From Peptococcaceae bacterium BICA1-7 (lineage in GTDB: Bacteria > Bacillota > Desulfotomaculia > Desulfotomaculales > Desulfocucumaceae), in the NCBI GenBank assembly GCA_000802095.1, contig JUEB01000028.1, positions 1-60,859 on the forward strand: 60,859 nucleotides of DNA. The letters run 5' to 3'. The first letter of the stretch is position 1. The number at the start of each line of letters is the position of its first letter. Shown in pieces: positions 1 through 60,859 of this stretch. Made by a program: the position numbers and the translations under genes. The notes under the pieces are model-generated. The model was not told where the DNA came from. It worked only from the letters and a program-made list of their open reading frames with translations, and made no database searches.

Positions 1-331
<331 letters not shown>

Positions 332-392
332 AATAACCTATAGCGCATATTTGTTCTCTTTATGAACTGTGAAGTTTTGAAGGTGTGAAATC

Positions 393-487
393 AGCTTTCA
401 GCAATCAGCGCTCAGCTATCAGCATAGAAGGCACTTGCAAGGCAAATGCAAAGAAACTGACGGCTGACGGCTGATAACTGACAACTA
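393..487. repeat. CAGC/CTGA micro-repeat inverted repeat in the 23S-5S spacer
   Basis: The spacer holds short, nearly tandem units (TCAGC, ATCAGC, CTATCAGC) on its left side, and their reverse complements (GACGGCTGA, CGGCTGATAACTGA) on its right side, so the RNA can fold into a long imperfect hairpin. The same unit family recurs in the hairpin at 44501-44573. It may take part in processing of the rRNA precursor or be a dispersed repeat that inserted there; the sequence does not decide. Confidence 0.6.
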
Positions 488-492
488 AAAAG

Positions 493-609
493 TTTTCTGG
501 TGACCATACCGGAGGGGCCACACCCGTTCCCATCCCGAACACGGTAGTTAAGTCCTCCAGGGCCGATGGTACTTGGATTTATCCTGGAAGAGTAGGTCGT
601 CGCCAGAAT
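493..609 (+). rRNA. rrf: 5S ribosomal RNA
   Basis: About 117 bases with the typical 5S layout. The 5' strand TTCTGGTGACCATACC pairs with the 3' strand GTCGTCGCCAGAAT, and the conserved CACACCCGTTCCCATCCCGAACACGG segment lies between. It is the last gene of the rRNA operon and is followed within about 10 bases by a strong hairpin terminator. Ends are estimated from pairing of the terminal helix and may be off by one or two bases. Confidence 0.95.
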
Positions 610-618
610 TAAATTTAA

Positions 619-657
619 AGAATCCCTGTGCTGAGAAGCGCAGGGATTCTGTTTTTA
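619..657 (+). terminator. rRNA operon terminator
   Basis: A 10-base stem (AGAATCCCTG at 619-628, CAGGGATTCT at 641-650) with a 12-base loop is followed by GTTTTTA. It sits directly after 5S rRNA. The GGGATTC core recurs in other terminator hairpins of this window (33743 and 59838). Confidence 0.9.
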
Positions 658-712
658 TCAATATATAGGAATACAATATATCGAACCTCGAATTTGGAAC
701 TTCGAGCAGGGG

Positions 713-743
713 GAGTAGGTCGTCGCCGGAATTAATTTTAAAG
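713..743 (+). repeat. Duplicated 3' tail of 5S rRNA
   Basis: Bases 713-743 repeat the end of 5S rRNA plus its first downstream bases (590-620) with two mismatches over 31 bases: GAGTAGGTCGTCGCC is identical, then GGAATTAATTTTAAAG stands against AGAATTAAATTTAAAG. No full 5S gene precedes it. A degenerate TTCGAGG-type micro-repeat (about 680-708) sits just upstream. It is most simply a relic of an rRNA-operon rearrangement or repeat insertion. Confidence 0.75.
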
Positions 744-821
744 GCTTTCGCGTAATATGTGCAGGTCCTTTTCATACTAACTCTAGGAAGGGATTCTGTT
801 ACCTTGGTGAAACAGCAGGGC

Positions 822-1184
822 CTAACTGAACATGCTGTAGAAGGCCAGCCCTGCAAGAGCACTAAAAATGATGCCAATTACACCAAATGCCAGAACCACA
901 ATATTTAAAATCCCTTGAAGCTTAAAATAAGTTGCCAGACTGGCGATTAACGAGTTTACTTCTGCCAGATTTTCGTCTCCAGAAGTAAGAAGGGCATCGG
1001 CAGCATTTTTGGCGGCTCTTAATTTAATCCCCAGGATAATCATTATAACTCCAGGGGCCGCTCCAATTAAATAGAACCAGACCCCGGAAATGGCAGACAG
1101 GACTCCTAAGATAATAGTCATGATAGATACAAAGCCCGCCCATTTACTCAGATCACTGAGTTGCTCCCTTTGAAGCAATGTCAT
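822..1184 (-). CDS. Small integral membrane protein, DUF5362-like
   Basis: About 120 residues with roughly four hydrophobic segments: two in the first half (around residues 15-55 of the longest reading), then a polar stretch with alanines and a charged helix, and two more in the last 40 residues. The layout resembles small membrane proteins grouped as DUF5362, whose function is unknown. The start is uncertain. ATG at 1184 has the purine-rich GAAGGGAG only 2 bases upstream. TTG at 1178 would have it at 8 bases, and an in-frame TTG at 1196 has no ribosome binding site. It faces away from the pdx operon and has no partner in its direction. Confidence 0.7.
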   Translation of the reverse strand: MTLLQREQLSDLSKWAGFVSIMTIILGVLSAISGVWFYLIGAAPGVIMIILGIKLRAAKNAADALLTSGDENLAEVNSLIASLATYFKLQGILNIVVLAFGVIGIIFSALAGLAFYSMFS

Positions 1185-1331
1185 CGCTCCCTTCAAAAAA
1201 AGTATTTTAAAACATATTCCATAAAATTCAACATATTACACAGTAACCCTTTTTGTGTATGTAAATAATGAAAAATAAGGTATAAAATGATAGATTGATA
1301 CCCGGTTTTTTAAGAGACGCTGCCTAAAAAC

Positions 1332-1360
1332 TTGTTTTTGGTGGTAGGATATTGTAAAAT
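1332..1360 (+). promoter_or_regulatory. Predicted sigma-A promoter for pdxS-pdxT
   Basis: A -35-like TTGTTT (1332-1337), 17 bases, then a -10-like TAAAAT (1355-1360). It lies about 40 bases before the pdxS start and nothing else intervenes. Confidence 0.5.
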
Positions 1361-1401
1361 ATCTTGATAGTTAGGAAATACAGGTATGGGAGGAAATACA
1401 G

Positions 1402-2286
1402 GTGGCAGAAAAAGGTACCCTTAAGGTGAAAACCGGCCTGGCAGAAATGCTTAAGGGCGGAGTAATAATGGATGTGACTACCCCGGAGCAGGCTAAAATA
1501 GCCGAGGAGGCGGGGGCTTGCGCGGTGATGGCCCTGGAGCGTGTTCCGGCCGATATAAGGGCGGCCGGTGGAGTTGCCAGGATGGCCGACCCCACCATAA
1601 TAAAAGCTATTATGGAGACTGTAACTATACCGGTAATGGCCAAGGTAAGAATTGGCCATTTTGTGGAGGCCCAGATACTGGAGCATCTGGGTGTGGACTA
1701 TATTGACGAGAGTGAGGTGCTCACCCCGGCTGACGAGCAGCACCACATAGACAAGCAGGCCTTTAAGGTCCCCTTTGTCTGCGGGGCCAGGAACCTTGGG
1801 GAGGCACTGAGAAGAATAGGCGAGGGGGCCGCCATGATTAGAACCAAGGGTGAGCCCGGTACCGGTAACGTTGTTGAGGCTGTAAGGCATATGCGTATGG
1901 TCATGGGTGAAATAAGACGGCTGCAGAATATGCCCAGGGAAGAGCTTATGGCGTCGGCCAAGGAAATGGGCGCCCCCTACGAGCTTGTCTTATGGGTGGC
2001 TGAAAACGGACGGCTGCCGGTGGTTAATTTCGCAGCAGGCGGTATAGCTACCCCGGCCGATGCTGCATTGATGATGCAACTGGGCTGTGACGGCATATTC
2101 GTGGGGTCCGGGATATTCAAATCCAATAATCCGGCTGCGAGGGCAAAGGCTGTGGTGGCAGCCACAACTCACTACAAGGATTCTAAAATTCTGGCAGAGG
2201 TTTCCAATAACCTGGGTGAGGCCATGCCGGGGCTGGAAATTGCAAGTATACAGCCGGATCAAAGGATGCAGGACCGGGGCTGGTGA
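1402..2286 (+). CDS. pdxS: Pyridoxal 5'-phosphate synthase, lyase subunit PdxS
   Basis: 294 residues, the usual length of PdxS. This subunit condenses ribose 5-phosphate (or ribulose 5-phosphate), glyceraldehyde 3-phosphate and ammonia into pyridoxal 5'-phosphate as a dodecamer fed with ammonia by PdxT. The (beta/alpha)8 barrel shows the family signatures GGVARMADP, the lysine in [35 protein letters not shown] and the C-terminal [12 protein letters not shown] phosphate-binding segment. GTG at 1402 is preferred because GGGAGG lies 8 bases upstream. pdxT follows after 52 bases, so the two probably share the promoter at 1332. Confidence 0.97.
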
Positions 2287-2322
2287 TTCTCGAGGTTCGA
2301 GGTTCGAAGTTCGAGATTCGAA
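2286..2322. repeat. TTCGAGG-type tandem micro-repeat between pdxS and pdxT
   Basis: Four to five imperfect 7-8 base units (TCTCGAGG, TTCGAGG, TTCGAAG, TTCGAGA, TTCGAA) lie between the pdxS stop and the ribosome binding site of pdxT. The related sequence TCGAACCTCGAATTTGGAACTTCGAG occurs at 680-708. The repeat sits inside what should be a single transcript. Confidence 0.7.
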
Positions 2323-2338
2323 TGGAAGGAAGATATAG

Positions 2339-2917
2339 ATGCTTATAGGGGTGCTGGCCCTGCAGGGAGCTTTCAGAGAGCATGAGAAGATGCTTAGGGC
2401 CTGCAAAGAGAATATAGAAACCAGGCAGGTACGTCTGCCCGGCCAGTTGGAAGGAATTGACGGGCTGGTTATTCCCGGTGGGGAAAGTACTACCATGGGG
2501 AAGCTCATGATAGAATTCGGCCTGCTTGATCCCATAAGGGCGCTGGGGAGCCGGGGGGTGCCCATATTCGGCACCTGTGCGGGACTGATCATGCTGGCAA
2601 AGGACATTGTCGGGTCGGATCAGCCCAGCCTGGGACTGATGGATATTTCCGTGGAGCGCAATGCCTTTGGACGGCAGGTAGAAAGTTTTGAAGATGACCT
2701 GGACATTCCGGACATGGGGGAAGATCCTTTCCGGGCTGTTTTTATCAGGGCGCCATATATACTGTCTGTGGGAAGTGGCGTTAAGGTGCTGGCCCAGTTC
2801 GGAGACAAGATTGTTTTCGCGCGCCAGGGACATCTTCTGGCAGCGGCCTTTCACCCGGAATTAACCGGGGACTACAGGGTACACCGCTATTTCCTGGAAA
2901 CTGCTTTTGTTGACTAG
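2339..2917 (+). CDS. pdxT: Pyridoxal 5'-phosphate synthase, glutaminase subunit PdxT
   Basis: 192 residues, full length for PdxT, the class I glutamine amidotransferase that hydrolyses glutamine and channels ammonia to PdxS. The catalytic triad is visible: nucleophile Cys80 in GTCAG, and His172 and Glu174 in HPEL. The oxyanion-hole segment PGGEST is at residues 46-51 and the N-terminus IGVLALQGAFREH is typical. ATG at 2339 has GGAAGG about 9 bases upstream. It lies directly after pdxS on the same strand, the usual arrangement. Confidence 0.97.
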   Translation: MLIGVLALQGAFREHEKMLRACKENIETRQVRLPGQLEGIDGLVIPGGESTTMGKLMIEFGLLDPIRALGSRGVPIFGTCAGLIMLAKDIVGSDQPSLGLMDISVERNAFGRQVESFEDDLDIPDMGEDPFRAVFIRAPYILSVGSGVKVLAQFGDKIVFARQGHLLAAAFHPELTGDYRVHRYFLETAFVD

Positions 2918-2952
2918 TGAAGAGTTTCTGGGATTTAAAAGCTTTTTTAGGT

Positions 2953-2982
2953 TTGATTAAATCGTAAGAAAACTTTGATAAT
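2953..2982 (+). promoter_or_regulatory. Predicted promoter of the T-box leader
   Basis: TTGATT (2953-2958), 18 bases, GATAAT (2977-2982). It lies after pdxT and before the structured leader, so the leader transcript would begin near 2990. Confidence 0.4.
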
Positions 2983-3042
2983 AGTGATCCCTATTGCAAA
3001 TAGCTGTCACATGTAGTAATATTTTAAGCAAGTTTAATAAGG

Positions 3043-3332
3043 AAAGGGAACACAGCCTTCTCAAGGAATGTTCCCGATATAAACCCGGTGAAGGGGTAAA
3101 AGTAGTCCGTCGTAACCTTTTAGAGAGCCGGTGGTGGTGTGAACCGGTAGGAACGGCAGGATGAATTCGGCTCCCTGGAGGGGGTTTGCTGAAAGCAAAG
3201 TAGGCAAACACGGGCAGTTCCCGTTAACACAGATTAAAGAGGACCGGATTTTTTCCGGTCAAAAAGGGTGGCACCGCGGGAGATAATCCTCTCGTCCCTG
3301 TAATATTTCAGGGGACGGGGGGGTTTTTATTT
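3043..3332 (+). promoter_or_regulatory. T-box riboswitch leader with terminator
   Basis: A tRNA-sensing transcription-attenuation leader. The diagnostic T-box GGGTGGCACCGCGGG is at 3266-3280. The Stem I features are present: AGTA at about 3108, AGAGAGCCGG, the GGTG apical segment and GAACCGG, then GATGAA before the specifier region. The terminator is CGTCCCTG...CAGGGGACG followed by a G and T run (3293-3332); the T-box can pair into the competing antiterminator. It controls the aminotransferase-serA pair downstream. The triplet directly after GAA (3163-3167) is TTC (Phe), and one base later it is TCG (Ser). The downstream genes favour serine, but the codon is not settled from sequence alone. 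Confidence 0.93.
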
Positions 3333-3386
3333 ATGTGAGGAATTATTTTACATTTATATTTTCAAGAATAAAGGAGAGATTCAACT

Positions 3387-4538
3387 ATGCAGGATAAGCA
3401 ATACCTTATGATTCCAGGTCCCACGCAGGTACCTCCGGCGGTGGTGGCGGCCATTTCACGTCCCATAATAGGACACCGGACTGAAGAGTTTGCTGATATG
3501 AATAGGCGGATTGTGGAAAGACTTCAGGTAGTCTTTCAGACCCAAAATGATATTTTTGTGCTTACCCACTCCGGCACCGGCGCAATGGAAACAGCCATCG
3601 CCAATACCGTGTCGCCGGGAGATAAAGTACTGGCCCTGGTTACCGGTAATTTCGGCGAAAGGTTTGCCAAGATGGCCAGGGAATACGGGGCAGATGTGGA
3701 TGAGGTAAATTTTGGCTGGGCCAGGTGCGTTGACCTGAAGATAGTGGAAGAGAAACTGGCCTCCAACAGCTACAAAGTGGTGCTGGCTACACAGAATGAA
3801 ACCTCCACCGGTGTAACCAATGATATAGCCGGAATAGGCGCCCTGGTAGGAAAAACTACAGCCCTGCTGCTGGTGGACGGGGTGAGTGGAGTGGGCGGCA
3901 TAGAAATTAAAATGGACCGGTGGAATGTTGACATACTGGTAACCGCCTCACAGAAATCAATGATGCTGCCCCCGGGCCTGGCCATGGTGGCGGTAAGTCA
4001 GAAGGCATGGAAAGTTGTGGAGAGCAACAAGTCCCCCAGGTTTTATCTGAGCCTCCCGGCGGCAAAGAAGAATTATGATAAGTGGAATACCGCCTATACT
4101 CCGGGAGTCACCCTTTTCGCCGGGCTTGACGCGGCTTTGGAGATGATGATGACCGAGGGGATGGAAAATGTATACGCCCGTCATAAGCTCTTAGCCAAGG
4201 CTGCCAGGGCGGCCGTAAAAGCTATGGGACTTGAGCTTTTTGTTCCCGACGATGCCTACGCCTCGCCGGTAATCACCGCCGTTAAGGCCCCGGAAGGTAT
4301 TAACGGGGATGACATCCGCAAAGTGCTTAAAAAAGAATTCGGAGTCACCTTTGCCGGAGGGCAGGGCGTAATGAAGGGCAAGATTTTCAGGATTGCCCAC
4401 ATGGGATTCTCAGACAAGATGGATGTAATAATTGCCATAAGTGCGCTGGAGATGGCCTTATCCCGCATAGGGCACCCGGTGGAATTGGGCAAAGGGGTTA
4501 AGGCGGCACAACAGGTTTTTCTGGGAGGTAATGAATAA
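3387..4538 (+). CDS. Class V aminotransferase (serine/alanine-glyoxylate type)
   Basis: 383 residues, a PLP-dependent fold-type I enzyme of the alanine-glyoxylate/serine-pyruvate aminotransferase family. The N-terminal MIPGPTQVPP and the substrate segment HSGTGAMETA are typical, and the PLP lysine is Lys190 in TASQKSMMLPPG. It stops one base before the serA start and shares the T-box leader, which suggests that it supplies the phosphoserine aminotransferase step usually done by SerC. That role is inferred from context; glyoxylate or pyruvate amination remains possible. The start at 3387 follows AAGGAGAG at a good distance. Confidence 0.88.
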   Translation: MQDKQYLMIPGPTQVPPAVVAAISRPIIGHRTEEFADMNRRIVERLQVVFQTQNDIFVLTHSGTGAMETAIANTVSPGDKVLALVTGNFGERFAKMAREYGADVDEVNFGWARCVDLKIVEEKLASNSYKVVLATQNETSTGVTNDIAGIGALVGKTTALLLVDGVSGVGGIEIKMDRWNVDILVTASQKSMMLPPGLAMVAVSQKAWKVVESNKSPRFYLSLPAAKKNYDKWNTAYTPGVTLFAGLDAALEMMMTEGMENVYARHKLLAKAARAAVKAMGLELFVPDDAYASPVITAVKAPEGINGDDIRKVLKKEFGVTFAGGQGVMKGKIFRIAHMGFSDKMDVIIAISALEMALSRIGHPVELGKGVKAAQQVFLGGNE

Positions 4539-6119
4539 ATGAAAGTTCTGGTAATGGATGGAGTGTCGGAGGCAGGCCTGGCCCCCCTCCGGCAAAATAG
4601 CGATATAGAAGTGGTTATAGGCAAGAAAATGACCGAAGACGAACTGGTGGAGGTAATACCCCAGTACGACGGCATGATCGTCAGAAGCGCCACCAAGGTC
4701 ACCGCCAGGGTTTTAGAGGCGGCTGATAGGCTAAAGGTAGTGGGCCGGGCCGGCGTGGGAGTTGACAATATCGACCTGGAGGCATCCACCCGCAAGGGGG
4801 TGCTGGTGGTCAACGCTCCCGATGGCAATACCATAGCTGCCACCGAGCACACCATCGCCATGATGCTGGCCCTGGCCCGCAACGTGCCCCAGGCTGTGGC
4901 CAAGATGAAGGAAGGTATATGGGATAAAAAGGCTTTCCTGGGGGTGGAGCTGAGAGGCAAGACACTGGGAATAGTAGGCCTGGGCAGAATAGGTTCCTCG
5001 GTGGCTACAAGGGCCCATGCTCTGGAGATGGATGTAATTGGGTACGACCCTTTTATAACCGAGGAGAAGGCCTCCAGTATGGCTATTGAGCTGGTAAGCC
5101 TGGAGGATCTGTACAGGCGGGCGGACTTTATCACAGTGCACATGCCCAAGACCAAGGAAACCTACCGGATGATCAATGACAAGGCCATCTCCTTTATGAA
5201 AAAGGGTGTCTGCATTATCAACTGCGCCCGGGGAGGAATAATAGATGAGGAGGCCCTGTACAGGGCCATGGAAGAGGGCAAGGTGGCCGGGGCGGCCCTG
5301 GATGTTTTCGAGAAAGAGCCCAATACTGAAAGCCCCCTGCTAAAGCTGCCCAATTTTATAGCCACTCCCCACCTGGGGGCCTCCACAAAGGAAGCCCAGC
5401 TAAACGTGGCAGTGGACGTTTCCGAGGAAATAGTGTCCGCCCTCACAGGGAATATGGTTAAGAATACGGTAAACATACCATCCATCAGTCCCAATACACT
5501 GGCGGTGGTAAAGCCGTATCTGGGTCTGGCTGAAAAGCTGGGCCGCTTTCAGGCTCACCTTGCCGCCGGTCGCATCAACAAGGTGGAGGTAATATACAGC
5601 GGTGACTTTGCCAAGCAGGAAGTGGCTCCCATAACCACAGCGGTGATAAAGGGGCTGTTGGACCCCATACTGCAGGAGGCGGTAAACTTTGTGAATGCGC
5701 CTATGCTGGCCAAAAGCAGGGGAATCCAGGTGCTTTCCGCAGTTGATGGCATGAACGAGGGCTATTCCAGCCTGATTACCGTCAAGGTGTATTCCAATAA
5801 AGAAGAAAAGACTATTTCCGGGACACTATTCGGGGAAAATGACCCCAGGATAGTACTTATTGACGGCTACCGGGTGGACGCTGTTCCCAACGGCTATATG
5901 CTGTATGTGCCTCACATTGACAGGCCAAGGATTATAGGCCCGGTGGGAACCCTTATCGGTGATCACAATATAAATATAGCCACCATGCAGGTGGGCAGAA
6001 AGCAGATAGGGGGAAAAGCCATCATGCTGCTTTCTGTTGACGGAGAGGTGCCTGAGGAAACCCTGAAGAAGATTGCGGAGCTAGAAGGGGTACAGGATGT
6101 AAAGCTTATAAAACTCTAA
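4539..6119 (+). CDS. serA: D-3-phosphoglycerate dehydrogenase
   Basis: 526 residues, the long form of SerA, which oxidises 3-phosphoglycerate to 3-phosphohydroxypyruvate with NAD+ in the first step of serine synthesis. In order: a substrate-binding domain split around the NAD domain (LGIVGLGRIGSSVA Rossmann motif near residue 145, then RGGIIDEEAL and the catalytic histidine in TPHLGAST near 285), an intervening domain, and a C-terminal ACT domain (RPRIIGPVGTLIGDHNIN) as in serine-sensing forms. The ATG abuts the stop codon of the aminotransferase, so the two are translationally coupled and both lie under the T-box. Confidence 0.97.
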   Translation: MKVLVMDGVSEAGLAPLRQNSDIEVVIGKKMTEDELVEVIPQYDGMIVRSATKVTARVLEAADRLKVVGRAGVGVDNIDLEASTRKGVLVVNAPDGNTIAATEHTIAMMLALARNVPQAVAKMKEGIWDKKAFLGVELRGKTLGIVGLGRIGSSVATRAHALEMDVIGYDPFITEEKASSMAIELVSLEDLYRRADFITVHMPKTKETYRMINDKAISFMKKGVCIINCARGGIIDEEALYRAMEEGKVAGAALDVFEKEPNTESPLLKLPNFIATPHLGASTKEAQLNVAVDVSEEIVSALTGNMVKNTVNIPSISPNTLAVVKPYLGLAEKLGRFQAHLAAGRINKVEVIYSGDFAKQEVAPITTAVIKGLLDPILQEAVNFVNAPMLAKSRGIQVLSAVDGMNEGYSSLITVKVYSNKEEKTISGTLFGENDPRIVLIDGYRVDAVPNGYMLYVPHIDRPRIIGPVGTLIGDHNINIATMQVGRKQIGGKAIMLLSVDGEVPEETLKKIAELEGVQDVKLIKL

Positions 6120-6162
6120 TCAGATCAGCTGTTTTGGCAGTATAAAAGCATATAAGCTGTAT

Positions 6163-6206
6163 AAAGGGTGTAAGGCGGTCTTTTAGGCCGTGGGCACCCT
6201 TTTTTA
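6163..6206 (+). terminator. Terminator after serA
   Basis: AAGGGTG ... GCACCCTT with an inner AAGGCGG/GGCCGT pairing is followed by a run of seven T. It separates the serine operon from serS. Confidence 0.75.
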
Positions 6207-6229
6207 TTGCACGTGGGAGACCTTTAGGG

Positions 6230-6258
6230 TTGTAATGGTGCTAAATTTTGGGTAAATT
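6230..6258 (+). promoter_or_regulatory. Predicted promoter for serS
   Basis: TTGTAA (6230-6235), a 17-base spacer, TAAATT (6253-6258), about 35 bases before the serS start. There is no T-box in front of serS itself. Confidence 0.45.
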
Positions 6259-6292
6259 AGTATAAGAGCAATGTATTGGCGGAGGTTAAAAA

Positions 6293-7561
6293 ATGCTTGA
6301 TATAAAATTACTGCGGGGAAACCCAGGGGTGGTCAGGGAGGCCCTTAACAAAAGAGGATCGGACCTTGACCTGAATCCTTTTTTAAATTTGGAGGAGAAG
6401 CGCCGGGAAAAGCTGGCGGTGGTTGAGCAGCTGAAAAACCGGAGAAATGTTGTTTCTGAGGAAATAGGCCGGCTCAAGCGGGAGGGTAATGAGGCCGCCG
6501 ACATGGTGGCAGAAATGCGCCAGGTGTCACAAAACATAAAAGAGCTGGACGATGAATTAAGGGATATAGAGGCTGAGCTGCAGGGCTTTCTTCTAACCAT
6601 ACCCAATGTTCCACATGAAACAGTGCCCGTGGGCAGGGATGCCCAGGACAATGTGGAGGTTTACCGCCACGGTGAGCCGGGCAGCCCCGGCTTTGCCGTT
6701 AAGCCCCACTGGGAGGTGGGGGAGTCCTTTGATATACTGGACTTCGAGAGGGGAAGCAAGGTCTCCGGGGCCAGGTTTACCTTTTATAAGGGAGCTGGCG
6801 CGCGCCTGGAAAGGGCGGTTATAAATTTTATGCTGGACCTGCATATAACGGAGCACGGCTATGTAGAAGTTTTGCCTCCCTATATGGTGAACAGCGGCAG
6901 CATGCTGGGCACCGGGCAGCTTCCCAAGTTTGCCGAGGATATGTTCAAGGTGGAGGGAACCGACTATTACCTGATACCAACCGCCGAGGTTCCGGTTACC
7001 AACCTCTACAGCGGGGAGATACTGGACGGGTCCAGGCTGACCATTTCCCACTGCGCCTACAGCGCCTGCTTCAGGGCTGAGGCCGGTGCGGCAGGAAGAG
7101 ATACCAGGGGTCTGATCAGGCAGCACCAGTTCAATAAGGTGGAGCTGGTTAAGTTTACCCGGCCGGAGGATTCCTATGAAGAGCATGAGAAACTGACCTG
7201 GCATGCCCAGAGGGTGCTGCAGGTACTGGAGATACCCTACCGGGTGGTCTGCCTCAGCACCGGGGACATGGGTTTCAGCTCCGCCAAGACTTACGATATT
7301 GAGGTGTGGATGCCCAGCTACAACGACTATAAGGAAATTTCCTCCTGCAGTAACTTTGAGGACTTCCAGGCCAGAAGGGCCAATATAAGATTTAAGGACG
7401 GCAAGGAAAAGCCCAGGTTTGTGCACACCCTGAACGGGTCGGGGCTGGCTGTGGGCAGAACGGTGGCCGCCATACTGGAAAACTGCCAGCAGGAAGACGG
7501 CAGTGTAAAGATTCCGGGACCCCTGGTGAGATATATGGGGGGTATGGAGAAAATAGGTTAA
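6293..7561 (+). CDS. serS: Seryl-tRNA synthetase
   Basis: 422 residues, normal for bacterial SerRS, a cytoplasmic class II synthetase that charges tRNA-Ser. The N-terminal 100 residues form the long coiled-coil arm (charged heptads such as [18 protein letters not shown]). Class II motif 2 is seen in [21 protein letters not shown] and motif 3 in [23 protein letters not shown] lies 7 bases before ATG 6293. Two tRNA-Ser genes follow directly, so synthetase and substrates are neighbours; a separate promoter serves the tRNAs. Confidence 0.98.
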
Positions 7562-7614
7562 AAATATGGGGCTGTGGTCGGGGTAATTAGTCAGATTTGG
7601 CAAAATTAGCTCTG

Positions 7615-7643
7615 TTGACACGCTATGGGGGCTATGCTATACT
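7615..7643 (+). promoter_or_regulatory. Promoter of the tRNA-Ser pair
   Basis: A perfect TTGACA (7615-7620), a 17-base spacer and TATACT (7638-7643), near consensus. Between it and the first tRNA is a short tandem repeat GAAGTGA GAAGTGA GAAG (about 7666-7682). Confidence 0.8.
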
Positions 7644-7706
7644 AATTATTGCCGCAACCAAGAGAAGTGAGAAGTGAGAAGTCTCTCGCTTCCAGCCTCT
7701 CAACAC

Positions 7707-7796
7707 GGAGGGGTGTCCGAGCGGTTGAAGGAGGCGGTCTTGAAAACCGTTGAACCTTTACGGGTTCCGTGGGTTCGAATCCCACTCCCTCCGCCA
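7707..7796 (+). tRNA. tRNA-Ser (anticodon TGA)
   Basis: The acceptor stem GGAGGGG pairs with the 3' strand. The anticodon loop reads CTTGAAA with TGA in the middle, and there is a long variable arm as expected for serine tRNAs. The T-loop is GGTTCGAATCC, and CCA is encoded at 7794-7796. It decodes UCA and other UCN codons by wobble. Confidence 0.97.
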
Positions 7797-7845
7797 CAGA
7801 TAAAAAAGTAGTCTGACCCCGGTCATTCTACCAATATACACACAC

Positions 7846-7940
7846 GGAGAGCTGGCCGAGTAGGTTGAAGGCGCTCGCCTGCTAAGCGAGTAGACGGTTC
7901 TAAAGCTGTCTCGAGGGTTCGAATCCCTCGCTCTCCGCCA
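7846..7940 (+). tRNA. tRNA-Ser (anticodon GCT)
   Basis: The acceptor GGAGAGC pairs with GCTCTCC. The anticodon loop is CTGCTAA, giving GCT for AGC/AGU codons. A long variable arm, the T-loop GGTTCGAATCC and encoded CCA are present. It is co-transcribed with the upstream tRNA-Ser; a terminator follows 4 bases later. Confidence 0.97.
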
Positions 7941-7943
7941 CTT

Positions 7944-7977
7944 AAAAAGGCTGTTGGATAATATCCACAGCCTTTTT
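7944..7977 (+). terminator. Terminator of the tRNA-Ser pair
   Basis: AAAAAGGCTG...CAGCCTTTTT hairpin with an inner TGGAT/ATCCA pairing and a T run. Confidence 0.85.
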
Positions 7978-8087
7978 GCTGTTTCAGTGGCCAGGGAAGG
8001 GGACTGTACCGGAGGGCATATGTGGAATTTGTGGTAGTAATGTATTATAATGGGTTTAAAATTAGATGCAACCGGGGGTGGTTAGGT

Positions 8088-9053
8088 ATGAAGGCCGACG
8101 CAGTGTTTGAAGGGGGAGGGGTCAAGGGGACAGGCCTGGCCGGGGCGCTTTATTATGCCGAAAAGGAAATGAAGGTAGAGTGGCAGAATGTGGCCGGAAC
8201 CTCAGCCGGGGCCATTGTGGCGGCACTGGTGGCCAGCGGCTGCTCAGCTGCCGAGATAAAGGACATAGTCTTCGGGCTGGATTTCTCCCTTGTCAAGGAT
8301 GAGGGCTTTTTAGACCATTTCTCATACCCCGGCAAGCTTTTAAGCATTATATTTGAAAAAGGTATTTATGAGGGTAATTATATTGAGAGTTTTATCGGGG
8401 AGCAGCTGCGAAAAAAAGGGGTTGTCACCTTCGGCGACCTCAGAATTGATGGAGAGAAAGATCCCCGGTACCAGTACAAACTCAATGTTATTGCCAGCGA
8501 CATCACCAGGGGTAAGATGCTGGTTCTTCCCGCAGACATAAAGGATTATGGTATTGATCCGGACCGTTTAAGCGTTGCCCGGGCTGTCAGGATGTCCATG
8601 AGCATCCCGGTGTATTTTGAGCCGGTACGCCTTGACTATTTAAACAACGGGGTAGCAAGCAGGAGTTTTATTGTGGACGGTGGCATTCTAAGTAATTTTC
8701 CGGTATGGCTTTTTGACGCCGACTTCAATCCCCAGTGGCCCACATTTGGCTTCAGGCTTATTGAGCCAGGCCAGGAAAAGCCACGCAGTATAAACAATAT
8801 AGTTGATTTCCTTTCCGCCATGATTGGAACCATGATGGAGGCACATGATGAAAGGTATATAAAGGAGGCCAACTTTAACCGGACCATCCCCATACCCACT
8901 ATGGGGGTAAGGACCACTGAGTTCGAAATAACCTCTGAAAAGAAAGAAATGCTCTTTCAGGCGGGCTACAGGGCTGCCCAAAAATTTTTTGAAGACTACA
9001 CTGAAGAGACTTACAGGAAGATTCACCCGCTCTTTAAAAAATCGGTCACCTAG
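8088..9053 (+). CDS. Patatin-like phospholipase
   Basis: 321 residues from the chosen ATG; a longer in-frame reading from 8022 has no ribosome binding site and adds an unlikely N-terminus, whereas GGTGGTTAGG precedes 8088. This is a serine acyl hydrolase of the bacterial patatin family, expected to cleave acyl esters of (phospho)lipids in the cytoplasm or at the inner membrane face. The oxyanion loop GGGVKG (9-14), the nucleophile elbow GTSAG with Ser39, and the catalytic aspartate in VDGGILSNFP (near residue 210) are all present. No signal peptide is seen. It stands alone, converging on the next gene. Confidence 0.9.
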   Translation: MKADAVFEGGGVKGTGLAGALYYAEKEMKVEWQNVAGTSAGAIVAALVASGCSAAEIKDIVFGLDFSLVKDEGFLDHFSYPGKLLSIIFEKGIYEGNYIESFIGEQLRKKGVVTFGDLRIDGEKDPRYQYKLNVIASDITRGKMLVLPADIKDYGIDPDRLSVARAVRMSMSIPVYFEPVRLDYLNNGVASRSFIVDGGILSNFPVWLFDADFNPQWPTFGFRLIEPGQEKPRSINNIVDFLSAMIGTMMEAHDERYIKEANFNRTIPIPTMGVRTTEFEITSEKKEMLFQAGYRAAQKFFEDYTEETYRKIHPLFKKSVT

Positions 9054-9063
9054 TTAGAGATCC

Positions 9064-10020
9064 TCACAGTATTACAGGAATATTAAAGCGCCGAATAAAC
9101 CACCCGTCATCATGCCTCCTCCTGGTGAGGTAGTCCCTCCTTTGCTCCCACACATCGCTGAGCAGTACCTCGGCCAGTATTTGCTCGAAATACTTCTGAT
9201 CCTTTTTAAGGGAAAGGGCGAAGGTCAGCCTTTTCTCTCCAAAATGGGAGCAGGCCATGCGCATAAAATTATAGCTGACGTGCTTGATGGAGACCCGGTA
9301 GGGGTGCCTGGGCCTAAAAAGGTGTAAAATATTAAAATAAGGGTCTACAAATAGGGAGTAGCCGAACAGCCACATTTTAAGAGATATTTCCTCGTCCTCA
9401 TGTCCCCACACCTTAAACCCCCGGTCATACCCGCCCACACTAAAAAAGGCCTCTTTGCGGAAGGCCTGGCACCCTCCCGGCAGGAGGGGAACGGCGGTCA
9501 CTCCGGAAGGCCGGGGCAGCCACTTGGCCTCCATGCTGTTATTCCACGTCTGCCCATAACCCACTGCCTGGGGGTCAGCCATTGAGGCTATGCCCGGGGA
9601 GACCCCGGTGACAGTGGGCAGTAAAAAGTTCCTGTGCAGGTGATCCAGCCAGTCAAAGGGCACTGTTATATGGGCGTCACAGAAAACCAGTATTTCACCC
9701 CGGGCTATTTTTGCCCCGGCGTTCCGGGCCCCGGGCGCCCCCAGTCCGGTAGTGGTGATCAGCTTCACACAGGATACCGTATAGGGGCGGGCGCTCAGAA
9801 AAGAGCAGCACCCATCCTCGGACCCGTCGTCCACCACTACTATTTCGTAAGGAATGCCACCGGAAGCCCTGAGCATGGAGTCCACCGTGACCTTTATATT
9901 AAGCCCCTCGTTTTTAACGGGCAGTATAATAGAAAAAATAACGTTTGACAAGGTCCTTACCTCCGCCTTACAATTTTTAATCAGAGCACACGAAAGAATT
10001 GCCTTGTAGATATGACTCAT
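9064..10020 (-). CDS. Family 2 glycosyltransferase
   Basis: 318 residues from ATG 10020. A longer frame reaches 10101, but its extra N-terminus is merely translation of a CACAGAG repeat, so I start after it. The GT-A fold shows FSIILPVKNEG, the EIVVVDDGSEDG strand, ARNAGAKIARGEILVFCDAH (DxD-like CDAH), and a C-terminal WGHEDEE motif as in family 2 enzymes resembling the polypeptide N-acetylgalactosaminyltransferases. No membrane segment is obvious. The acceptor cannot be told from sequence; no polysaccharide cluster surrounds it. Confidence 0.85.
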   Translation of the reverse strand: MSHIYKAILSCALIKNCKAEVRTLSNVIFSIILPVKNEGLNIKVTVDSMLRASGGIPYEIVVVDDGSEDGCCSFLSARPYTVSCVKLITTTGLGAPGARNAGAKIARGEILVFCDAHITVPFDWLDHLHRNFLLPTVTGVSPGIASMADPQAVGYGQTWNNSMEAKWLPRPSGVTAVPLLPGGCQAFRKEAFFSVGGYDRGFKVWGHEDEEISLKMWLFGYSLFVDPYFNILHLFRPRHPYRVSIKHVSYNFMRMACSHFGEKRLTFALSLKKDQKYFEQILAEVLLSDVWEQRRDYLTRRRHDDGWFIRRFNIPVIL

Positions 10021-10055
10021 GTCTTTATCCGGAAAAAAGTGAATGTCTTTTTTTA

Positions 10056-10275
10056 GACCACAGAGGGCACAGAGATCACAGAGAATTAGCTCAACAGGCA
10101 CTACTCTCAGGCCTTGAGCAGGATATTAAAATTTAAAAAACAAAGTACTTTTTTACTTTATTTTTAGAGATCCACAATGAGCATTCAGGAAGGATATAAA
10201 ACCTCTGTGTCCTCTGTGGTTTAAATGGACATGTAAGGATTGCCCGAAGGTATTTTCATTCCTCTGTGGTGCCTT
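10056..10275. repeat. CACAGAGG repeat cluster
   Basis: The 10021-10429 stretch carries no gene apart from its tRNA promoter. It holds several copies of a CACAGAG unit on both strands: ACCACAGAGGGCACAGAGATCACAGAGA (about 10056-10085), and CCTCTGTGTCCTCTGTGG (10202-10219) and CCTCTGTGG (10261-10269) in the opposite sense. The tandem TCTGAATTCTGAATTCTGA (10287-10306) follows just after. Another copy, GCCACAGAGGGCACAGAGA, lies at 18294-18312. Confidence 0.65.
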
Positions 10276-10368
10276 TTTAAGGCATTTCTGAATTCTGAAT
10301 TCTGACTATAATACCTTTCAGGATTAGATCTATGGCAGCTCTTCCAGATATATATATGTGCCTGCGGG

Positions 10369-10397
10369 TTGACTTCTGACAGGTATTTTGTTAAAAT
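10369..10397 (+). promoter_or_regulatory. Promoter of the tRNA-Arg pair
   Basis: TTGACT (10369-10374), a 17-base spacer, TAAAAT (10392-10397), ending 33 bases before the tRNA. Confidence 0.65.
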
Positions 10398-10429
10398 AAA
10401 TTTTGCCGGTGATGAGGCCGGCATTATAA

Positions 10430-10506
<77 letters not shown>

Positions 10507-10522
10507 TATTTTTTAAATGTAA

Positions 10523-10599
10523 GCCCCCGTAGCTCAGGCGGATAGAGCGGCGGTTTCCTAAACCGTGTGTCGGTGGTTCGAGTCCTCCCGGGGGCGCCA
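10523..10599 (+). tRNA. tRNA-Arg (anticodon CCT)
   Basis: The acceptor GCCCCCG pairs with CGGGGGC. The anticodon loop TTCCTAA gives CCT, for AGG. The T-arm has GGTTCGAGTCC and CCA is encoded at 10597-10599. It lies 16 bases after the tRNA-Arg(ACG), as one transcript. Confidence 0.96.
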
Positions 10600-10608
10600 G
10601 AAAAAAGT

Positions 10609-10642
10609 AAGACCCGCAAGCAATTGCGGGTCTTCGATTTTC
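10609..10642 (+). terminator. Terminator of the tRNA-Arg pair
   Basis: An 11-base perfect stem (AAGACCCGCAA / TTGCGGGTCTT) with a GCAA loop, then TCGATTTT. It may also serve the convergent gene at 10657 on the other strand, because the stem flanks are A/T-rich on both sides. Confidence 0.85.
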
Positions 10643-10656
10643 CCTTCCAGTATTAA

Positions 10657-11490
10657 TCACTGCCTGTCAACAAAACGACCTTGATCTGGAACGGCCAGCT
10701 GGTCAAAATGGTTTGCCAGCATATCCAAATGGCGTGTCAGTTCCTCTCCTTTCATGGGCTGCCCATGGCTTGGAATGACCAAAGACGGCTTTAAATCCCT
10801 TAGATGTTTTACAGAGTCTTCGGCAGCCTTCCAATCGGTGGTGAGGTACGCTGGAGGGCCGCTGATTTTCTCGCTTTGAGTAATTACTGAGGCTAAAGAC
10901 TCCTGCTTTACCGTGGTAAATGCGTCGCCTGCCAGAAGCACCCGGTCTTTTTCGCGGAACAGGGATACATGCCCCTCGGTATGTCCCGGTGTGTGTAGCC
11001 ACTTCCAGCCGGGCATGCCGGGAACACTTCCGTCAGGTGGAAGTGCAACTGCCCGATAGCCTATATTGATACTGGTGTGGGGAAAGGAAGGCGACATTTT
11101 GGCCACCATTCCGCTGCTTACTGTAGGGTCGGCCACAGGATAATCTTTTTTACCCGTAATATAAGGCATTTCCAGCTCATGGGCAAAAACAGGAATGTCC
11201 CACTGATTAGCAAGCTTTATGACCGACCCGACATGGTCGAAATGACCGTGGGTAAGGATAACTGCCTGTGGACGGCTATCCTTGCCAAAGCGCTTCTCTA
11301 CTGACTGTAGAATAAAATCTGCAGAATTTTCAAGACCGGTATCCACAAGTACCCATTGACCGGCCTCTGTGCCCGGCTCCCCAACTATACAGGCGGTGAC
11401 GATGGTAAACTGCAAAATCAATATATCCGGGGTTACTTCCTGTGATGAGGAGGACAAAGCGGATAATCCTTCAACCAGCTTATTTCCCAT
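10657..11490 (-). CDS. MBL-fold metallo-hydrolase
   Basis: 277 residues of the metallo-beta-lactamase superfamily, a soluble binuclear zinc hydrolase. The metal motif THGHFDHVG gives His81, His83, Asp85 and His86. Further ligands lie in HTPGHTEGHVS (near 165), the bridging aspartate in LAGDAF (near 188) and the last histidine in IPSHGQPM (near 240). The broad family includes glyoxalase II, lactonase and beta-lactamase-like enzymes; nothing here fixes the substrate. It has no signal peptide. ATG 11490 sits behind a purine-rich stretch, and the gene appears to be transcribed alone. Confidence 0.88.
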   Translation of the reverse strand: MGNKLVEGLSALSSSSQEVTPDILILQFTIVTACIVGEPGTEAGQWVLVDTGLENSADFILQSVEKRFGKDSRPQAVILTHGHFDHVGSVIKLANQWDIPVFAHELEMPYITGKKDYPVADPTVSSGMVAKMSPSFPHTSINIGYRAVALPPDGSVPGMPGWKWLHTPGHTEGHVSLFREKDRVLLAGDAFTTVKQESLASVITQSEKISGPPAYLTTDWKAAEDSVKHLRDLKPSLVIPSHGQPMKGEELTRHLDMLANHFDQLAVPDQGRFVDRQ

Positions 11491-11603
11491 TATTTGATGC
11501 CTCCATAAGTTGAATTGTGAAAGCTTTTATATATCCTGCTTAATGGTATTATGTGCGATGGGGCCAGCTTTTAATTAATGTAATTAAAACCGGGCGACAA
11601 GTG

Positions 11604-11636
11604 AAGAACCCCCGCAGGCTGTGCAGGGGTTCTTTT
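11604..11636. terminator. Hairpin between the MBL gene and the lipoprotein gene
   Basis: AAGAACCCCC...GGGGTTCTTTT folds into a stable stem with an 11-13 base loop. The longer T run is on the plus strand, while the genes on both sides run on the minus strand, so its direction of action is unclear. Confidence 0.45.
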
Positions 11637-11699
11637 GTGACAAAAGCAGCTATATGGCAGGCCTCAAATAATAGCCGGGGCCTATTGCTGAAGGGGCAT

Positions 11700-12140
11700 T
11701 TACCGTAAAGTTTTGCTTTGCTTTAATTCCTTGCCGTCTTGGGTCCAGGTTACGGCTATTCCGTTGATGACAGGACCCAGGTCAACTATCTGCTGTTTAG
11801 TCAGGCCACTGGTGTCCAACACCAGCTTGCCTTTTAAAAAGTAAGAGGTGTCAGGACTCAGGTCACCGATTATTATATCCGTCTTATTGTCATGCTCAAT
11901 AATTCTGTTTTTAAAACTATCATTTAGCATTAACGAGACAGAAACATTTTTCATTATGGTTTTTTCCCGGTGTGACAGGTCCATGTTGTAGGTGTATTCC
12001 TGAATGTCCGGACTGCCGTTTTGCCCCCCCATGCCTGCGGACAGGTTAAGCGCCCAAGGGTCACTGTTGGTCTGGCCGCTGGAACAGGCTGAGGCTATCA
12101 ATAATAATGATAACATTAAAACTGTCAAATATTTTTTCAT
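11700..12140 (-). CDS. Small predicted lipoprotein of unknown function
   Basis: 146 residues. The N-terminus has a lysine-rich start, a hydrophobic stretch and a lipobox LIASAC with Cys19, so the protein should be lipidated and anchored on the outside of the membrane. The mature part has no family I recognise. It contains SVSLMLNDSF and LSPDTSYFLKGKLVLD segments that look like a beta-sandwich (FxLD-type) fold. AGGAGGG lies about 6 bases before the ATG. It precedes the DUF3999/DUF2339 pair in opposite order on the same strand but is separated by a gap of 110 bases. Confidence 0.75.
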   Translation of the reverse strand: MKKYLTVLMLSLLLIASACSSGQTNSDPWALNLSAGMGGQNGSPDIQEYTYNMDLSHREKTIMKNVSVSLMLNDSFKNRIIEHDNKTDIIIGDLSPDTSYFLKGKLVLDTSGLTKQQIVDLGPVINGIAVTWTQDGKELKQSKTLR

Positions 12141-12250
12141 TTAAACCCTCCTTTAAAGGTAAGACGGAAAAGAGGGCTATAAGTTTCGGCAGAATAAAGA
12201 AAACAGTATAAATACAGGATCACTGGGTAAGCTTTTCTTTTTTATGCTAC

Positions 12251-13471
12251 TTAAGAGGGCCGGGATCTCATATTTTTCAGTATGATAAAGCCTATTGCCA
12301 CTGCGGCCATGATCACTGCGGCATTCAGGAGCAGACGGGTGGTCCGGGGGCTTATTTTTTCCTTGTAGGAAGGGTTAGCCTGCTCCTGTCCAGGGCTTAC
12401 TGTTTCCAGGGCGCTACTGTCGATAAGGTGGGAAAACTGGGTCAGGTCATACTGCGGCTTGTCGCCCCGGGGATTGCCGTACCACAGTGTGTATTTTCCC
12501 GGGCTGAGGCTGGCCAGCAGCTTGGGGGATTTCCCGTACACCTGGGCGCTTATGTCCAGGGGGGGGCTGTCCAGGTTGTGGACCTCGGCCTTTATGTACC
12601 TTCCGGAAGGCTGGCCCAGCTTTATAATATTGTTCTGTGACTGGTAGCCGTCCCACCGGTAGTGGTATATTCTGCCAGAGGCCATAAGGCTCCACTCCCT
12701 GAGGTCATCGCTCTGGTATATTTCCACCAGCCGGTTAAAATTTTCAAGGCCGGATAAAAGATTAATATGATCAGCCTGGTAGCCCCCGGTGCCAAAATCT
12801 ATAACAATTTCTGTAATGTTTGTTTTGGAGTCGGTCTTTTTCTCCTTCAGTGTTTGCGGCAGCAGGACGGGGGCAATGTTTTTCTCGGAGGAGCTGTATT
12901 TTACCTTGGCCCCGTTTATATTAAGGGGCTTTTTGCCCTTGCAGTCTATGGTCAGCCTCATGTATCTAAAGCTGGCAGGTGTGTAGGAAAGGTCGTTTTT
13001 CTTTAAGTCCGGCGGGACAAAGAAAATCTTTTCTTTAAGCTTTACAGCGCTCCAGGTAAGGTTGTCGTTACTCCCTTCCAGTAAAACATCCCGCAGATAG
13101 TCCTCCCTGTTTTCTATATCCAGGCTAATCTGGTTGTGAAGCAGCCCCGGCCTGGACAGGTCCAGCGTAAGGGAAGTGTAGTCCGCCAGGGTAACCGAGT
13201 TTATAATATTCACCGGATGAAGATCTTCTTTTTGGGGCCCCTGCCTTACCACCTGGTAAGGAATCTCCCGGCCGTCTTCGTCAGTGAGCCTAAGGTCTCC
13301 GAGTCCTTTCAGGGAGTGACCCAGTATATCCTTATCGGTGTCTATAAGGGTGAAACCTTCTTTTTGCACCCGGACCTCCTTAAAATATTGCCACTGGTCC
13401 TGCTGAAGGGCCGCCAGGGCGGGAACGGCTGTAAATAAAAGAATTAATGCCGCCAGTAATATCCTTTTCAC
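12251..13471 (-). CDS. DUF3999 family exported membrane-anchored protein
   Basis: 406 residues with an N-terminal signal peptide ending near ALA (about residue 20), a large extracytoplasmic beta-rich region (repeats such as YTSLTLDLSRPGLLHNQISLDIEN and FRYMRLTIDCKG resemble discoidin-like folds) and a single C-terminal membrane helix (about 375-398) followed by positive residues. It matches the architecture of DUF3999, which is usually encoded beside DUF2339, as here: its ATG overlaps the stop of the upstream gene by four bases. Function unknown; a cell-envelope role is inferred. Confidence 0.8.
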   Translation of the reverse strand: MKRILLAALILLFTAVPALAALQQDQWQYFKEVRVQKEGFTLIDTDKDILGHSLKGLGDLRLTDEDGREIPYQVVRQGPQKEDLHPVNIINSVTLADYTSLTLDLSRPGLLHNQISLDIENREDYLRDVLLEGSNDNLTWSAVKLKEKIFFVPPDLKKNDLSYTPASFRYMRLTIDCKGKKPLNINGAKVKYSSSEKNIAPVLLPQTLKEKKTDSKTNITEIVIDFGTGGYQADHINLLSGLENFNRLVEIYQSDDLREWSLMASGRIYHYRWDGYQSQNNIIKLGQPSGRYIKAEVHNLDSPPLDISAQVYGKSPKLLASLSPGKYTLWYGNPRGDKPQYDLTQFSHLIDSSALETVSPGQEQANPSYKEKISPRTTRLLLNAAVIMAAVAIGFIILKNMRSRPS

Positions 13472-15207
13472 TTCCGATCCTCCTTCCGGTCCTTCCTCTG
13501 GTAGATGAATGAAATGCCCAGCAGTATGGCCCCCACAATGAGAAGGATGAGCACTCTGAAGACCATGTCCAGGTTGGACAAATCATACAGCATAATCTTT
13601 GACAGGGTTATGCCGAAAAGTGCCAGGGCAAGGAGACGGAATCCTTTTATATCCCTGACCAGGCCTATGGCTATGAGGATAACCGCCAAAACAACCCAGG
13701 ACAGGGAAACGGCAAAGCCGGCCTGGTAGTCCAGATCATAGTACCTGACGGTGTTAATAACCTCCAGGCTAACCTGGCGGAGGGCCAGCAGGGTGCCGAA
13801 GACCGCCGCCTGCCACATGATTATCTCCCTGTCGGCCAGTCCCTCTCTTTTATAAAACATATAAAAGGCCAGGTAAAATCCGGCTATGGCCAGTATGGCG
13901 CTGGCCGAGTTGACATTTAAAAGCGGTGCCTGAATATGGTGAAAAGAGTAGTTGTATGAAGAAAGCTGGACTATTGAGGCCATCGCCAGGACAAACAGCC
14001 CCGACCGGTGTACCCACTGATTTCCGGCCCTGATGCCGGCATAAATAAGAACTATTCCCTCGGCCACCCAGGCCATGTTGCGCCAGTCACCGTCCAGCTG
14101 AATGGGAATGGCGATGGTCACCAGGGCCAGGCCTATCCCCAGCAGGGTGAGGGACAGCAGGCTGTCGCCCATCCTCTTCTTCTGCAGGGCTGTGCTTACA
14201 GTCAGGTAGACCAGGGCCAGACTGACCACAAAAAGACCGTGCCAGGTATCCTGCTGATTTAAATTGTCCAGGCTGGCCCCCAGGAAAAAGCCTATGTTAA
14301 AAATCATGAGGAACACATCGGGGGCGCGGGTGGGCTTGTGGTGCCTTATATTGTAAAAGAAGGCCAGGGAGCCGAAGATTACAAAGTATACCAGCAGGAA
14401 GATCTGGTATACCGCCGGTTCTTTTAAAGAGTAGTGGGAGTCCCTGTATATCAGGTATACCAGGATGGTGCCGAAAAAGGCCAGGAAGTTAAGGCTGCGC
14501 CAGTTTTTATAGTAGGCCAGGCCCAGCACCACAAGGTTAAGAATGGTTATATAGGATAGCAGTGGCACAGGGTTATTGCTGTCGCTGCCAATTAAAAAGG
14601 GGGTCATAAAGCCGCCCAGGGTGGAGAGCACCGCCACGGCATAGGCGTTTTGCCTTACCGCCAGCACTCCCCCGGCCAGGGCTGTGGCCGCCAGCAGGCC
14701 GAAGGCCGCCGCGGGGCTGAAAATATCATAAAAGTTGGCCGCCGCATAGGTGGTCAGGTATACGGTGCCTATGCCGCCCCCGCTGAGGCCCTGGGAAAAA
14801 TAGGTGTACCTGCGGCCCATGGTGATATCCCCCGCCACCAGAAAGGCGGTCCCCACCAGAAGACCTATTATTATCCTTCCGGTTTCCCCAATCCAGTTGT
14901 TGTCAAAGGAATACTTTAAGAAGTAGCCCATTCCGAAAAGTAAAACCACTATTGCTATACGGTTTAAAAGCTTCCCCCCCACAAGGCTCTCAATGCCGTC
15001 CCGCCAGGAGACACTATCTCCCTCAGGGGGTTTTTTCCGGATGCTTTCCGGCTTTTCAGGGGCTACCCGGGGGTCATCCGGAGTATAGCCGGGAGGATCA
15101 GCATGCCTGCCGGCGCTTTCCAGTTGGTAAACCCTTGCTTTAAGGGCTGACAACTCGTTTTCCAGCTTTTCAATTCTTTTTATGTGGTCTTGGCCGAAAA
15201 TACCCAC
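13468..15207 (-). CDS. DUF2339 family polytopic membrane protein
   Basis: 579 residues. The first 30 residues are a short coiled coil (heptads such as KLENELSALKARVYQLES), followed by a proline-rich linker and then about 14-16 hydrophobic segments from residue 85 to the end. The RIAIVVLLFGMGYFLKYSFDNNWIGE region is typical of DUF2339. The members of this family are uncharacterised; the pair with DUF3999 recurs across bacteria. The next gene overlaps by four bases (ATGA), so both are one transcription unit. The C-terminus is basic (YQRKDRKEDRK). Confidence 0.82.
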   Translation of the reverse strand: MGIFGQDHIKRIEKLENELSALKARVYQLESAGRHADPPGYTPDDPRVAPEKPESIRKKPPEGDSVSWRDGIESLVGGKLLNRIAIVVLLFGMGYFLKYSFDNNWIGETGRIIIGLLVGTAFLVAGDITMGRRYTYFSQGLSGGGIGTVYLTTYAAANFYDIFSPAAAFGLLAATALAGGVLAVRQNAYAVAVLSTLGGFMTPFLIGSDSNNPVPLLSYITILNLVVLGLAYYKNWRSLNFLAFFGTILVYLIYRDSHYSLKEPAVYQIFLLVYFVIFGSLAFFYNIRHHKPTRAPDVFLMIFNIGFFLGASLDNLNQQDTWHGLFVVSLALVYLTVSTALQKKRMGDSLLSLTLLGIGLALVTIAIPIQLDGDWRNMAWVAEGIVLIYAGIRAGNQWVHRSGLFVLAMASIVQLSSYNYSFHHIQAPLLNVNSASAILAIAGFYLAFYMFYKREGLADREIIMWQAAVFGTLLALRQVSLEVINTVRYYDLDYQAGFAVSLSWVVLAVILIAIGLVRDIKGFRLLALALFGITLSKIMLYDLSNLDMVFRVLILLIVGAILLGISFIYQRKDRKEDRK

Positions 15208-15413
15208 TTTATCGGACCAGCCCCTTCCCTTTGCAGTATTTTTTCTTGTTATAATTTAGCGTTATATTTACCGCTGGCAGGACAGATTCCTTCCCGGAGC
15301 TTGCAATTATATTCTATATACGCAGGCCTTTTACTTTTTTGGAGTTTTTTTCCCGGGTGACTGCTAAAAGGGGGGATATCCTTAAATGCCCTGAACACCA
15401 GTGTCCCGGGACG

Positions 15414-15422
15414 TGCTATAAT
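15414..15422 (+). promoter_or_regulatory. Extended -10 promoter for the L,D-transpeptidase
   Basis: TGCTATAAT: a perfect TATAAT (15417-15422) with the TGn extension; the -35 region is poor, as is common for extended -10 promoters. It lies 55 bases before the gene. The remaining 15208-15413 bases are the upstream region of the divergent DUF2339 gene; I see nothing else there. Confidence 0.6.
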
Positions 15423-15477
15423 GATTTTTGTTCTCCGGGTGACTAATTAATTAAATATAGCAAGGAGCAGATTGATT

Positions 15478-16143
15478 ATGAAGAAAAAAATGGCCGCTAT
15501 TACACTGGTGATGGCTGTTTTATCAGCCGTGTTTTTTATCTTTGACCGGCCTGACCGGGAGGCCTTTGCGGAGAATAATCCTGGTATAAAGGCTGCTGTT
15601 TCCAATGATCAGCCCCTGGGGCAGGTGCTGAGAGAAAAGGGGATTACAAACCCCGGATCAGGGCTTAAAATTGTTGTTGATAAATCAGACCACGACCTGT
15701 CTGTTTTTTACGGGAACACCCGGCTTAAGTCCTACCACGTGGAATTGGGAGAGGGCGGGCTGGGGTACAAGCAGGTCCAGGGAGATAAGAAAACCCCGGA
15801 GGGCACCTTTTTTATTGCCGAAAAAAAGACCTACAGCCCCCCGGACTACTTTATAGGCTCCCGCTGGCTTCTCCTGAGCTATCCCAATAAAGAGGACGCC
15901 GACAGGGGGCTGTGGGAGGGCATTATCAATAAGCTGACCCACGACCAGATAGTGGCCGCCCTGAGCAGCGGCAGCGCCCCGCCCCAGTACACACCCCTGG
16001 GGGGCAGGGTGGGCATCCACGGGGGGGACAGGCCCGAGTTGGGCGATAACTGGACCTACGGCTGCGTAGGCCTCACCAACAGTGACGTGGAGGACTTCTA
16101 CGACTATGTGGTCATAGGCACGCCGGTTGTTATAAGGCAGTAA
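15478..16143 (+). CDS. L,D-transpeptidase (YkuD domain)
   Basis: 221 residues from ATG 15478, chosen because AGGAG lies about 10 bases upstream; a TTG two codons earlier would be too close. An N-terminal membrane anchor or signal (about residues 5-22) leads to an extracytoplasmic domain. The YkuD catalytic motif is present as His181 in HGGD and Cys196 in YGCVGLTN; the usual SHGCxR is here YGCVGLT, lacking the arginine. Such enzymes form 3-3 peptidoglycan crosslinks or act in spore or envelope assembly through a cysteine acyl-enzyme. The substrate strand KIVVDKSDHDLSVFY is typical of the domain start. It is transcribed alone. Confidence 0.88.
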   Translation: MKKKMAAITLVMAVLSAVFFIFDRPDREAFAENNPGIKAAVSNDQPLGQVLREKGITNPGSGLKIVVDKSDHDLSVFYGNTRLKSYHVELGEGGLGYKQVQGDKKTPEGTFFIAEKKTYSPPDYFIGSRWLLLSYPNKEDADRGLWEGIINKLTHDQIVAALSSGSAPPQYTPLGGRVGIHGGDRPELGDNWTYGCVGLTNSDVEDFYDYVVIGTPVVIRQ

Positions 16144-16253
16144 CTTATGCTTACGGGTAATACTTCCGGTCGGAATACAGAATTCAGAAGGGTGCCGGAT
16201 TATTATTCTGAACAAATGAAAAAAAATTTATAGGGTAAGTGCCTCCTGTTTTA

Positions 16254-16282
16254 TTGACAAATTTTATTAAACGGCTTAAATT
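16254..16282 (+). promoter_or_regulatory. Promoter of the small gene at 16330
   Basis: Perfect TTGACA (16254-16259), a 17-base spacer and TAAATT (16277-16282), about 48 bases upstream of the gene. Confidence 0.65.
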
Positions 16283-16329
16283 ACTAAAAGCGCCGTTAAA
16301 TAAACATGTATTTGACAGGAGGAAGTAAC

Positions 16330-16587
16330 ATGAGACATCCGGTTAACACACGAATAGTATTTGCAGGTTCGGAAGGCGAGGCCAGGGAGAAATACAAGGC
16401 CCTGAAAATTCAGTCCAAAGACCCCGGGGCTATTCTGGAGTGCTTCAAGGCCACCGAAGTAGAGGACTTTGAAATGGATGCCGACTTTAATTTTGTGGGG
16501 GAAATATCGGTTTCCCCGGAAGTGATGGAGGAAATACGCAAGGATCCGGAAAGGGCCTATGTGCTGTATCTGATGGAGGAGCACTGA
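16330..16587 (+). CDS. Small acidic hypothetical protein
   Basis: 85 residues, soluble and rich in Glu and Asp. I do not recognise a family. It starts RHPVNTRIVFAGSEGEAREKY and the central KATEVEDFEMDADFNFV is strongly acidic; the C-terminus is a predicted helix (SPEVMEEIRKDPERAYVLYLMEEH). ATG 16330 has AGGAGGAAG at an ideal 5-7 bases; a longer frame from 16306 lacks such a site. It has its own promoter and its own terminator, so it is a genuine single-gene unit. Confidence 0.75.
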   Translation: MRHPVNTRIVFAGSEGEAREKYKALKIQSKDPGAILECFKATEVEDFEMDADFNFVGEISVSPEVMEEIRKDPERAYVLYLMEEH

Positions 16588-16614
16588 TTAATCCCGTAGT
16601 ATGAATAAACAACT

Positions 16615-16640
16615 AAAAGAGCCTGCGGGCTCTTTTTTTG
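16615..16640 (+). terminator. Terminator after the small acidic protein
   Basis: AAAAGAGCC TGC GGGCTCTTTTTTT, a compact strong hairpin with a T run. Confidence 0.9.
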
Positions 16641-16666
16641 TCAATGTCTACCTTAATTATGATAAA
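16638..16666 (+). promoter_or_regulatory. Predicted promoter of the SLH gene at 16703
   Basis: TTGTCA (16638-16643), a 17-base spacer, GATAAA (16661-16666). It begins in the T run of the preceding terminator. Confidence 0.4.
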
Positions 16667-16702
16667 ATCAATATATATTTAAAGAGTAAGGGGCTGTTTT
16701 TT

Positions 16703-17707
16703 ATGAGATTATTCCGTGGGATGGGCTTATTCGCCGGCGCCGCTCTTTTAGCACTGCTGGTGATACTGCCCGGCATGGCCCGGGCGGAAAGTAGTATTGT
16801 ATTGTCCATTATTTCTCCGGTGAGCGGCCAGCCGGAATATAAGGTTACCGCTGTTAACGCAGGGGAGGATACACCCACGGTTTATTTCGGAGACAACAGG
16901 AACCTGATTACAGCCAGGGTGACCGGCAAAAAAGAGGCAGGCGCAGAGGTAAAGGCCGGGGACCGGATAATGGCGGTTCTGCCGGTGGGCCTTAGCTACA
17001 TGAAAGCCCCCGATGCGGAAAACTTTCGCGACTACGTGGCCTGGCCCGAGAACGTTGATGGAGTAAAAAACATTATTCAGGACGTTAAATTTATTGCCGG
17101 TACTCCACGTTCGCTAACTGTTGAAATAGGGGGAGTGGAAGGGGCAGGAGGGGCCGTGGCCCTGGACTTTTTATATGGTAAAAAAGACTTCAGCTCTGTA
17201 AGGGTGGCTCCCTTTATTGAAAAGATTGAACATTTTGAGGCTGACTCCGGGGGCAGTGTCACCCGTGCCGAATTTTTTGACCTTCTGGCCGAAAACAACC
17301 TGCCCTTCGCCACCAGTCCACTGAATTTTGCCGACAGTGGAAAAAAACTGGCGGAAAGATTCTCCGACACCTCCAGCATGACCCCTTCGCAGTTGGGCAA
17401 CGCCACCTTTCTGGCGGACTCAGGACTAATTGCAGGCTGCGGAGGCGGGAGGCTTGCGCCGGAGGAGTATATTACCAGGGCTGAGGCCGTCCACCTGGTG
17501 GGGAAGATATTCCCCCCGGCAGATAAGAAGGCCGCCTTCAGTGACCCCATCCCCGGCTGGGCCACCGGTGTGGATACTGCGGCCGCCAGGGGTATAGCGG
17601 CCGGATATCCTGACGGCGCCTTCCGGCCCGGGGAGTATATCACCAGGCAGGAAGTCATTACCCTCCTGCAGAGGATGCTAGAGTCCTTCGGGTCCGGCGA
17701 AAACTAG
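16703..17707 (+). CDS. SLH-domain cell-surface protein
   Basis: 334 residues from ATG 16703. A longer frame opening at 16601 would run through the terminator hairpin and is rejected. The signal peptide (RLFRGMGLFAGAALLALLV, cleavage after ARA near residue 30) directs export. The middle 150 residues are a beta-rich region of no recognised family. The C-terminal half carries two SLH repeats (about 240-280 and 288-330; AAARGIAAGYPDGAFRPGEY is diagnostic), which bind pyruvylated secondary cell-wall polymers. Two rather than three repeats suggests weaker anchoring or a partial first repeat in the ANFADSGKKL-like segment before it. Confidence 0.85.
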   Translation: MRLFRGMGLFAGAALLALLVILPGMARAESSIVLSIISPVSGQPEYKVTAVNAGEDTPTVYFGDNRNLITARVTGKKEAGAEVKAGDRIMAVLPVGLSYMKAPDAENFRDYVAWPENVDGVKNIIQDVKFIAGTPRSLTVEIGGVEGAGGAVALDFLYGKKDFSSVRVAPFIEKIEHFEADSGGSVTRAEFFDLLAENNLPFATSPLNFADSGKKLAERFSDTSSMTPSQLGNATFLADSGLIAGCGGGRLAPEEYITRAEAVHLVGKIFPPADKKAAFSDPIPGWATGVDTAAARGIAAGYPDGAFRPGEYITRQEVITLLQRMLESFGSGEN

Positions 17708-17824
17708 CATATTCAGTCACTTGACACGGTGACTGTTATGCCTTAAAATACTATGTGCGGGTCCGGGGAGAGGTGCCGGGCTCACCTTGTTTTTCGACAC
17801 AGCCTTACGACTGGAGACTGTTTC

Positions 17825-18283
17825 GTGGACCATCCGGAATACATGCGGGAAGCCCTTGAGGAGGCCCGTAAGGCCTACATTCTTGGTGAGGTGCCCATCG
17901 GTGCGGTAGTGGCTTTAAATGGCCAAATTATCGGCCGGGGACACAACCTGAGGGAAGTGTTAAACGACAGCACAGCCCACGCCGAGATAATGGCCATGCG
18001 GGAGGCCGCCCTGTATATAGGGGACTGGAGGCTGGAGGGCACTACCCTTTACAGCACCATAGAGCCCTGCCCCATGTGCGCCGGGGCCATAGTACAGTTC
18101 CGGGTGCCCATACTGGTTTACGGCGCCAAGGACCCCAAGGCCGGTGCGGTGGACTCACTGGTGGACCTGGTCAGAGACCCACGCTTCAACCACCGGGTGG
18201 AGGTTATATCCGGGGTGCTGGAGGAAGAGTGCGCGGGGATCATCAAGACATTCTTCCGGGAGCTAAGGAAAGCCGGGAAATAG
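17825..18283 (+). CDS. tadA: tRNA-specific adenosine deaminase
   Basis: 152 residues from GTG 17825, the usual length. The longer frame from 17753 adds 24 unlikely residues, while GGAG sits 8 bases before this GTG. It deaminates A34 of tRNA-Arg(ACG) to inosine; that tRNA is encoded at 10430. The cytidine-deaminase-fold zinc ligands are His52 in HAE with the catalytic Glu54, and Cys82 and Cys85 in PCPMC. It is cytoplasmic and essential in most bacteria. It is followed by a CACAGAG repeat and tRNA-Ser(CGA). Confidence 0.95.
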   Translation: MDHPEYMREALEEARKAYILGEVPIGAVVALNGQIIGRGHNLREVLNDSTAHAEIMAMREAALYIGDWRLEGTTLYSTIEPCPMCAGAIVQFRVPILVYGAKDPKAGAVDSLVDLVRDPRFNHRVEVISGVLEEECAGIIKTFFRELRKAGK

Positions 18284-18392
18284 GTCATTTTCAGCCACAG
18301 AGGGCACAGAGAAGGAATGCCAGGATAATTCTGTCTCCTGTCTCCTGACTTCTGTATACCGACCGGAAAATGATACAGTATAAGCAAGCAAC

Positions 18393-18486
18393 GGAGAGAT
18401 GGCCGAGCTGGTCGAAGGCGCTCGACTCGAAATCGAGTAGACCGTGATGAGCGGTCTCCAGGGTTCGAATCCCTGTCTCTCCGCCA
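18393..18486 (+). tRNA. tRNA-Ser (anticodon CGA)
   Basis: The acceptor GGAGAGA pairs with TCTCTCC. The anticodon loop CTCGAAA gives CGA, for UCG. The long variable arm and T-loop GGTTCGAATCC are normal, and CCA is encoded. Its 3' half is repeated at 19433-19496 and 20714-20775, so it has served as the attachment site of integrated elements. Confidence 0.97.
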
Positions 18487-18490
18487 AAAT

Positions 18491-18545
18491 TGATAAAAGA
18501 CAAGGGCTTCTCACTGATTAAGGTGTGAGGCCTTTGTTGGTTTTG
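18491..18545 (+). terminator. Hairpin downstream of tRNA-Ser(CGA)
   Basis: TGATAAAAGACAAGGGCTTCTCAC, a loop, then GTGTGAGGCCTTTGTTGGTTTT forms an imperfect stem with a T-rich end. Its first 22 bases are repeated exactly at 20780-20801, and a related hairpin stands at 26154-26199. Confidence 0.6.
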
Positions 18546-18635
18546 TAAGGGGATTTTGGGGAAAGCCGACGGAGATGACGGAAAAGACTTTTTCAACAAT
18601 TCAACAACCGGCACCGCAACACGCGAACTAAACTT

Positions 18636-18671
18636 TTGTAAAATGTATATAATAATGCTATAATAATGTAC
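18636..18671 (+). promoter_or_regulatory. Promoter and likely operator of the toxin-antitoxin pair
   Basis: TTGTAA (18636-18641), 17 bases, perfect TATAAT (18659-18664); a second TATAAT lies at 18648. The region is bounded by TTGTA and TACAA and contains a repeated ATAATAATG, a plausible site for autorepression by the antitoxin or complex, as in Phd/YefM systems. Confidence 0.6.
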
Positions 18672-18690
18672 AAAAAGGGAGGCGTCAATC

Positions 18691-18957
18691 ATGCCCCAAA
18701 TCAGACCAATCACTGATTTAAGAAATACCAACGAGATTTCTGACCTTTGCCACGCAAAAAAGGAACCGATATTTATAACGAAAAACGGCTATGGTGATTT
18801 AGTTATTATGAGCATTGAAACCTTTGATTCCATGCTGGAAGACCGTGAACTCGATGCGGCTATCGCAGAAGCCGAAGCCGAGTACACTTCTGATAACCAG
18901 CTTGTCGATGCAAGAGAAGCTCTATCGAGCTTAAAGAGGAAACATTTTGGAAAATAA
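18691..18957 (+). CDS. Antitoxin of the Phd/YefM family
   Basis: 88 residues. The N-terminal half (PQIRPITDLRN, then EPIFITKNGYGDLVIMSIETFD) is the Phd/YefM DNA-binding fold, and the C-terminal half is an acidic helix expected to wrap around the toxin. Such antitoxins neutralise RelE/ParE-type toxins and repress their own operon. GGGAGG lies upstream of ATG 18691. It overlaps the toxin gene by 11 bases. It lies in the first cargo segment between tRNA-Ser(CGA) and its first 3'-half copy, typical of a mobile-element stabilisation module. Confidence 0.92.
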   Translation: MPQIRPITDLRNTNEISDLCHAKKEPIFITKNGYGDLVIMSIETFDSMLEDRELDAAIAEAEAEYTSDNQLVDAREALSSLKRKHFGK

Positions 18958-19252
18958 ATATACCGTAAAATTACTGCCTCGTGCATACCGGGATTTGGAC
19001 GGCATATATGCCTATATTGCTGAAACGCTAATAGATCCAAGCATCGCTGCAAAATTGGTTGACTCACTGGAGGAAGCTATTTTCAGCTTGGAGAGCATGC
19101 CTCAGCGAGGAGCTTTAAGAAAAACTGGTGCTTATGCCAACAAGGGATACCGCCAGCTTTTCGTTGGTAATTTTACAGTTTTGTTCCGTATTGAAGAACC
19201 AAAGAAGCGGGTTCTCATCGTTACTGTGAGATATTCAAAAAGCCAATTTTAA
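18947..19252 (+). CDS. Toxin of the RelE/ParE superfamily
   Basis: 101 residues starting at TTG 18947, which overlaps the antitoxin and has GAGG 8-10 bases upstream. The fold signature is clear: KYTVKLLPRAYRDLDGIYAYIAE at the start, then PQRGALRKTG, YRQLFVGNFTVLFRIEE, and VLIVTVRYSKSQF at the end. The family contains ribosome-dependent mRNA interferases (RelE) and gyrase poisons (ParE); the sequence alone does not decide which. The pair Phd/YefM plus ParE/RelE is a type II toxin-antitoxin module. Confidence 0.92.
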   Translation: MENKYTVKLLPRAYRDLDGIYAYIAETLIDPSIAAKLVDSLEEAIFSLESMPQRGALRKTGAYANKGYRQLFVGNFTVLFRIEEPKKRVLIVTVRYSKSQF

Positions 19253-19432
19253 TAGGCTAATGCTCACACCATGCTCTCACAAATATCCGAAAAACGTGCT
19301 TCTGTGAGCATTTTCCCCGAAGCCTCTGCCAGCTTGCTTCATCGCCCTCCAGCCCATATAAATAAGCCATTTCTCCCGCTCCGAGCGACACTCAAAAGCA
19401 CCCGAAAATACCCTGCGGAACCTCGTTACTAA

Positions 19433-19496
19433 CGACTCGAAATCGAGTAGACCGTGATGAGAGGTCTCCAGGGTTCGAATCCCTGTCTCTCCGCCA
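19433..19496 (+). repeat. First copy of the tRNA-Ser(CGA) 3' half (attachment-site repeat)
   Basis: 64 bases identical to the end of tRNA-Ser(CGA) from CGACTCGAAATCGAG to CCA, except one C-to-A change in the variable arm. The 5' half of the tRNA is missing, so it is not a gene. The 19253-19432 stretch before it holds no recognisable gene or integrase remnant. It closes the first cargo segment. Confidence 0.93.
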
Positions 19497-19503
19497 GAGG
19501 CAT

Positions 19504-19553
19504 AATAACCAAGGGGTTTGGCTATTTGAGGCGATAACCCCTTGGTTATTTTT
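19504..19553 (+). terminator. Long inverted repeat after the first attachment copy
   Basis: AATAACCAAGGGGTT (19504-19518) and AACCCCTTGGTTATT (19536-19550) are perfect inverse copies with a 17-base loop and TTTT after them. It acts as a terminator or marks an element end. From 19554 to 19676 I see only the leader of the next gene. Confidence 0.75.
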
Positions 19554-19676
19554 ATGCCCAAAACAGGCTGCAATCGACGTTTTAGCCGACGAATGTATAA
19601 TTGCTCCTAACTTTTAGGGAATAAATAGACTTATTATATTTTTTTCATCTTAATATCGCTTATTAGGAGGTTTAAG

Positions 19677-20519
19677 ATGTCTCAGTTTACAAAAGAAGCT
19701 TCCAGTGGCACAGTAATGCTGCGGAAAGAGTCAACGGTGGCGTGGCGCTTGTCCGCAGGTGTTGCTGCGCTGATGCTGTTGCAGTCGGTGTCGGGTTTGG
19801 CGTTCCCGGAGCTGTACCGGGACGTTGGTTGGGTTATCGCCGCCTGGTACGGAAACGACCTTGTGACGGCGCTCGTTGCGGTGCCGCTGATGGCTTGGGC
19901 ACTCATGGCGGTACAGCGGGGTTCTCGGCGGGCCGAGCTCGTGTGGTATTCGATGCTGGGATACTGCGTCTACAATTACGCATACTACTTGTTCGGCGCG
20001 CAGCTCAACTGGTTCTTTCCGGTCTACGTCGTGCTGTTCGCGATGCCGGTGTTCGCGCTGATACTCGCCCTGGGCCGTGTCGACGCAGGCCAAATCGCAA
20101 GCGCATTTTCCGAGAAGACCCCGGTTAAGTGGATCAGTAGCTACATGCTGTTCACGGGTATCGGACTCACCATCGCCTGGACCGCGCAGTGGCTGAACTT
20201 CATGCTCACAGGTGCGGTGCCTGATGTCGGCGAGGAAGGGTTCAAGCTGATCGCATCGTTGGACCTTTCTTACATTGTTCCATGGTTCGTACTGGGCGCA
20301 GTACTTCTGATGCGGCGCCAGCCGTGGGGGTATATCGTTGCAACGATCATCACCCTGAAGGGCGCGACTTACACGCTAGTCCTTACGGTGACCTCGACGG
20401 TAGGCGCACTGCGCGGGATCGAGGGTGCGCTGGAGCAGATCCCTGTGTGGGCGGCCTGGACCTTGGTCGGCGGGTTGGCGGTGTGGGGGTTGCTGAGGAA
20501 CTTGCAGCCAGCGAAGTGA
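19677..20519 (+). CDS. Polytopic membrane protein of unknown function
   Basis: 280 residues with about eight predicted membrane helices and a short polar N-terminus. No family is certain. AGGAGG precedes ATG 19677 by 7 bases. The gene uses many G/C-ending codons and CGC/GCG-rich stretches, unlike the A/T-richer toxin-antitoxin genes beside it, and the strings of GTCGCGCTG-type codons resemble high-GC donors. It is the only cargo of the second segment between attachment-site copies. It may be a transporter-like or sensor membrane protein; no motif supports a choice. Confidence 0.8.
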   Translation: MSQFTKEASSGTVMLRKESTVAWRLSAGVAALMLLQSVSGLAFPELYRDVGWVIAAWYGNDLVTALVAVPLMAWALMAVQRGSRRAELVWYSMLGYCVYNYAYYLFGAQLNWFFPVYVVLFAMPVFALILALGRVDAGQIASAFSEKTPVKWISSYMLFTGIGLTIAWTAQWLNFMLTGAVPDVGEEGFKLIASLDLSYIVPWFVLGAVLLMRRQPWGYIVATIITLKGATYTLVLTVTSTVGALRGIEGALEQIPVWAAWTLVGGLAVWGLLRNLQPAK

Positions 20520-20713
20520 GGAATATCTTGCGCGGAATTGATGTCCAGATAAATTCGGAATGCCTGTGCGGTATTATTTCGGAATAGGTGCCTAAGTGCA
20601 GGACAGTAAAGCTCTAAACTGATGAAATAATGGCGTTCCGGAGTTGGCCGAAAACAGTTAACAGGCAAGCATTCCGGAAAACAGTAAAAACCACCGGAAA
20701 ATCACTCCACACA

Positions 20714-20775
20714 ACTCGAAATCGAGTAGGCTGTGTTGAGCGGTCTCCAGGGTTCGAATCCCTGTCTCTCCGCCA
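20714..20775 (+). repeat. Second copy of the tRNA-Ser(CGA) 3' half (attachment-site repeat)
   Basis: 62 bases matching the end of tRNA-Ser(CGA) to CCA with three mismatches clustered in the variable arm (GGCTGTGTTGAG against GACCGTGATGAG). Unlike the first copy, homology continues beyond CCA: TGATAAAAGACAAGGGCTTCTC at 20780-20801 is identical to 18491-18512 at the same distance. The 20520-20713 stretch holds no gene. Confidence 0.93.
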
Positions 20776-20809
20776 GATATGATAAAAGACAAGGGCTTCT
20801 CGCTGAAAA

Positions 20810-20865
20810 GTAAGCATAAAATAAAACCCGCCCTGCTTGCAAGGTGGGTTTTATTTTACGCTTAC
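20810..20865. repeat. Long near-perfect inverted repeat
   Basis: GTAAGCATAAAATAAAACCCGCC (20810-20832) faces GGTGGGTTTTATTTTACGCTTAC (20843-20865) with two mismatches and a 10-base loop. It can terminate transcription in both directions and marks the exact point where the IS256-like transposase frame is cut. Confidence 0.85.
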
Positions 20866-21150
20866 ATTTGTTCTTCCAGTTGATTTGTGGCGGTCTCATA
20901 CTTCTTTATTATTTTGGGCTCGAATTCGCCGTTACGGTCTCTGGGAATTTTCAGTTCTGTCTGACCAAACTTTGTCTTAATTCTCTTCTTGCAATAGCCG
21001 TTGCGGCTATTACCTGTGTTACTCCCCTCCAGACTATGTTTTTCGTAGCCAAGATGGTTTTCCATTTCGGCCTCAAAAATTGTCTGCAGGGTGTCCTTAA
21101 AGAGGTCTTCAATAGCTGGTGTACATCTTGAATTTGTCCCAGATTCATCA
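20862..21150 (-). pseudogene. IS256-family transposase fragment
   Basis: On the minus strand, one frame reads DLFKDTLQTIFEAEMENHLGYEKH and goes on to FGQTELKIPRDRNGEFEPKI, the N-terminal region of Mutator-type IS256 transposases (HLGY and PRDRNGEFEPKI are diagnostic). Only about 95 of some 400 residues remain. There is no start codon at the 5' end (a stop lies just upstream), and the DDE catalytic region is missing because the frame runs into a stop in the inverted repeat at 20862. It is a dead remnant beside the tRNA-Ser attachment region. Confidence 0.9.
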
Positions 21151-21306
21151 ACTCAAGAACTGCCCAACAGCCGCCGAAATGGTGAAAAATATCCGTTAAT
21201 AATGGTATTTAGCCCGAAACACAAATGACGGATTTTGCTGAAAACCGTAAGCAGGTATACATATCAGAAACTACCTGGTACCTATTAGTATTACCGGGGC
21301 GGTAGA

Positions 21307-22842
21307 TTAATCAGCATCTTCGTCGTAACCATCGTCATAGCTGTCATCACAATCTGGCGGAGGAGCGTCAATTTGCATCAAAATCAGTTGGCCGCCGGGA
21401 TAAGTACCGTCATTGGTCACCTTGTAGTCATCATGGTTATGTGCCGGATAAAACTGTGGAAAGAAGTTGTCCTCACCTTGTGTTCCAGCACAAATATTTA
21501 CATAATTGACTGTGTTCGGACTTGGACAATTGACAGGTTCCGTAGGAATGTCAAAGATGGGAGACCCGTCGACAAGGTCCGGATGGGCGGTGGCAAAATT
21601 CCGCAGATCTGCCATTTGAGAGCAAAGAGACGGAAAACCGTCCTGGCCCTTAAGTATATATCTTTGGTATTGTGGACGCTTGTCGTCGGCAATTAGGAGT
21701 AAGTCAAAAGATTCTCCGGAACCGATGGTTACGGTAAAGTTTTCATTCTTTATTTCATGTATCTCATGCGCTTCATGCATATCATAGTCGTACTTATCTT
21801 CCAGCAGGGAGGAAAGCTTTAGAAATGGACTGAGGTGAGTATCCTTGCCCACTACGGTGAAATGCCAGCCATGGATATGCCATGGAACAACCTGATACCC
21901 CAGATTCATCATTCTGAGAAGGAATCTGTCACCTGTTTTTACGTGAACGTAAGTTTCATAATTGATTTGAGTAAGATTAGGATCGGCGGTTGGCGGTGCA
22001 GTCAGTGGATGCGGCAATAAAGTATCCGGGAAAGCCCGGCCGTTAACCAGCCAGAAGTTTGGTTTATAATTGACGGCGTTAAAGTCAGGGTCATCGGTCA
22101 GGACCGCATTATGCCATGTCTCGTCGATGTCGGATAAGAGCATAACCCATTCGCTGTCGAAGTAGGTATTGATGTCGTTGTAAGCAAAGTTCCGGTTTGT
22201 AGCTGTTCTAGGGATTTGGGGCTGCATTTTCCCGTGAACGAACCACTTGCCCTCGGTGTTTTGCTGGATGCCTGCCATTTTTAGACTCTTTTTGGACGGA
22301 TAAACGATTAGGGCGCCATACATTCCCATTTGAACGTGTTCGGAAGCTTCAATGTGACAATGGTAAAAAAAGGTTCCAGGATGATCCGGCTCAAAATAAT
22401 AGGTGGCTACCGGCGGTGCGTAATCCGGAACCTGGTTTGGGGGAAGCATACTCCATATGGGAACACCAAAAGAAGTCTCTGGGAAACCATCCAACTGGGT
22501 AGCTACGTGGGCCCCATGCATATGAACAGTGTGAAAATCCAAAAGGTCAGGGCGTTCTTTCATACCCAGATTAATCAATGTTATATAAATTCGGTCCTTC
22601 ACTTCGCCCCAAATTAATGGAGAGGGAATCGTGGCAGAACCTTTCATTCCTTGTATGACCGGCCAATTGGTGGGATCTTGCCAATTGAGCGCCGGGTTTA
22701 TGACCTTTTTGTCAACTCTATATAGTCCGCCGGCGAAACCAAAAATATAAACTTTTCGGCGGTTATTTGTACAGACATCCGGTTGAAGTGGGAGTTCAAC
22801 AAAGCCATCCGTTGCCAGAAACACATAATGTTTTACAGCCAA
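21307..22842 (-). CDS. Multicopper oxidase with reordered copper motifs
   Basis: 511 residues from TTG 22842. I choose this start because AAGGGGGAGG lies 5 bases upstream; in the longer frame (ATG 22950) that site would be translated as KGED and its own start lacks a binding site. Copper motifs in order: HTVHMHG (His104-His109), FFYHCHIEASEHVQMGM (His161, Cys162, His163, His169, Met174), VPWHIHGWHF, and near the end YPAHNHDD. The second holds the type 1 copper ligands normally found last, so the canonical 3-4 motif pair precedes the 1-2 pair. No signal peptide is visible. The substrate could be metal ions or phenols. It stands alone next to an insertion-sequence remnant. Confidence 0.9.
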   Translation of the reverse strand: MAVKHYVFLATDGFVELPLQPDVCTNNRRKVYIFGFAGGLYRVDKKVINPALNWQDPTNWPVIQGMKGSATIPSPLIWGEVKDRIYITLINLGMKERPDLLDFHTVHMHGAHVATQLDGFPETSFGVPIWSMLPPNQVPDYAPPVATYYFEPDHPGTFFYHCHIEASEHVQMGMYGALIVYPSKKSLKMAGIQQNTEGKWFVHGKMQPQIPRTATNRNFAYNDINTYFDSEWVMLLSDIDETWHNAVLTDDPDFNAVNYKPNFWLVNGRAFPDTLLPHPLTAPPTADPNLTQINYETYVHVKTGDRFLLRMMNLGYQVVPWHIHGWHFTVVGKDTHLSPFLKLSSLLEDKYDYDMHEAHEIHEIKNENFTVTIGSGESFDLLLIADDKRPQYQRYILKGQDGFPSLCSQMADLRNFATAHPDLVDGSPIFDIPTEPVNCPSPNTVNYVNICAGTQGEDNFFPQFYPAHNHDDYKVTNDGTYPGGQLILMQIDAPPPDCDDSYDDGYDEDAD

Positions 22843-23168
22843 AATATCCTCCCCCTTTGAAGTTTCTATTATAGGGTATTCATATTTGGAAAAAAATGTT
22901 ACGAGGCAATGGGTTGGAATACTTTTCGGTTCCACCTCATTACTATACATGAATAAACAGGGGCAGGTGCTGGGATGCGCAGTTCGGGGCAGGGCCGAAT
23001 GTGGTGTTCGGGTTGTTTAGAGTCGCCGGTTAGCCGAAAGTTAAGCCGGGTGATTTACCACCCACAACTGCCGCTAGCAAAGGCCGGTAAACTGATAGTT
23101 ATGAATACAGCTGAGCTACATTATATCCATTAATAGAAAATATTAAGAAAATACTTGGAGTGAAATCC
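22843..23168. other. Intergenic stretch between multicopper oxidase and alkD
   Basis: It carries the divergent leaders of both genes. 22843-22950 is open in the frame of the oxidase but lacks a binding site for its ATG. No tRNA, strong hairpin or conserved reading frame is visible in the remaining bases. Confidence 0.5.
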
Positions 23169-23882
23169 ATGGATTATGTTCAAACAGTAAAAGATGAACT
23201 GGAGCAGTGTGCAGACAAAGAAAAAGCAGAGTTCCTGCCAAAATTTTTCCAGGCTTACCCTGGTGGATATGGTGCAGGTGATGTGTTCATTGGGGTTTCT
23301 GTTCCCAACCAGCGGAAAGTGGCCAAAAAGTTTTATAAACAGGTGCAACTGGAGGCTGTGGGGCAATTGCTGCAGGAACCCATACATGAGTGCAGGTTGA
23401 CTGCATTATTCATTCTGGTATACAAATATGAGAAGTCGAAAGTCGAGACGGAAAAGAAAGCCGTTGTCGATTTGTACCTGGCTAATATTTCGTATATAAA
23501 TAACTGGGACCTGGTTGACTCCTCGGCGGAAAAAATTCTTGGCGCGTACTTGCTGGACAAGGGAAAAGAAGTCTTGTACGGGCTTGCCAACTCAAATGAC
23601 CTTTGGAAACAAAGGATGGCGGTAATTGCAACTTTTCACTATATTAAGCATAACAAGTATGATGACACTTTAAAAATAGCCTTGATTCTTTTAAACCATA
23701 AGCATGATATCATTCATAAAGCGGTTGGCTGGATGTTAAGGGAGATTGGCAACAGAGACTTTGAGGTGGAGTTTAATTTTCTCAAAGAGCACTACAGGCA
23801 GATGCCCCGAACAATGCTGCGTTATGCCATAGAGAAATTTGAAGAGGATCTCCGGCAGCAATTCTTGAAAGGTGTTGTGTAG
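23169..23882 (+). CDS. DNA alkylation repair protein, AlkD-like
   Basis: 237 residues from ATG 23169, with GGAG at 8 bases. An all-helical HEAT-like repeat glycosylase family that removes N3- and N7-alkylated bases without flipping them. The catalytic region INNWDLVDSSAEKILG (about residues 107-122) carries the tryptophan and aspartate known to be required in AlkD. PNQRKVAKKF near residue 45 and AVGWMLREIGNRD near 190 are also typical. It is a cytosolic repair enzyme, apparently transcribed alone; a methyltransferase pseudogene follows after 87 bases. Confidence 0.92.
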   Translation: MDYVQTVKDELEQCADKEKAEFLPKFFQAYPGGYGAGDVFIGVSVPNQRKVAKKFYKQVQLEAVGQLLQEPIHECRLTALFILVYKYEKSKVETEKKAVVDLYLANISYINNWDLVDSSAEKILGAYLLDKGKEVLYGLANSNDLWKQRMAVIATFHYIKHNKYDDTLKIALILLNHKHDIIHKAVGWMLREIGNRDFEVEFNFLKEHYRQMPRTMLRYAIEKFEEDLRQQFLKGVV

Positions 23883-23969
23883 AGTAACCATTCAAACTGG
23901 GCAAAGAAATCTCTGTGTCTGATGTAACTTTTCCCTGGATGGAAGCGAAAAAGGAGAGGGTTGCTTCCT

Positions 23970-24702
23970 ATGAGCCATTCTCAGGATCATTACGAAAACC
24001 TGCTGGCGGAACATTACTCCTGGATGTTTGGCGATTACCGGGCCAAGGTGCGGGAGAATATAGATTTTTTTAAGGGATATAAAATACTGCCCCGGGTGAA
24101 TGGCAGGGCCATTGACCTGGGGGTGCGGCAGTGGATTTCAGTCGGTGGCTCTGGCAGAGTTGGGCTTTAGTGTGCTTGCTATAGATTTAAGCCCTTTGCT
24201 GCTGCGGGAGCTGGAAGGCCGCCGGGGCAACCGGTCAATAAATACAGTGCAGGACGACTTACTAAACTTTAATCAGTATGTTTCACATGAATCCCCCGAG
24301 GTGATTGTCTGCATGGGGGACACTTTGACACACCTGGATTCAATAAAGGCTGTGGATACTCTCTTACAGCTGGCTGGAAACAACCTACAAGGCGGCGGGC
24401 GGTTTGTGATCGGCTACCGGGATATGTCCCGGGAACTGGTGGGTCCTGACCGGATTATCCCGGTGCACAGCGATGAGAATAAGATAATGACTGCTTTTTT
24501 GGAGTATTTCCCCGGGTATGTGGTGGTCAATGATTTTATTTACACCCGGACCGGGGGCGGGTGGGATTTGCGCAAGGGGAGCTACAGGAAATTGCGCATA
24601 GATGCGGGCTGGGTAAAGGATCGGATCGCCGCACTGGGTATGGTCATAGAATATGCGGGAGAGGACAAAGGCTTTTCCGTTATTATCGCGGCAAAGGGGT
24701 AA
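23970..24702 (+). pseudogene. SAM-dependent methyltransferase broken by a one-base frameshift
   Basis: Two overlapping frames together give a class I methyltransferase of about 243 residues. The first (HYENLLAEHYSWMFGDYRAKV) ends in the SAM-binding motif I, and the second continues it as TWGCGSGFQSVALAELGFSVLAIDLS. Removing one G from the G5 run at 24119-24123 restores AIDLGCGSGFQSVALAELGF without a break. The rest is intact (VIVCMGDTLTHLDS, then FPGYVVVNDFIYTR), so decay is recent, or the shift is a sequencing error or a programmed event. Start is ATG 23970 or TTG 23961; AGGAGAGGG lies upstream of both. Confidence 0.85.
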
Positions 24703-24749
24703 AGGAATTTTCCTGATTGCCTTTTGATCCCAGCCTTCGATTGATAGAC

Positions 24750-24845
24750 TGTCCCCGGTGTGTCTACGGCCGCCCTGGCGTCCCAGTTGACCGCCGATAA
24801 AGACGGCGAATACCGCCTATTCAATGTCCAGGTTAGGGCCAATAA
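24750..24845 (+). pseudogene. Possible coding remnant
   Basis: The 24703-25078 stretch has no intact gene. One frame from about 24750 reads STAALASQL, then TADKDGEYRLFNVQV, a style seen in beta-sandwich or surface domains, then loses sense after 24845. No start or binding site is present. An AATAAAACAAG...CTTGTTTGTTTT inverted repeat (24839-24893) follows. The assignment as a remnant is weak. Confidence 0.3.
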
Positions 24846-25078
24846 AACAAGCCGGTGTATGAGGGGTCGCCAGTGCGAATCCCTTGTTTGTTTTACTGGG
24901 CCTGGATATTCTGCAAAATAATAATAAAATTTTAAAATGCTGTTTCTATGAAGGAAAAATATTGTTTTAAGCGAAAATTTTGTTGAAGATGACTAATCAA
25001 TAATTTTAATGAACGCAATTTCACTTTCTTTAATGCTGGAGGGTCCTGCCAGTTAACTTGAAAGGAAGTATGAAATAA

Positions 25079-26056
25079 TTGTCTATTCTTGTTGTAGATG
25101 ATTCCAAATTAACCTGTAAATTGATAAAGCATATTCTTGGATTCGAAGGAATTGAGGATGTTATCACAGCTGAGTCGGCCAGTGAAGCATTCCATCTGCT
25201 TAATCTGAATGACTTGCAGGGAAAGGCCCTGGATGTCGATCTGATCATTCTGGATATAATTATGCCCGATATAGATGGCATAGATGCTTGTAGAATAATA
25301 AAAGCAGACGGTAGGTACAGAGAAGTTCCGATTATAATGCTGACAGTATTATCAGACAAGGAAATACTGAGGACGGCGTTTTCTGCGGGGGCCATCGATT
25401 ACATTGTTAAACCTCCGGACAGCATCGAGCTGATGGCTCGCACCAAATCCGCCCTTAAGCTTAAGCGTGAAATAGATAAGCGCACTGTCCGTGAAAAGGA
25501 ATTGCTTGAAATAACCCAAAGGCTTGAGGAGGCAAATAAATTACTTCGGGAGCTATCATCAATTGACGGGCTGACGGGTATCTCAAACCGGCGGCATTTT
25601 GAAATAGAATTGGAAAACGAGTGGAAAAGGGCAGCCCGAAACTACAGGCCTATTTCCGTTATCATGATCGACATTGATTATTTCAAGCAGTACAATGACG
25701 TATACGGCCACCTGACTGGTGATAAATGTTTGAATCAGCTGGCAAAAGTACTTCAGACAGTAATAATGAGACCCGGAGATATATTGGCCCGCTACGGCGG
25801 CGAGGAGTTTGTGGCTGTCCTGACGGAGACAGACATTAATGGGGCAAGGGTGGTGGCTGAACGGCTGCGTGAGAATGTGGTGTCCTTAAAAATACCGCAT
25901 GGAGGCTCCAAAGTAAGCAATATTGTAACCATTAGCATAGGTGTCGCCGCTACCATCCCCGATACTGATGTGCTGCCTCAAACACTTGTTGAGACAGCAG
26001 ACAAGGCCCTATACTGGGCAAAGCGTCAGGGGCGCAACTGTGTAATTTGCGGTTAG
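25079..26056 (+). CDS. Response regulator with diguanylate cyclase output (REC-GGDEF)
   Basis: 325 residues starting at TTG 25079 behind AAAGGAAG. The receiver domain (1-125) has the acidic pair in VVDDSK, the phospho-acceptor Asp57 in LIILDIIMPD and the lysine in IVKPPD. A coiled-coil linker (130-165, REKELLEITQRLEEANKLLREL) leads to a GGDEF domain (about 168-322) with the active-site motif RYGGEEF, so it should make cyclic di-GMP when phosphorylated. It resembles PleD/WspR-type regulators. No kinase gene is directly adjacent in its own operon; the hybrid kinase at 26461 is the nearest. Confidence 0.93.
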   Translation: MSILVVDDSKLTCKLIKHILGFEGIEDVITAESASEAFHLLNLNDLQGKALDVDLIILDIIMPDIDGIDACRIIKADGRYREVPIIMLTVLSDKEILRTAFSAGAIDYIVKPPDSIELMARTKSALKLKREIDKRTVREKELLEITQRLEEANKLLRELSSIDGLTGISNRRHFEIELENEWKRAARNYRPISVIMIDIDYFKQYNDVYGHLTGDKCLNQLAKVLQTVIMRPGDILARYGGEEFVAVLTETDINGARVVAERLRENVVSLKIPHGGSKVSNIVTISIGVAATIPDTDVLPQTLVETADKALYWAKRQGRNCVICG

Positions 26057-26460
26057 GGTCTCAGTCTCTCTCCAGGTATGAAGAGTTAGGCACCCATTGA
26101 TTCTGTGTGAATTGATTAATTCGAGTTAAGCTAGAACTTCCGCCTGATTTCATCAAGGGCTTCTTACAATTAGAGGTGAGAGGCCCTTGTGTTTTTTGTT
26201 GCCATTATTGTGCCTTGTCGAAGGGGAGTCGAAGGTTGGCAGCTGAAATAAGTTAAAAAAGTTATGAGACAGGAGATACTCTTTGCAAAAAAGAGGAACA
26301 TTGGCGCGATCTGGGGAAATTTTAAAATCTGTCCCATTTTAGAGTATTTGCCAGAAGGCATTTTTCTATTACCTATAAGGGCTAAAGCAGTCGTTGGTAT
26401 ATTGGCGCAAGCATGCGGGAGTTGTAGCGGTGGAACTATTTATAGAATAGGGTTGATACA
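26057..26460. other. Intergenic stretch before the hybrid kinase
   Basis: It contains the hairpin described at 26154-26199 and the leader of the kinase gene (GGGTTGATACAATG). A 70-codon open frame at 26264 lacks a binding site and resembles no protein. Nothing else is seen. Confidence 0.5.
26154..26199 (+). terminator. Hairpin terminator of the CAAGGGCTTCT family
   Basis: CAAGGGCTTCTTAC (26154-26167) pairs with GTGAGAGGCCCTTG (26176-26189) and is followed by TGTTTTTTG. The left arm repeats the unit downstream of tRNA-Ser(CGA) (18500) and its second attachment copy (20789). Confidence 0.75.
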
Positions 26461-29400
26461 ATGTTTGTTTTTATAAGCAGAAAAAAAATTTTTATTGGAT
26501 TAACCGTTATATCTATAGTAGCCGCTTTATGTGTTGCGGTGATTGCCTTTACGGATACAAATATCAAGGTGTCGTCTCTTTCACCCAGAGAGGGTGTTTT
26601 GGACCTTGCCGGGTGGAATCCGCCAGAAGATGGCCTTTTAAATCTGAGTGGCGAATGGGACTTTTATTGGAACAGGTTCCTAAGTCATAATGAACTTAAG
26701 AATTCAGCTTTGGAAGAGGATGTCAAGGCCGTTGTGCCGGCTGTCTGGAATAAATATAGGGTCAATGGCCATAATCTTCCCGGCTATGGATACGCCACCT
26801 ACCGGATAACTGTAGTCAATGCAAAAACAGATATGCCAATAGCTTTTCGGATACCAAATATGTCTACTGCTTACCGTATGTATGTCAATGACAGTCTGGT
26901 TGCGTCCAATGGAGTAGCAGGCACGGATAAAGAGCATTTCAGTCCGGAATACAGGCCGAAGACGGTTCAGATATCGCCTCCCTCAGCGCAGTTTGACATT
27001 ATTGTGCAGGTGTCAAACTTTGTCTATTCCCGCGGGGGTATGTGGTACTCCATTAACATGGGCACGCCGGAGCAGATCCAGAATCTTAACAGCCGTATTG
27101 TGTACCGGGATATATTTCTTTTTAGCAGCTTTTTTATTATGGGGCTTTATTACCTGAGTATTTTTCTTCTGAGACGTGAAGACAAAAGCAGTCTGTATTT
27201 TGTCTTTATGTGCCTGGTTGTAATGGGCAGAACCATTATACATGGAGATTACGCAGTGTACAGGCTGTTCCCCTTTATAGGCTACAGCGCAATTGTAATG
27301 ACCAACTATATAACTTTATACTGGTTCCCCACAACCTTTGCGCTGCTGTTAAACCAGTTATTCCCGGAAGATGTGTCCAGGAAGGCTGTCAGGGCCGCTA
27401 TCGCCTACTCATCGGCAATGACACTGGTTACTCTGATTTTACCGGTCCATGTCTTTACAAGGTATACATATTTCGTTCTGGCAGTGGTAATACTGACCGC
27501 TCTGTATATATTGGCCTGCACCGGAATTGCTTTTGCGAAAAGGAGGCAGGACTCATTTATTGTATTGTCGGGCGCCCTGGCCATAATATCCGGTGCTGCT
27601 TATGATATACTGTGCTATTACCGGGTGATTTCGCACAATGTTGGAGAGCTTTCCAGCTTTGGATTCTTTGTTTTTCTATTTCTTCAGGCTTTCGTGCTGG
27701 CCAGGAGGTTTTCCCAGGCTTTCAGGAATGTAAACGCCTTGTCCAGCCGGCTGCTGGAGATGGATAAGCTTAAGGACGGGTTTCTTGCCAATACATCCCA
27801 TGAGCTGCGCACACCGCTGAATGGCGTGCTGGGGATAGCGGAAGCCTTGCTGCGCGGCAGTGAGGGAGAGCTGAACGAAGGGCAGAGACAAGGCCTTTCT
27901 ATTATTGCAGTGAGCAGCAGGAGGCTGGCCAATCTGGTCAATGACATACTTGATCATTCCAGGCTAAAGCACAGTGATATAAAGCTTAATCTGAAGCCTC
28001 TTAAGATAGAAGGCATTATTGAAACAACATTAAATGTATTTCGACAGTTAAACAACCCTTTAAAAGTTCAAATTCAATGTGGTATTTCTGATGGACTTCC
28101 GCCGGTGCTGGCTGATGAAAACCGGCTGGCACAAATAATGTACAATCTTATTGGCAATGCGGTTAAATTCACCAGCCAGGGATATATAAGGGTAACTGCG
28201 AAAGAGTCCGGAGAAATGCTGGAGGTTTGTGTGGAGGATACCGGACAGGGTATACCCGAAGAAAAGTTTGACGATATATTCAAGTCCTTTGAACAGGTGG
28301 ATAACTCTCTTACCCGAAAACATGGCGGCACAGGGCTGGGGCTCTCCATAACAAAACACCTGGTTGAGTCCCATGGAGGCAGCATTTGGATCAAATCCAA
28401 GGTTGGAAAAGGCACAGAGTTTTATTTCACACTGCCTGTTACAAGAGAGCAGCCTGAAGAAAAAGACATGGTCCTTCCTGTATACGAGCTTGCCGCGGCC
28501 AGTCTGGAACGGCAGGAGGGAAATTTTAGGACGGAAAGCACCGGCGCTCATATTTTGATAGTGGATGACGAGATTCTTAATCTGCAGTCTGCCGCCGCCA
28601 TTCTTAAAACGGAGGGATATTCCATTACGGCGGTAGACAACGGCTTGGCGGCGCTTGAAGTAATCAATAGGCATAAGGATATTTGCCTGGTGATTCTGGA
28701 TGTGATGATGCCGGAAATGTCCGGCTATGAAGTCTGCCGTAGAATAAGGCAGAACAAATCCCACTATGATTTGCCGGTGCTGATGCTGACGGCTAAAACT
28801 TTAACTGAAGATATTGTGATGGGCTTTGAGTCAGGAGCTAACGATTATCTTCCCAAGCCGGTTGAGGTGGAAGAACTGCTTGCAAGAGTAAATACGCTGG
28901 TAAATCTTAAGATTTCGGTAGATAAGGCAAAAGCGGCTGAAGTGGCCTTTCTGCAGGCTCAAATAAAGCCCCATTTCCTTTATAATGTCCTAAATACCAT
29001 ATCTTCCTTTTGTGACACTGATCCGAAGCAGGCGGGGGAGCTTATCAACGATTTGGCTAACTACCTAAGGCAGAGCTTTGATTTTAAAAATCTTGATATG
29101 TTTGTCCCTCTTGATAAAGAACTCAGCCTGGTCAGCTCGTACCTGCAAATAGAAAAAGCGCGGTTCGGCGATGAGCTGAATGTTGAATTTTTTATAGACC
29201 ATACCATACAGATAGATATCCCTCCACTTTCCATTCAGCCCCTTGTGGAAAATGCCATTCGGCATGGCCTGAGAAAAAAAGAGGGCGGGGGCACTGTGAC
29301 CGTTACAGTCCGGAAGTGTCCGGAGGGAGTGCTGGTAGCTGTCAGCGACAATGGCCGGGGGATTCCTTCCGACAGGCTGGACAGGCTTTTAACCACCGAT

Positions 29401-29538
29401 AACGTAACCGGTATCGGGCTGCGAAACATTGATTCCCGGCTGAAGAAGCTCTATCGGGGAGGCCTGTCCATAGAAAGCGAAGCCCTTAAAGGAACGGAAA
29501 TATCTTTTACTATACCGTTTGGAGGTGATTTGCCTTGA
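26461..29538 (+). CDS. Hybrid sensor histidine kinase with two kinase cores (7TMR-DISM type)
   Basis: 1025 residues. In order: an N-terminal membrane helix, an extracytoplasmic beta-sandwich (about 45-205; LNLSGEWDFYW, YATYRITV), seven membrane helices (about 215-415) as in 7TMR-DISM receptors, a HisKA domain with phospho-acceptor His447 in SHELRTPLNGVLG, a HATPase domain (N box NLIGNAVKFT, G boxes DTGQGIPEE and GGTGLGLSI), a receiver with Asp747 in LVILDVMMPE, then a second, LytS-type kinase (His838 in AQIKPHFLYNVLN, with its own ATPase, PLVENAIRHGL). It overlaps the next regulator gene, its likely partner. The ligand is unknown. Confidence 0.93.
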   Translation: MFVFISRKKIFIGLTVISIVAALCVAVIAFTDTNIKVSSLSPREGVLDLAGWNPPEDGLLNLSGEWDFYWNRFLSHNELKNSALEEDVKAVVPAVWNKYRVNGHNLPGYGYATYRITVVNAKTDMPIAFRIPNMSTAYRMYVNDSLVASNGVAGTDKEHFSPEYRPKTVQISPPSAQFDIIVQVSNFVYSRGGMWYSINMGTPEQIQNLNSRIVYRDIFLFSSFFIMGLYYLSIFLLRREDKSSLYFVFMCLVVMGRTIIHGDYAVYRLFPFIGYSAIVMTNYITLYWFPTTFALLLNQLFPEDVSRKAVRAAIAYSSAMTLVTLILPVHVFTRYTYFVLAVVILTALYILACTGIAFAKRRQDSFIVLSGALAIISGAAYDILCYYRVISHNVGELSSFGFFVFLFLQAFVLARRFSQAFRNVNALSSRLLEMDKLKDGFLANTSHELRTPLNGVLGIAEALLRGSEGELNEGQRQGLSIIAVSSRRLANLVNDILDHSRLKHSDIKLNLKPLKIEGIIETTLNVFRQLNNPLKVQIQCGISDGLPPVLADENRLAQIMYNLIGNAVKFTSQGYIRVTAKESGEMLEVCVEDTGQGIPEEKFDDIFKSFEQVDNSLTRKHGGTGLGLSITKHLVESHGGSIWIKSKVGKGTEFYFTLPVTREQPEEKDMVLPVYELAAASLERQEGNFRTESTGAHILIVDDEILNLQSAAAILKTEGYSITAVDNGLAALEVINRHKDICLVILDVMMPEMSGYEVCRRIRQNKSHYDLPVLMLTAKTLTEDIVMGFESGANDYLPKPVEVEELLARVNTLVNLKISVDKAKAAEVAFLQAQIKPHFLYNVLNTISSFCDTDPKQAGELINDLANYLRQSFDFKNLDMFVPLDKELSLVSSYLQIEKARFGDELNVEFFIDHTIQIDIPPLSIQPLVENAIRHGLRKKEGGGTVTVTVRKCPEGVLVAVSDNGRGIPSDRLDRLLTTDNVTGIGLRNIDSRLKKLYRGGLSIESEALKGTEISFTIPFGGDLP

Positions 29539-30623
29539 TTCGTGCAATTATAGTGGACGATGAGCGCCCGTCAGTGGAAAAAATGGCCAAGCTGCTTATG
29601 GATAGCGGGATTGTCGATGTGAAGGGCAAATTTACAAATGCTGTGGAAGCTCTGGAATACTTAAAGAAGGTAAAGATAGATGCAGCCTTCCTTGATATTG
29701 AAATGCCGGGGCTGGACGGATTTGAGCTGTCAAACCATGTGCTTGACCTTCAGGGCTGGACTGCAGTGGTTTTTGTGACAGCCTATGATGAATATGCTGT
29801 GGAGGCATTCAGATTAAATGCGCTGGACTATCTTATGAAGCCGGTGGATAAAGAACGTTTGAAAGAAACGCTGGACAGGATTATAGTGGAAAAAAATATT
29901 CAGCTTAATCCGGCCCGGGTGCAGCTTCGCTGCTTTGGCAAATTCAAGGTAATTATGGGTTCCGGGGAGATAAAATTTCGTACAGGCAAGGCAGAGGAGT
30001 TGCTGGCCTTCCTTATTGACCGCAGGGGCGCCGAGGTCAGCCGCAATGAAATTATTGACCGCTTATGGCCGGAATATGATGGCGACAGGGCGGTCGCTCA
30101 TTTTAACACAACACTGTACTATATCAAAAAGGCATTGCTGCAGAATGGCATTGAGGCTCCTATTGGGCATTCGAGAGGCGCCTATAGGCTGGATACGGCC
30201 TCTATTGACTGTGATTACCACAGGTTTTTGTCACTGGTGTCTGCCCCAAAGGCCATCAATGATATAACCATATCAGATTATGAGGTAACTGCAGCCCTAT
30301 ATACCGGAGACTATCTGGGGGGCAACGGATTCCAGTGGGCGGAAAGAAACAGGATGTTGTTAAAGGAAAAATATATACAGCTGCTTTTGAATATGGCAGA
30401 GTACTTCGAGTCATTGGGAAAATACAATAAAACAGTGGATCTCATGAAGATGGGCCTGGCGCAGGAGCCTTTGCACACCGCTATAAACTACAGGCTGATT
30501 AAGTCATTAAAAGCATTGAATGAGCGCCTGGCTGCAGCCAAATACTATAATGCTTACAGGCGGGGACTTAAAAATGAACTTGGACTTGAGCCTGATGCTA
30601 TTTTTAAAGAGTTGATGCCATGA
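29535..30623 (+). CDS. Response regulator with SARP-type output (REC-winged helix-BTAD)
   Basis: 362 residues starting at TTG 29535, overlapping the stop of the kinase (TTGA). The receiver (1-120) has VDDERPS, phospho-acceptor Asp55 in AAFLDIEMPGLDG and Lys105 in YLMKPVD. Next come a winged-helix OmpR-like DNA-binding domain (about 130-215; LLAFLIDRRGAEVSRNEIIDRLWPE) and a bacterial transcriptional activator domain (about 230-360). This is the SARP layout, common in activators of secondary or surface genes. Translational coupling to the kinase makes them a two-component pair. Its targets could include the SLH gene at 31293, which is an inference. Confidence 0.93.
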   Translation: MIRAIIVDDERPSVEKMAKLLMDSGIVDVKGKFTNAVEALEYLKKVKIDAAFLDIEMPGLDGFELSNHVLDLQGWTAVVFVTAYDEYAVEAFRLNALDYLMKPVDKERLKETLDRIIVEKNIQLNPARVQLRCFGKFKVIMGSGEIKFRTGKAEELLAFLIDRRGAEVSRNEIIDRLWPEYDGDRAVAHFNTTLYYIKKALLQNGIEAPIGHSRGAYRLDTASIDCDYHRFLSLVSAPKAINDITISDYEVTAALYTGDYLGGNGFQWAERNRMLLKEKYIQLLLNMAEYFESLGKYNKTVDLMKMGLAQEPLHTAINYRLIKSLKALNERLAAAKYYNAYRRGLKNELGLEPDAIFKELMP

Positions 30624-30660
30624 AACTGACCCACAATAAATAAATCTTATGTGGTATGAG

Positions 30661-30692
30661 AATCCGTCCGGATAACCGGGCGGATTTTTTTG
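30661..30692 (+). terminator. Terminator after the SARP-type regulator
   Basis: AATCCGTCCGG ATAA CCGGGCGGATTTTTTT, a strong GC stem with a T run. Confidence 0.85.
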
Positions 30693-30842
30693 TTTTAAAT
30701 TTTTCAGGTTAATTATTCCAACATGCAATAAACCCCTATATATCCGGCATCCCGAGACATTTCGAGATAATAATCCTGTTTAGTGGTGGTTTAGTGGAGA
30801 AGTCTACAATAAATTCATAAGCATTGAAGGGAATGTCAGTAT

Positions 30843-31223
30843 ATGTATAATGCGGCGGTTATCGACACTGACAGCGGCTGCCTGGAATTAATGGCCAGCC
30901 TGTTGAACGGAAACTGTTACATAGCTTCAGTGACCTGTTTCAGCCTTATGTCAGACTACCTAAGTGAACTGAAGAAAGGGAACATACATATAGCATTTAT
31001 CCGTGTGGGCAGTCCGGGGCTTCAGGGACTGTCTCTGACAAAAGTGACGCAAACGGTATCTCCGGCCACAAGGGTTGTTTTTATGTCCTGTGCCGAAAGC
31101 TATGCTGTGATGGCCTTTGAGGAAAAGGCCTGCGGGTATTTGCTGCTGCCGGCTGATCAAATGGACCTGGATAAGGTGATAGAAAATATCAGAAGGCGTG
31201 ATAGCAGGAAGTGGGGTGATTAA
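30843..31223 (+). CDS. Degenerate stand-alone receiver domain
   Basis: 126 residues with a receiver-like fold closest to the first domain of the SARP regulator. It lacks the phosphorylation site: the position of the acceptor aspartate is Arg54 (HIAFIRVGSPGLQG), the acidic pair is reduced to IDTD, and the conserved lysine-proline is Leu102-Pro103. Ser82 (FMSCAE) is retained. It therefore cannot be phosphorylated normally and may act as a constitutive binding partner or decoy for the neighbouring kinase. It lies between the kinase/regulator pair and the large SLH gene, 70 bases before the latter. Confidence 0.8.
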   Translation: MYNAAVIDTDSGCLELMASLLNGNCYIASVTCFSLMSDYLSELKKGNIHIAFIRVGSPGLQGLSLTKVTQTVSPATRVVFMSCAESYAVMAFEEKACGYLLLPADQMDLDKVIENIRRRDSRKWGD

Positions 31224-31292
31224 AAAAAAGAATAAAATGGTGAGAGCTTTTTGGCCAGGTAGTTACTATTCGCAACAGAAAGAAGGGATTTT

Positions 31293-33650
31293 ATGAGTAG
31301 AAAAATTTTATTTGCAGTTATATTGATCCTTGCTGGAGCATTATTTGCGCAGCCGGTTCTTGCCCAGCCCTCGGATATAGGGGGGCACTGGGCCGAAAAG
31401 CAAATTGGGGAATGGACCGATAAAGGGCTGATCAAGGGTTATCCCAACGGAACATTTAAGCCCGACAGCACCATAACCAGGGCAGAATTCATAACCATGG
31501 TCAACCGGTCCTTCGGTCTTAGCCAAAGCGCTGACGCAGACTTTTCCGATGTCAGGGCAACCGACTGGTTTGCCGGAGAAATAGCCAAAGCCAGGGCTGC
31601 CGGGTATATTTCCGGCTATGCGGACGGCACTATAAAGCCTGATAACTCCATCAGCAGGCAGGAGGCAGCGGCCATACTGGCAAAAATCTCAAAGCTGAAT
31701 ACCTCCGGCAGCCTGGACGTTGCAGACAGTTTTAAGGATTCAGTCGCCATACCCCAGTGGAGCAGGGGGTCAGTGGCTGCAGTTGTAGCAAAAGGCTATA
31801 TGAAAGGGTACCCCGACCAGACCTATCAGCCCGAGAGATTCATTACCAGGGCAGAGGCTATAGCGGCTCTGGACAAGGCCGTTAAAGAAGGGGCTGCTGA
31901 CAGGAATGTCTATGATAAGGCCGGTACCTACGGGCCTGCCACAGGGACTGAAACCATTGAGGGTAACGTAACCGTAAGTGTAAGAGACGTGAAGCTGCAG
32001 AACCTGGTTATTAAGGGGGATCTGCTGCTGGCAGAGGGTATCGGAGACGGTGATGTTACTCTGAATAATGTTACCGTTACGGGAAATACCATTATAAAAG
32101 GAGGCGGCGCCCATTCCGTGGTGCTGGAGGACTGCAATCTGCCCAGCATTACAGTCAGTAGGGAAGGGGTAAGGGTAGTTGCCTCTGGAAACACAAGCGT
32201 CAGAGTGGTCACGCTGGAATCCGGAGCTGTATTGGTACAGGCCACCGTATCAGGTCCGGGAATAGAGACCGTGACTGTATCACAGGAGATTCCGGCCAAT
32301 GCCGCTGTGAGCCTCACAGGAAATTTCCAGACGGTAAATGTAGAGGCGGCCAATATCAGTGTAGGGGTCACTGAGGGAACGGTAGCAAGCCTTAACGTTT
32401 CTGAAAACGCACAGGGGGCGGTACTTAACCTTGCCGGCGGGGCCACTGTAAACACCCTCACCCTTAATGCCGCAGTAACGGTAAGTGGGACCGGGAGCAT
32501 CCAGACTGCCAATGTGAATGCCTCAGGCTCCAGCATAGAGCAAAGGCCAAACAATGTGGTTTCACCCTCGGGAGTAACAGTAACCACCGGTACAACAACC
32601 ACAACAACCAACCGCGGTGGCGGCGGTGGTGGTGGTGGTGGCGGCGGAGACAGCAATAGCAGCACAGCCGTCACGCTGACAGTGCCTGAATTGGGGAGAA
32701 TGCCGTGGCATTTTGATGCGCATGTGACTAATACAGCCACAACCGCAGCAATAACTGATCTGGTGGTGGGCAACTTCGCCCTTAAGAAAGACGGCGCTGT
32801 TATCCCGCTGGCCATGGCCAATCATGATGAAAGAGATGATGAGCCCGGCAGGTACACCATCTATCCTGAAGATGCCTTCCGGCCGATGTCCGGGGAATAT
32901 ACCCTTACCTTTAGTAAAACCGGTTATACTTCCACCAGTGTCACTTTTGAAATAGCCCCGATAGTAACCCTGGATATTGCCAGCGTAACACCGTCAACAC
33001 ATGCAGCCGGGTCAGAGCAGGTCATTGCGGTGGAAGTATCCACCCAGAACGTGGCGGATGGCGAAGAAGTGACCGTAAGTTTCAATGATTACCAGGGTAA
33101 TGCGCTAAGCCCCGCCATCAGCAACACCGGAACCATTACCGGCAATGAGGCAACCGTTAACCTTTCTGTAAGCGATGCGGTATATGCAAATAGCTATCAA
33201 ATAATTGCCCGGGTGGGTGAAAACATGGACTATGAGTATTATACAATTACCGGTGGAATTGTACATGCGGAAGCAGTTATTACTGAGGGCAGTATAGTTT
33301 TTACCTATCAGTTTTTTGATGGGGCGTTTCCAAATATAAGCTATGGAGATGCACATTTAGCCCCCTATTATCTCGACAAAAATGCATCCACAGTTACTTT
33401 AAGAAATGATACTGAAGAAGTAACGAAAACTTTATCGGAACTTGCCATACCACCGGATGGGGTATTGGAATATGTTGATATTGCTAATGTAATAAGTGCT
33501 TTGTGGGCTAACCCGACTGATTTCTTTATTCCCACAGAAATAGAATTGATGCTGCAGCCTATAGCCGGGCAGAGCGTGCTGTGGGAGGCAAAAACAATAA
33601 GGAGAAATCTTGCTGAAAGTGAAATCAGCTTAATGACAGCAGCACCGTAA
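31293..33650 (+). CDS. Large SLH-domain surface protein with beta-solenoid and glycine tract
   Basis: 785 residues. Signal peptide (1-24, ending VLA), then three SLH repeats (about 28-70, 88-132, 148-195; each with GYPNGTFKP-, GYADGTIKP- or GYPDQTYQP-type cores and TRAEFI/SRQEAA/TRAEAI ends) that hold the protein on the cell wall. From 210 to 420 come short, valine- and asparagine-rich strands (such as VTLNNVTVTGNTIIKGGG) typical of a beta-solenoid. A run of eleven glycines (about 443-453) is encoded by a (GGN) triplet tract at 32622-32648. The C-terminal 330 residues are beta-sandwich-like. AGAAAGAAGGG lies upstream of the ATG. Role: a surface structure or adhesion protein, inferred. Confidence 0.9.
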   Translation: MSRKILFAVILILAGALFAQPVLAQPSDIGGHWAEKQIGEWTDKGLIKGYPNGTFKPDSTITRAEFITMVNRSFGLSQSADADFSDVRATDWFAGEIAKARAAGYISGYADGTIKPDNSISRQEAAAILAKISKLNTSGSLDVADSFKDSVAIPQWSRGSVAAVVAKGYMKGYPDQTYQPERFITRAEAIAALDKAVKEGAADRNVYDKAGTYGPATGTETIEGNVTVSVRDVKLQNLVIKGDLLLAEGIGDGDVTLNNVTVTGNTIIKGGGAHSVVLEDCNLPSITVSREGVRVVASGNTSVRVVTLESGAVLVQATVSGPGIETVTVSQEIPANAAVSLTGNFQTVNVEAANISVGVTEGTVASLNVSENAQGAVLNLAGGATVNTLTLNAAVTVSGTGSIQTANVNASGSSIEQRPNNVVSPSGVTVTTGTTTTTTNRGGGGGGGGGGGDSNSSTAVTLTVPELGRMPWHFDAHVTNTATTAAITDLVVGNFALKKDGAVIPLAMANHDERDDEPGRYTIYPEDAFRPMSGEYTLTFSKTGYTSTSVTFEIAPIVTLDIASVTPSTHAAGSEQVIAVEVSTQNVADGEEVTVSFNDYQGNALSPAISNTGTITGNEATVNLSVSDAVYANSYQIIARVGENMDYEYYTITGGIVHAEAVITEGSIVFTYQFFDGAFPNISYGDAHLAPYYLDKNASTVTLRNDTEEVTKTLSELAIPPDGVLEYVDIANVISALWANPTDFFIPTEIELMLQPIAGQSVLWEAKTIRRNLAESEISLMTAAP

Positions 33651-33742
33651 TCCGGGTGGGGGGCTGTCTAGCAACGCTGGTCTGTACAAACCCTTAAAAC
33701 AAAAGCTGCTTACAAGATCATAACAGTTTTTAAGAATTAATA

Positions 33743-33787
33743 AGCAAAGGGATTCTCGCCGTTAAGGCGGAGAATCCCTTTGCTTTG
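33743..33787 (+). terminator. Terminator after the SLH gene
   Basis: AGCAAAGGGATTCTC GCCGTTAAGGC GGAGAATCCCTTTGCTTT: a 15-base perfect stem. The surrounding 33651-34004 shows no gene; the AT-rich 33900-33990 is the leader of the next kinase. Confidence 0.92.
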
Positions 33788-34004
33788 AAACTGAAACTGA
33801 AATGGAAATAAATAAAGACAAGTGATTCCCGCTATTTGGGGGTTTTGGAGATGCCAGCAATTTAAGGGGCTGCCCCCTAATTGGAAATAGCATTTTTTCA
33901 CATTATAAGATATAATAATGACAAATAATTACAAAATCGGTGAATATGTTCAAAATTAATATTTACTCTCTAAAATAGACTGGTATGAATGAGAGGGATA
34001 TTAC

Positions 34005-35948
34005 ATGAGAAGGGTCATGAATTTTGATAGATACAAAATATCAATTTCGGTATTGCTCGGGCTGCTTGGTTTCTTAGGAACATTTTTTTCACCGGCCTTT
34101 GAATTTGCAAGCCTTAATATAAGCTTCACCTGGGGACTTATTTTTCCCATGCTTGTGGCTATAACCTGGGGTAAGGGCTATGGGCTGATTGGCGTGACAT
34201 TCGGCCTGACAGGCCTTTATCCTTTTTTTATTTGGCCTGATAACGGCTGGGCCTGTTTTGTTTCATTCTGTCATTTGTTAATATGGATTGTTCTGCACGG
34301 GTATGCCTCAGAAATGAGAAGACAGAGCAGCAAGTTCTTTTATAATATATATTTCGTTCAATTTATTGCTTCGGTGCTGAGTGTTGTTATATATTTGTTT
34401 ATTTATCCTGAAATTATTCAGCTGAATCCACCTCCCTGGCGGGGGGATACTATAAATCAAATTGCCCCCGAAGTAATTGCTATTATCATAATAAAAACTA
34501 TCATAGACCAATTTATAGTAATAGCCCTGGTGGATATGCTGATTTATCTGCCTTTTATAAGAAAACTATTTAGACTGGAGGTTAGTGTTTCGGCAAGATA
34601 TAGCTTTGCCATAATATTTTCCATTATATCAATGAGCTGGCTTTTTACAGCGGTTATACTGGCGCTGAATCACATGTTCAGTCATGGAGACTTTTCCTTG
34701 AGCTGTCTGCTGACAAATTTAGATGGCAAGGATATAAATATACTGTTTCTACTAACTGTATTTGGCGCAATAGTGGGGGGCATTGCCGCAAAGTATTTAC
34801 AGTCCCGCCTTGAGACAGAGGAAGTGCTAAAGGAAAGTGAAGTTAAATACAGGCTGCTTTACGATAAAATGATCAATGGCTTTATTATTTATGAACCAAT
34901 TTATGCTCAAAATGGAAATATGATTGATGTCCGCTTTATAGATGTTAATCCGGGTTATGAGAAACAATCGGGCTTAAGTGCCGGTGCTGTATCAGGAAAG
35001 GCCTGGTTTGAAGTTTTCAATTCACCAAACAGCAATTTGGAGATATACCAAAAAATATTGCAGACCGGTGAGACTGAGCAATTCGAGACATATAATGATC
35101 AGACCGGCAGGTATTATCTTTGCACCGCCTTTAAGATGAAAGAGAACCAGGTGGGAGTCATGCTTGACAACATCACTCCCTATAAGAAAGCCCTGGCGGA
35201 AATTCAAAAACTTAATGAAGAGCTTGAGCAGCGTGTACTGCAAAGAACAGGTGAACTTCAGGGTGCCTTAAATGAGCTGGAGACCTTTGCGTTTACAGTG
35301 TCTCACGACCTGAAATCTCCGTTAAGGGCCATTGAGGGCTATAGCCGGTTCATACTTGAAGATTTTGGAGAGAGTTTGGATGTTGAAGCAAACGAAATGG
35401 TTAATAATGTAAAAAACATATCCAATGATATGATTCAGCTGATTGATAAGCTGCTTGAATACTCCACGTCTGCCAAAACAGGTATGGCTCTTGAAATGGT
35501 CAATATTGAAGAAAAGTTTGTCTCAGTGTTCAAGGAGCTTAAATCGGACTGTCCCGGGAGAAAGGTGGAAATAATCTTTGAAAACAATTTGCCGGCGGTT
35601 CTGGCGGACAGAATATTGCTAAAGCAGGCTCTTGTAAACATTTTAAATAATGCTTTTAAATTTACCAGGAAGAGGGACAGGGCTGTTATTACCATCGGGC
35701 ATGAAGTTGTCGGTGAGGAGTATATATTCCACGTAAAGGACAACGGTGCCGGCTTTGACATGGATTATTCCGGCAAATTATTCGGCATATTTCAGAGGCT
35801 TCATACCGCTGACGAGTTTGAGGGAAGTGGCATAGGCCTGGCCACTATCCGTAAAATAATACAAAAGCACGGCGGCCGGACCTGGATAGAGGGCTGTATT
35901 GATAAAGGGGCAACTGTGTATTTTACTCTGCCTGTTTGCAATAAGTAA
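34005..35948 (+). CDS. Membrane sensor histidine kinase with PAS domain
   Basis: 647 residues. Six to eight membrane helices (1-270), then a PAS-like domain (about 280-395; VDVNPGYEKQSGLSAGAV), a coiled coil (IQKLNEELEQRVLQRTGELQGAL), a HisKA domain with FTVSHDLKSPLRAIEGYSRF (phospho-acceptor His near 432) and a HATPase domain (NILNNAFKFT, KDNGAGFD, GSGIGLATI). The kinase core resembles the phytochrome-like kinases. The next gene, an AraC-type regulator, starts 17 bases later, so they form a two-component pair. GAGAGGG precedes ATG 34005. The sensed signal is unknown. Confidence 0.92.
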   Translation: MRRVMNFDRYKISISVLLGLLGFLGTFFSPAFEFASLNISFTWGLIFPMLVAITWGKGYGLIGVTFGLTGLYPFFIWPDNGWACFVSFCHLLIWIVLHGYASEMRRQSSKFFYNIYFVQFIASVLSVVIYLFIYPEIIQLNPPPWRGDTINQIAPEVIAIIIIKTIIDQFIVIALVDMLIYLPFIRKLFRLEVSVSARYSFAIIFSIISMSWLFTAVILALNHMFSHGDFSLSCLLTNLDGKDINILFLLTVFGAIVGGIAAKYLQSRLETEEVLKESEVKYRLLYDKMINGFIIYEPIYAQNGNMIDVRFIDVNPGYEKQSGLSAGAVSGKAWFEVFNSPNSNLEIYQKILQTGETEQFETYNDQTGRYYLCTAFKMKENQVGVMLDNITPYKKALAEIQKLNEELEQRVLQRTGELQGALNELETFAFTVSHDLKSPLRAIEGYSRFILEDFGESLDVEANEMVNNVKNISNDMIQLIDKLLEYSTSAKTGMALEMVNIEEKFVSVFKELKSDCPGRKVEIIFENNLPAVLADRILLKQALVNILNNAFKFTRKRDRAVITIGHEVVGEEYIFHVKDNGAGFDMDYSGKLFGIFQRLHTADEFEGSGIGLATIRKIIQKHGGRTWIEGCIDKGATVYFTLPVCNK

Positions 35949-35964
35949 TCTTGAGGTGGTTAGA

Positions 35965-37074
35965 GTGTTTAAAATAATGATCGTGGATGATGTTGAAGTT
36001 ATCAGAAAAGAGATCAAAAGACTTAAAATATGGGGTGAAGAGACAGGCTTTTATATCGCCGGTGAAGCCAGAAACGGACAGGAGGCCCTGGAGCTGCTCA
36101 AGGCCAATCCGGTGGATCTGGTGATTACCGATATTCGTATGCCTAAAATTAACGGACTTGAGCTGCTGAATAAAATAATGGAGCATAAAATGGCCCCGTG
36201 CGTGGTGTTGTTAAGTGAATACGGTGAATTTGAGTATGCCAGACAGGGGCTTGTGTCCGGTGCTATTGACTATCTGGTGAAGCCGGTCAAGGCTGAAGAA
36301 TTTGTTGCCATGCTCCAGAGGGTAAAGATATTTTTATTGAACCAAAAAATTGATATGGAGAGAATGGTCAGGCTGAAAAGTATCGCCGAAGAAAAGTTGG
36401 AAACTATCTACCCTGCTGCGGATATACAGCTTATTACAGGGCTTATTGCCAGGGGAGATAAAAGGGCTGTGGACGCGGTATCTCATATGGTGGAAACCAC
36501 TGTGGCCGCCTGTGATAATGAAATGCTCAAGGCATCCCTGCTGCTAAAAAATATCATAATGGAAATTATTAATTCAATACTTGATAAGTGCGCCTGGCTG
36601 AGTAAATTTATTGCCGGGGGTATCGCTGAGAGCATAGATTATTCCAATCATCAGGATGTTGTGGATTTTCAGTCGGCACTGATGAAAGCCACGGAATATT
36701 TGGTTGCCAGGGTGAGCAAACTGATGCCCGATGTTGAGGGCAGCGATATGGTATATCAGGTATGTCTATATGTGTTAAATAATGTTGACTCAGAAATAAC
36801 CCTGAAGGGTATTTCTGATAATTATTATATAAACAGCTCGTATCTCAGCACGGTTTTTAAACAAAAGACAAAAATCACGGTAAAAGATTATATTATAATG
36901 GTCAAAATGGAGAGGGCCAAGAAACTTATTCTGGATGGAGATTTAAAAAGCTATGAAATCGCCGGGAGATTAGGCTACAGGGACTTTGAATACTTTGGGA
37001 AGCTTTTTAAGAAAAATACCGGGCTCTCTCCGACAGAATACAGGCAGCGGGGAGTTGCTGCGGCCGGTGAATAA
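35965..37074 (+). CDS. Response regulator with AraC-type DNA-binding domain
   Basis: 369 residues from GTG 35965, chosen because GAGGTGG lies 6-8 bases upstream; a longer frame from 35899 overlaps the kinase and lacks a site. The receiver (1-120) has MIVDDVEV, phospho-acceptor Asp56 in LVITDIRMPKING, and LVKPVK. A helical middle region (about 150-265) is followed by two AraC/XylS helix-turn-helix motifs (ISDNYYINSSYLSTVFKQK, YEIAGRLGYRDFEYFGKLF, then the signature GLSPTEYR). It pairs with the kinase upstream. The layout is that of YesN-type regulators of sugar or envelope genes. Confidence 0.93.
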   Translation: MFKIMIVDDVEVIRKEIKRLKIWGEETGFYIAGEARNGQEALELLKANPVDLVITDIRMPKINGLELLNKIMEHKMAPCVVLLSEYGEFEYARQGLVSGAIDYLVKPVKAEEFVAMLQRVKIFLLNQKIDMERMVRLKSIAEEKLETIYPAADIQLITGLIARGDKRAVDAVSHMVETTVAACDNEMLKASLLLKNIIMEIINSILDKCAWLSKFIAGGIAESIDYSNHQDVVDFQSALMKATEYLVARVSKLMPDVEGSDMVYQVCLYVLNNVDSEITLKGISDNYYINSSYLSTVFKQKTKITVKDYIIMVKMERAKKLILDGDLKSYEIAGRLGYRDFEYFGKLFKKNTGLSPTEYRQRGVAAAGE

Positions 37075-37196
37075 AACCAAAGCTTTTCGGGGTAAAACAC
37101 AATAATTTTACCGTTCAAACTTAGGGGATAATTGTGTACGATAAGAATCGTCAATTATCCCTTTTTATTTTTAATTGGGCATGAAGGTGATTAAAA

Positions 37197-37565
37197 ATGA
37201 GAATATCTGTACTGATTATTGAGGATTCGATATACTCAGCTGACTTGAATGTAAGGACACTGAAAAAAACAGGGCTTGAGGTGAATCACAGGGTAGTGGC
37301 CAGTGGAAAGGCCATGCTGAGCGCCCTTCACGAGAAGAAGTGGGATTTAATACTCAGTGACAATTCTATGCCCAATTTTGAGGCGCTGAGGGCTTTGAAG
37401 CTACGAAATTCAGTGGATAAAAGCATACCGTTCATAATAGTATCGGAACAAATCACGTCAGAGGAAGTACTTGCGGCATTCAGCAGTGGCTGTGACGGGT
37501 TTGTACCTAAAAAGAATTTGCCTCAAATCAATAATCTGGTTAAAAAGCTGCTAAATATTCCTTAG
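37197..37565 (+). CDS. Single-domain response regulator
   Basis: 122 residues made only of a receiver: LIIEDSIYS with the acidic pair, phospho-acceptor Asp55 in LILSDNSMPNF, IIVSEQITSE and a lysine pair FVPKKNL. It has no output domain, so it probably works as a phosphate relay or a CheY-like partner. It lies 122 bases after the AraC-type regulator and 60 before the GGDEF-EAL gene, and may link the kinase at 34005 to cyclic di-GMP signalling; this link is inferred from position only. Confidence 0.87.
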   Translation: MRISVLIIEDSIYSADLNVRTLKKTGLEVNHRVVASGKAMLSALHEKKWDLILSDNSMPNFEALRALKLRNSVDKSIPFIIVSEQITSEEVLAAFSSGCDGFVPKKNLPQINNLVKKLLNIP

Positions 37566-37625
37566 TTATTTGGTGGCAATTAAAGGTATATATACCTTTG
37601 GTTTACGGAAAGGGCAGTGGAATTT

Positions 37626-39323
37626 ATGGTTGATAGCAGGGAAAAAAATAGCTGCGGCTCAATAGATTGCGGTTATGAAGGGAAGTTAGAGGCTAATGGG
37701 TTCATTTTCCGGGTAGTAACCGCCTATTTGCTTGCCGGAGTATCATGGATTTTTCTTTCCGACAGCTTGCTGGATATGACTGTCAGCGACAAGAAAGTCC
37801 TGGTGTTTATTTGCATCGCCAAGGGTCTGGGCTATGTTCTGGTATCCGCCCTGCTATTCTTTTACCTGCTTTACAGGGCGCAGCAAAAGATAGAAAAGGC
37901 AGAGGGAGAGCTTTTTGCCAGAAACAAAGAATTGGCCTCAGCCCATAGATCATTATCGTCTTCCACCCGGAAATACCAGCTGCAGCTGCAGTATTCCGCC
38001 TATCACGACTTTCTCACCGGACTCCCCAACAGGAACAGTTTTATCGGAGAAGCGCCCGGCATCCTTAATAACAGTAATCACTCAATACAGGCAATAATGT
38101 TTGTTGACTGCGATGATTTCAGATATGTTAATGATGCCCTGGGACATTCAGTTGGGGATTTAGTAATAGCGGCTGTCAGCCAAAAGATGTCCTCGCTGCT
38201 TACCCGTGACTGCAGGCTATACAGGCTGGGGGATGACGAATTTGTGATATTGGCCGGCGGCTTCGGCCAGGCGGGGGAAATTGAGCTGCTTGCGGAGTGT
38301 ATAATAACAGGTTTTATGGAGCCGCTGCAGGTCAGTGGAAGTTCGCTATACATATCAGTAAGCATTGGTGTGGCCATCTGTCCTCTTCATGGAACTGACC
38401 GGGACACTCTTATGAAAAATGCCGATATCGCTCTGAATAAGGCTAAAGAAGCCAGCAAGTCAAGATTTGTTATATACAGCCCGGAAATGAATGACGCCAT
38501 AGCCGAAAGGGTTATAATTGAAAAACATTTACACACAGCACTGAATGCCAATGAGTTTGAGCTATACTACCAGCCCCAGATAGATCTGCCCACCGGGAAA
38601 ATCGCAGGATTTGAAGCGCTGCTGAGGTGGAAAAGCCCGGTGCTGGGACTGGTGCCCCCCTTAAAATTCATAAAAATTGCAGAAGATACAAACATGATTA
38701 TTAAACTGGGCGAGTGGGTTTTGGAAGAGGCCTGTTTTTTCAATAAAAGGCTGATACAGGCAGGCTTTGAGGATTGTCTCATTTCCGTCAATATATCAAT
38801 AATACAGCTGCTTCAGAAAGATTTCACCGATATGGTCTTGCAAAAACTTAAAAAGGCCGGATTAAGCCCTGGGCAACTGGAGATAGAAATTACCGAGTCA
38901 ATACTTATGGAGTCAATAGATGCTATAGGCCAAAAATTGCAATTCTTAAGGCGGTTAGGTGTAGGAATTGCCCTTGATGATTTCGGTAAGGGATATTCAT
39001 CGCTTAACTATATTAAAAAATTGCCCATTACAACTATAAAGATTGACAAGACATTTGTTGATGATATATCCGGTGAAGCCGTGAAGAAAGAGGATCTGGC
39101 GGGCGCCATTATGTCAATGGGACAAATGATTGGCCTGTGTGTTGTGGCTGAAGGGGTAGAGACCAGGGAGCAGTGGGACTACCTGGTAAAGAATAATTGC
39201 AATAGAATCCAGGGGTATATAATCAGCAAGCCTTTGCCGGAAGAAAAGGCTATACAGCTGTGTGTAAAGGCGCAGGGGCGGGAGGTCAGTTTCCCGGACA
39301 GCGGCTTGGTTTATAAAGCTTGA
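37626..39323 (+). CDS. GGDEF-EAL protein with a degenerate cyclase motif
   Basis: 565 residues from ATG 37626 (GGAAAGGG at 11 bases; the GTG three codons earlier is too close to it). Two membrane helices (about 28-48 and 60-83), a coiled coil, a GGDEF domain (125-290) and an EAL domain (300-550). The cyclase motif reads RLGDDEF (202-206) instead of GGDEF, so synthesis is probably lost or altered. The EAL side keeps EALLRW (330-332), LDDFGKGYSS, IKIDKTFV, VAEGVE and QGYIISKP, so it should hydrolyse cyclic di-GMP, perhaps with the GGDEF domain as a GTP sensor. It opposes the cyclase at 25079. Confidence 0.92.
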   Translation: MVDSREKNSCGSIDCGYEGKLEANGFIFRVVTAYLLAGVSWIFLSDSLLDMTVSDKKVLVFICIAKGLGYVLVSALLFFYLLYRAQQKIEKAEGELFARNKELASAHRSLSSSTRKYQLQLQYSAYHDFLTGLPNRNSFIGEAPGILNNSNHSIQAIMFVDCDDFRYVNDALGHSVGDLVIAAVSQKMSSLLTRDCRLYRLGDDEFVILAGGFGQAGEIELLAECIITGFMEPLQVSGSSLYISVSIGVAICPLHGTDRDTLMKNADIALNKAKEASKSRFVIYSPEMNDAIAERVIIEKHLHTALNANEFELYYQPQIDLPTGKIAGFEALLRWKSPVLGLVPPLKFIKIAEDTNMIIKLGEWVLEEACFFNKRLIQAGFEDCLISVNISIIQLLQKDFTDMVLQKLKKAGLSPGQLEIEITESILMESIDAIGQKLQFLRRLGVGIALDDFGKGYSSLNYIKKLPITTIKIDKTFVDDISGEAVKKEDLAGAIMSMGQMIGLCVVAEGVETREQWDYLVKNNCNRIQGYIISKPLPEEKAIQLCVKAQGREVSFPDSGLVYKA

Positions 39324-39431
39324 CCAGAAACTGGCCCTACTGCCGGAGAAAGCCCTGACGGTTCCGGCATCCAGAGGTGGAAAAAATTTTTATAATTCAC
39401 GGAGTTCCTTTGTTCGACAGGCATAATTAAT

Positions 39432-39473
39432 AAAAAGGGGTTTTTGCACAAGAGTGTATGAATCCCTTTTTAA
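39432..39473 (+). terminator. Terminator after the GGDEF-EAL gene
   Basis: AAAAAGGGGTTTTTGCAC faces GTGTATGAATCCCTTTTTA, an imperfect stem with a short loop and a T-rich end. Confidence 0.6.
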
Positions 39474-39528
39474 TTGTACAGGGGACGGGGCGAAAGCCTT
39501 TCGGGAAGTGGAAGGAGAAATTTATTGC

Positions 39529-39557
39529 TTGACAAGGGATAAACAAAAATCTACAAT
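39529..39557 (+). promoter_or_regulatory. Promoter of the HTH/GIY-YIG-like fusion gene
   Basis: Perfect TTGACA (39529-39534), a 17-base spacer, TACAAT (39552-39557), about 40 bases before the ATG. Confidence 0.8.
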
Positions 39558-39597
39558 GTTTAATGTGGCATAGACAAATAAGCGAGGTGTTTGATAT

Positions 39598-40731
39598 ATG
39601 AATATATCTGATTTGTTTTGGACTGCTTCACCGGAAGAACTCAAAAAGGGATATGTGGAAGAAGGGGAGCATTATATTTGCCTGCTGTGCGGCAAAAAGA
39701 TTGAAAAGGGGATTATCTACCCGGGGGATGGTATCCTCTATGAGGCCGTAAGGTATATGAGTGTTCATATTGATCAGGCCCACAAATCGGTGTTTGAGTG
39801 CCTGGTCCAGCTGGATAAAAGGCTTACAGGACTTACAGACCACCAGAAAAGCATGCTGCAGCTTTTTTACCAGGGGAAGAGTGATGGAGAGGTTCAAAGG
39901 GAAATGGGCATCGGCAGCGCATCTACTATCCGAAATCACCGTTTTGTGTTAAAGGAAAAAGAGCGTCAGGCTAAAATTTTTCTGGTGCTGATGGAACTCC
40001 TTAAGGATAAAAATAAGCGTTCGCCAGGCTTTGTGCCCCCGCATAAAACTGCCAGGATGATAGATGACCGCTACAATATTACCCAGGAAGAAAGCGGGAA
40101 AATACTGAAGAAGTACTTTCCTGAGGGTACTGACGGCCATTTAACCACTCTGGATATGAAGGAAAAAAACAAGCTGATTGTCTTAAGGGAAATAGTAAAA
40201 AGATTTGAAACTAAAAAGTATTATAGCGAGAAGGAAGTTAACGCCATACTAAAATCAGCCTATGAGGACTTTGCCACCCTGCGAAGATATTTGATTGAGT
40301 ATGGATTTTTAGACAGAAAAGCTGATGGCAGCCAGTATTGGCTGAAAGAGGATTCAAATGGGATGGGGGAAGAAGATATGGACCGCAAAAAAGAGTTGAA
40401 GCAGCAGTATAAGGAAATGAAAACCGAGGGAGGGGTATACCAGATAAGAAACACCAGGAATAATAAGGTGTTTGTTGCGGCCACTCCAAACTTTAAAACA
40501 CTGAATGGAAGACGGGGTATGCTAGTAGGGGGAGTGCATAAAAACAGGGCGCTTCAGGAGGAATGGAACCAATTGGGCGGGGAGGTCTTTGTGTTTGAAG
40601 TGCTGGAGGTTTTGGAGGAAAAGGAAGAGGGTTTCTTTGACAGGGCCGATGAGCTAAAAAAACTGGAAAAAAAGTGGCTTGATAAGCTGCAGCCTTATGG
40701 AGAGCGGGGTTATCATAAACCCAAAAAATAA
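39598..40731 (+). CDS. Zinc-finger/HTH/DUF2087/GIY-YIG-like fusion protein
   Basis: 377 residues with four parts. A putative zinc finger (Cys28, Cys31 in CLLCGKK; His57, His62). A LuxR-like helix-turn-helix (about 75-115; LTDHQKSMLQLFYQGKSDGE, then STIRNHRF). A DUF2087-like winged helix (about 170-250; ILKKYFPEGTDGHLTTLDMK, then KYYSEKEVNAIL). A C-terminal GIY-YIG-like fold (about 280-375; GGVYQIRNTRNNKVFVA). The second half of that motif is FVA rather than YIG, so nuclease activity is doubtful. A DNA-binding regulator is likely. GAGGTG precedes the ATG. It has its own near-consensus promoter, and MATE follows after 30 bases, so it may control that pump. Confidence 0.82.
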   Translation: MNISDLFWTASPEELKKGYVEEGEHYICLLCGKKIEKGIIYPGDGILYEAVRYMSVHIDQAHKSVFECLVQLDKRLTGLTDHQKSMLQLFYQGKSDGEVQREMGIGSASTIRNHRFVLKEKERQAKIFLVLMELLKDKNKRSPGFVPPHKTARMIDDRYNITQEESGKILKKYFPEGTDGHLTTLDMKEKNKLIVLREIVKRFETKKYYSEKEVNAILKSAYEDFATLRRYLIEYGFLDRKADGSQYWLKEDSNGMGEEDMDRKKELKQQYKEMKTEGGVYQIRNTRNNKVFVAATPNFKTLNGRRGMLVGGVHKNRALQEEWNQLGGEVFVFEVLEVLEEKEEGFFDRADELKKLEKKWLDKLQPYGERGYHKPKK

Positions 40732-40761
40732 AAGGGGAGCCCGGTAAGGAAGTTAACAGCT

Positions 40762-42132
40762 ATGGAGGAAACACTCAGTAAAAGTAAACCCGTATGGCGC
40801 TTAATGCTTGTTTTCCTGGTGCCGCTTATTCTCAGTAATGCACTGCAGTCTGTGGGGCAGCTGATTGGCAGTATTGTTGTGGGCAGGTGGCTGGGCGTAG
40901 AGGCACTGGCCGCCATTTCAGCCTTCTTCCCTCTATTTTTTCTGGCTGTTTCCTTTATCATAGGCATAGGGGCGGGCAGCTCAATACTGATAGGGCAGGC
41001 ATATGGCGCGCGCAATGAAGAGAAGATGAAGGCAGTAGTGGGGACAACTCTTACAGCCACCTTCCTGCTGGGCCTGGCGCTGGCGTTAATTGGAGGCATA
41101 TTCGCCCGGGAGATAATGGGCTTAATGGGAACCCCGCCCAATATTATTGAGGCCAGCGCACACTACGCGCGGATATTGTTTTGGTCTCTACCAGTCATGT
41201 TTTTGTATTTTGCGTATACAACCTTCATGCGTGGCACAGGTGACTCCAAGACGCCATTTTACTCTCTTGCCGTCAGCACCATACTGAATATATTACTTCT
41301 TCCGGTTCTTATATTCGGGTGGCTGGGCCTGCCGAAGTTTGGCCTGTACGGCGCTGCATACGCGGCAGTAGCATCGACAGTGATAACCTTTGCACTGCTG
41401 CTGGTTTATCTGGGTAAAATAAAACACCCATTGCAATTTGACGCATCGGTTCGGCAGCACCTCAGGATAGATTGGGGGTTGTTAAAGCTGCTGCTGCGCC
41501 TGGGCATACCGTCAAGCATCAACATGATACTGGTGTCACTCTCTGAAATTGCCGTGATCACCTTTGTAAACCGTTTCGGATCTGATGCCACGGCGGCTTA
41601 TGGAGCTGTAAATCAGGTGGCCAGCTATGTGCAGATGCCGGCGGTCAGTATCGGCATGGCGGTGTCTATATTCGCCTCACAATATATCGGGGCAAATAAG
41701 CTTGACCGGCTAAAAGATGTTATCCGGGCGGGAATTATTCTCAACTACATTGTTGGTGGATTTCTTATCATACTGGTCTACCTGTTTTCACAAAACATTC
41801 TGTCCTGGTTCATAACCAGCGAGAGCACGCTCCTTATTGCTCACAGCCTCCTGATGATTACTTTATGGAGCTATTTAATTTTTGGTCACGCGCAGATTAT
41901 TACCGCCACCATGCGTGCCAGCGGTACTGTGCTGTGGCCAACGGTGTTCAGTATTTTTTCCATATGGTGTGTCGAGGTTCCAGTGGCTTACTGGCTGTCC
42001 CACTATAGCAGTCTTGGCATCAGGGGAATATGGATCGGCTACCCGGCGGCATTCCTGGTGAGCCTTATTTTGCAGTATTCGTACTACCGGTGGTCCTGGA
42101 AGAAAAAGCGCATTACCCGTCTCATCCATTAA
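40762..42132 (+). CDS. MATE family multidrug/toxin exporter
   Basis: 456 residues, about twelve membrane helices, the MATE fold (two six-helix bundles). The N-terminal LVPLILSNALQSVGQLIGSIVVGRWLGVEALAA and the FMRGTGDSKTP loop are typical of the DinF/NorM relatives that drive export with a Na+ or H+ gradient. GGAAG lies upstream of ATG 40762. It follows the HTH/GIY-YIG-like gene by 30 bases with no terminator in between, so they are probably co-transcribed. The exported compound is unknown. Confidence 0.93.
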   Translation: MEETLSKSKPVWRLMLVFLVPLILSNALQSVGQLIGSIVVGRWLGVEALAAISAFFPLFFLAVSFIIGIGAGSSILIGQAYGARNEEKMKAVVGTTLTATFLLGLALALIGGIFAREIMGLMGTPPNIIEASAHYARILFWSLPVMFLYFAYTTFMRGTGDSKTPFYSLAVSTILNILLLPVLIFGWLGLPKFGLYGAAYAAVASTVITFALLLVYLGKIKHPLQFDASVRQHLRIDWGLLKLLLRLGIPSSINMILVSLSEIAVITFVNRFGSDATAAYGAVNQVASYVQMPAVSIGMAVSIFASQYIGANKLDRLKDVIRAGIILNYIVGGFLIILVYLFSQNILSWFITSESTLLIAHSLLMITLWSYLIFGHAQIITATMRASGTVLWPTVFSIFSIWCVEVPVAYWLSHYSSLGIRGIWIGYPAAFLVSLILQYSYYRWSWKKKRITRLIH

Positions 42133-42157
42133 ATAAAATGTTTTGATCAGGGGAAAG

Positions 42158-42195
42158 AGACCGAGATTCTTTTGGTAAGAATCCCGGTCTTTTTT
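42158..42195 (+). terminator. Terminator after the MATE gene
   Basis: AGACCGAGATTCTT TTGGT AAGAATCCCGGTCTTTTTT, a 14-base stem with one wobble and a T run. Confidence 0.92.
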
Positions 42196-42414
42196 ACTCA
42201 CGCATAGGAAGAAGTATTTGGGTGAATTTCTTCAAAGAGCTGTATGATTAAGTTGTCTGCTATGGAGGAATGTGTCAATATTTTGTTGAAAATATTAATA
42301 TTTAGCCGGTTTATGCAAAAAAATCAATTAAAATAAGAGCTTACTATTCGTCCTAAAAGGAAGGGATTAGAAATAAAAGAGATAGTTGACCTTCTGATTA
42401 CACTTATAAAAAAT

Positions 42415-44136
42415 ATGTCGGTAGTCATTGTGCTGGCTTACATGATTACCAGGAGCCGTTATTTCGCCGAGGTATTAAAGGGGCAGCTGGACATAAGGAA
42501 CCGGCTGAGCATGGTGTTAATATTCGGCCTTTTTTCCATATACGGCACACTGAGCGGGATGCAGCTGATCGGGGGGATTGCCAACATAAGGGACCTGGGC
42601 CCGATGATTGCCGGACTGCTGGGCGGCCCCCTGGCGGGGCTGGGAGCGGGACTTATCGGCGCGGGGCACCGGTATTCACTGGGAGGGCTTACGGCGGTTC
42701 CCTGTGCGGTCTCCACCATTGTGGCCGGGCTTGCCGGGGGAGTGATTTTCACCCTGCGCCGGGGGAGGCTGCCCGGCGTGTACTTTGCCCTGCTCTTTGG
42801 CGCCGGCATAGAGGTTTTTCATATGCTGCTGACACTGCTTCTGGCACGGCCTTACGCTGAGGCCCTAATCCTTGTCAAACAGGTGGCTTTGCCCATGATA
42901 TTCGCCAATGCGGCAGGTCTGGGTATTTTTATATTCATAGTTCTTAACCTGGTCAGGGAGAGGGAGACAGAGACGGTTAAAAAGCGTATAGAGGGAGAAT
43001 TGCAGGTGGCCAGGCAAATTCAGCTGAGCATTGTGCCCAAGATGTTTCCGCCCTTTCCCAATCGGGACGAGTTTGATATCCATGCGATACTGGAACCGGC
43101 CAAAGAGGTGGGAGGTGACCTGTATGACTTTTTCTTTTTGAATGAAGATAAGCTGTGCTTTGTAGTGGGTGATGTCTCCGGCAAGGGTGTGCCGGCGTCT
43201 TTATTTATGGCGGTGACCAAAACACTGCTAAAGGCCAGCTCCCATGAGGGCATAGAGCCGGACCAGGTACTGGCCCGGGTGAATAATGAACTTTGCGCGG
43301 ATAATGACTCAGGAATGTTTGTAACCGCCTTTTTAGGCATCATACATATTCCCTCGGGCCATGTGGCCTGCAGTAATGCAGGGCATAATCTGCCTTTTAT
43401 ACTGCGCCGGGACGGCAGCCTGGAAAAGTTGCCCCGGACACCGGGCATGGCATTGGGGGTCATGGAGGATATAGCATACGGGTCCCATGAATTCAGTATT
43501 GGCCCGGGAGACACCATTTTGCTTTATACTGACGGGATAACAGAGGCCATGAACCGGCAGGGAGAAATGTTTAGCGACCAGCGGCTGGAGAGTATTCTCT
43601 CAGGCTGTGTGGAAAGTGGCGCCTCAGAGATTACAGCCAGGGTAAAGAACACTGTTTTTGCTTTTGCGGATGGGGCAGACCAGTCCGATGATATAACCGT
43701 TCTGGCGCTGAAAAATGTTTTCCTGGGAAAACTCCGGCTGACTATAAAAAACCGGCTGGAGGAGATTACCCGCCTGGCGGAGGAAATAGAGCAGTTCGCC
43801 GAATCACGCAGGCTGCCTGGCAAGCTGGCTTTCCAGCTGAATCTGGTGGTGGAGGAAATAGTCACCAACATAATTAAATATGGCTATAATGACCAGGGAG
43901 ATCATGAGATAACAGTGGTCCTGGAGGCAAAAGGGGGAGCTGTGTTGATCACGGTAATTGATGACGGCCGGCAGTTCAACCCGCTGGAGGCCCCGGAGGC
44001 AGACACCGGCCTTCCTACCGAAGACAGGCCGGTAGGGGGGCTGGGCATCCACCTGGTCAGGCAAATAGTGGATGATATTGAGTACAGGCGGGAGAATAGC
44101 AGGAATTTGTTAACCATGAAAAAAATAATTGAATAG
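42415..44136 (+). CDS. Membrane PP2C-type phosphatase with anti-sigma ATPase domain
   Basis: 573 residues from the first ATG. Five or six membrane helices of the 5TMR-LYT type (1-185), a coiled coil, a SpoIIE/RsbU-like PP2C domain (about 200-425; EVGGDLYDFF, VVGDVSGKGVPA, NAGHNLPF, LLYTDGITEA, DDITVLAL) and a C-terminal HATPase domain like RsbW/SpoIIAB (about 440-570; NLVVEEIVTNIIKYGY). Hydrophobic residues continue in frame upstream (EIVDLLITLIKN) behind GGAAGGG at 42359, with no ATG/GTG/TTG; an ATA at 42373 stands 7 bases after that site, so the true start may be AUA. It is followed by its STAS partner. Confidence 0.92.
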   Translation: MSVVIVLAYMITRSRYFAEVLKGQLDIRNRLSMVLIFGLFSIYGTLSGMQLIGGIANIRDLGPMIAGLLGGPLAGLGAGLIGAGHRYSLGGLTAVPCAVSTIVAGLAGGVIFTLRRGRLPGVYFALLFGAGIEVFHMLLTLLLARPYAEALILVKQVALPMIFANAAGLGIFIFIVLNLVRERETETVKKRIEGELQVARQIQLSIVPKMFPPFPNRDEFDIHAILEPAKEVGGDLYDFFFLNEDKLCFVVGDVSGKGVPASLFMAVTKTLLKASSHEGIEPDQVLARVNNELCADNDSGMFVTAFLGIIHIPSGHVACSNAGHNLPFILRRDGSLEKLPRTPGMALGVMEDIAYGSHEFSIGPGDTILLYTDGITEAMNRQGEMFSDQRLESILSGCVESGASEITARVKNTVFAFADGADQSDDITVLALKNVFLGKLRLTIKNRLEEITRLAEEIEQFAESRRLPGKLAFQLNLVVEEIVTNIIKYGYNDQGDHEITVVLEAKGGAVLITVIDDGRQFNPLEAPEADTGLPTEDRPVGGLGIHLVRQIVDDIEYRRENSRNLLTMKKIIE

Positions 44137-44158
44137 CCGGGAGAGAGGAGCGGTTTTT

Positions 44159-44491
44159 ATGAAGATTACGGAAAGCCGGCAGGGACAGGTATCTGTTCTT
44201 GAGGTTGAGGGCAGGGTGGACTCCACAACCTCGGCAGACCTTGAGAAAAAATTGCTGGATTTGTTTGAGGCCGGGAATAAATTTTTTGTAGTTGACTTTG
44301 CCCGGGTTGACTATATAAGCAGCGCAGGATTGAGGGTGCTGATCATGGCCGCCAAGAAATCCAAAGCGGCGGGGGGCAAGGTGGTGCTTTCAGCTCTCCG
44401 GGATACGGTGCAAGAGGTTTTTGATCTGGCCGGATTCTCCAGCATATTTGCCATATTCGGTTCCCCGGAGGAAGCTGTCAGGTCCTTTTAA
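44159..44491 (+). CDS. STAS-domain anti-sigma factor antagonist
   Basis: 110 residues from ATG 44159 with AGGAG at 8 bases; an earlier in-frame TTG at 44129 overlaps the phosphatase gene and is not used. The SpoIIAA/RsbV fold is clear: VLEVEGRVDSTTSADLEK, FFVVDFARVDYISSAGLRVL with the phospho-serine in the YISSAGL loop, then VVLSALRDTVQEVFDLAGF. The PP2C domain of the preceding protein should dephosphorylate it and the attached ATPase domain should rephosphorylate it, so the two form one partner-switching unit. Its target sigma factor or enzyme is not in this window. Confidence 0.95.
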   Translation: MKITESRQGQVSVLEVEGRVDSTTSADLEKKLLDLFEAGNKFFVVDFARVDYISSAGLRVLIMAAKKSKAAGGKVVLSALRDTVQEVFDLAGFSSIFAIFGSPEEAVRSF

Positions 44492-44500
44492 TTAGCTGGC

Positions 44501-44573
44501 AGCCGTCAGCCATCAGTTATCAGCCAAAGATATTTTTCTGAATGCTGATAGCTGATAGCTGACGGCTTTTTTA
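44501..44573. repeat. CAGC/CTGA micro-repeat hairpin, likely terminator
   Basis: AGCCGTCAGCCATCAGTTATCAGC (44501-44524) pairs with GCTGATAGCTGATAGCTGACGGCT (44544-44567), with two G-T or mismatch positions, and TTTTTT follows. The units (GTCAGC, TATCAGC) are those of the 23S-5S spacer repeat at 393-487. Confidence 0.85.
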
Positions 44574-44576
44574 GCG

Positions 44577-44828
44577 CTATTTTTCAACCTTTTCCAATTC
44601 AGAGCTCCTGTCTGAGGATAATTCAGCCTTGGCAAATTCTTCCCCTCCGGGAAGCATCATATGAAAGTCCTCCGATCGGTCAACCTGTATAATCCCTTCG
44701 GCTAATCTGCAATCCAGCAGGTGACCTCCATGTTTACGGTCTGCACTGATAAAATGCAGGTGATAGCCAGGAACAATTTTTACACACCATATGAAGCCGT
44801 ATGGGGGGTAAATTTGATTAAAGCTCAT
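44577..44828 (-). pseudogene. 3' remnant of acetolactate decarboxylase
   Basis: 83 codons read GYHLHFISADRKHGGHLLDC, then GIIQVDRSEDFHMMLP: the C-terminal part of alpha-acetolactate decarboxylase with its zinc-binding histidines (GYHLHF and GGHLLDC). The full enzyme has about 240 residues, so some 160 are missing, and the few codons before GYHLHF (YPPYGFIWCVK) are already degraded. It would convert acetolactate to acetoin. It has no binding site upstream and is a dead fragment between the STAS gene and the molybdenum hydroxylase operon. Confidence 0.85.
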
Positions 44829-44915
44829 TTATGGAAATATGGTAAAATATAAAAATAATTGAGTATAAGGCAGTTTAATCATTTTGTTTCAGTTTTTTTG
44901 TAAAAGGAGCAGTAT

Positions 44916-47219
44916 ATGGAGAATCAAATACCTGTGATTGGCCGATCCCAGCCACGGTTCGACGCAAAGGCCAAGGTTAGCGGCACAGAGCGGTATGCTG
45001 CCGACTATTACCCTCCGGGAATGCTCTGGGGGGCGGTTAAATATTCGGATCACGCCCATGCCAGGCTGAAGAAGGTGGACACATCCGGCGCCAAAGAGGT
45101 TCCGGGGGTTGTTGCCGTGCTTACCTGTGAGGATGTGGCCGGCGCCAACCGTGTGGGCATACCGCCCCGCCCGGACCAGCCTGTTTTGGCCGATGAAAAG
45201 GTGCGGCACCGGGGAGATCCGGTGGCCCTTGTTTTGGCTGAGTCGAAGGAAGCGCTGGCAGCGGCACTGGACCTTATCAGTATAGACTACGAGGTTCTTC
45301 CGGCGGTTTTTGATTCCCAGGAGGCGCTTATGCCGGGGGCTCCTCTGGTGCACAGCGAGAATGAAAACAACATTTTACATAAAGGCAAGATATTGAAGGG
45401 GTCGGCCAAAGAAGCCCTGAAAGAGTGTGCTGCGGTGGTGGAAGCCACCTTCAGGCTGCCCAGGCAGGAGCATGCCTACCTGGAGACCGAGGCCGGGGTG
45501 GCCTGGGTGGAGGAGGATGGGACCCTGGTAATGATTGTATCTACCCAGACTCCTCACCGGGACAGGATGGAGGTGGCCCACGCCCTGGGGCTGCCACCGG
45601 GGCGGGTGCGCATAATGGCCCCCTACCTGGGGGGAGGCTTCGGCGGCAAGGACGGCATATCTGTACAGTGTTTTCTGGGACTGGGGGCGCTTCATTCTGG
45701 CGGCAGGCCGGTAAAGATATGGAACTCCAGAGAGGACAGTTTTCTGTCCTCCACAAAGCGCCACCCGGCCACAGTGACAATAAAGCTGGGGTGCGGCGCT
45801 GACGGCGCCCTCCAGGCCTTATGCTGCAGGCTCTTTCTTGATACCGGAGCCTATGCCTCTCTGGGGGGGCCGGTTTTAACCCTGGCGCTGGAGCATGCCG
45901 GTGGTGTTTACCGCATACCCCATGTAGATATAGAGGGGTACTGTGTATATACCAATAACCCGGTAAGCGGGGCCTTCCGGGGTTTTGGGGCGACACAGGC
46001 GCTGGCTGCCCTGGAGCAGGCGGTGGACATGCTGGCTGTAAAGGCTGGCCTGGACCCACTGGTTTTTCGCCTTAAAAACGCCCTGCGCCGGGGTGAGGAG
46101 AGCGCCTGCGGGCCATTGAGGACTTATTCCACCGGCATTGCCTCCTGTTTAAAAACAATAATGGATCACCCTCTCTGGCTGGAGGTCCGGTCATGGGAAA
46201 AGGACGCCCCGCCCTTTAAAAGACGGGGGGTGGGGGTGGCCGCCGTCCTTCAGGGAGTTGGCTACGGGCCGGTGGTTCCTGACTATGCCAATGCCAAAAT
46301 TGAACTGCTGGAGGATGGCCGTATAAGGGTATACTCCGGTGTTACAGATATGGGGCAGGGCAACGCCTCCACCTATCTTCAGATAGCCGGTGATATTCTG
46401 TCCCAGAGGTTCGGGGATATGGAGGCGGTTCAGCCGGACACCGCCCGCACCCTTCCCTCGGGCTCCTCTTCGGCCAGCCGGACTACTTTTACCTACGGAA
46501 ACGCATTGATAAAGGCAGCCGGGCTGCTTAGGGAACGCATATTACAAAGGGCCTCCCTTATGCTTATGGGAGCGGCGTATACTGAGCTGGCCCTTTTACC
46601 GGGGCGGGTGCGCCATATACCTTCCGGGAGAGATCTGCCCCTTGGCCTGATCGCCTCCATGCTGGACAGCTCGGAGAAGGTTTGTGTTTATTCCTATGTG
46701 GCCCCGGTGGCCAGGGATATTGCCGGTATTGATGAAAATTTTAGGAATATGGGCTACCCCCACCTTATTTTTTCCTATGGGGCCCACCTGGCCCGTATCG
46801 AAATAGATGAAATTACCGGTGAGGTAACAGTAAAAAGCTACCTGGCCTGCACAGACGCCGGCAGGGTATTGAATCCCCAGGCCTACGAACAGCAGGTTCA
46901 CGGGGGAATTGTCCAGTCTCTGGGCTACACTCTCTTTGAAGACTTTCAGGTGCAAAAGGGAGAAATACTTACCACCGGCCTGGCCACTTACATTCTACCC
47001 ACTGCGGTGGATGTGCCGGATTTACTTTCCATAGCCGTTCAGGAGGAGGAAGAGAATGGGCCCTATGGGATGAAGGGGCTGGGGGAGGTCTGCGCCAACG
47101 CCACCTTTCCCGCTGTGGCCAATGCCGCCGCCCGGGCCGCCGGCAGGCGGATATTTGAGGGACCCCTTACCGCGGAACGTATTTTAGAGGTCCTGGCAGA
47201 GGAACACAAGGGAGAATAG
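44916..47219 (+). CDS. Xanthine dehydrogenase family molybdopterin-binding subunit
   Basis: 767 residues, the large subunit of a molybdenum hydroxylase. The small N-terminal domain (RFDAKAKVSGTERYAADY) and the molybdenum-binding domain show LGGGFGGKDG (near 245), AFRGFGATQ (near 350), TDMGQGNAST (near 480), and KGLGEVCANA with the catalytic glutamate (near 710). The loop lacks the selenocysteine/CSFR signature of CO dehydrogenase, so it belongs with purine or heteroaromatic hydroxylases. The next gene begins 2 bases after the stop, giving the usual three-subunit order large-small-medium. The substrate is unknown; AAAAGGAGC precedes ATG 44916. Confidence 0.92.
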   Translation: MENQIPVIGRSQPRFDAKAKVSGTERYAADYYPPGMLWGAVKYSDHAHARLKKVDTSGAKEVPGVVAVLTCEDVAGANRVGIPPRPDQPVLADEKVRHRGDPVALVLAESKEALAAALDLISIDYEVLPAVFDSQEALMPGAPLVHSENENNILHKGKILKGSAKEALKECAAVVEATFRLPRQEHAYLETEAGVAWVEEDGTLVMIVSTQTPHRDRMEVAHALGLPPGRVRIMAPYLGGGFGGKDGISVQCFLGLGALHSGGRPVKIWNSREDSFLSSTKRHPATVTIKLGCGADGALQALCCRLFLDTGAYASLGGPVLTLALEHAGGVYRIPHVDIEGYCVYTNNPVSGAFRGFGATQALAALEQAVDMLAVKAGLDPLVFRLKNALRRGEESACGPLRTYSTGIASCLKTIMDHPLWLEVRSWEKDAPPFKRRGVGVAAVLQGVGYGPVVPDYANAKIELLEDGRIRVYSGVTDMGQGNASTYLQIAGDILSQRFGDMEAVQPDTARTLPSGSSSASRTTFTYGNALIKAAGLLRERILQRASLMLMGAAYTELALLPGRVRHIPSGRDLPLGLIASMLDSSEKVCVYSYVAPVARDIAGIDENFRNMGYPHLIFSYGAHLARIEIDEITGEVTVKSYLACTDAGRVLNPQAYEQQVHGGIVQSLGYTLFEDFQVQKGEILTTGLATYILPTAVDVPDLLSIAVQEEEENGPYGMKGLGEVCANATFPAVANAAARAAGRRIFEGPLTAERILEVLAEEHKGE

Positions 47220-47221
47220 CT

Positions 47222-47692
47222 ATGAAAATTCATTTTAGATTAAACGGCAGTGATATAGCCATAGAAACAGACCCTTGCCGCAGGGTGGTGGATATTTTGC
47301 GTGAAGACCTGGGGCTTACCGGCACCAAGGAAAGCTGCGGGTCCGGTGAATGTGGCGCCTGCACCATTTTGGTGGATGGTGAGAGCCGACTGTCCTGCCT
47401 TATGGTGGCGGGCCAGATCAGTGGCCGGAAAATAACAACCATTGAGGGGCTGGTCAGCCAGGGGGAAATGCACCCTGTCCAGAAAGCCTTTGTGGATCAT
47501 GGAGCTGTTCAGTGTGGCTTTTGCACCCCCGGCATGGTTTTGGCGGCAGTGGACCTGCTCCGTCGCAATCCCCACCCCGGCCGGCAGGAAATTCGCCGGG
47601 GCTTGAGCGGCAACATTTGCCGCTGCACAGGCTATCAAAAGATAGTGGATGCCGTGGAGGCTGCCTCCCGGGATACGGGGGATAAGGAATGA
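47222..47692 (+). CDS. Molybdenum hydroxylase 2Fe-2S subunit
   Basis: 156 residues with two [2Fe-2S] sites. The ferredoxin-like first domain has SCGSGECGACTILVDG and a fourth cysteine in RLSCLM, and the helical second domain has VQCGFCTPGMVLA and NICRCTGYQKIV. It passes electrons from the molybdenum centre to the FAD subunit encoded next. It overlaps that gene by four bases (ATGA). Length and motifs match the small subunits of the xanthine dehydrogenase and CO dehydrogenase families. Confidence 0.96.
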   Translation: MKIHFRLNGSDIAIETDPCRRVVDILREDLGLTGTKESCGSGECGACTILVDGESRLSCLMVAGQISGRKITTIEGLVSQGEMHPVQKAFVDHGAVQCGFCTPGMVLAAVDLLRRNPHPGRQEIRRGLSGNICRCTGYQKIVDAVEAASRDTGDKE

Positions 47693-48546
47693 AAAAAGAA
47701 TTCATTTTGCCCAAAACACTGGAGGAATTGTGGGAGGCCAGGGCAGTTCACCCCCGGGGCGCTCTCCTGGCCGGGGGGACTGACCTTCTGGTCCGTATAA
47801 GGGCAGGCAGGGCTGATTCCCAGGCGCTGATTAGCCTGGACCGGATACCTGATTTGCGCGGCATAAGCACCGGGGACGGGGAAATATTCATCGGACCGGC
47901 CACCACGCACCAGCAGTTATTAGATGATTATTCAGTTCAGAAACATTTGCCCCTTTTACGCCAGTCGGTGGAGGTTTTGGGATCTCCGCAGGTAAGGCAC
48001 ATGGGAACGCTGGGAGGTAATATATGCACCGCCTCACCGGCGGGGGACACCCTGCCCGCCCTGTATGTGCTGGGGGCCCGGCTGGATTTGCGCTCTCCGC
48101 AGGGCTGCCGGACGGTGCCCATCAAGGAATTTATAGAAGGTCCCGGAAAAACTGTTTTGCGTAAAGATGAAATACTCTCCGGCATTCGGGTGCCCATGCC
48201 TGATCCGGGGTTCCGGGCCGGCTACCACAAGGTGGGACAGAGAAAGGCCATGGCCATAGCGGTGGTCAGTATGGCCTGCCAGGTGTGGATCAATGATCAC
48301 GGTACGGTGGGCAGGATAAGGCTGGGCTGGGGAAGCGTGGGACCCACCGTAAAGACTTTGCCGGAGGTGGAAAAATTTTTGGAGGGCCGGCCTCTCAGCC
48401 TTGAAGTGCTTCGGGAGGCGGGGCAGATGGTTTCCAAAGGTGTAACACCTATTGACGATGTGCGGGCAGGCGCGGCATACCGGCGTCTGGTGGCCGGGAG
48501 GATATTGCTGAGGCTGCTGGATTTATTGCGAAAGGAAGTCTTTTAA
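47689..48546 (+). CDS. Molybdenum hydroxylase FAD-binding subunit
   Basis: 285 residues, the medium subunit with a vanillyl-alcohol-oxidase-type FAD fold. FAD contacts: LLAGGTDLLVRIRAG (near 25-40), IGPATTHQQLL, and HMGTLGGNICTASPAGDTLPAL (about 104-124). The C-terminal domain (KVGQRKAMAIAVVSMACQV) is the CO dehydrogenase flavoprotein type. It completes the hydroxylase with the two preceding genes. The stop overlaps the next start (TAATG), so the anti-sigma/GNAT-like protein is translationally coupled. Confidence 0.95.
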   Translation: MKKEFILPKTLEELWEARAVHPRGALLAGGTDLLVRIRAGRADSQALISLDRIPDLRGISTGDGEIFIGPATTHQQLLDDYSVQKHLPLLRQSVEVLGSPQVRHMGTLGGNICTASPAGDTLPALYVLGARLDLRSPQGCRTVPIKEFIEGPGKTVLRKDEILSGIRVPMPDPGFRAGYHKVGQRKAMAIAVVSMACQVWINDHGTVGRIRLGWGSVGPTVKTLPEVEKFLEGRPLSLEVLREAGQMVSKGVTPIDDVRAGAAYRRLVAGRILLRLLDLLRKEVF

Positions 48547-49856
48547 TGAATAAAAGTAAAAGACGTGAACTATCCCTTGACCTTACCCTGGAGGCCGCCT
48601 TTCTGCCGGTGGCGGCCGCTGCCACTGAGCAGACGGCGCTGGCCTTTGGCCTGGAAAAGAAAGAAGCTCTGCAGCTTACCCTGGCGGTTGAAGAGGTATT
48701 AAACCACCTTGTGGAGGTGGGCAGCAGCGGTGAGCATGTATCACTGAAATTGGCGGACGGGCTCTATTACATGGAGGCAAGTATAGACTTTCCCCTAAAA
48801 GAGCTTAACCTGAGGGCCTTTAACCTGACCTCGGGAGTATCTCTGGAAGATGAGTCCCAATTGAGCGAGATGGGACTTCTCATTGCCTCCCGCATGGTGG
48901 ACCGCCTGCAGCTGTCTTTGAAGAATAATGTCATGCGGCTGGGACTTTACAAGGAAAAATACTACCCTGAGGCCGGCGGGTTAAAAGATATACCGGCGGA
49001 GGATACTGATCAGCCGGCCATCCTCACCCCCGGTCCGGAGGACTTAAAGCTCTTCTGCCGGGGGGTGACGGCAACCCAGCCAGGCTATTATTATCCCTCT
49101 TTTTTCAGCCGGCCCGGCAAATTTGTGGATATGGTAAAAAGCGGGGATTACAGCGCCCTGCTGGCGTATAACGGCAAGAAACAGGTGCTGGGCGGCATAG
49201 CCTGGCGTCAGGAATATGAAAAGACTATAGAGTGCTTTGGGCCGTATCTGTTCAGAGACAGTAAGGAAGTGGCCGGGGCGCTGCTGGATGGGTTTTTGGA
49301 GCAGGTGGGCCGTACCAGGGCCCCCGGTGTTTTAAGCCGCTGGCTGGCCCCGGGAACGGCCATAGAAAAACATTTTGAAAGTCTGGGCGCTGCGGATTTT
49401 TATTCTTCGGGGGCCGGCCCGGTGCAAAGAGCGGCCCATTACCGGCAGCTCTGTGAAGACACAGGCAGCAGGGTATGGGCTCACACCGACCTGGCCGGTT
49501 TTCTAAAGGAAGAATACCGGAGGCTTTTTTTACCCCGGGAGGTAAGGGAAGTAAAGGATATGGGGGAGCATACCGGGGCCTATTCGGTCTTTAGCTGCCA
49601 GTTCGACCAGGAGGAGGTAACCTTAATCCCTCTGGCGGCAGGGGCAGATGCCGGGGTAAACCTGGCCCGGCACCTTACCCTTTTTGCCGGGGAGGGAATA
49701 AAGAATATATACTTTGAGCTGGACCTGGGGGAGGAGTGGCACGCCCTATTGACACCGGTCCTGGTCCGTAACGGCTTCCGGCCCTGCTATATACTGCCCC
49801 ATGCCGGAAAGGGCGACCTGGTATTGTTCCAGTGCCGGGCAGGTGAAAAGAAATGA
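48546..49856 (+). CDS. Anti-sigma-like ATPase domain fused to an acetyltransferase-like region
   Basis: 436 residues. The N-terminal 140 residues look like the RsbW/SpoIIAB-type ATPase: LTLAVEEVLNHLVEVGSSGEH is the N box, and SEMGLLIASRMVDRLQLSLKNN stands where the G2 region should be. The remaining 290 residues (LKLFCRGVTATQPGYYYPSFF, and later NIYFELDLGEEWHALLTPVLVRNGF) resemble GNAT folds and parallel the C-terminal half of the GNAT gene two places on. It overlaps both neighbours by one to four bases inside a tight operon. A binding or regulatory role for the operon product is possible; I cannot name it. Confidence 0.7.
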   Translation: MNKSKRRELSLDLTLEAAFLPVAAAATEQTALAFGLEKKEALQLTLAVEEVLNHLVEVGSSGEHVSLKLADGLYYMEASIDFPLKELNLRAFNLTSGVSLEDESQLSEMGLLIASRMVDRLQLSLKNNVMRLGLYKEKYYPEAGGLKDIPAEDTDQPAILTPGPEDLKLFCRGVTATQPGYYYPSFFSRPGKFVDMVKSGDYSALLAYNGKKQVLGGIAWRQEYEKTIECFGPYLFRDSKEVAGALLDGFLEQVGRTRAPGVLSRWLAPGTAIEKHFESLGAADFYSSGAGPVQRAAHYRQLCEDTGSRVWAHTDLAGFLKEEYRRLFLPREVREVKDMGEHTGAYSVFSCQFDQEEVTLIPLAAGADAGVNLARHLTLFAGEGIKNIYFELDLGEEWHALLTPVLVRNGFRPCYILPHAGKGDLVLFQCRAGEKK

Positions 49857-50956
49857 TAGCCAGACTGGAGGAACTGGTCCCCTCATATATAAAAAGCTTT
49901 GACGCCTATATACCCAGCAAGCCCGACCCCGAGCTGCAAAAGCTTTTTGGCTGTGACCGCCTTTACCGGCTGAACAATAATGAAAACCCCCTGGGACCTT
50001 CCCCGGCGGCCCAGGAGATTTTGCAGCGTTTTTCCCCTCCCCGGGCGGCAGTCTATCCCAGCGGCGACTCCTACTATCTGAGGGAAAGGCTGGCCGCAAC
50101 ACACGGCCTGCACCCGGACCAGATACTGGTGGGCAACGGCGCCAACGAGGTAATCACTTTTGTCATTAAGGCCTTTTGCGAGGCCGGGGACAACATAATC
50201 ACCGCCGACAAGACCTTTGCCGTATACGAGTGGGTGGCCATTTTTTCAGGCTATGAGGCCAGGCTGACGCCCCTTAAAGACTTTGCCTTTGATGATCAGG
50301 CCATGCTGGAGAGGATAGACAGCCGCACCAAAATACTATTTGTCTGCAACCCCAATAACCCCACCGGCACCTACTGGAACAGGGACAAGCTGTGCCGCTT
50401 CCTGGACAGGGTGGACGGCAGGCAGATTGTGGTGGTGGATGAGGCCTATTTTGAATATGTGGAAAAGGAAGATTTTCCCGACGGAATTTCGTTGATTGAC
50501 CGCTATCCCAACCTGGTGGTGTTTCGCACCTTCTCCAAAATGTACGGACTGGCGGGGCTGCGTATAGGCTACCTGGCCGGACAGCTGGATGTGGTCAATA
50601 TTATCCGCCGGGCCTGCGTGGTGTATTCGGTAAATACCCTGGCCCAGGAGGCGGCCCTGCTGGCCCTGGAGGATAAAGACCATATAAATCGCACCAGACG
50701 GCTGATGAGAGAGGAAAAAGGCTACCTGCGCCGGGAGCTGACCCGCCTGGGGCTGCCTTTTGTAATGCACGAAGGCAACTATGTAATGATAAAGCTGCCC
50801 ATGAGCGACACCCTGGCCTACCGCAGGCTGATGGGCCGGGGAGTGATGGTGCGCACCATGACCGGCTTCAGGTTCCCCAACTACATAAGGATAAGCATAG
50901 CCCGGCATGAGGCCATGGAGGCCCTGGTTAAAGGCCTGGAGGCCATTTTACTTTAG
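49853..50956 (+). CDS. Histidinol-phosphate aminotransferase-like PLP enzyme
   Basis: 367 residues, class I/II aminotransferase closest to HisC. LNNNENPLGPSP begins the PLP domain, VGNGANEVITF binds phosphate, CNPNNPTGTY and VVVDEAYFEYV flank the PLP ring site, and Lys229 in FRTFSKMYGLAGLRIGY is the Schiff-base lysine. The C-terminus FRFPNYIRISI carries the carboxylate-binding arginine. No other his gene is present, so the enzyme probably works on a compound linked to the molybdenum hydroxylase of the same operon rather than in histidine synthesis. Its ATG overlaps the preceding stop by four bases. Confidence 0.88.
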   Translation: MIARLEELVPSYIKSFDAYIPSKPDPELQKLFGCDRLYRLNNNENPLGPSPAAQEILQRFSPPRAAVYPSGDSYYLRERLAATHGLHPDQILVGNGANEVITFVIKAFCEAGDNIITADKTFAVYEWVAIFSGYEARLTPLKDFAFDDQAMLERIDSRTKILFVCNPNNPTGTYWNRDKLCRFLDRVDGRQIVVVDEAYFEYVEKEDFPDGISLIDRYPNLVVFRTFSKMYGLAGLRIGYLAGQLDVVNIIRRACVVYSVNTLAQEAALLALEDKDHINRTRRLMREEKGYLRRELTRLGLPFVMHEGNYVMIKLPMSDTLAYRRLMGRGVMVRTMTGFRFPNYIRISIARHEAMEALVKGLEAILL

Positions 50957-50975
50957 TATAGGAGGAGTTGTTTGT

Positions 50976-51992
50976 ATGACTACCCCAGAAAACAGCAAGA
51001 AGGATCTTACTTTGGAAATAAGGATGATGCAGCCTGAAGACGCCGCCGGGGTGGTGGAGCTATACAGGGCTGTTTACGGGGACCACTACCCGGTGAAAAC
51101 GGTATATGACACAAATGCCATAATGGATCTACAGGACAAAGGAGATATGATCCGCATCATTGCCCGGGCGGACGGAAAGGTGGTGGGCCAGGCAGCTTTT
51201 TACAGGTCGGCCTGCCCCAATCCCTCACTGTATGAATTGGGACAGGGTATAGTCCTCCCGGCCTACCGGAATATGAAAATATTGGAGCGCTGTATGGCTT
51301 ATGGCCATGATGAGGTATGTCCCCGGCTTAAAATAAATCAATTATGGGGAGAGGCGGTATGTAACCATGTTTTTGTGCAAAGAACATGCCAGCTGTTGAA
51401 TTATGTGGAAACCGGCATAGAGCTTGACTTGATGCCCGCCTCCTCCTATGAAAAAGAAAAGAGCAGCAGCGGCAGGGTGTCCACCCTAGTGGCCTTCAAA
51501 AGGACTACGCCTAATGACCGGCCTGTGTATTTGCCGCTGGTTTACCGGGAAGTGCTGAGCTACATTTATCCGGCCTTTAATGAGGACCAGAGTTTCCTTC
51601 CAGCTGAGAGCGGGCTGCCGGATACTTCCACAGAGGGAAAAACAGAGATTTACCAGGGGGCCGGTGTGGCCCGCTTTACCATAATGCAGGCGGGCGGGGA
51701 CTTGGAGGATTTCCTCAAAAAACAGGAGGCCCAAGCCCTGGCCAAAGGCTGCCGCATACTGCAGGTTTATCTGGACCTTTCTTCTCCTTTTATTGACGGG
51801 GCGGTAGACACCGCCAGAAAGCTGCAATACTTTTTTGGAGCAGCCCTGCCCGGATGGTTTGGCGGCGACGGTCTAATTATGCAAAAGTGCCTTGATGAGC
51901 CCAACTGGGAGGGTATAAACCTGTACGCGGAACGGTCACGCCGTCTGCTTGAAATGATCAGGGAGGACAGGGAAACGGTGCTGAAAGGCTAG
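50976..51992 (+). CDS. GNAT family N-acetyltransferase-like protein
   Basis: 338 residues from ATG 50976, behind AGGAGG; a longer frame from 50907 overlaps the aminotransferase and has no site. The first 160 residues are a GNAT fold (EIRMMQPEDAAGVVELYRAVYGDHY; YELGQGIVLPAYRNMKILERCMAYG is the acetyl-CoA loop, though QGIVLPAYRNMKI deviates from the usual Q/RxxGxG/A). The last 140 residues form a second, GNAT-related domain (GGDLEDFLKKQEAQALAKGC) also present in the anti-sigma-like gene 48546. It may acetylate the aminated product. It is the next-to-last gene of the operon. Confidence 0.8.
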   Translation: MTTPENSKKDLTLEIRMMQPEDAAGVVELYRAVYGDHYPVKTVYDTNAIMDLQDKGDMIRIIARADGKVVGQAAFYRSACPNPSLYELGQGIVLPAYRNMKILERCMAYGHDEVCPRLKINQLWGEAVCNHVFVQRTCQLLNYVETGIELDLMPASSYEKEKSSSGRVSTLVAFKRTTPNDRPVYLPLVYREVLSYIYPAFNEDQSFLPAESGLPDTSTEGKTEIYQGAGVARFTIMQAGGDLEDFLKKQEAQALAKGCRILQVYLDLSSPFIDGAVDTARKLQYFFGAALPGWFGGDGLIMQKCLDEPNWEGINLYAERSRRLLEMIREDRETVLKG

Positions 51993-52029
51993 CCAGAAGA
52001 ACTATGGCTGATTATTTGGGGAGTAGTAT

Positions 52030-53397
52030 ATGAAACCTCTATTTGCCAGGCCGGCGGATATGGGGACGGGCCCGGTGCCCCGGGTAATACTGTCCCTGGC
52101 TATACCTGCCATGGCCAACATGTTTTTTCAAAACCTTTATGCCCTGGTGGACACCATGTTTATCTCCTGGCTGGGAACCGCCGCCCTGGCGGCCCAGGCC
52201 CTGTCCATACCTGTTTTTTACCTGGCCCTGTCCGCCTGCAAGGGCATTCAGGTGGGGGCGGCCACAATAATGAGCCATGCCCGGGGCCGGGGAGATATGG
52301 AAAGGGCCTCGGCCACAGGCATGGCCGCCCTGCCGCTGCTGCTTTTGTGCCTTTCTCCCGCCGTGCTTCTTCTACTGCCCCAGTTTAACCAGGACTTCTT
52401 TTACCTTATGGGGGCCAGGGGGGATGTGCTGGACCTGGCCTATAATTATTCAGCCTGGATGGTGGCGGGCTTTCCCTTTATGGCCTATGTATTTGCGGCA
52501 GAGGCCATTTATTTCAGCAATGGCGATACACTGACCCCCATGAAGGGCCAGCTGCTGGGAAATGGGTTAAACATTTTGCTGGACCCGGTTTTAATATTTT
52601 CCCTGCACCTTGGCATAGCCGGGGCTTCCCTGGCCACCCTGCTGGGACAGCTGGCCTGTGCCCTCTATCTGGCAGGGGGGCTAAAGAAAGGCGGCCTCAT
52701 CCGGCCGGCTCTGAAAATTAAAAAAAAGCACCTCCCTTTGTGGAAAGCCATCTCCGGCCCCGGGGCATTTGTGGCCGTTACTTTTCTGGTCAGCCCCCTG
52801 GGATTATCACTGGTTAACCTGGTGCTGGCCTCCTTTGGCCCGGCTGCCGTGGGGGCCTGGAATATAATGTCCCGCCTGGAAATGCTGGGACAGCTGCCCC
52901 TTTTGGGGATGGGAGGCGCGCTGGTGCCCTTTATAGCCTTTAACTACGGGCGGCAAAACTTTGACCGCATCAGAGAGGGGGTGCGGGTTTGCCTTCTGGC
53001 GTCATATGTCATGGTGCTGCCGGTAATGGCTCTCTTCATTTTTATGCCGCACTACCTGGTTATTCCCTTTCAGGCCGACGCCGAGGTGGGCAGACTGGCT
53101 GCTTACGCCATTAGCGCCGCCGCCCTGGGACACCTGTTTATTCCCCTGGAAATGGCCATGTATGGTGCCGCCCAGGGTCTGAAAAAATCCGGGTACCCGC
53201 TGGTGGCCATAGGCATACGCATACTGCTGGCCCGCTATCCCCTGGCCCTTTTGTTTGCGGTAACCTGGGGAGTAAAAGGAGTATTCTGGAGCCAGCCGGC
53301 ATCCATGCTGATATCTGGAGCCCTTTCCGCCGCTTTCATCTGGCTCCTTTTAAAAAATTCCGGGAGAAAATTGAAAAATAGTAGAAATTTGGCCTGA
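52030..53397 (+). CDS. MATE family exporter of the hydroxylase operon
   Basis: 455 residues, about twelve membrane helices. The N-terminus (GPVPRVILSLAIPAMANMFFQNLYALVDTMFISWLGTAAL) has the MATE layout, and the first half carries ACKGIQVGAATIMSHARGRGD. It differs from the MATE at 40762, so two distinct pumps are encoded. It starts 37 bases after the GNAT gene with GGGGAG upstream, and is probably the last gene of the molybdenum hydroxylase operon. This suggests that the operon product, or a toxic intermediate, is exported. Confidence 0.93.
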   Translation: MKPLFARPADMGTGPVPRVILSLAIPAMANMFFQNLYALVDTMFISWLGTAALAAQALSIPVFYLALSACKGIQVGAATIMSHARGRGDMERASATGMAALPLLLLCLSPAVLLLLPQFNQDFFYLMGARGDVLDLAYNYSAWMVAGFPFMAYVFAAEAIYFSNGDTLTPMKGQLLGNGLNILLDPVLIFSLHLGIAGASLATLLGQLACALYLAGGLKKGGLIRPALKIKKKHLPLWKAISGPGAFVAVTFLVSPLGLSLVNLVLASFGPAAVGAWNIMSRLEMLGQLPLLGMGGALVPFIAFNYGRQNFDRIREGVRVCLLASYVMVLPVMALFIFMPHYLVIPFQADAEVGRLAAYAISAAALGHLFIPLEMAMYGAAQGLKKSGYPLVAIGIRILLARYPLALLFAVTWGVKGVFWSQPASMLISGALSAAFIWLLLKNSGRKLKNSRNLA

Positions 53398-53629
53398 AAA
53401 AAGCGGGAGAAGCCGGTAAGCCGCACCAACAGTAAATGGCGCTTAAAGATGACGACATATCTGCGTTAATCCGAGTGTCCTTTTTCAACTGGAAAAATAA
53501 TTTTAAAGCTACTAGCCAGGAGTCTCACTATACAAGGGACTCTTTCTGAAATACGTGACGGGTTATGTCTATCAGGAGTAATGTGATATTATTTTTAGCG
53601 AGAAAGAAAATCTTTTCAATTTGTCGAAA
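53398..53629. other. Intergenic stretch downstream of the hydroxylase operon
   Basis: A stretch with no tRNA, strong hairpin or reading frame that I can support. A weak hairpin (GAGTCTC...GGGACTC near 53520-53545) may end the operon. The flanking 53630-53746 holds a motB remnant. Confidence 0.4.
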
Positions 53630-53746
53630 CATGTAACAGTATGTAGCAATATTGTTGGGGAATACAGGCCGGCCGCCTCAAATGAAACTGAAAGCGGCCG
53701 GGCAAAGAACCGCAGGGTAGAGCTGGTGGTTAAGGAAAAGAAGTAA
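53630..53746 (+). pseudogene. 3' remnant of motB (or another OmpA-type gene)
   Basis: One frame reads NIVGEYRPAASNETESGRAK, then NRRVELVVKEKK and a stop at 53744-53746. GEYRPxASNxTExGRAKNRRVE is the C-terminal end of the OmpA/MotB peptidoglycan-binding domain. About 35 residues remain of an expected 250, and the region before it reads through stops. It has no start or binding site. No other flagellar gene is in the window, so this is a stray fragment. Confidence 0.75.
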
Positions 53747-53850
53747 TATAGTAGACGGATAAAACTGGTAATTGCAGGCTCACTACCGGGCTTGTTTAAA
53801 TGGATGCTCACGCTTATGGTGAGATTTTTTCTTTTTTGCGGTTGGAAAAG

Positions 53851-53911
53851 TTGACAGGGAAGTGGGAAATTTTTTATAATAATCATACCGACTGGTCGGT
53901 ATGATTATTAT
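53851..53911 (+). promoter_or_regulatory. Promoter overlapped by the TetR operator
   Basis: Perfect TTGACA (53851-53856), an 18-base spacer and perfect TATAAT (53875-53880). Bases 53876-53911 are a 36-base palindrome: a 17-base arm ATAATAATCATACCGAC, then TG, then its perfect inverse. The core ACCGACTGGTCGGT is typical of TetR-family operators and begins inside the -10 box, so a bound repressor would block RNA polymerase. It stands just before the TetR gene and its operon. Confidence 0.93.
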
Positions 53912-53935
53912 TTATTAAAACAAGCAGGGAGATTG

Positions 53936-54532
53936 GTGAGTTATTTGAACACGCGGGAACAGATATTGCGCTCGGCTGTGCAGCTGTTTGGGACAAAGGG
54001 CTACCAGGCCACCTCCATTCAGGACATTTGCGAGCTGGCGGGGGTTAGCAAGGGAGCTGTCTTTCACTACTTTAACAATAAAAATGAGCTGTTATTTGAA
54101 ATTCACGAAGAGATAATTGATATTCTTATTACTCAGTGCGAAAGCATATTTAAAAATGACAGCCTCGTCCCTTCTCAAAAATTAAGGGAGCTGGTAGACG
54201 TAATGGTGGGCCTGATGGCGGATTACAGGCCTTACATAGTGGTCCTCTTCCAGGAGTATATAAACATACAGGAACACAAATTTGACCTTGTCAAGGCCAG
54301 GCGTGACAGGTGTGAAGAGATTGTCGCCGCTGTTATAAAGCAGGGGATATTGAGCGGTGAATTCAGGCAGGACCTGGAGTTTTCCATACTGGCCAAGCTT
54401 TTTTTCGGTATTTGCAACTGGACATATATTTGGTTAAATCCTGAAGGGCCTCTTACACCGCAGCAAATAGCGGAGAATATCTGGAAGGTGTTCGTGGGAG
54501 GCTTAAAGGCTGCTATAACGAAAGGAGAATGA
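53936..54532 (+). CDS. TetR family transcriptional repressor
   Basis: 198 residues. The N-terminal helix-turn-helix is typical: REQILRSAVQLFGTKGYQAT, SIQDICELAGVSKGAVFHYF, NNKNELLFEI. The C-terminal helices resemble the FadR/AcrR-type ligand-binding fold often induced by acyl-CoA or hydrophobic acids. GTG 53936 is chosen; TTG 53933 and GTG 53936 are both close to GGGAG at 53927. The gene is directly after its own palindromic operator, so it should repress itself and the four genes that follow. Its stop overlaps the next reading frame by four bases. Confidence 0.9.
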   Translation: MSYLNTREQILRSAVQLFGTKGYQATSIQDICELAGVSKGAVFHYFNNKNELLFEIHEEIIDILITQCESIFKNDSLVPSQKLRELVDVMVGLMADYRPYIVVLFQEYINIQEHKFDLVKARRDRCEEIVAAVIKQGILSGEFRQDLEFSILAKLFFGICNWTYIWLNPEGPLTPQQIAENIWKVFVGGLKAAITKGE

Positions 54533-54534
54533 AA

Positions 54535-56007
54535 ATGAGGACAAAGGCGCAGTACATTGAGAGGTTAGGAAAGATGAACAGTAATCTCTACAGCAACGGA
54601 CAAAAGATCGGCAGGCTGGATGAGCGGCAGGAGGGAGCCATCAATGTTATGGGACTGACCTTTGACGCCGCCTGGGATCCCGCAAGCCGAGAGCTTTGCA
54701 CGGCGACATCCCATATCACCGGGGAAACCATCAACCGCTTTAATCATATTCACCAGAACACCGGGGACCTGCACAAGAAGCAAGATATGACCCGATTTTT
54801 GTGCAACAAGGTCGGGCAGTGCATCCAACGCTGTATGGGCATTGATGCAGCCAACGCGGTAAATGCTGTTTCTTTCGAGGCACAGAAGTCTCCCAAGGCA
54901 AAAACCGCATACCATGACAACTGGTTGAAGTGGCTGGAGCGCTTTCAAACCGAAGACCTGGTAGCCAGCTGCGCCCAGACCGACGTCAAGGGCGAGCGCC
55001 TGAAGCGGCCGTCTGAGCAGACCGACCCTGACATGTATGTGCGGGTGGTGGAAGAGCGGAGCGACGGGATAATAGTTCGCGGCTCCAAGGTCCACATCTC
55101 GGAGGCCTCCATTTCCGATGAGATCCTGGTAGTGCCCAACCGGGCACTTAAAAAGGGTGAAGAGGCCTATGCGCTGTGCTTCGCAATTCCTTCGGACTAT
55201 GAAGGCGTAAAGCAGGTTGTTCATTTCCACAACTTCAGAAAGCGCGAACATTATCAAAGGCCGGCTGATTATGGATACACGGACTCGTATATCATCTTTG
55301 ACGACTGCTTTGTTCCCTGGGACCGGGTATTCCTGTGCGGGGAAACACAGCACGGCGGAGTAGCAGCCCTGCTGTTCGCTCTTTTTCACCGTCATTCCTA
55401 CTCCGGCTGCAAGCCTGCCCTGCTGGACTTTGTTATCGGTCTGGCCAGCCTGGCTGCTGAAATAAACGGCATTGAAAAGACCCCGCATGTTCGTGAGATG
55501 TTGTCCAAGCTGATCATGACCGGTGAGCTTGGATACGCAGCCGGCTATACGGCATCCGACTTCGGCAAGCCCGAAGTTTATGTGCCTGGCCTGGGCTCTG
55601 TGCCGTATGGCCCAGGCAGCTGTATCCCGAACTCTATCTATTGCAACGTAGGAAGGTGTCTGACCGGTGAGGCAGTGTTCCACGAGCAGGAAATACTGTG
55701 TAACATTGCAGGTGGTCTGCCCGCCACCTTCCCTTACGAAAAAGACCTGACCAACCCCGAAACCAAAGCTCTGCTGGAGAAATACCTCATGCGGAACCCC
55801 AAAATACCCATCGAGGAACAAATCAAGTTCTGGCTGACCTTTATTGACTTCAATCTTTCCGGCTCTTCCGGCTCAATACTGTACGGCTCGTACCACGGAG
55901 GCGGCTCTCCGATCATGGAGCAGATCGCCATCACCTCCCAGTACGACCTGGAGTCTAAGAAGGACATCGTCAGGGCTATAGCCGGAATGGCGCCCAGACA
56001 GAAATAG
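54535..56007 (+). CDS. 4-hydroxybutyryl-CoA dehydratase-type enzyme (HpaB/AbfD family)
   Basis: 490 residues, the length of AbfD, in the 4-hydroxyphenylacetate 3-hydroxylase family. Features that set AbfD apart from the flavin monooxygenases are all visible: cluster ligands Cys96 and Cys100 in GQCIQRC (AbfD Cys99/Cys103), His285 and Cys292 in FHRHSYSGCK (AbfD His292/Cys299), and Tyr289 and Lys293. This points to an oxygen-sensitive [4Fe-4S]/FAD enzyme that dehydrates a 4-hydroxyacyl-CoA to an enoyl-CoA, or isomerises vinylacetyl-CoA. GAAAGGAG precedes ATG 54535. It is the first enzyme gene after tetR. The natural substrate could be a substituted 4-hydroxyacyl-CoA. Confidence 0.88.
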   Translation: MRTKAQYIERLGKMNSNLYSNGQKIGRLDERQEGAINVMGLTFDAAWDPASRELCTATSHITGETINRFNHIHQNTGDLHKKQDMTRFLCNKVGQCIQRCMGIDAANAVNAVSFEAQKSPKAKTAYHDNWLKWLERFQTEDLVASCAQTDVKGERLKRPSEQTDPDMYVRVVEERSDGIIVRGSKVHISEASISDEILVVPNRALKKGEEAYALCFAIPSDYEGVKQVVHFHNFRKREHYQRPADYGYTDSYIIFDDCFVPWDRVFLCGETQHGGVAALLFALFHRHSYSGCKPALLDFVIGLASLAAEINGIEKTPHVREMLSKLIMTGELGYAAGYTASDFGKPEVYVPGLGSVPYGPGSCIPNSIYCNVGRCLTGEAVFHEQEILCNIAGGLPATFPYEKDLTNPETKALLEKYLMRNPKIPIEEQIKFWLTFIDFNLSGSSGSILYGSYHGGGSPIMEQIAITSQYDLESKKDIVRAIAGMAPRQK

Positions 56008-56051
56008 AGGTCTGAAGTTTAAAAGATCCATATTATAGAGGAGGAAAACTT

Positions 56052-57038
56052 ATGACCAAGTCAGTCAATTCGGTGCTGGGACCTGTTTCCCCGGAAAATT
56101 TCGGAGTAACTCTCATGCATGAACACCTGGTTTTCGGTTATCCAGGCTGGCAGTATGACTCAGCCGCACCTTCCTATGACCGGGAAAAAGCTGCCGAAGC
56201 TTGCTGTGCTATGATTGGCGAGGCGATGACATATGGCTTGAAAACCGTAGTGGATGCAACACCCAATGATGGGCAGAGAGACCCGGAATTATACAAAATA
56301 GTAGCGGAAAAAACCGGAATAAACATTATCTGTTCCACCGGGCTTTATACCGAGGAAGAGGGTGCGCCGGCCTACTTTAAATTTCGCAGGATGCTTACCG
56401 GAGGGTCCCCGGCGATAACAAACGAAGTGTATGAAACCTTCATGAAGGATATCACACAGGGGATAGGCGATACAGGCGTAAAGGCCGGCGTTATTAAGGT
56501 GGCCACCAGCAGGGGGGAAATCACCCAGTATGAGGGGATGGTTTTAGAGGCAGCGGTTATGGCTCACAAAGAAACAGGTGTCCCCATTATTACCCATACC
56601 GAAGGCGGAACCATGGGGCCTCAGCAGGCAGACTTTTTACTCGGACAGGGCGCCGATCCCAACCGACTCATGATCGGGCATATGTGCGGGAATACCGATA
56701 TTAACTACAGCATTGAAGTCCTGAAAAAGGGTGTTTATGCGTCCTATGACAGGTTTGGCCTGGATTTATTCATGCCTGACGTTAAGCGCCAGGAAACAGT
56801 GATAGGGCTCATTAAGCAGGGCTTTGAGAAGCAATTAATGCTCTCCCACGATTTCATCTGTTTTTGGCTGGGGCGTGAATTGCCGCTTTCAGAGCCCATT
56901 ATACCTCTGGTGGCCAACTGGAATTTGACCAATATATTCAAAAACATAATTCCGGCTCTGAAAAAGGCCAATATCACAGATGACCAGATAAAAACCTTAA
57001 TGGTGGAAAATCCCAAAAGGCTTTTTTCAGCCACTTAA
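56052..57038 (+). CDS. Phosphotriesterase-family hydrolase (probable lactonase)
   Basis: 328 residues, the binuclear metal phosphotriesterase/PHP-like lactonase family of the amidohydrolase superfamily. Metal ligands: His23 and His25 (MHEHL), carbamylated Lys149 (VIKVATS), His182 (ITHTEGG), His210 (MIGHMCGN) and Asp267 (LSHDFIC). In members of this family, the lactone ring is the usual natural substrate and organophosphate cleavage is incidental. Between a 4-hydroxyacyl-CoA dehydratase and an acyl-CoA synthetase, opening of a gamma-lactone to a 4-hydroxy acid is a natural reading; I infer it from context. GAGGAGG lies before ATG 56052. Confidence 0.88.
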   Translation: MTKSVNSVLGPVSPENFGVTLMHEHLVFGYPGWQYDSAAPSYDREKAAEACCAMIGEAMTYGLKTVVDATPNDGQRDPELYKIVAEKTGINIICSTGLYTEEEGAPAYFKFRRMLTGGSPAITNEVYETFMKDITQGIGDTGVKAGVIKVATSRGEITQYEGMVLEAAVMAHKETGVPIITHTEGGTMGPQQADFLLGQGADPNRLMIGHMCGNTDINYSIEVLKKGVYASYDRFGLDLFMPDVKRQETVIGLIKQGFEKQLMLSHDFICFWLGRELPLSEPIIPLVANWNLTNIFKNIIPALKKANITDDQIKTLMVENPKRLFSAT

Positions 57039-57116
57039 TAGCAATGACATTATATTTTTGTCAGTTTATTCCATGGGTAGAATTTTGTCATTCCAAAACA
57101 GAGGGGGCCAGAGGTT

Positions 57117-58718
57117 ATGTCTGATAGTGTCAATAAAGTGACAAGGACTTTTTATCCACTGGAGGAACTTGACTCGTTTAAGGACGGGAGACGTCTGTAT
57201 TTTGACAGTATAGCAGAAATGTTTACGGTAAGGGCGCAGGAAATACCGGATAAAGCACACGTTCTGTATTATGACCAGGTAATTACATATGCCCAGACCA
57301 ATGAGCGCTCTAACAGAGTGGCCAACTATCTAAAGGAAATGGGAGTTAAGAAGGGCGATGTGATTTCGGTGATGGTGCTTAATTCGCCCGAGGTTTACTA
57401 TACTATGTTCGGGGCGCAAAAGCTGGGCGCCATTGCCGGAGGCGTAAATTATATGCTGAAGGGCCCTGAAATAGCCCACGTCCTGGATGATTCAAAGCCA
57501 AAGGTAGCCTTTGTCAGCAGCGAATTTATGAAGGATTTTGCAGCCGGCTATGAGATGGCCTCACACAGGCCCGTGGTGGTGGAGGTTTATACAGGAATAG
57601 ACCACGGCGCCAATATAGCGGAGCAGAAGCTTTCGGACATTCTGGCCAAATATCCGGCGGATGAGGCTCTTATTCCACTAACTCCCGAGGATCCCTTCCT
57701 TCTGCTGTATTCGTCCGGCACCACCGGGAGGCCCAAGGGCATCCTTCTTTCCAACAGGGGACAGCTTTCCATATGCAGGGAAATGGTTACTTCGGGACTG
57801 TTGACTTCCGGTGATACAATGATGATTGTACTTCCCATGTTCCATACAAACCCGCTGTGCGTATGGACCTATCCCATGGCTTATGTTGGGTCCACTTTGT
57901 GTATCAGGAAGATGTTTTCACCCCAGGATTTCTGGCCGTCCATCTTAAATTACGGCATCACCATTATAATGGGTGTTCCCACCATGTATAACTATGTGTG
58001 TAATGCTGTGGACCCCGGTTCCCTGGACAAATCAAAGCTAAAGCTAAAATATGCCTTCTGCGGCGCCGCGCCGCTGCCTGTTGAGTTAATCAGGGCATTT
58101 AAGGAGAAATTCGAAGTAACCGTTATAGAGGGCTACGGGCTGACAGAGGCCACAGGGGTATCCACCTCCAGTTTCGGTGTTCCACTGAAATGGGGATCCA
58201 TAGGTATACCCTACCCGGAACAGCAGATTGAGATAATGGACGATGAGAACAATATATTGCCTGTGGGCGAAAAGGGAGAAATCTGTATCAGGGGCGATGC
58301 TGTTATGTCAGGGTACCTGAACAAGCCCGAGGCCACCGCCGAAACCGTCAGGGACGGATGGCTGCACACCGGAGATATGGGTTATATGGATGAGGAAGGC
58401 TACCTATATGTGGCAGGCAGGAAAAAAGAAATGATCAACAGGGGCGGCGAAAATATATACCCGAGGGAAATAGAGGCTGTACTTGAAACCCACCCGGCCA
58501 TTGACCAGGTGGCTGTGGTAGGAGTTCAGGACCCTTCTCTGGGTGAAAGGGTAAAGGCCTGCATTATCCTGAGGGAGCAGGGGTCGCTAAACGCCGAAGA
58601 TGTAAAGGCCTTCCTAAAGGACAAAATTGCAAAATATAAAATCCCTGAATTTGTTGAATTCAGGACTTCGTTCCCGCTAAACCCCACAGGAAAGATACTT
58701 AAGGGAGAGTTGAAGTAA
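57117..58718 (+). CDS. AMP-dependent acyl-CoA synthetase
   Basis: 533 residues, an ANL-superfamily ligase that activates a carboxylic acid with ATP and CoA. P-loop LLLYSSGTTGRPKGI (near 200), GYGLTEATG (near 340), the hinge region YLYVAGRKKEMINRGGENIY (near 430) and the catalytic lysine in NPTGKILKGEL at the C-terminus (near 525). It belongs with long/medium-chain or aromatic CoA ligases; the substrate is not fixed by sequence. It could form the CoA ester needed by the AbfD-type enzyme. It begins 78 bases after the lactonase gene with GGCCAGAGG upstream, same strand, no terminator between. Confidence 0.92.
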   Translation: MSDSVNKVTRTFYPLEELDSFKDGRRLYFDSIAEMFTVRAQEIPDKAHVLYYDQVITYAQTNERSNRVANYLKEMGVKKGDVISVMVLNSPEVYYTMFGAQKLGAIAGGVNYMLKGPEIAHVLDDSKPKVAFVSSEFMKDFAAGYEMASHRPVVVEVYTGIDHGANIAEQKLSDILAKYPADEALIPLTPEDPFLLLYSSGTTGRPKGILLSNRGQLSICREMVTSGLLTSGDTMMIVLPMFHTNPLCVWTYPMAYVGSTLCIRKMFSPQDFWPSILNYGITIIMGVPTMYNYVCNAVDPGSLDKSKLKLKYAFCGAAPLPVELIRAFKEKFEVTVIEGYGLTEATGVSTSSFGVPLKWGSIGIPYPEQQIEIMDDENNILPVGEKGEICIRGDAVMSGYLNKPEATAETVRDGWLHTGDMGYMDEEGYLYVAGRKKEMINRGGENIYPREIEAVLETHPAIDQVAVVGVQDPSLGERVKACIILREQGSLNAEDVKAFLKDKIAKYKIPEFVEFRTSFPLNPTGKILKGELK

Positions 58719-58745
58719 AAGTAGGCCAGTGTCAACGGACAAGAG

Positions 58746-59798
58746 GTGATTATCATAAAGGCATTGTTTTTGAGGGACAATAAGGTGCTGTCTCTGGAAG
58801 ATACAGAGAAGCCGGTAATAAAGGAGCCGGGTGACGTTATCGTAAAGGTCACGGCCTCGGCCATTTGCGGCAGTGACATTCACTTCTGGCAGGGAGGGCT
58901 TCCGTGTATACCGGACTTTATCCTCGGACACGAGTTTGTGGGCACAATTGAGGAGGCCGGCAGCGGAGTAAAGCTGTTTAAGCCCGGTGACCGGGTTTCG
59001 GTTCCCGCCAACCCGTACTGCGGGGTTTGCCCCAACTGCAAAGAGGGCAAGGTATATATTTGCGAGATGAGAAGCATGTTTGGCGGAGGCAAGCTTCTGG
59101 GAGATCTGCCCGGGGCCCAGGCCGAGTACGTCCGGGTTCCGTCAGCTGATAACTGCCTGGCGCCAATACCAGATACAGTAAGCGACAGGGCGGCCCTTCT
59201 GGTGGGAGATGTGCTGTCCACAGGATACTTTGCCGCTCTTAACGGCAACCTTCGGCCCGGGGATGATATAGCAATCTTCGGGGCGGGCCCGGTGGGGCTG
59301 TGCGCCCTTGCCTGTGCCCTTCTATTCAGCCCGGCCCGGGTTTTCCTGGTGGATGTGGAGGACTACCGCCTGGAGGTGGGACTCAAAATGGGGGCCACCC
59401 ATATAATAAACACCGGCAGCAGCCGGGCGGCCAAAGAAATAAAGAGGTTGACCGGCGGCCGGGGAGTGGACCTGGTTATTGAGGCGGTTGGCCTTCCGGC
59501 CACCTTTTGTGATGCTGTATCCAGCGCAGCCCCCGGGGGGGTGGTTTCACTGGTGGGAATCGGACCCCCTGTCATGGAATTCCCCATGGCCAAGTTCTTT
59601 TTTAAGAACCTTACTTTAAAGGCCGGGCTGGTGCCGCTGACCAATATGTCCAGGCTGATGAAGCTGATAGAGGCAGGACGGCTGGATGTCACACCCCTGT
59701 TTACCCACCGGATCAAGTTAAGCAACATACTGGAGGGCTACAGGATTTTCAAGGATAAAGAGGATAATTGCATAAAGGTGCTGGTGGTTCCTGACTGA
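58746..59798 (+). CDS. Zinc-dependent alcohol dehydrogenase
   Basis: 350 residues, medium-chain dehydrogenase family. The catalytic zinc site is CGSDIHFW with GHEFVG; the structural zinc uses the cysteines of CGVCPNCKEGKVYIC; NAD(P) binds at IFGAGPVGLCAL and the acidic FLVDVEDYR suggests NAD. The start is unclear. GTG 58746 is the nearest standard start, but AGAGGTGAT (58742-58750), a near-perfect ribosome binding site, overlaps it. The family N-terminus MKALFL would begin at ATA 58755. It is the last gene of the TetR operon, and could oxidise a hydroxy acid, diol or alcohol to feed the pathway. Confidence 0.9.
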   Translation: MIIIKALFLRDNKVLSLEDTEKPVIKEPGDVIVKVTASAICGSDIHFWQGGLPCIPDFILGHEFVGTIEEAGSGVKLFKPGDRVSVPANPYCGVCPNCKEGKVYICEMRSMFGGGKLLGDLPGAQAEYVRVPSADNCLAPIPDTVSDRAALLVGDVLSTGYFAALNGNLRPGDDIAIFGAGPVGLCALACALLFSPARVFLVDVEDYRLEVGLKMGATHIINTGSSRAAKEIKRLTGGRGVDLVIEAVGLPATFCDAVSSAAPGGVVSLVGIGPPVMEFPMAKFFFKNLTLKAGLVPLTNMSRLMKLIEAGRLDVTPLFTHRIKLSNILEGYRIFKDKEDNCIKVLVVPD

Positions 59799-59837
59799 TT
59801 GAAAAGAAATGAAGGATTACCGGGTATAATGAGGGAC

Positions 59838-59882
59838 CAGGGATTCCCACTATTTGAGGTGGGAATCCCTGTCTGTATTTTA
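59838..59882 (+). terminator. Terminator of the TetR operon
   Basis: CAGGGATTCCCAC TATTTGAG GTGGGAATCCCTG then TCTGTATTTTAT: a 13-base perfect stem. The GGGATTC unit matches the hairpins at 619 and 33743. Confidence 0.92.
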
Positions 59883-60642
59883 TTGACCAGGAAACTATAT
59901 GCCGCTTTAAAGCGCTAAAGTAAATCATTTGTTGACTACAAATACCGTAGAAGCTTTGGGGAGTATCGGAGAAGACATCGCACTCGCGATTCAGACCTGC
60001 GTCAGTACTGCCTTTAAACTCCTCGCCGAGGCTGACGACCGCCCCGAAAGTCGCGTCCTGCTCCTCTCAGGCTTTTGGCGGCGTGTGTACGCCAAATCGT
60101 CACCCTTGACGGCTCCTTCGTTAAAAGGCAGTAACTGACTCCGGTATATCGCTCGATTGATGCCTTCTCCTTTTCGATACAATAATTCAATGTACTGTAC
60201 TCCCAACAGGAAGATATCCTGTGATGAATGCTTAAAACATTCTGGATTCTGACTCCTGGATTCTGGATTCCGCCGCCTGCAAGGCGGTTTTTTTATCGTT
60301 CAGCCGTACTATGTCAATAGTTTTTTAAGAAAAATTGACAATATTAAACCAACCTGTGTTACATGTAAAATTTTAACATCAGCAACTTGCCGAGCACTTT
60401 AACAGATAATTCCATCAAACCCTTCATACATGAAACCGGGTAATCCCTCGCCTTTTGTACTACATTGATGCAGCCTGGCCAGTTCGGTAGTCTTGTGCCA
60501 ACGTACTATTCGCATTTTGTAGAACGAGGGGGACTACGCTAAACGACGAGTTTATGGTTATCCTCTGGAAATTATACAGTCCTCCCCTCGGTCAAATATA
60601 AAGAGTTTTTGGAAAAGGTGTTATAAAACTAAACCAATAGAA
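59883..60642. other. Repeat-rich stretch without a supported gene
   Basis: Open frames of 69 (plus) and 71 (minus) codons at 59929-60206 have no binding site and no recognisable motif. The block has a different base style (CGC/GCG-rich near 59970-60120) and may be a remnant of an inserted element. From 60240 tandem TCTGGATTC/TCCTGGATTC units precede a small GC hairpin (60273-60294). 60300-60640 is AT-rich and I see nothing in it. Confidence 0.5.
60273..60294 (+). terminator. Short GC hairpin with T run
   Basis: CCGCC TGCAA GGCGG followed by seven T. It lies downstream of the unassigned block and may be a terminator for whatever once preceded it. Confidence 0.6.
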
Positions 60643-60859
60643 CTAACAGACTTTTTTTAAAGGGTCAGCTAATAATTGCTGCAGTTTTTCCTGGGCAATT
60701 ACAGCGTGTTTGGGGAGTTTTATTGATTCAGTCACAAGTTTGGCCAAAGGTTCTCCATCCCACAGAGGAGGAAGGAAAGGGCGTCGTTTTTGTAACATGG
60801 CGTAAGCAACCTTGATAAACTTGTTACCTACGGCAATATAGGCCGCATGAGTATGCTTT
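60643..60859 (-). CDS. IS110-like transposase, C-terminal part (runs off the window)
   Basis: The minus strand reads from the window edge: HAAYIAVGNKFIKVAYAMLQ, then RPFLPP, then a charged C-terminus ending near KKVC. The VAxAMLxxxxPF-like segment resembles the C-terminal part of IS110/IS1111 transposases, which use a DEDD catalytic core and lack terminal inverted repeats. The 5' part lies outside, so intactness is unknown. The stop lies near 60643; it depends on the length of a T run at about 60653-60660 and could fall some 20 bases lower. Confidence 0.55.
   Translation of the reverse strand, partial: KHTHAAYIAVGNKFIKVAYAMLQKRRPFLPPLWDGEPLAKLVTESIKLPKHAVIAQEKLQQLLADPLKKVC

What the first reader, a model, noticed from the sequence alone, without database searches (positions are those of the whole stretch)
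53851..59798. TetR-controlled operon: AbfD-type dehydratase, lactonase, CoA ligase and alcohol dehydrogenase
Seen: one palindrome-controlled promoter, tetR, then four enzyme genes on one strand with short gaps and a single terminator. Known: AbfD makes crotonyl-CoA from 4-hydroxybutyryl-CoA; phosphotriesterase-family proteins are often lactonases; ANL ligases form CoA esters. Inference: lactone to 4-hydroxy acid, to CoA ester, to enoyl-CoA, with the dehydrogenase feeding or draining an alcohol/aldehyde. I know of no described pathway with exactly this set under one repressor, so this is the best candidate for an undescribed catabolic system.
Basis: partly seen in the sequence, partly recalled or inferred. 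Interest (0 to 1): 0.8.

Follow-up and report, generated by a model that had tools for sequence, protein, structure and literature searches.

The report
Repressor-controlled lactone-to-acyl-CoA operon
A five-gene operon of an anaerobic bacterium appears to open a lactone ring, attach coenzyme A and pass the product to a flavin-iron-sulfur enzyme that resembles 4-hydroxybutyryl-CoA dehydratase but belongs to a separate, untested branch lacking some of its active-site residues.

Summary
A perfect sigma-70-type promoter overlaps a 17-bp-arm palindrome, followed by tetR, an AbfD/HpaB-fold flavoprotein, a phosphotriesterase-family protein, an acyl-CoA ligase, a zinc dehydrogenase and a strong terminator. 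The phosphotriesterase keeps the metal ligands and key substrate residues of a phosphotriesterase-like lactonase (PLL). Such genes lie directly beside an acyl-CoA ligase in 14 of 18 loci, which supports lactone to hydroxy acid to CoA ester. The "AbfD" is not the textbook enzyme. Its clade (85 of 85 rows) keeps the four cluster ligands, Tyr296 and Lys300 but has Glu455 to Gly, Glu257 to Asp and Gln189 to Ile. A canonical copy lies elsewhere in the same genome. The clade occurs in at least three phyla of anaerobes, often near beta-oxidation genes. The TetR operator resembles that of Thermus PfmR and recurs upstream of related tetR genes. The full five-gene set was not found in the other loci examined. 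TetR+AbfD-like, AbfD-like+ligase and PLL+ligase pairs recur; the dehydrogenase link does not. Best reading: assimilation of a lactone or hydroxy acid through an untested AbfD-like subfamily; substrate unknown. New variant of a known kind.

The parts
53851..53880 (+). promoter, TTGACA-18-TATAAT
   Evidence: 12 of 12 consensus match
53876..53911 (.). operator palindrome, arms of 17 bp, gap 2, overlapping the -10 box
   Evidence: same core upstream of related tetR genes in other genomes
53933..54532 (+). tetR, PfmR-like repressor (start TTG 53933 or GTG 53936)
   Evidence: Pfam TetR_N 1.8e-17 and TetR_C_24 1.7e-26; best solved relative 3vpr
54529..56007 (+). AbfD-like [4Fe-4S]/FAD acyl-CoA enzyme, HpaB fold, E455G/E257D/Q189I clade
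56052..57038 (+). phosphotriesterase-like lactonase (PLL)
   Evidence: Pfam PTE 6.5e-63; 49% identity to 3f4c with six metal ligands and Tyr99/Arg230 kept
57117..58718 (+). AMP-forming acyl-CoA ligase
   Evidence: Pfam AMP-binding 1.5e-86; same subfamily beside AbfD-like or PLL genes in some other loci
58746..59798 (+). zinc-dependent medium-chain dehydrogenase
   Evidence: Pfam ADH_N 4.2e-29, ADH_zinc_N 2.4e-25
59838..59871 (+). intrinsic terminator
   Evidence: 14-pair stem, T-rich tail

Best explanation
A PfmR-type TetR represses its own operon by covering the -10 box and is released by a pathway intermediate, probably a CoA ester (inferred). The PLL hydrolyses a lactone to a hydroxy acid (inferred from conserved residues). 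The ligase forms the hydroxyacyl-CoA (inferred). The AbfD-like enzyme, using its [4Fe-4S] cluster and FAD, eliminates water from, or isomerises, that CoA ester to a 2-enoyl-CoA that enters beta-oxidation (inferred). Because the side chains at AbfD positions 189, 257 and 455 are all changed in the same way, its substrate is probably not 4-hydroxybutyryl-CoA but a related ester with a bulkier or more hydrophobic group, such as a gamma-substituted 4-hydroxyacyl-CoA. The dehydrogenase may interconvert the hydroxy acid and its oxo form. Operon architecture, family assignments, residue changes and operator conservation are shown; substrate, reaction and effector are not.
For: Operon and operator. 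PLL residues H23, H25, K145, H178, H206, D266, Y99, E101, R230, W271 (3f4c numbering) kept; the related GkaP hydrolyses gamma- and delta-lactones (PMC4338136, passages). PLL gene directly beside a same-strand acyl-CoA ligase in 14 of 18 loci, against 20 such ligases at E<=1e-60 in the whole 4.75-Mb genome. AbfD-like+ligase+PLL in L050 and AbfD-like+ligase+PLL+ligase in the related L013 and L020. In one other genome (G452) the same ligase subfamily pairs with PLL at one locus (L210) and with AbfD-like at another (L227). A PLL 69% identical lies about 5 kb from a canonical AbfD gene in G049. Of 79 AbfD-like loci, 42 have at least one beta-oxidation-type gene and 52 such a gene or an acyl-CoA ligase within 5 kb, although 35 loci have less than 5 kb on one side; singly, 22 have enoyl-CoA hydratase, 22 3-hydroxyacyl-CoA dehydrogenase, 24 acyl-CoA dehydrogenase and 26 a ligase. 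Cluster ligands kept in 85 of 85 rows.
Against: Glu455 and Glu257 of AbfD are replaced, so the dehydration itself may be lost. PLL enzymes are promiscuous (esterase, weak phosphotriesterase; PMC4338136, passages). Only 3 of 79 AbfD-like loci have a PLL within 5 kb, so most members of the clade seem to work without a lactonase. In 4 of 18 loci the PLL is not directly beside a ligase, and the window's ligase subfamily also occurs beside neither gene (L224, L225, L226, L228). Ligase specificity cannot be read from sequence. The dehydrogenase is not linked elsewhere. The operon itself contains no hydratase or thiolase.
Confidence: 0.5

Rival explanations
1. The operon degrades gamma-butyrolactone or 4-hydroxybutyrate with an ordinary 4-hydroxybutyryl-CoA dehydratase.
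For: 34-35% identity and the same fold as 1u8v; cluster ligands, Tyr296 and Lys300 kept; a 69% identical PLL lies near a canonical AbfD in G049.
Against: Outside the AbfD clade (support 100); Glu455 to Gly, Glu257 to Asp and Gln189 to Ile in 85 of 85 rows; the genome already has a canonical AbfD at C33:265763.
Confidence: 0.12
2. The AbfD-like enzyme is a general beta-oxidation accessory (3,2-enoyl-CoA isomerase or a redox enzyme) for branched, aromatic or terpenoid acids; the PLL acts as an esterase or on an unrelated lactone, and the operon is a general acid-activation unit.
For: 76 of 79 clade loci have no PLL within 5 kb, while 52 have a beta-oxidation-type gene or ligase; 26 of 79 have a sigma-54 activator nearby; C2 sister genes in L140 and L154 lie near genes that look, by eye, like branched-chain-type ABC transporters.
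Against: PLL and acyl-CoA ligase are adjacent in 14 of 18 loci, which argues for hydrolysis followed by activation of the same molecule.
Confidence: 0.24
3. The genes were brought together by chance insertion into a tetR-abfD-like pair and do not form one pathway; the dehydrogenase in particular is a bystander.
For: In G041 and G073 tetR and abfD-like stand as a pair without the other three genes; the ligase subfamily was found at E<=1e-140 in 1 of 113 genomes of the order, the window's own, so the insert is probably acquired; the closest dehydrogenase (71%) lies 0.5 Mb from abfD-like in G041.
Against: Three other loci (two of them close relatives) hold AbfD-like with PLL and ligase; the ligase subfamily is found beside AbfD-like genes in L040, L041, L057 and beside PLL in L210.
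Confidence: 0.14

Closest known systems
[quoted passage not shown] Nitrosopumilus 6vjr)
   Same: Fold (Z 34-35 over about 425 residues), four cluster ligands, Tyr296, Lys300
   Different: Separate clade; Glu455 to Gly, Glu257 to Asp, Gln189 to Ile
Phosphotriesterase-like lactonases of Geobacillus (3f4c; GkaP)
   Same: 49% identity to 3f4c; metal ligands, Tyr99, Glu101, Arg230, Trp271
   Different: Tyr100 to Thr and Pro275 to Glu, both in the leaving-group site of GkaP, so a different lactone is likely
PfmR (Thermus thermophilus TTHB023)
   Same: Operator core TACCGAC..GGT; TetR repressing its own operon of fatty-acid-type genes (PMC7022988, passages); best solved relative is 3vpr, which I recall to be PfmR
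   Different: Different target genes; effector untested
Levulinate pathway LvaABCDE of Pseudomonas putida
   Same: CoA ligase and oxidoreductase feeding a 4-hydroxyacyl-CoA into beta-oxidation (PMC6692424, passages)
   Different: That pathway goes through a phosphorylated intermediate; here an AbfD-like enzyme and a lactonase would do the job
gamma-Butyrobetaine utilisation (bbu) of Emergencia timonensis
   Same: Flavin enzyme eliminating a C4 group from a 4-substituted butyryl-CoA (PMC8364193, passages)
   Different: BbuA is an acyl-CoA dehydrogenase homologue, about 10% identical to 4-hydroxybutyryl-CoA dehydratase

Membership tests
4-hydroxybutyryl-CoA dehydratase (AbfD) | Cluster ligands Cys99, Cys103, His292, Cys299 (roles recalled) | tested here: met
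   kept in 85 of 85 clade rows, window included
4-hydroxybutyryl-CoA dehydratase (AbfD) | Active-site Tyr296 and Lys300 (roles recalled) | tested here: met
   85 of 85
4-hydroxybutyryl-CoA dehydratase (AbfD) | Active-site Glu455 and Glu257 (roles recalled) | tested here: not met
   Gly and Asp in 85 of 85; both Glu present in 9 of 9 rows of the tree clade with 1u8v and 6vjr
4-hydroxybutyryl-CoA dehydratase (AbfD) | Falls in the clade of characterised members | tested here: not met
   window clade plus C2 separated with SH-aLRT 100 (quick tree of 81 rows; the program warns that long branches meet there)
4-hydroxybutyryl-CoA dehydratase (AbfD) | Converts 4-hydroxybutyryl-CoA to crotonyl-CoA | not testable with these tools
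   needs enzyme assay
HpaB-type flavin monooxygenase | NCBIfam equivalog score | tested here: not met
   TIGR02309 134.7 bits, cut-off 480.2
Phosphotriesterase-like lactonase | Binuclear metal ligands HxH, Lys, His, His, Asp (assignment recalled) | tested here: met
   all six aligned residues kept
Phosphotriesterase-like lactonase | Conserved Tyr99 (lactone carbonyl) and Arg230 | tested here: met
Phosphotriesterase-like lactonase | Lactone hydrolysis | not testable with these tools
   needs assay
TetR / PfmR-like regulator | TetR_N and TetR_C_24 domains, PfmR-type operator | tested here: met
   none of the 24 NCBIfam models listed reaches its cut-off
ANL acyl-CoA ligase | AMP-binding and AMP-binding_C domains | tested here: met
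   none of the 25 NCBIfam models shown (of 110) reaches its cut-off, the best (PRK06187) with 465 of 476 bits; substrate not testable
Zinc medium-chain dehydrogenase | ADH_N and ADH_zinc_N domains | tested here: met
   none of the 23 NCBIfam models listed reaches its cut-off

The most novel reading that the evidence does not exclude
The E455G clade is a new radical dehydratase for gamma-substituted 4-hydroxyacyl-CoAs, so that this operon is an anaerobic route from gamma-lactones or levulinate-type acids (for example gamma-valerolactone, via 4-hydroxyvaleryl-CoA) to beta-oxidation, replacing the phosphorylation route of Pseudomonas.
Probability: 0.2. Interest if true: 0.75.

Novelty: new variant of a known kind. 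Interest (0 to 1): 0.5.

Why it matters
4-Hydroxybutyryl-CoA dehydratase genes are used to predict 4-hydroxybutyrate carbon-fixation cycles from genomes (PMC12794621, passages). A large sister clade, found in at least three phyla of anaerobes, keeps the cofactor site but has lost active-site acids, so such annotation can mislead. The operon gives that clade a testable substrate class (lactones and their hydroxy acids) and a ready inducible system. The conserved PLL-acyl-CoA ligase pair also suggests a catabolic role for phosphotriesterase-like lactonases, which are often discussed as quorum-quenching or pesticide-degrading enzymes.

Tried and rejected
Considered and rejected: HpaB hydroxylase (cluster ligands kept; TIGR02309 far below cut-off); canonical AbfD; recent duplication of the genome's two AbfD-like genes (86% identical, but the C33 copy groups with G041 and Desulfotruncus rows, support 93). 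Five-gene synteny in relatives: none in 79 loci; of the 80 named loci L061 was dropped there because no ORF at 60% identity was called.

Led nowhere: literature on the residue roles of AbfD (the 2004 structure paper is not held; none of the 20 papers listed of 172 holds both terms); papers joining AbfD with lactonase (1, off the subject), with Desulfosporosinus (2; passing mentions only), HpaB name with syntrophs (0); gamma-valerolactone and anaerobes (listing only). The clade's description in print was thus sought only in this open-licence library. The benzene paper PMC13101534 (passages) uses AbfD only as an analogy. The model has pLDDT below 50 at 337-380 and 444-470, which holds the Glu455 position, so no pocket argument was made from it.

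Caveats: set C3 was defined partly by Glu455 and Gln189, which is circular; the tree clade is the independent check (Glu455 9 of 9, Glu257 9 of 9, Gln189 8 of 9). The column headed E257 was in fact position 277; the right column is. Gly at 455 also occurs in a deeper branch with Tyr296 to Cys (own C26 copy). In one search the loci L172, L173, L174 were scanned at the wrong end of tetR; one search repeats them. Operator matches in G049 (12 of 18) and G015 (11 of 18) are at background. Searches scored only part of the candidates per genome (up to 3 and up to 12), so ligase counts there are lower bounds. Phylum labels come from record titles; several MAGs are named only Deltaproteobacteria or Proteobacteria, and the tree program's Myxococcota label for them was not relied on.
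Full report
Observation. The five ORFs, their order and strand are as described. The promoter is a 12 of 12 match and is overlapped at its -10 box by a palindrome with 17-bp arms, 53876-53911. The core 18-mer is expected 0.02 times in the window at up to 3 mismatches. No terminator-like site lies in the gaps between genes (weak ones lie inside genes), and a 14-pair terminator follows the last gene. The window is one whole contig of a 4.75-Mb genome in 33 contigs, so what lies beyond 60859 is not known.

Regulator. The TetR has TetR_N and TetR_C_24 domains; its closest solved relative is 3vpr, which I recall to be Thermus PfmR. The published PfmR site TACCGACCGNTNGGTN (PMC7022988, passages read) matches the core ATACCGACTGGTCGGTAT well. 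The exact core occurs once in the window's genome; the next best site (2 mismatches) lies beside a paralogous tetR (47%), between it and a divergent run of carboxyltransferase, CoA ligase and carboxyltransferase genes. In six other genomes searched, the sites with 0, 1 and 2 mismatches, in G016, G041 and G073, all lie upstream of the tetR relative. Sites with 3 mismatches are about as common as the reversed-pattern control, though one (G068 C19:299651) also lies just before a tetR relative. Of eleven other tetR relatives whose upstream 400 bases were scored, nine have a best match of 14 to 18 of 18; in 3000 random slices 14 or more is reached in 0.43%. G049 (12) and G015 (11) are at background. 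So the palindrome is very probably the operator of this TetR, inferred from conservation.

AbfD-like protein. Pfam gives HpaB_N and HpaB. The best solved relatives are 4-hydroxybutyryl-CoA dehydratases 1u8v and 6vjr, and an AlphaFold2 model from 28 rows (mean pLDDT 79.9) gives the same two at Z 34.4 and 34.9, above HpaB at 30. An alignment of 113 rows puts 85 in the window's clade (58% identity or more, window included). All 85 keep Cys99, Cys103, His292, Cys299, Tyr296 and Lys300, and all 85 have Gln189 to Ile, Glu257 to Asp and Glu455 to Gly. The roles of these residues are recalled; the structure paper is not held. In an 81-row tree (part of the 113 rows, plus a HpaB) this clade and its sister C2 (10 rows, Ala in 8 and Gly in 2 at 455) are split with support 100 from the clade that holds 1u8v and 6vjr, in which Glu455 and Glu257 are present in 9 of 9 rows. 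The genome has five family members: two of this clade (86% identical to each other), one canonical (C33:265763), two distant. Record titles place the clade in Bacillota, Desulfobacterota and Chloroflexota (Dehalococcoidia), plus MAGs named only Deltaproteobacteria or Proteobacteria.

Neighbourhoods. Of 80 named loci, 79 could be counted: within 5 kb, 26 have an acyl-CoA ligase, 22 an enoyl-CoA hydratase, 22 a 3-hydroxyacyl-CoA dehydrogenase, 24 an acyl-CoA dehydrogenase, 26 a sigma-54 activator, 13 a TetR, 3 a PLL, 0 a dehydrogenase at 40% identity or more, and 0 the full five-gene set. 42 have at least one beta-oxidation-type gene and 52 such a gene or a ligase; 35 loci have less than 5 kb on one side, so these are lower bounds. 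TetR directly before AbfD-like recurs in G041 (73%) and G073 (63%), there without the other three genes. In G049 the related tetR (47%), a PLL (69%), several CoA ligases and a canonical AbfD (82% to the window genome's canonical copy) lie within 12 kb. In G016 the exact operator, tetR, sigma-54 activator, DUF362, 3-hydroxyacyl-CoA dehydrogenase, CoA ligase and a C2 enzyme share 9 kb. This regulator type is thus repeatedly found near AbfD-family acyl-CoA genes in the order.

Lactonase and ligase. The PTE protein is 49% identical to the Geobacillus lactonase 3f4c and keeps six metal ligands plus Tyr99, Glu101, Arg230 and Trp271; Tyr100 and Pro275 differ. GkaP, of the same type, has proficient activity on gamma- and delta-lactones, and its Tyr99 mutants have less of it (PMC4338136, passages). 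PLL relatives are rare: 5 of 113 genomes of the order (E 1e-40), 10 of 398 of the phylum (E 1e-80), own genome counted in both. In 18 loci (window, 3 named, 14 from those searches), the PLL has a same-strand acyl-CoA ligase within 310 bp in 14, at 1.1 kb in one (L216), and none in three (L145, L209, L217); some loci are close relatives. The window's ligase subfamily (57% or more) was not found in the other 112 genomes of the order. It lies beside AbfD-like in L040, L041, L057, 4.4 kb from it in L079, beside PLL in L210, and beside neither in L224, L225, L226, L228. This argues that the three enzymes handle one substrate family.

Dehydrogenase. A 71% relative exists in G041, half a megabase from its AbfD-like gene and with none of the reference pathway genes within 8 kb. 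Its place in the pathway is a guess.

Mechanism. Best reading: lactone to hydroxy acid (PLL), to CoA ester (ligase), to enoyl-CoA (AbfD-like radical chemistry), then beta-oxidation elsewhere, with induction by a CoA ester as in another TetR system, MbdR (3-methylbenzoyl-CoA inducer; PMC4424350, passages). Every reaction is inferred. Loss of Glu455 may mean a different leaving group or position, or isomerisation only.

Novelty. The parts are of known kinds; the combination and the clade were not found described in the searches listed under Tried and rejected, which cover open-licence papers only. I file it as a new variant of a known kind.

Noticed in passing
G000 contig C33:492954-494426 (L002, L006): A second AbfD-like gene, 86% identical, stands without tetR, lactonase or ligase in the 17 kb fetched.
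   Followed up: partly
G000 contig C1:264217-268526 (L149): Paralogous PfmR-like tetR (47%) with a 2-mismatch operator, divergent from two carboxyltransferases and a CoA ligase: a probable second unit of related regulation.
   Followed up: partly
L138, L142, L143, L144, L210-L215: Phosphotriesterase-like lactonase next to an AMP-forming acyl-CoA ligase is a recurrent gene pair in Bacillota (14 of 18 loci).
   Followed up: yes
L064, L066, L068; G007 C17:14848-17714 (L105), G005 C159:6036-8951 (L107): Tandem divergent AbfD-like genes in Desulfobacterota and in two genomes of the window's family; possibly a two-subunit enzyme.
   Followed up: no
L026 14807-16111, L139, L195, L196: A DUF362 protein recurs in AbfD-like/CoA-ligase regions (12 of 79 loci within 5 kb); role unknown.
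   Followed up: no
window 1-331, 496-608, 3079-3302: 3' end of 23S rRNA, 5S rRNA and a T-box leader at the start of the contig.
   Followed up: no
window 60643-60858, minus strand: Open frame of 71 aa running off the contig end, no Pfam hit; the contig may end in a repeated element.
   Followed up: partly
window 49853-53397: Upstream of the operon: class I/II aminotransferase, an unassigned protein of 361 aa and a MatE-family transporter.
   Followed up: no
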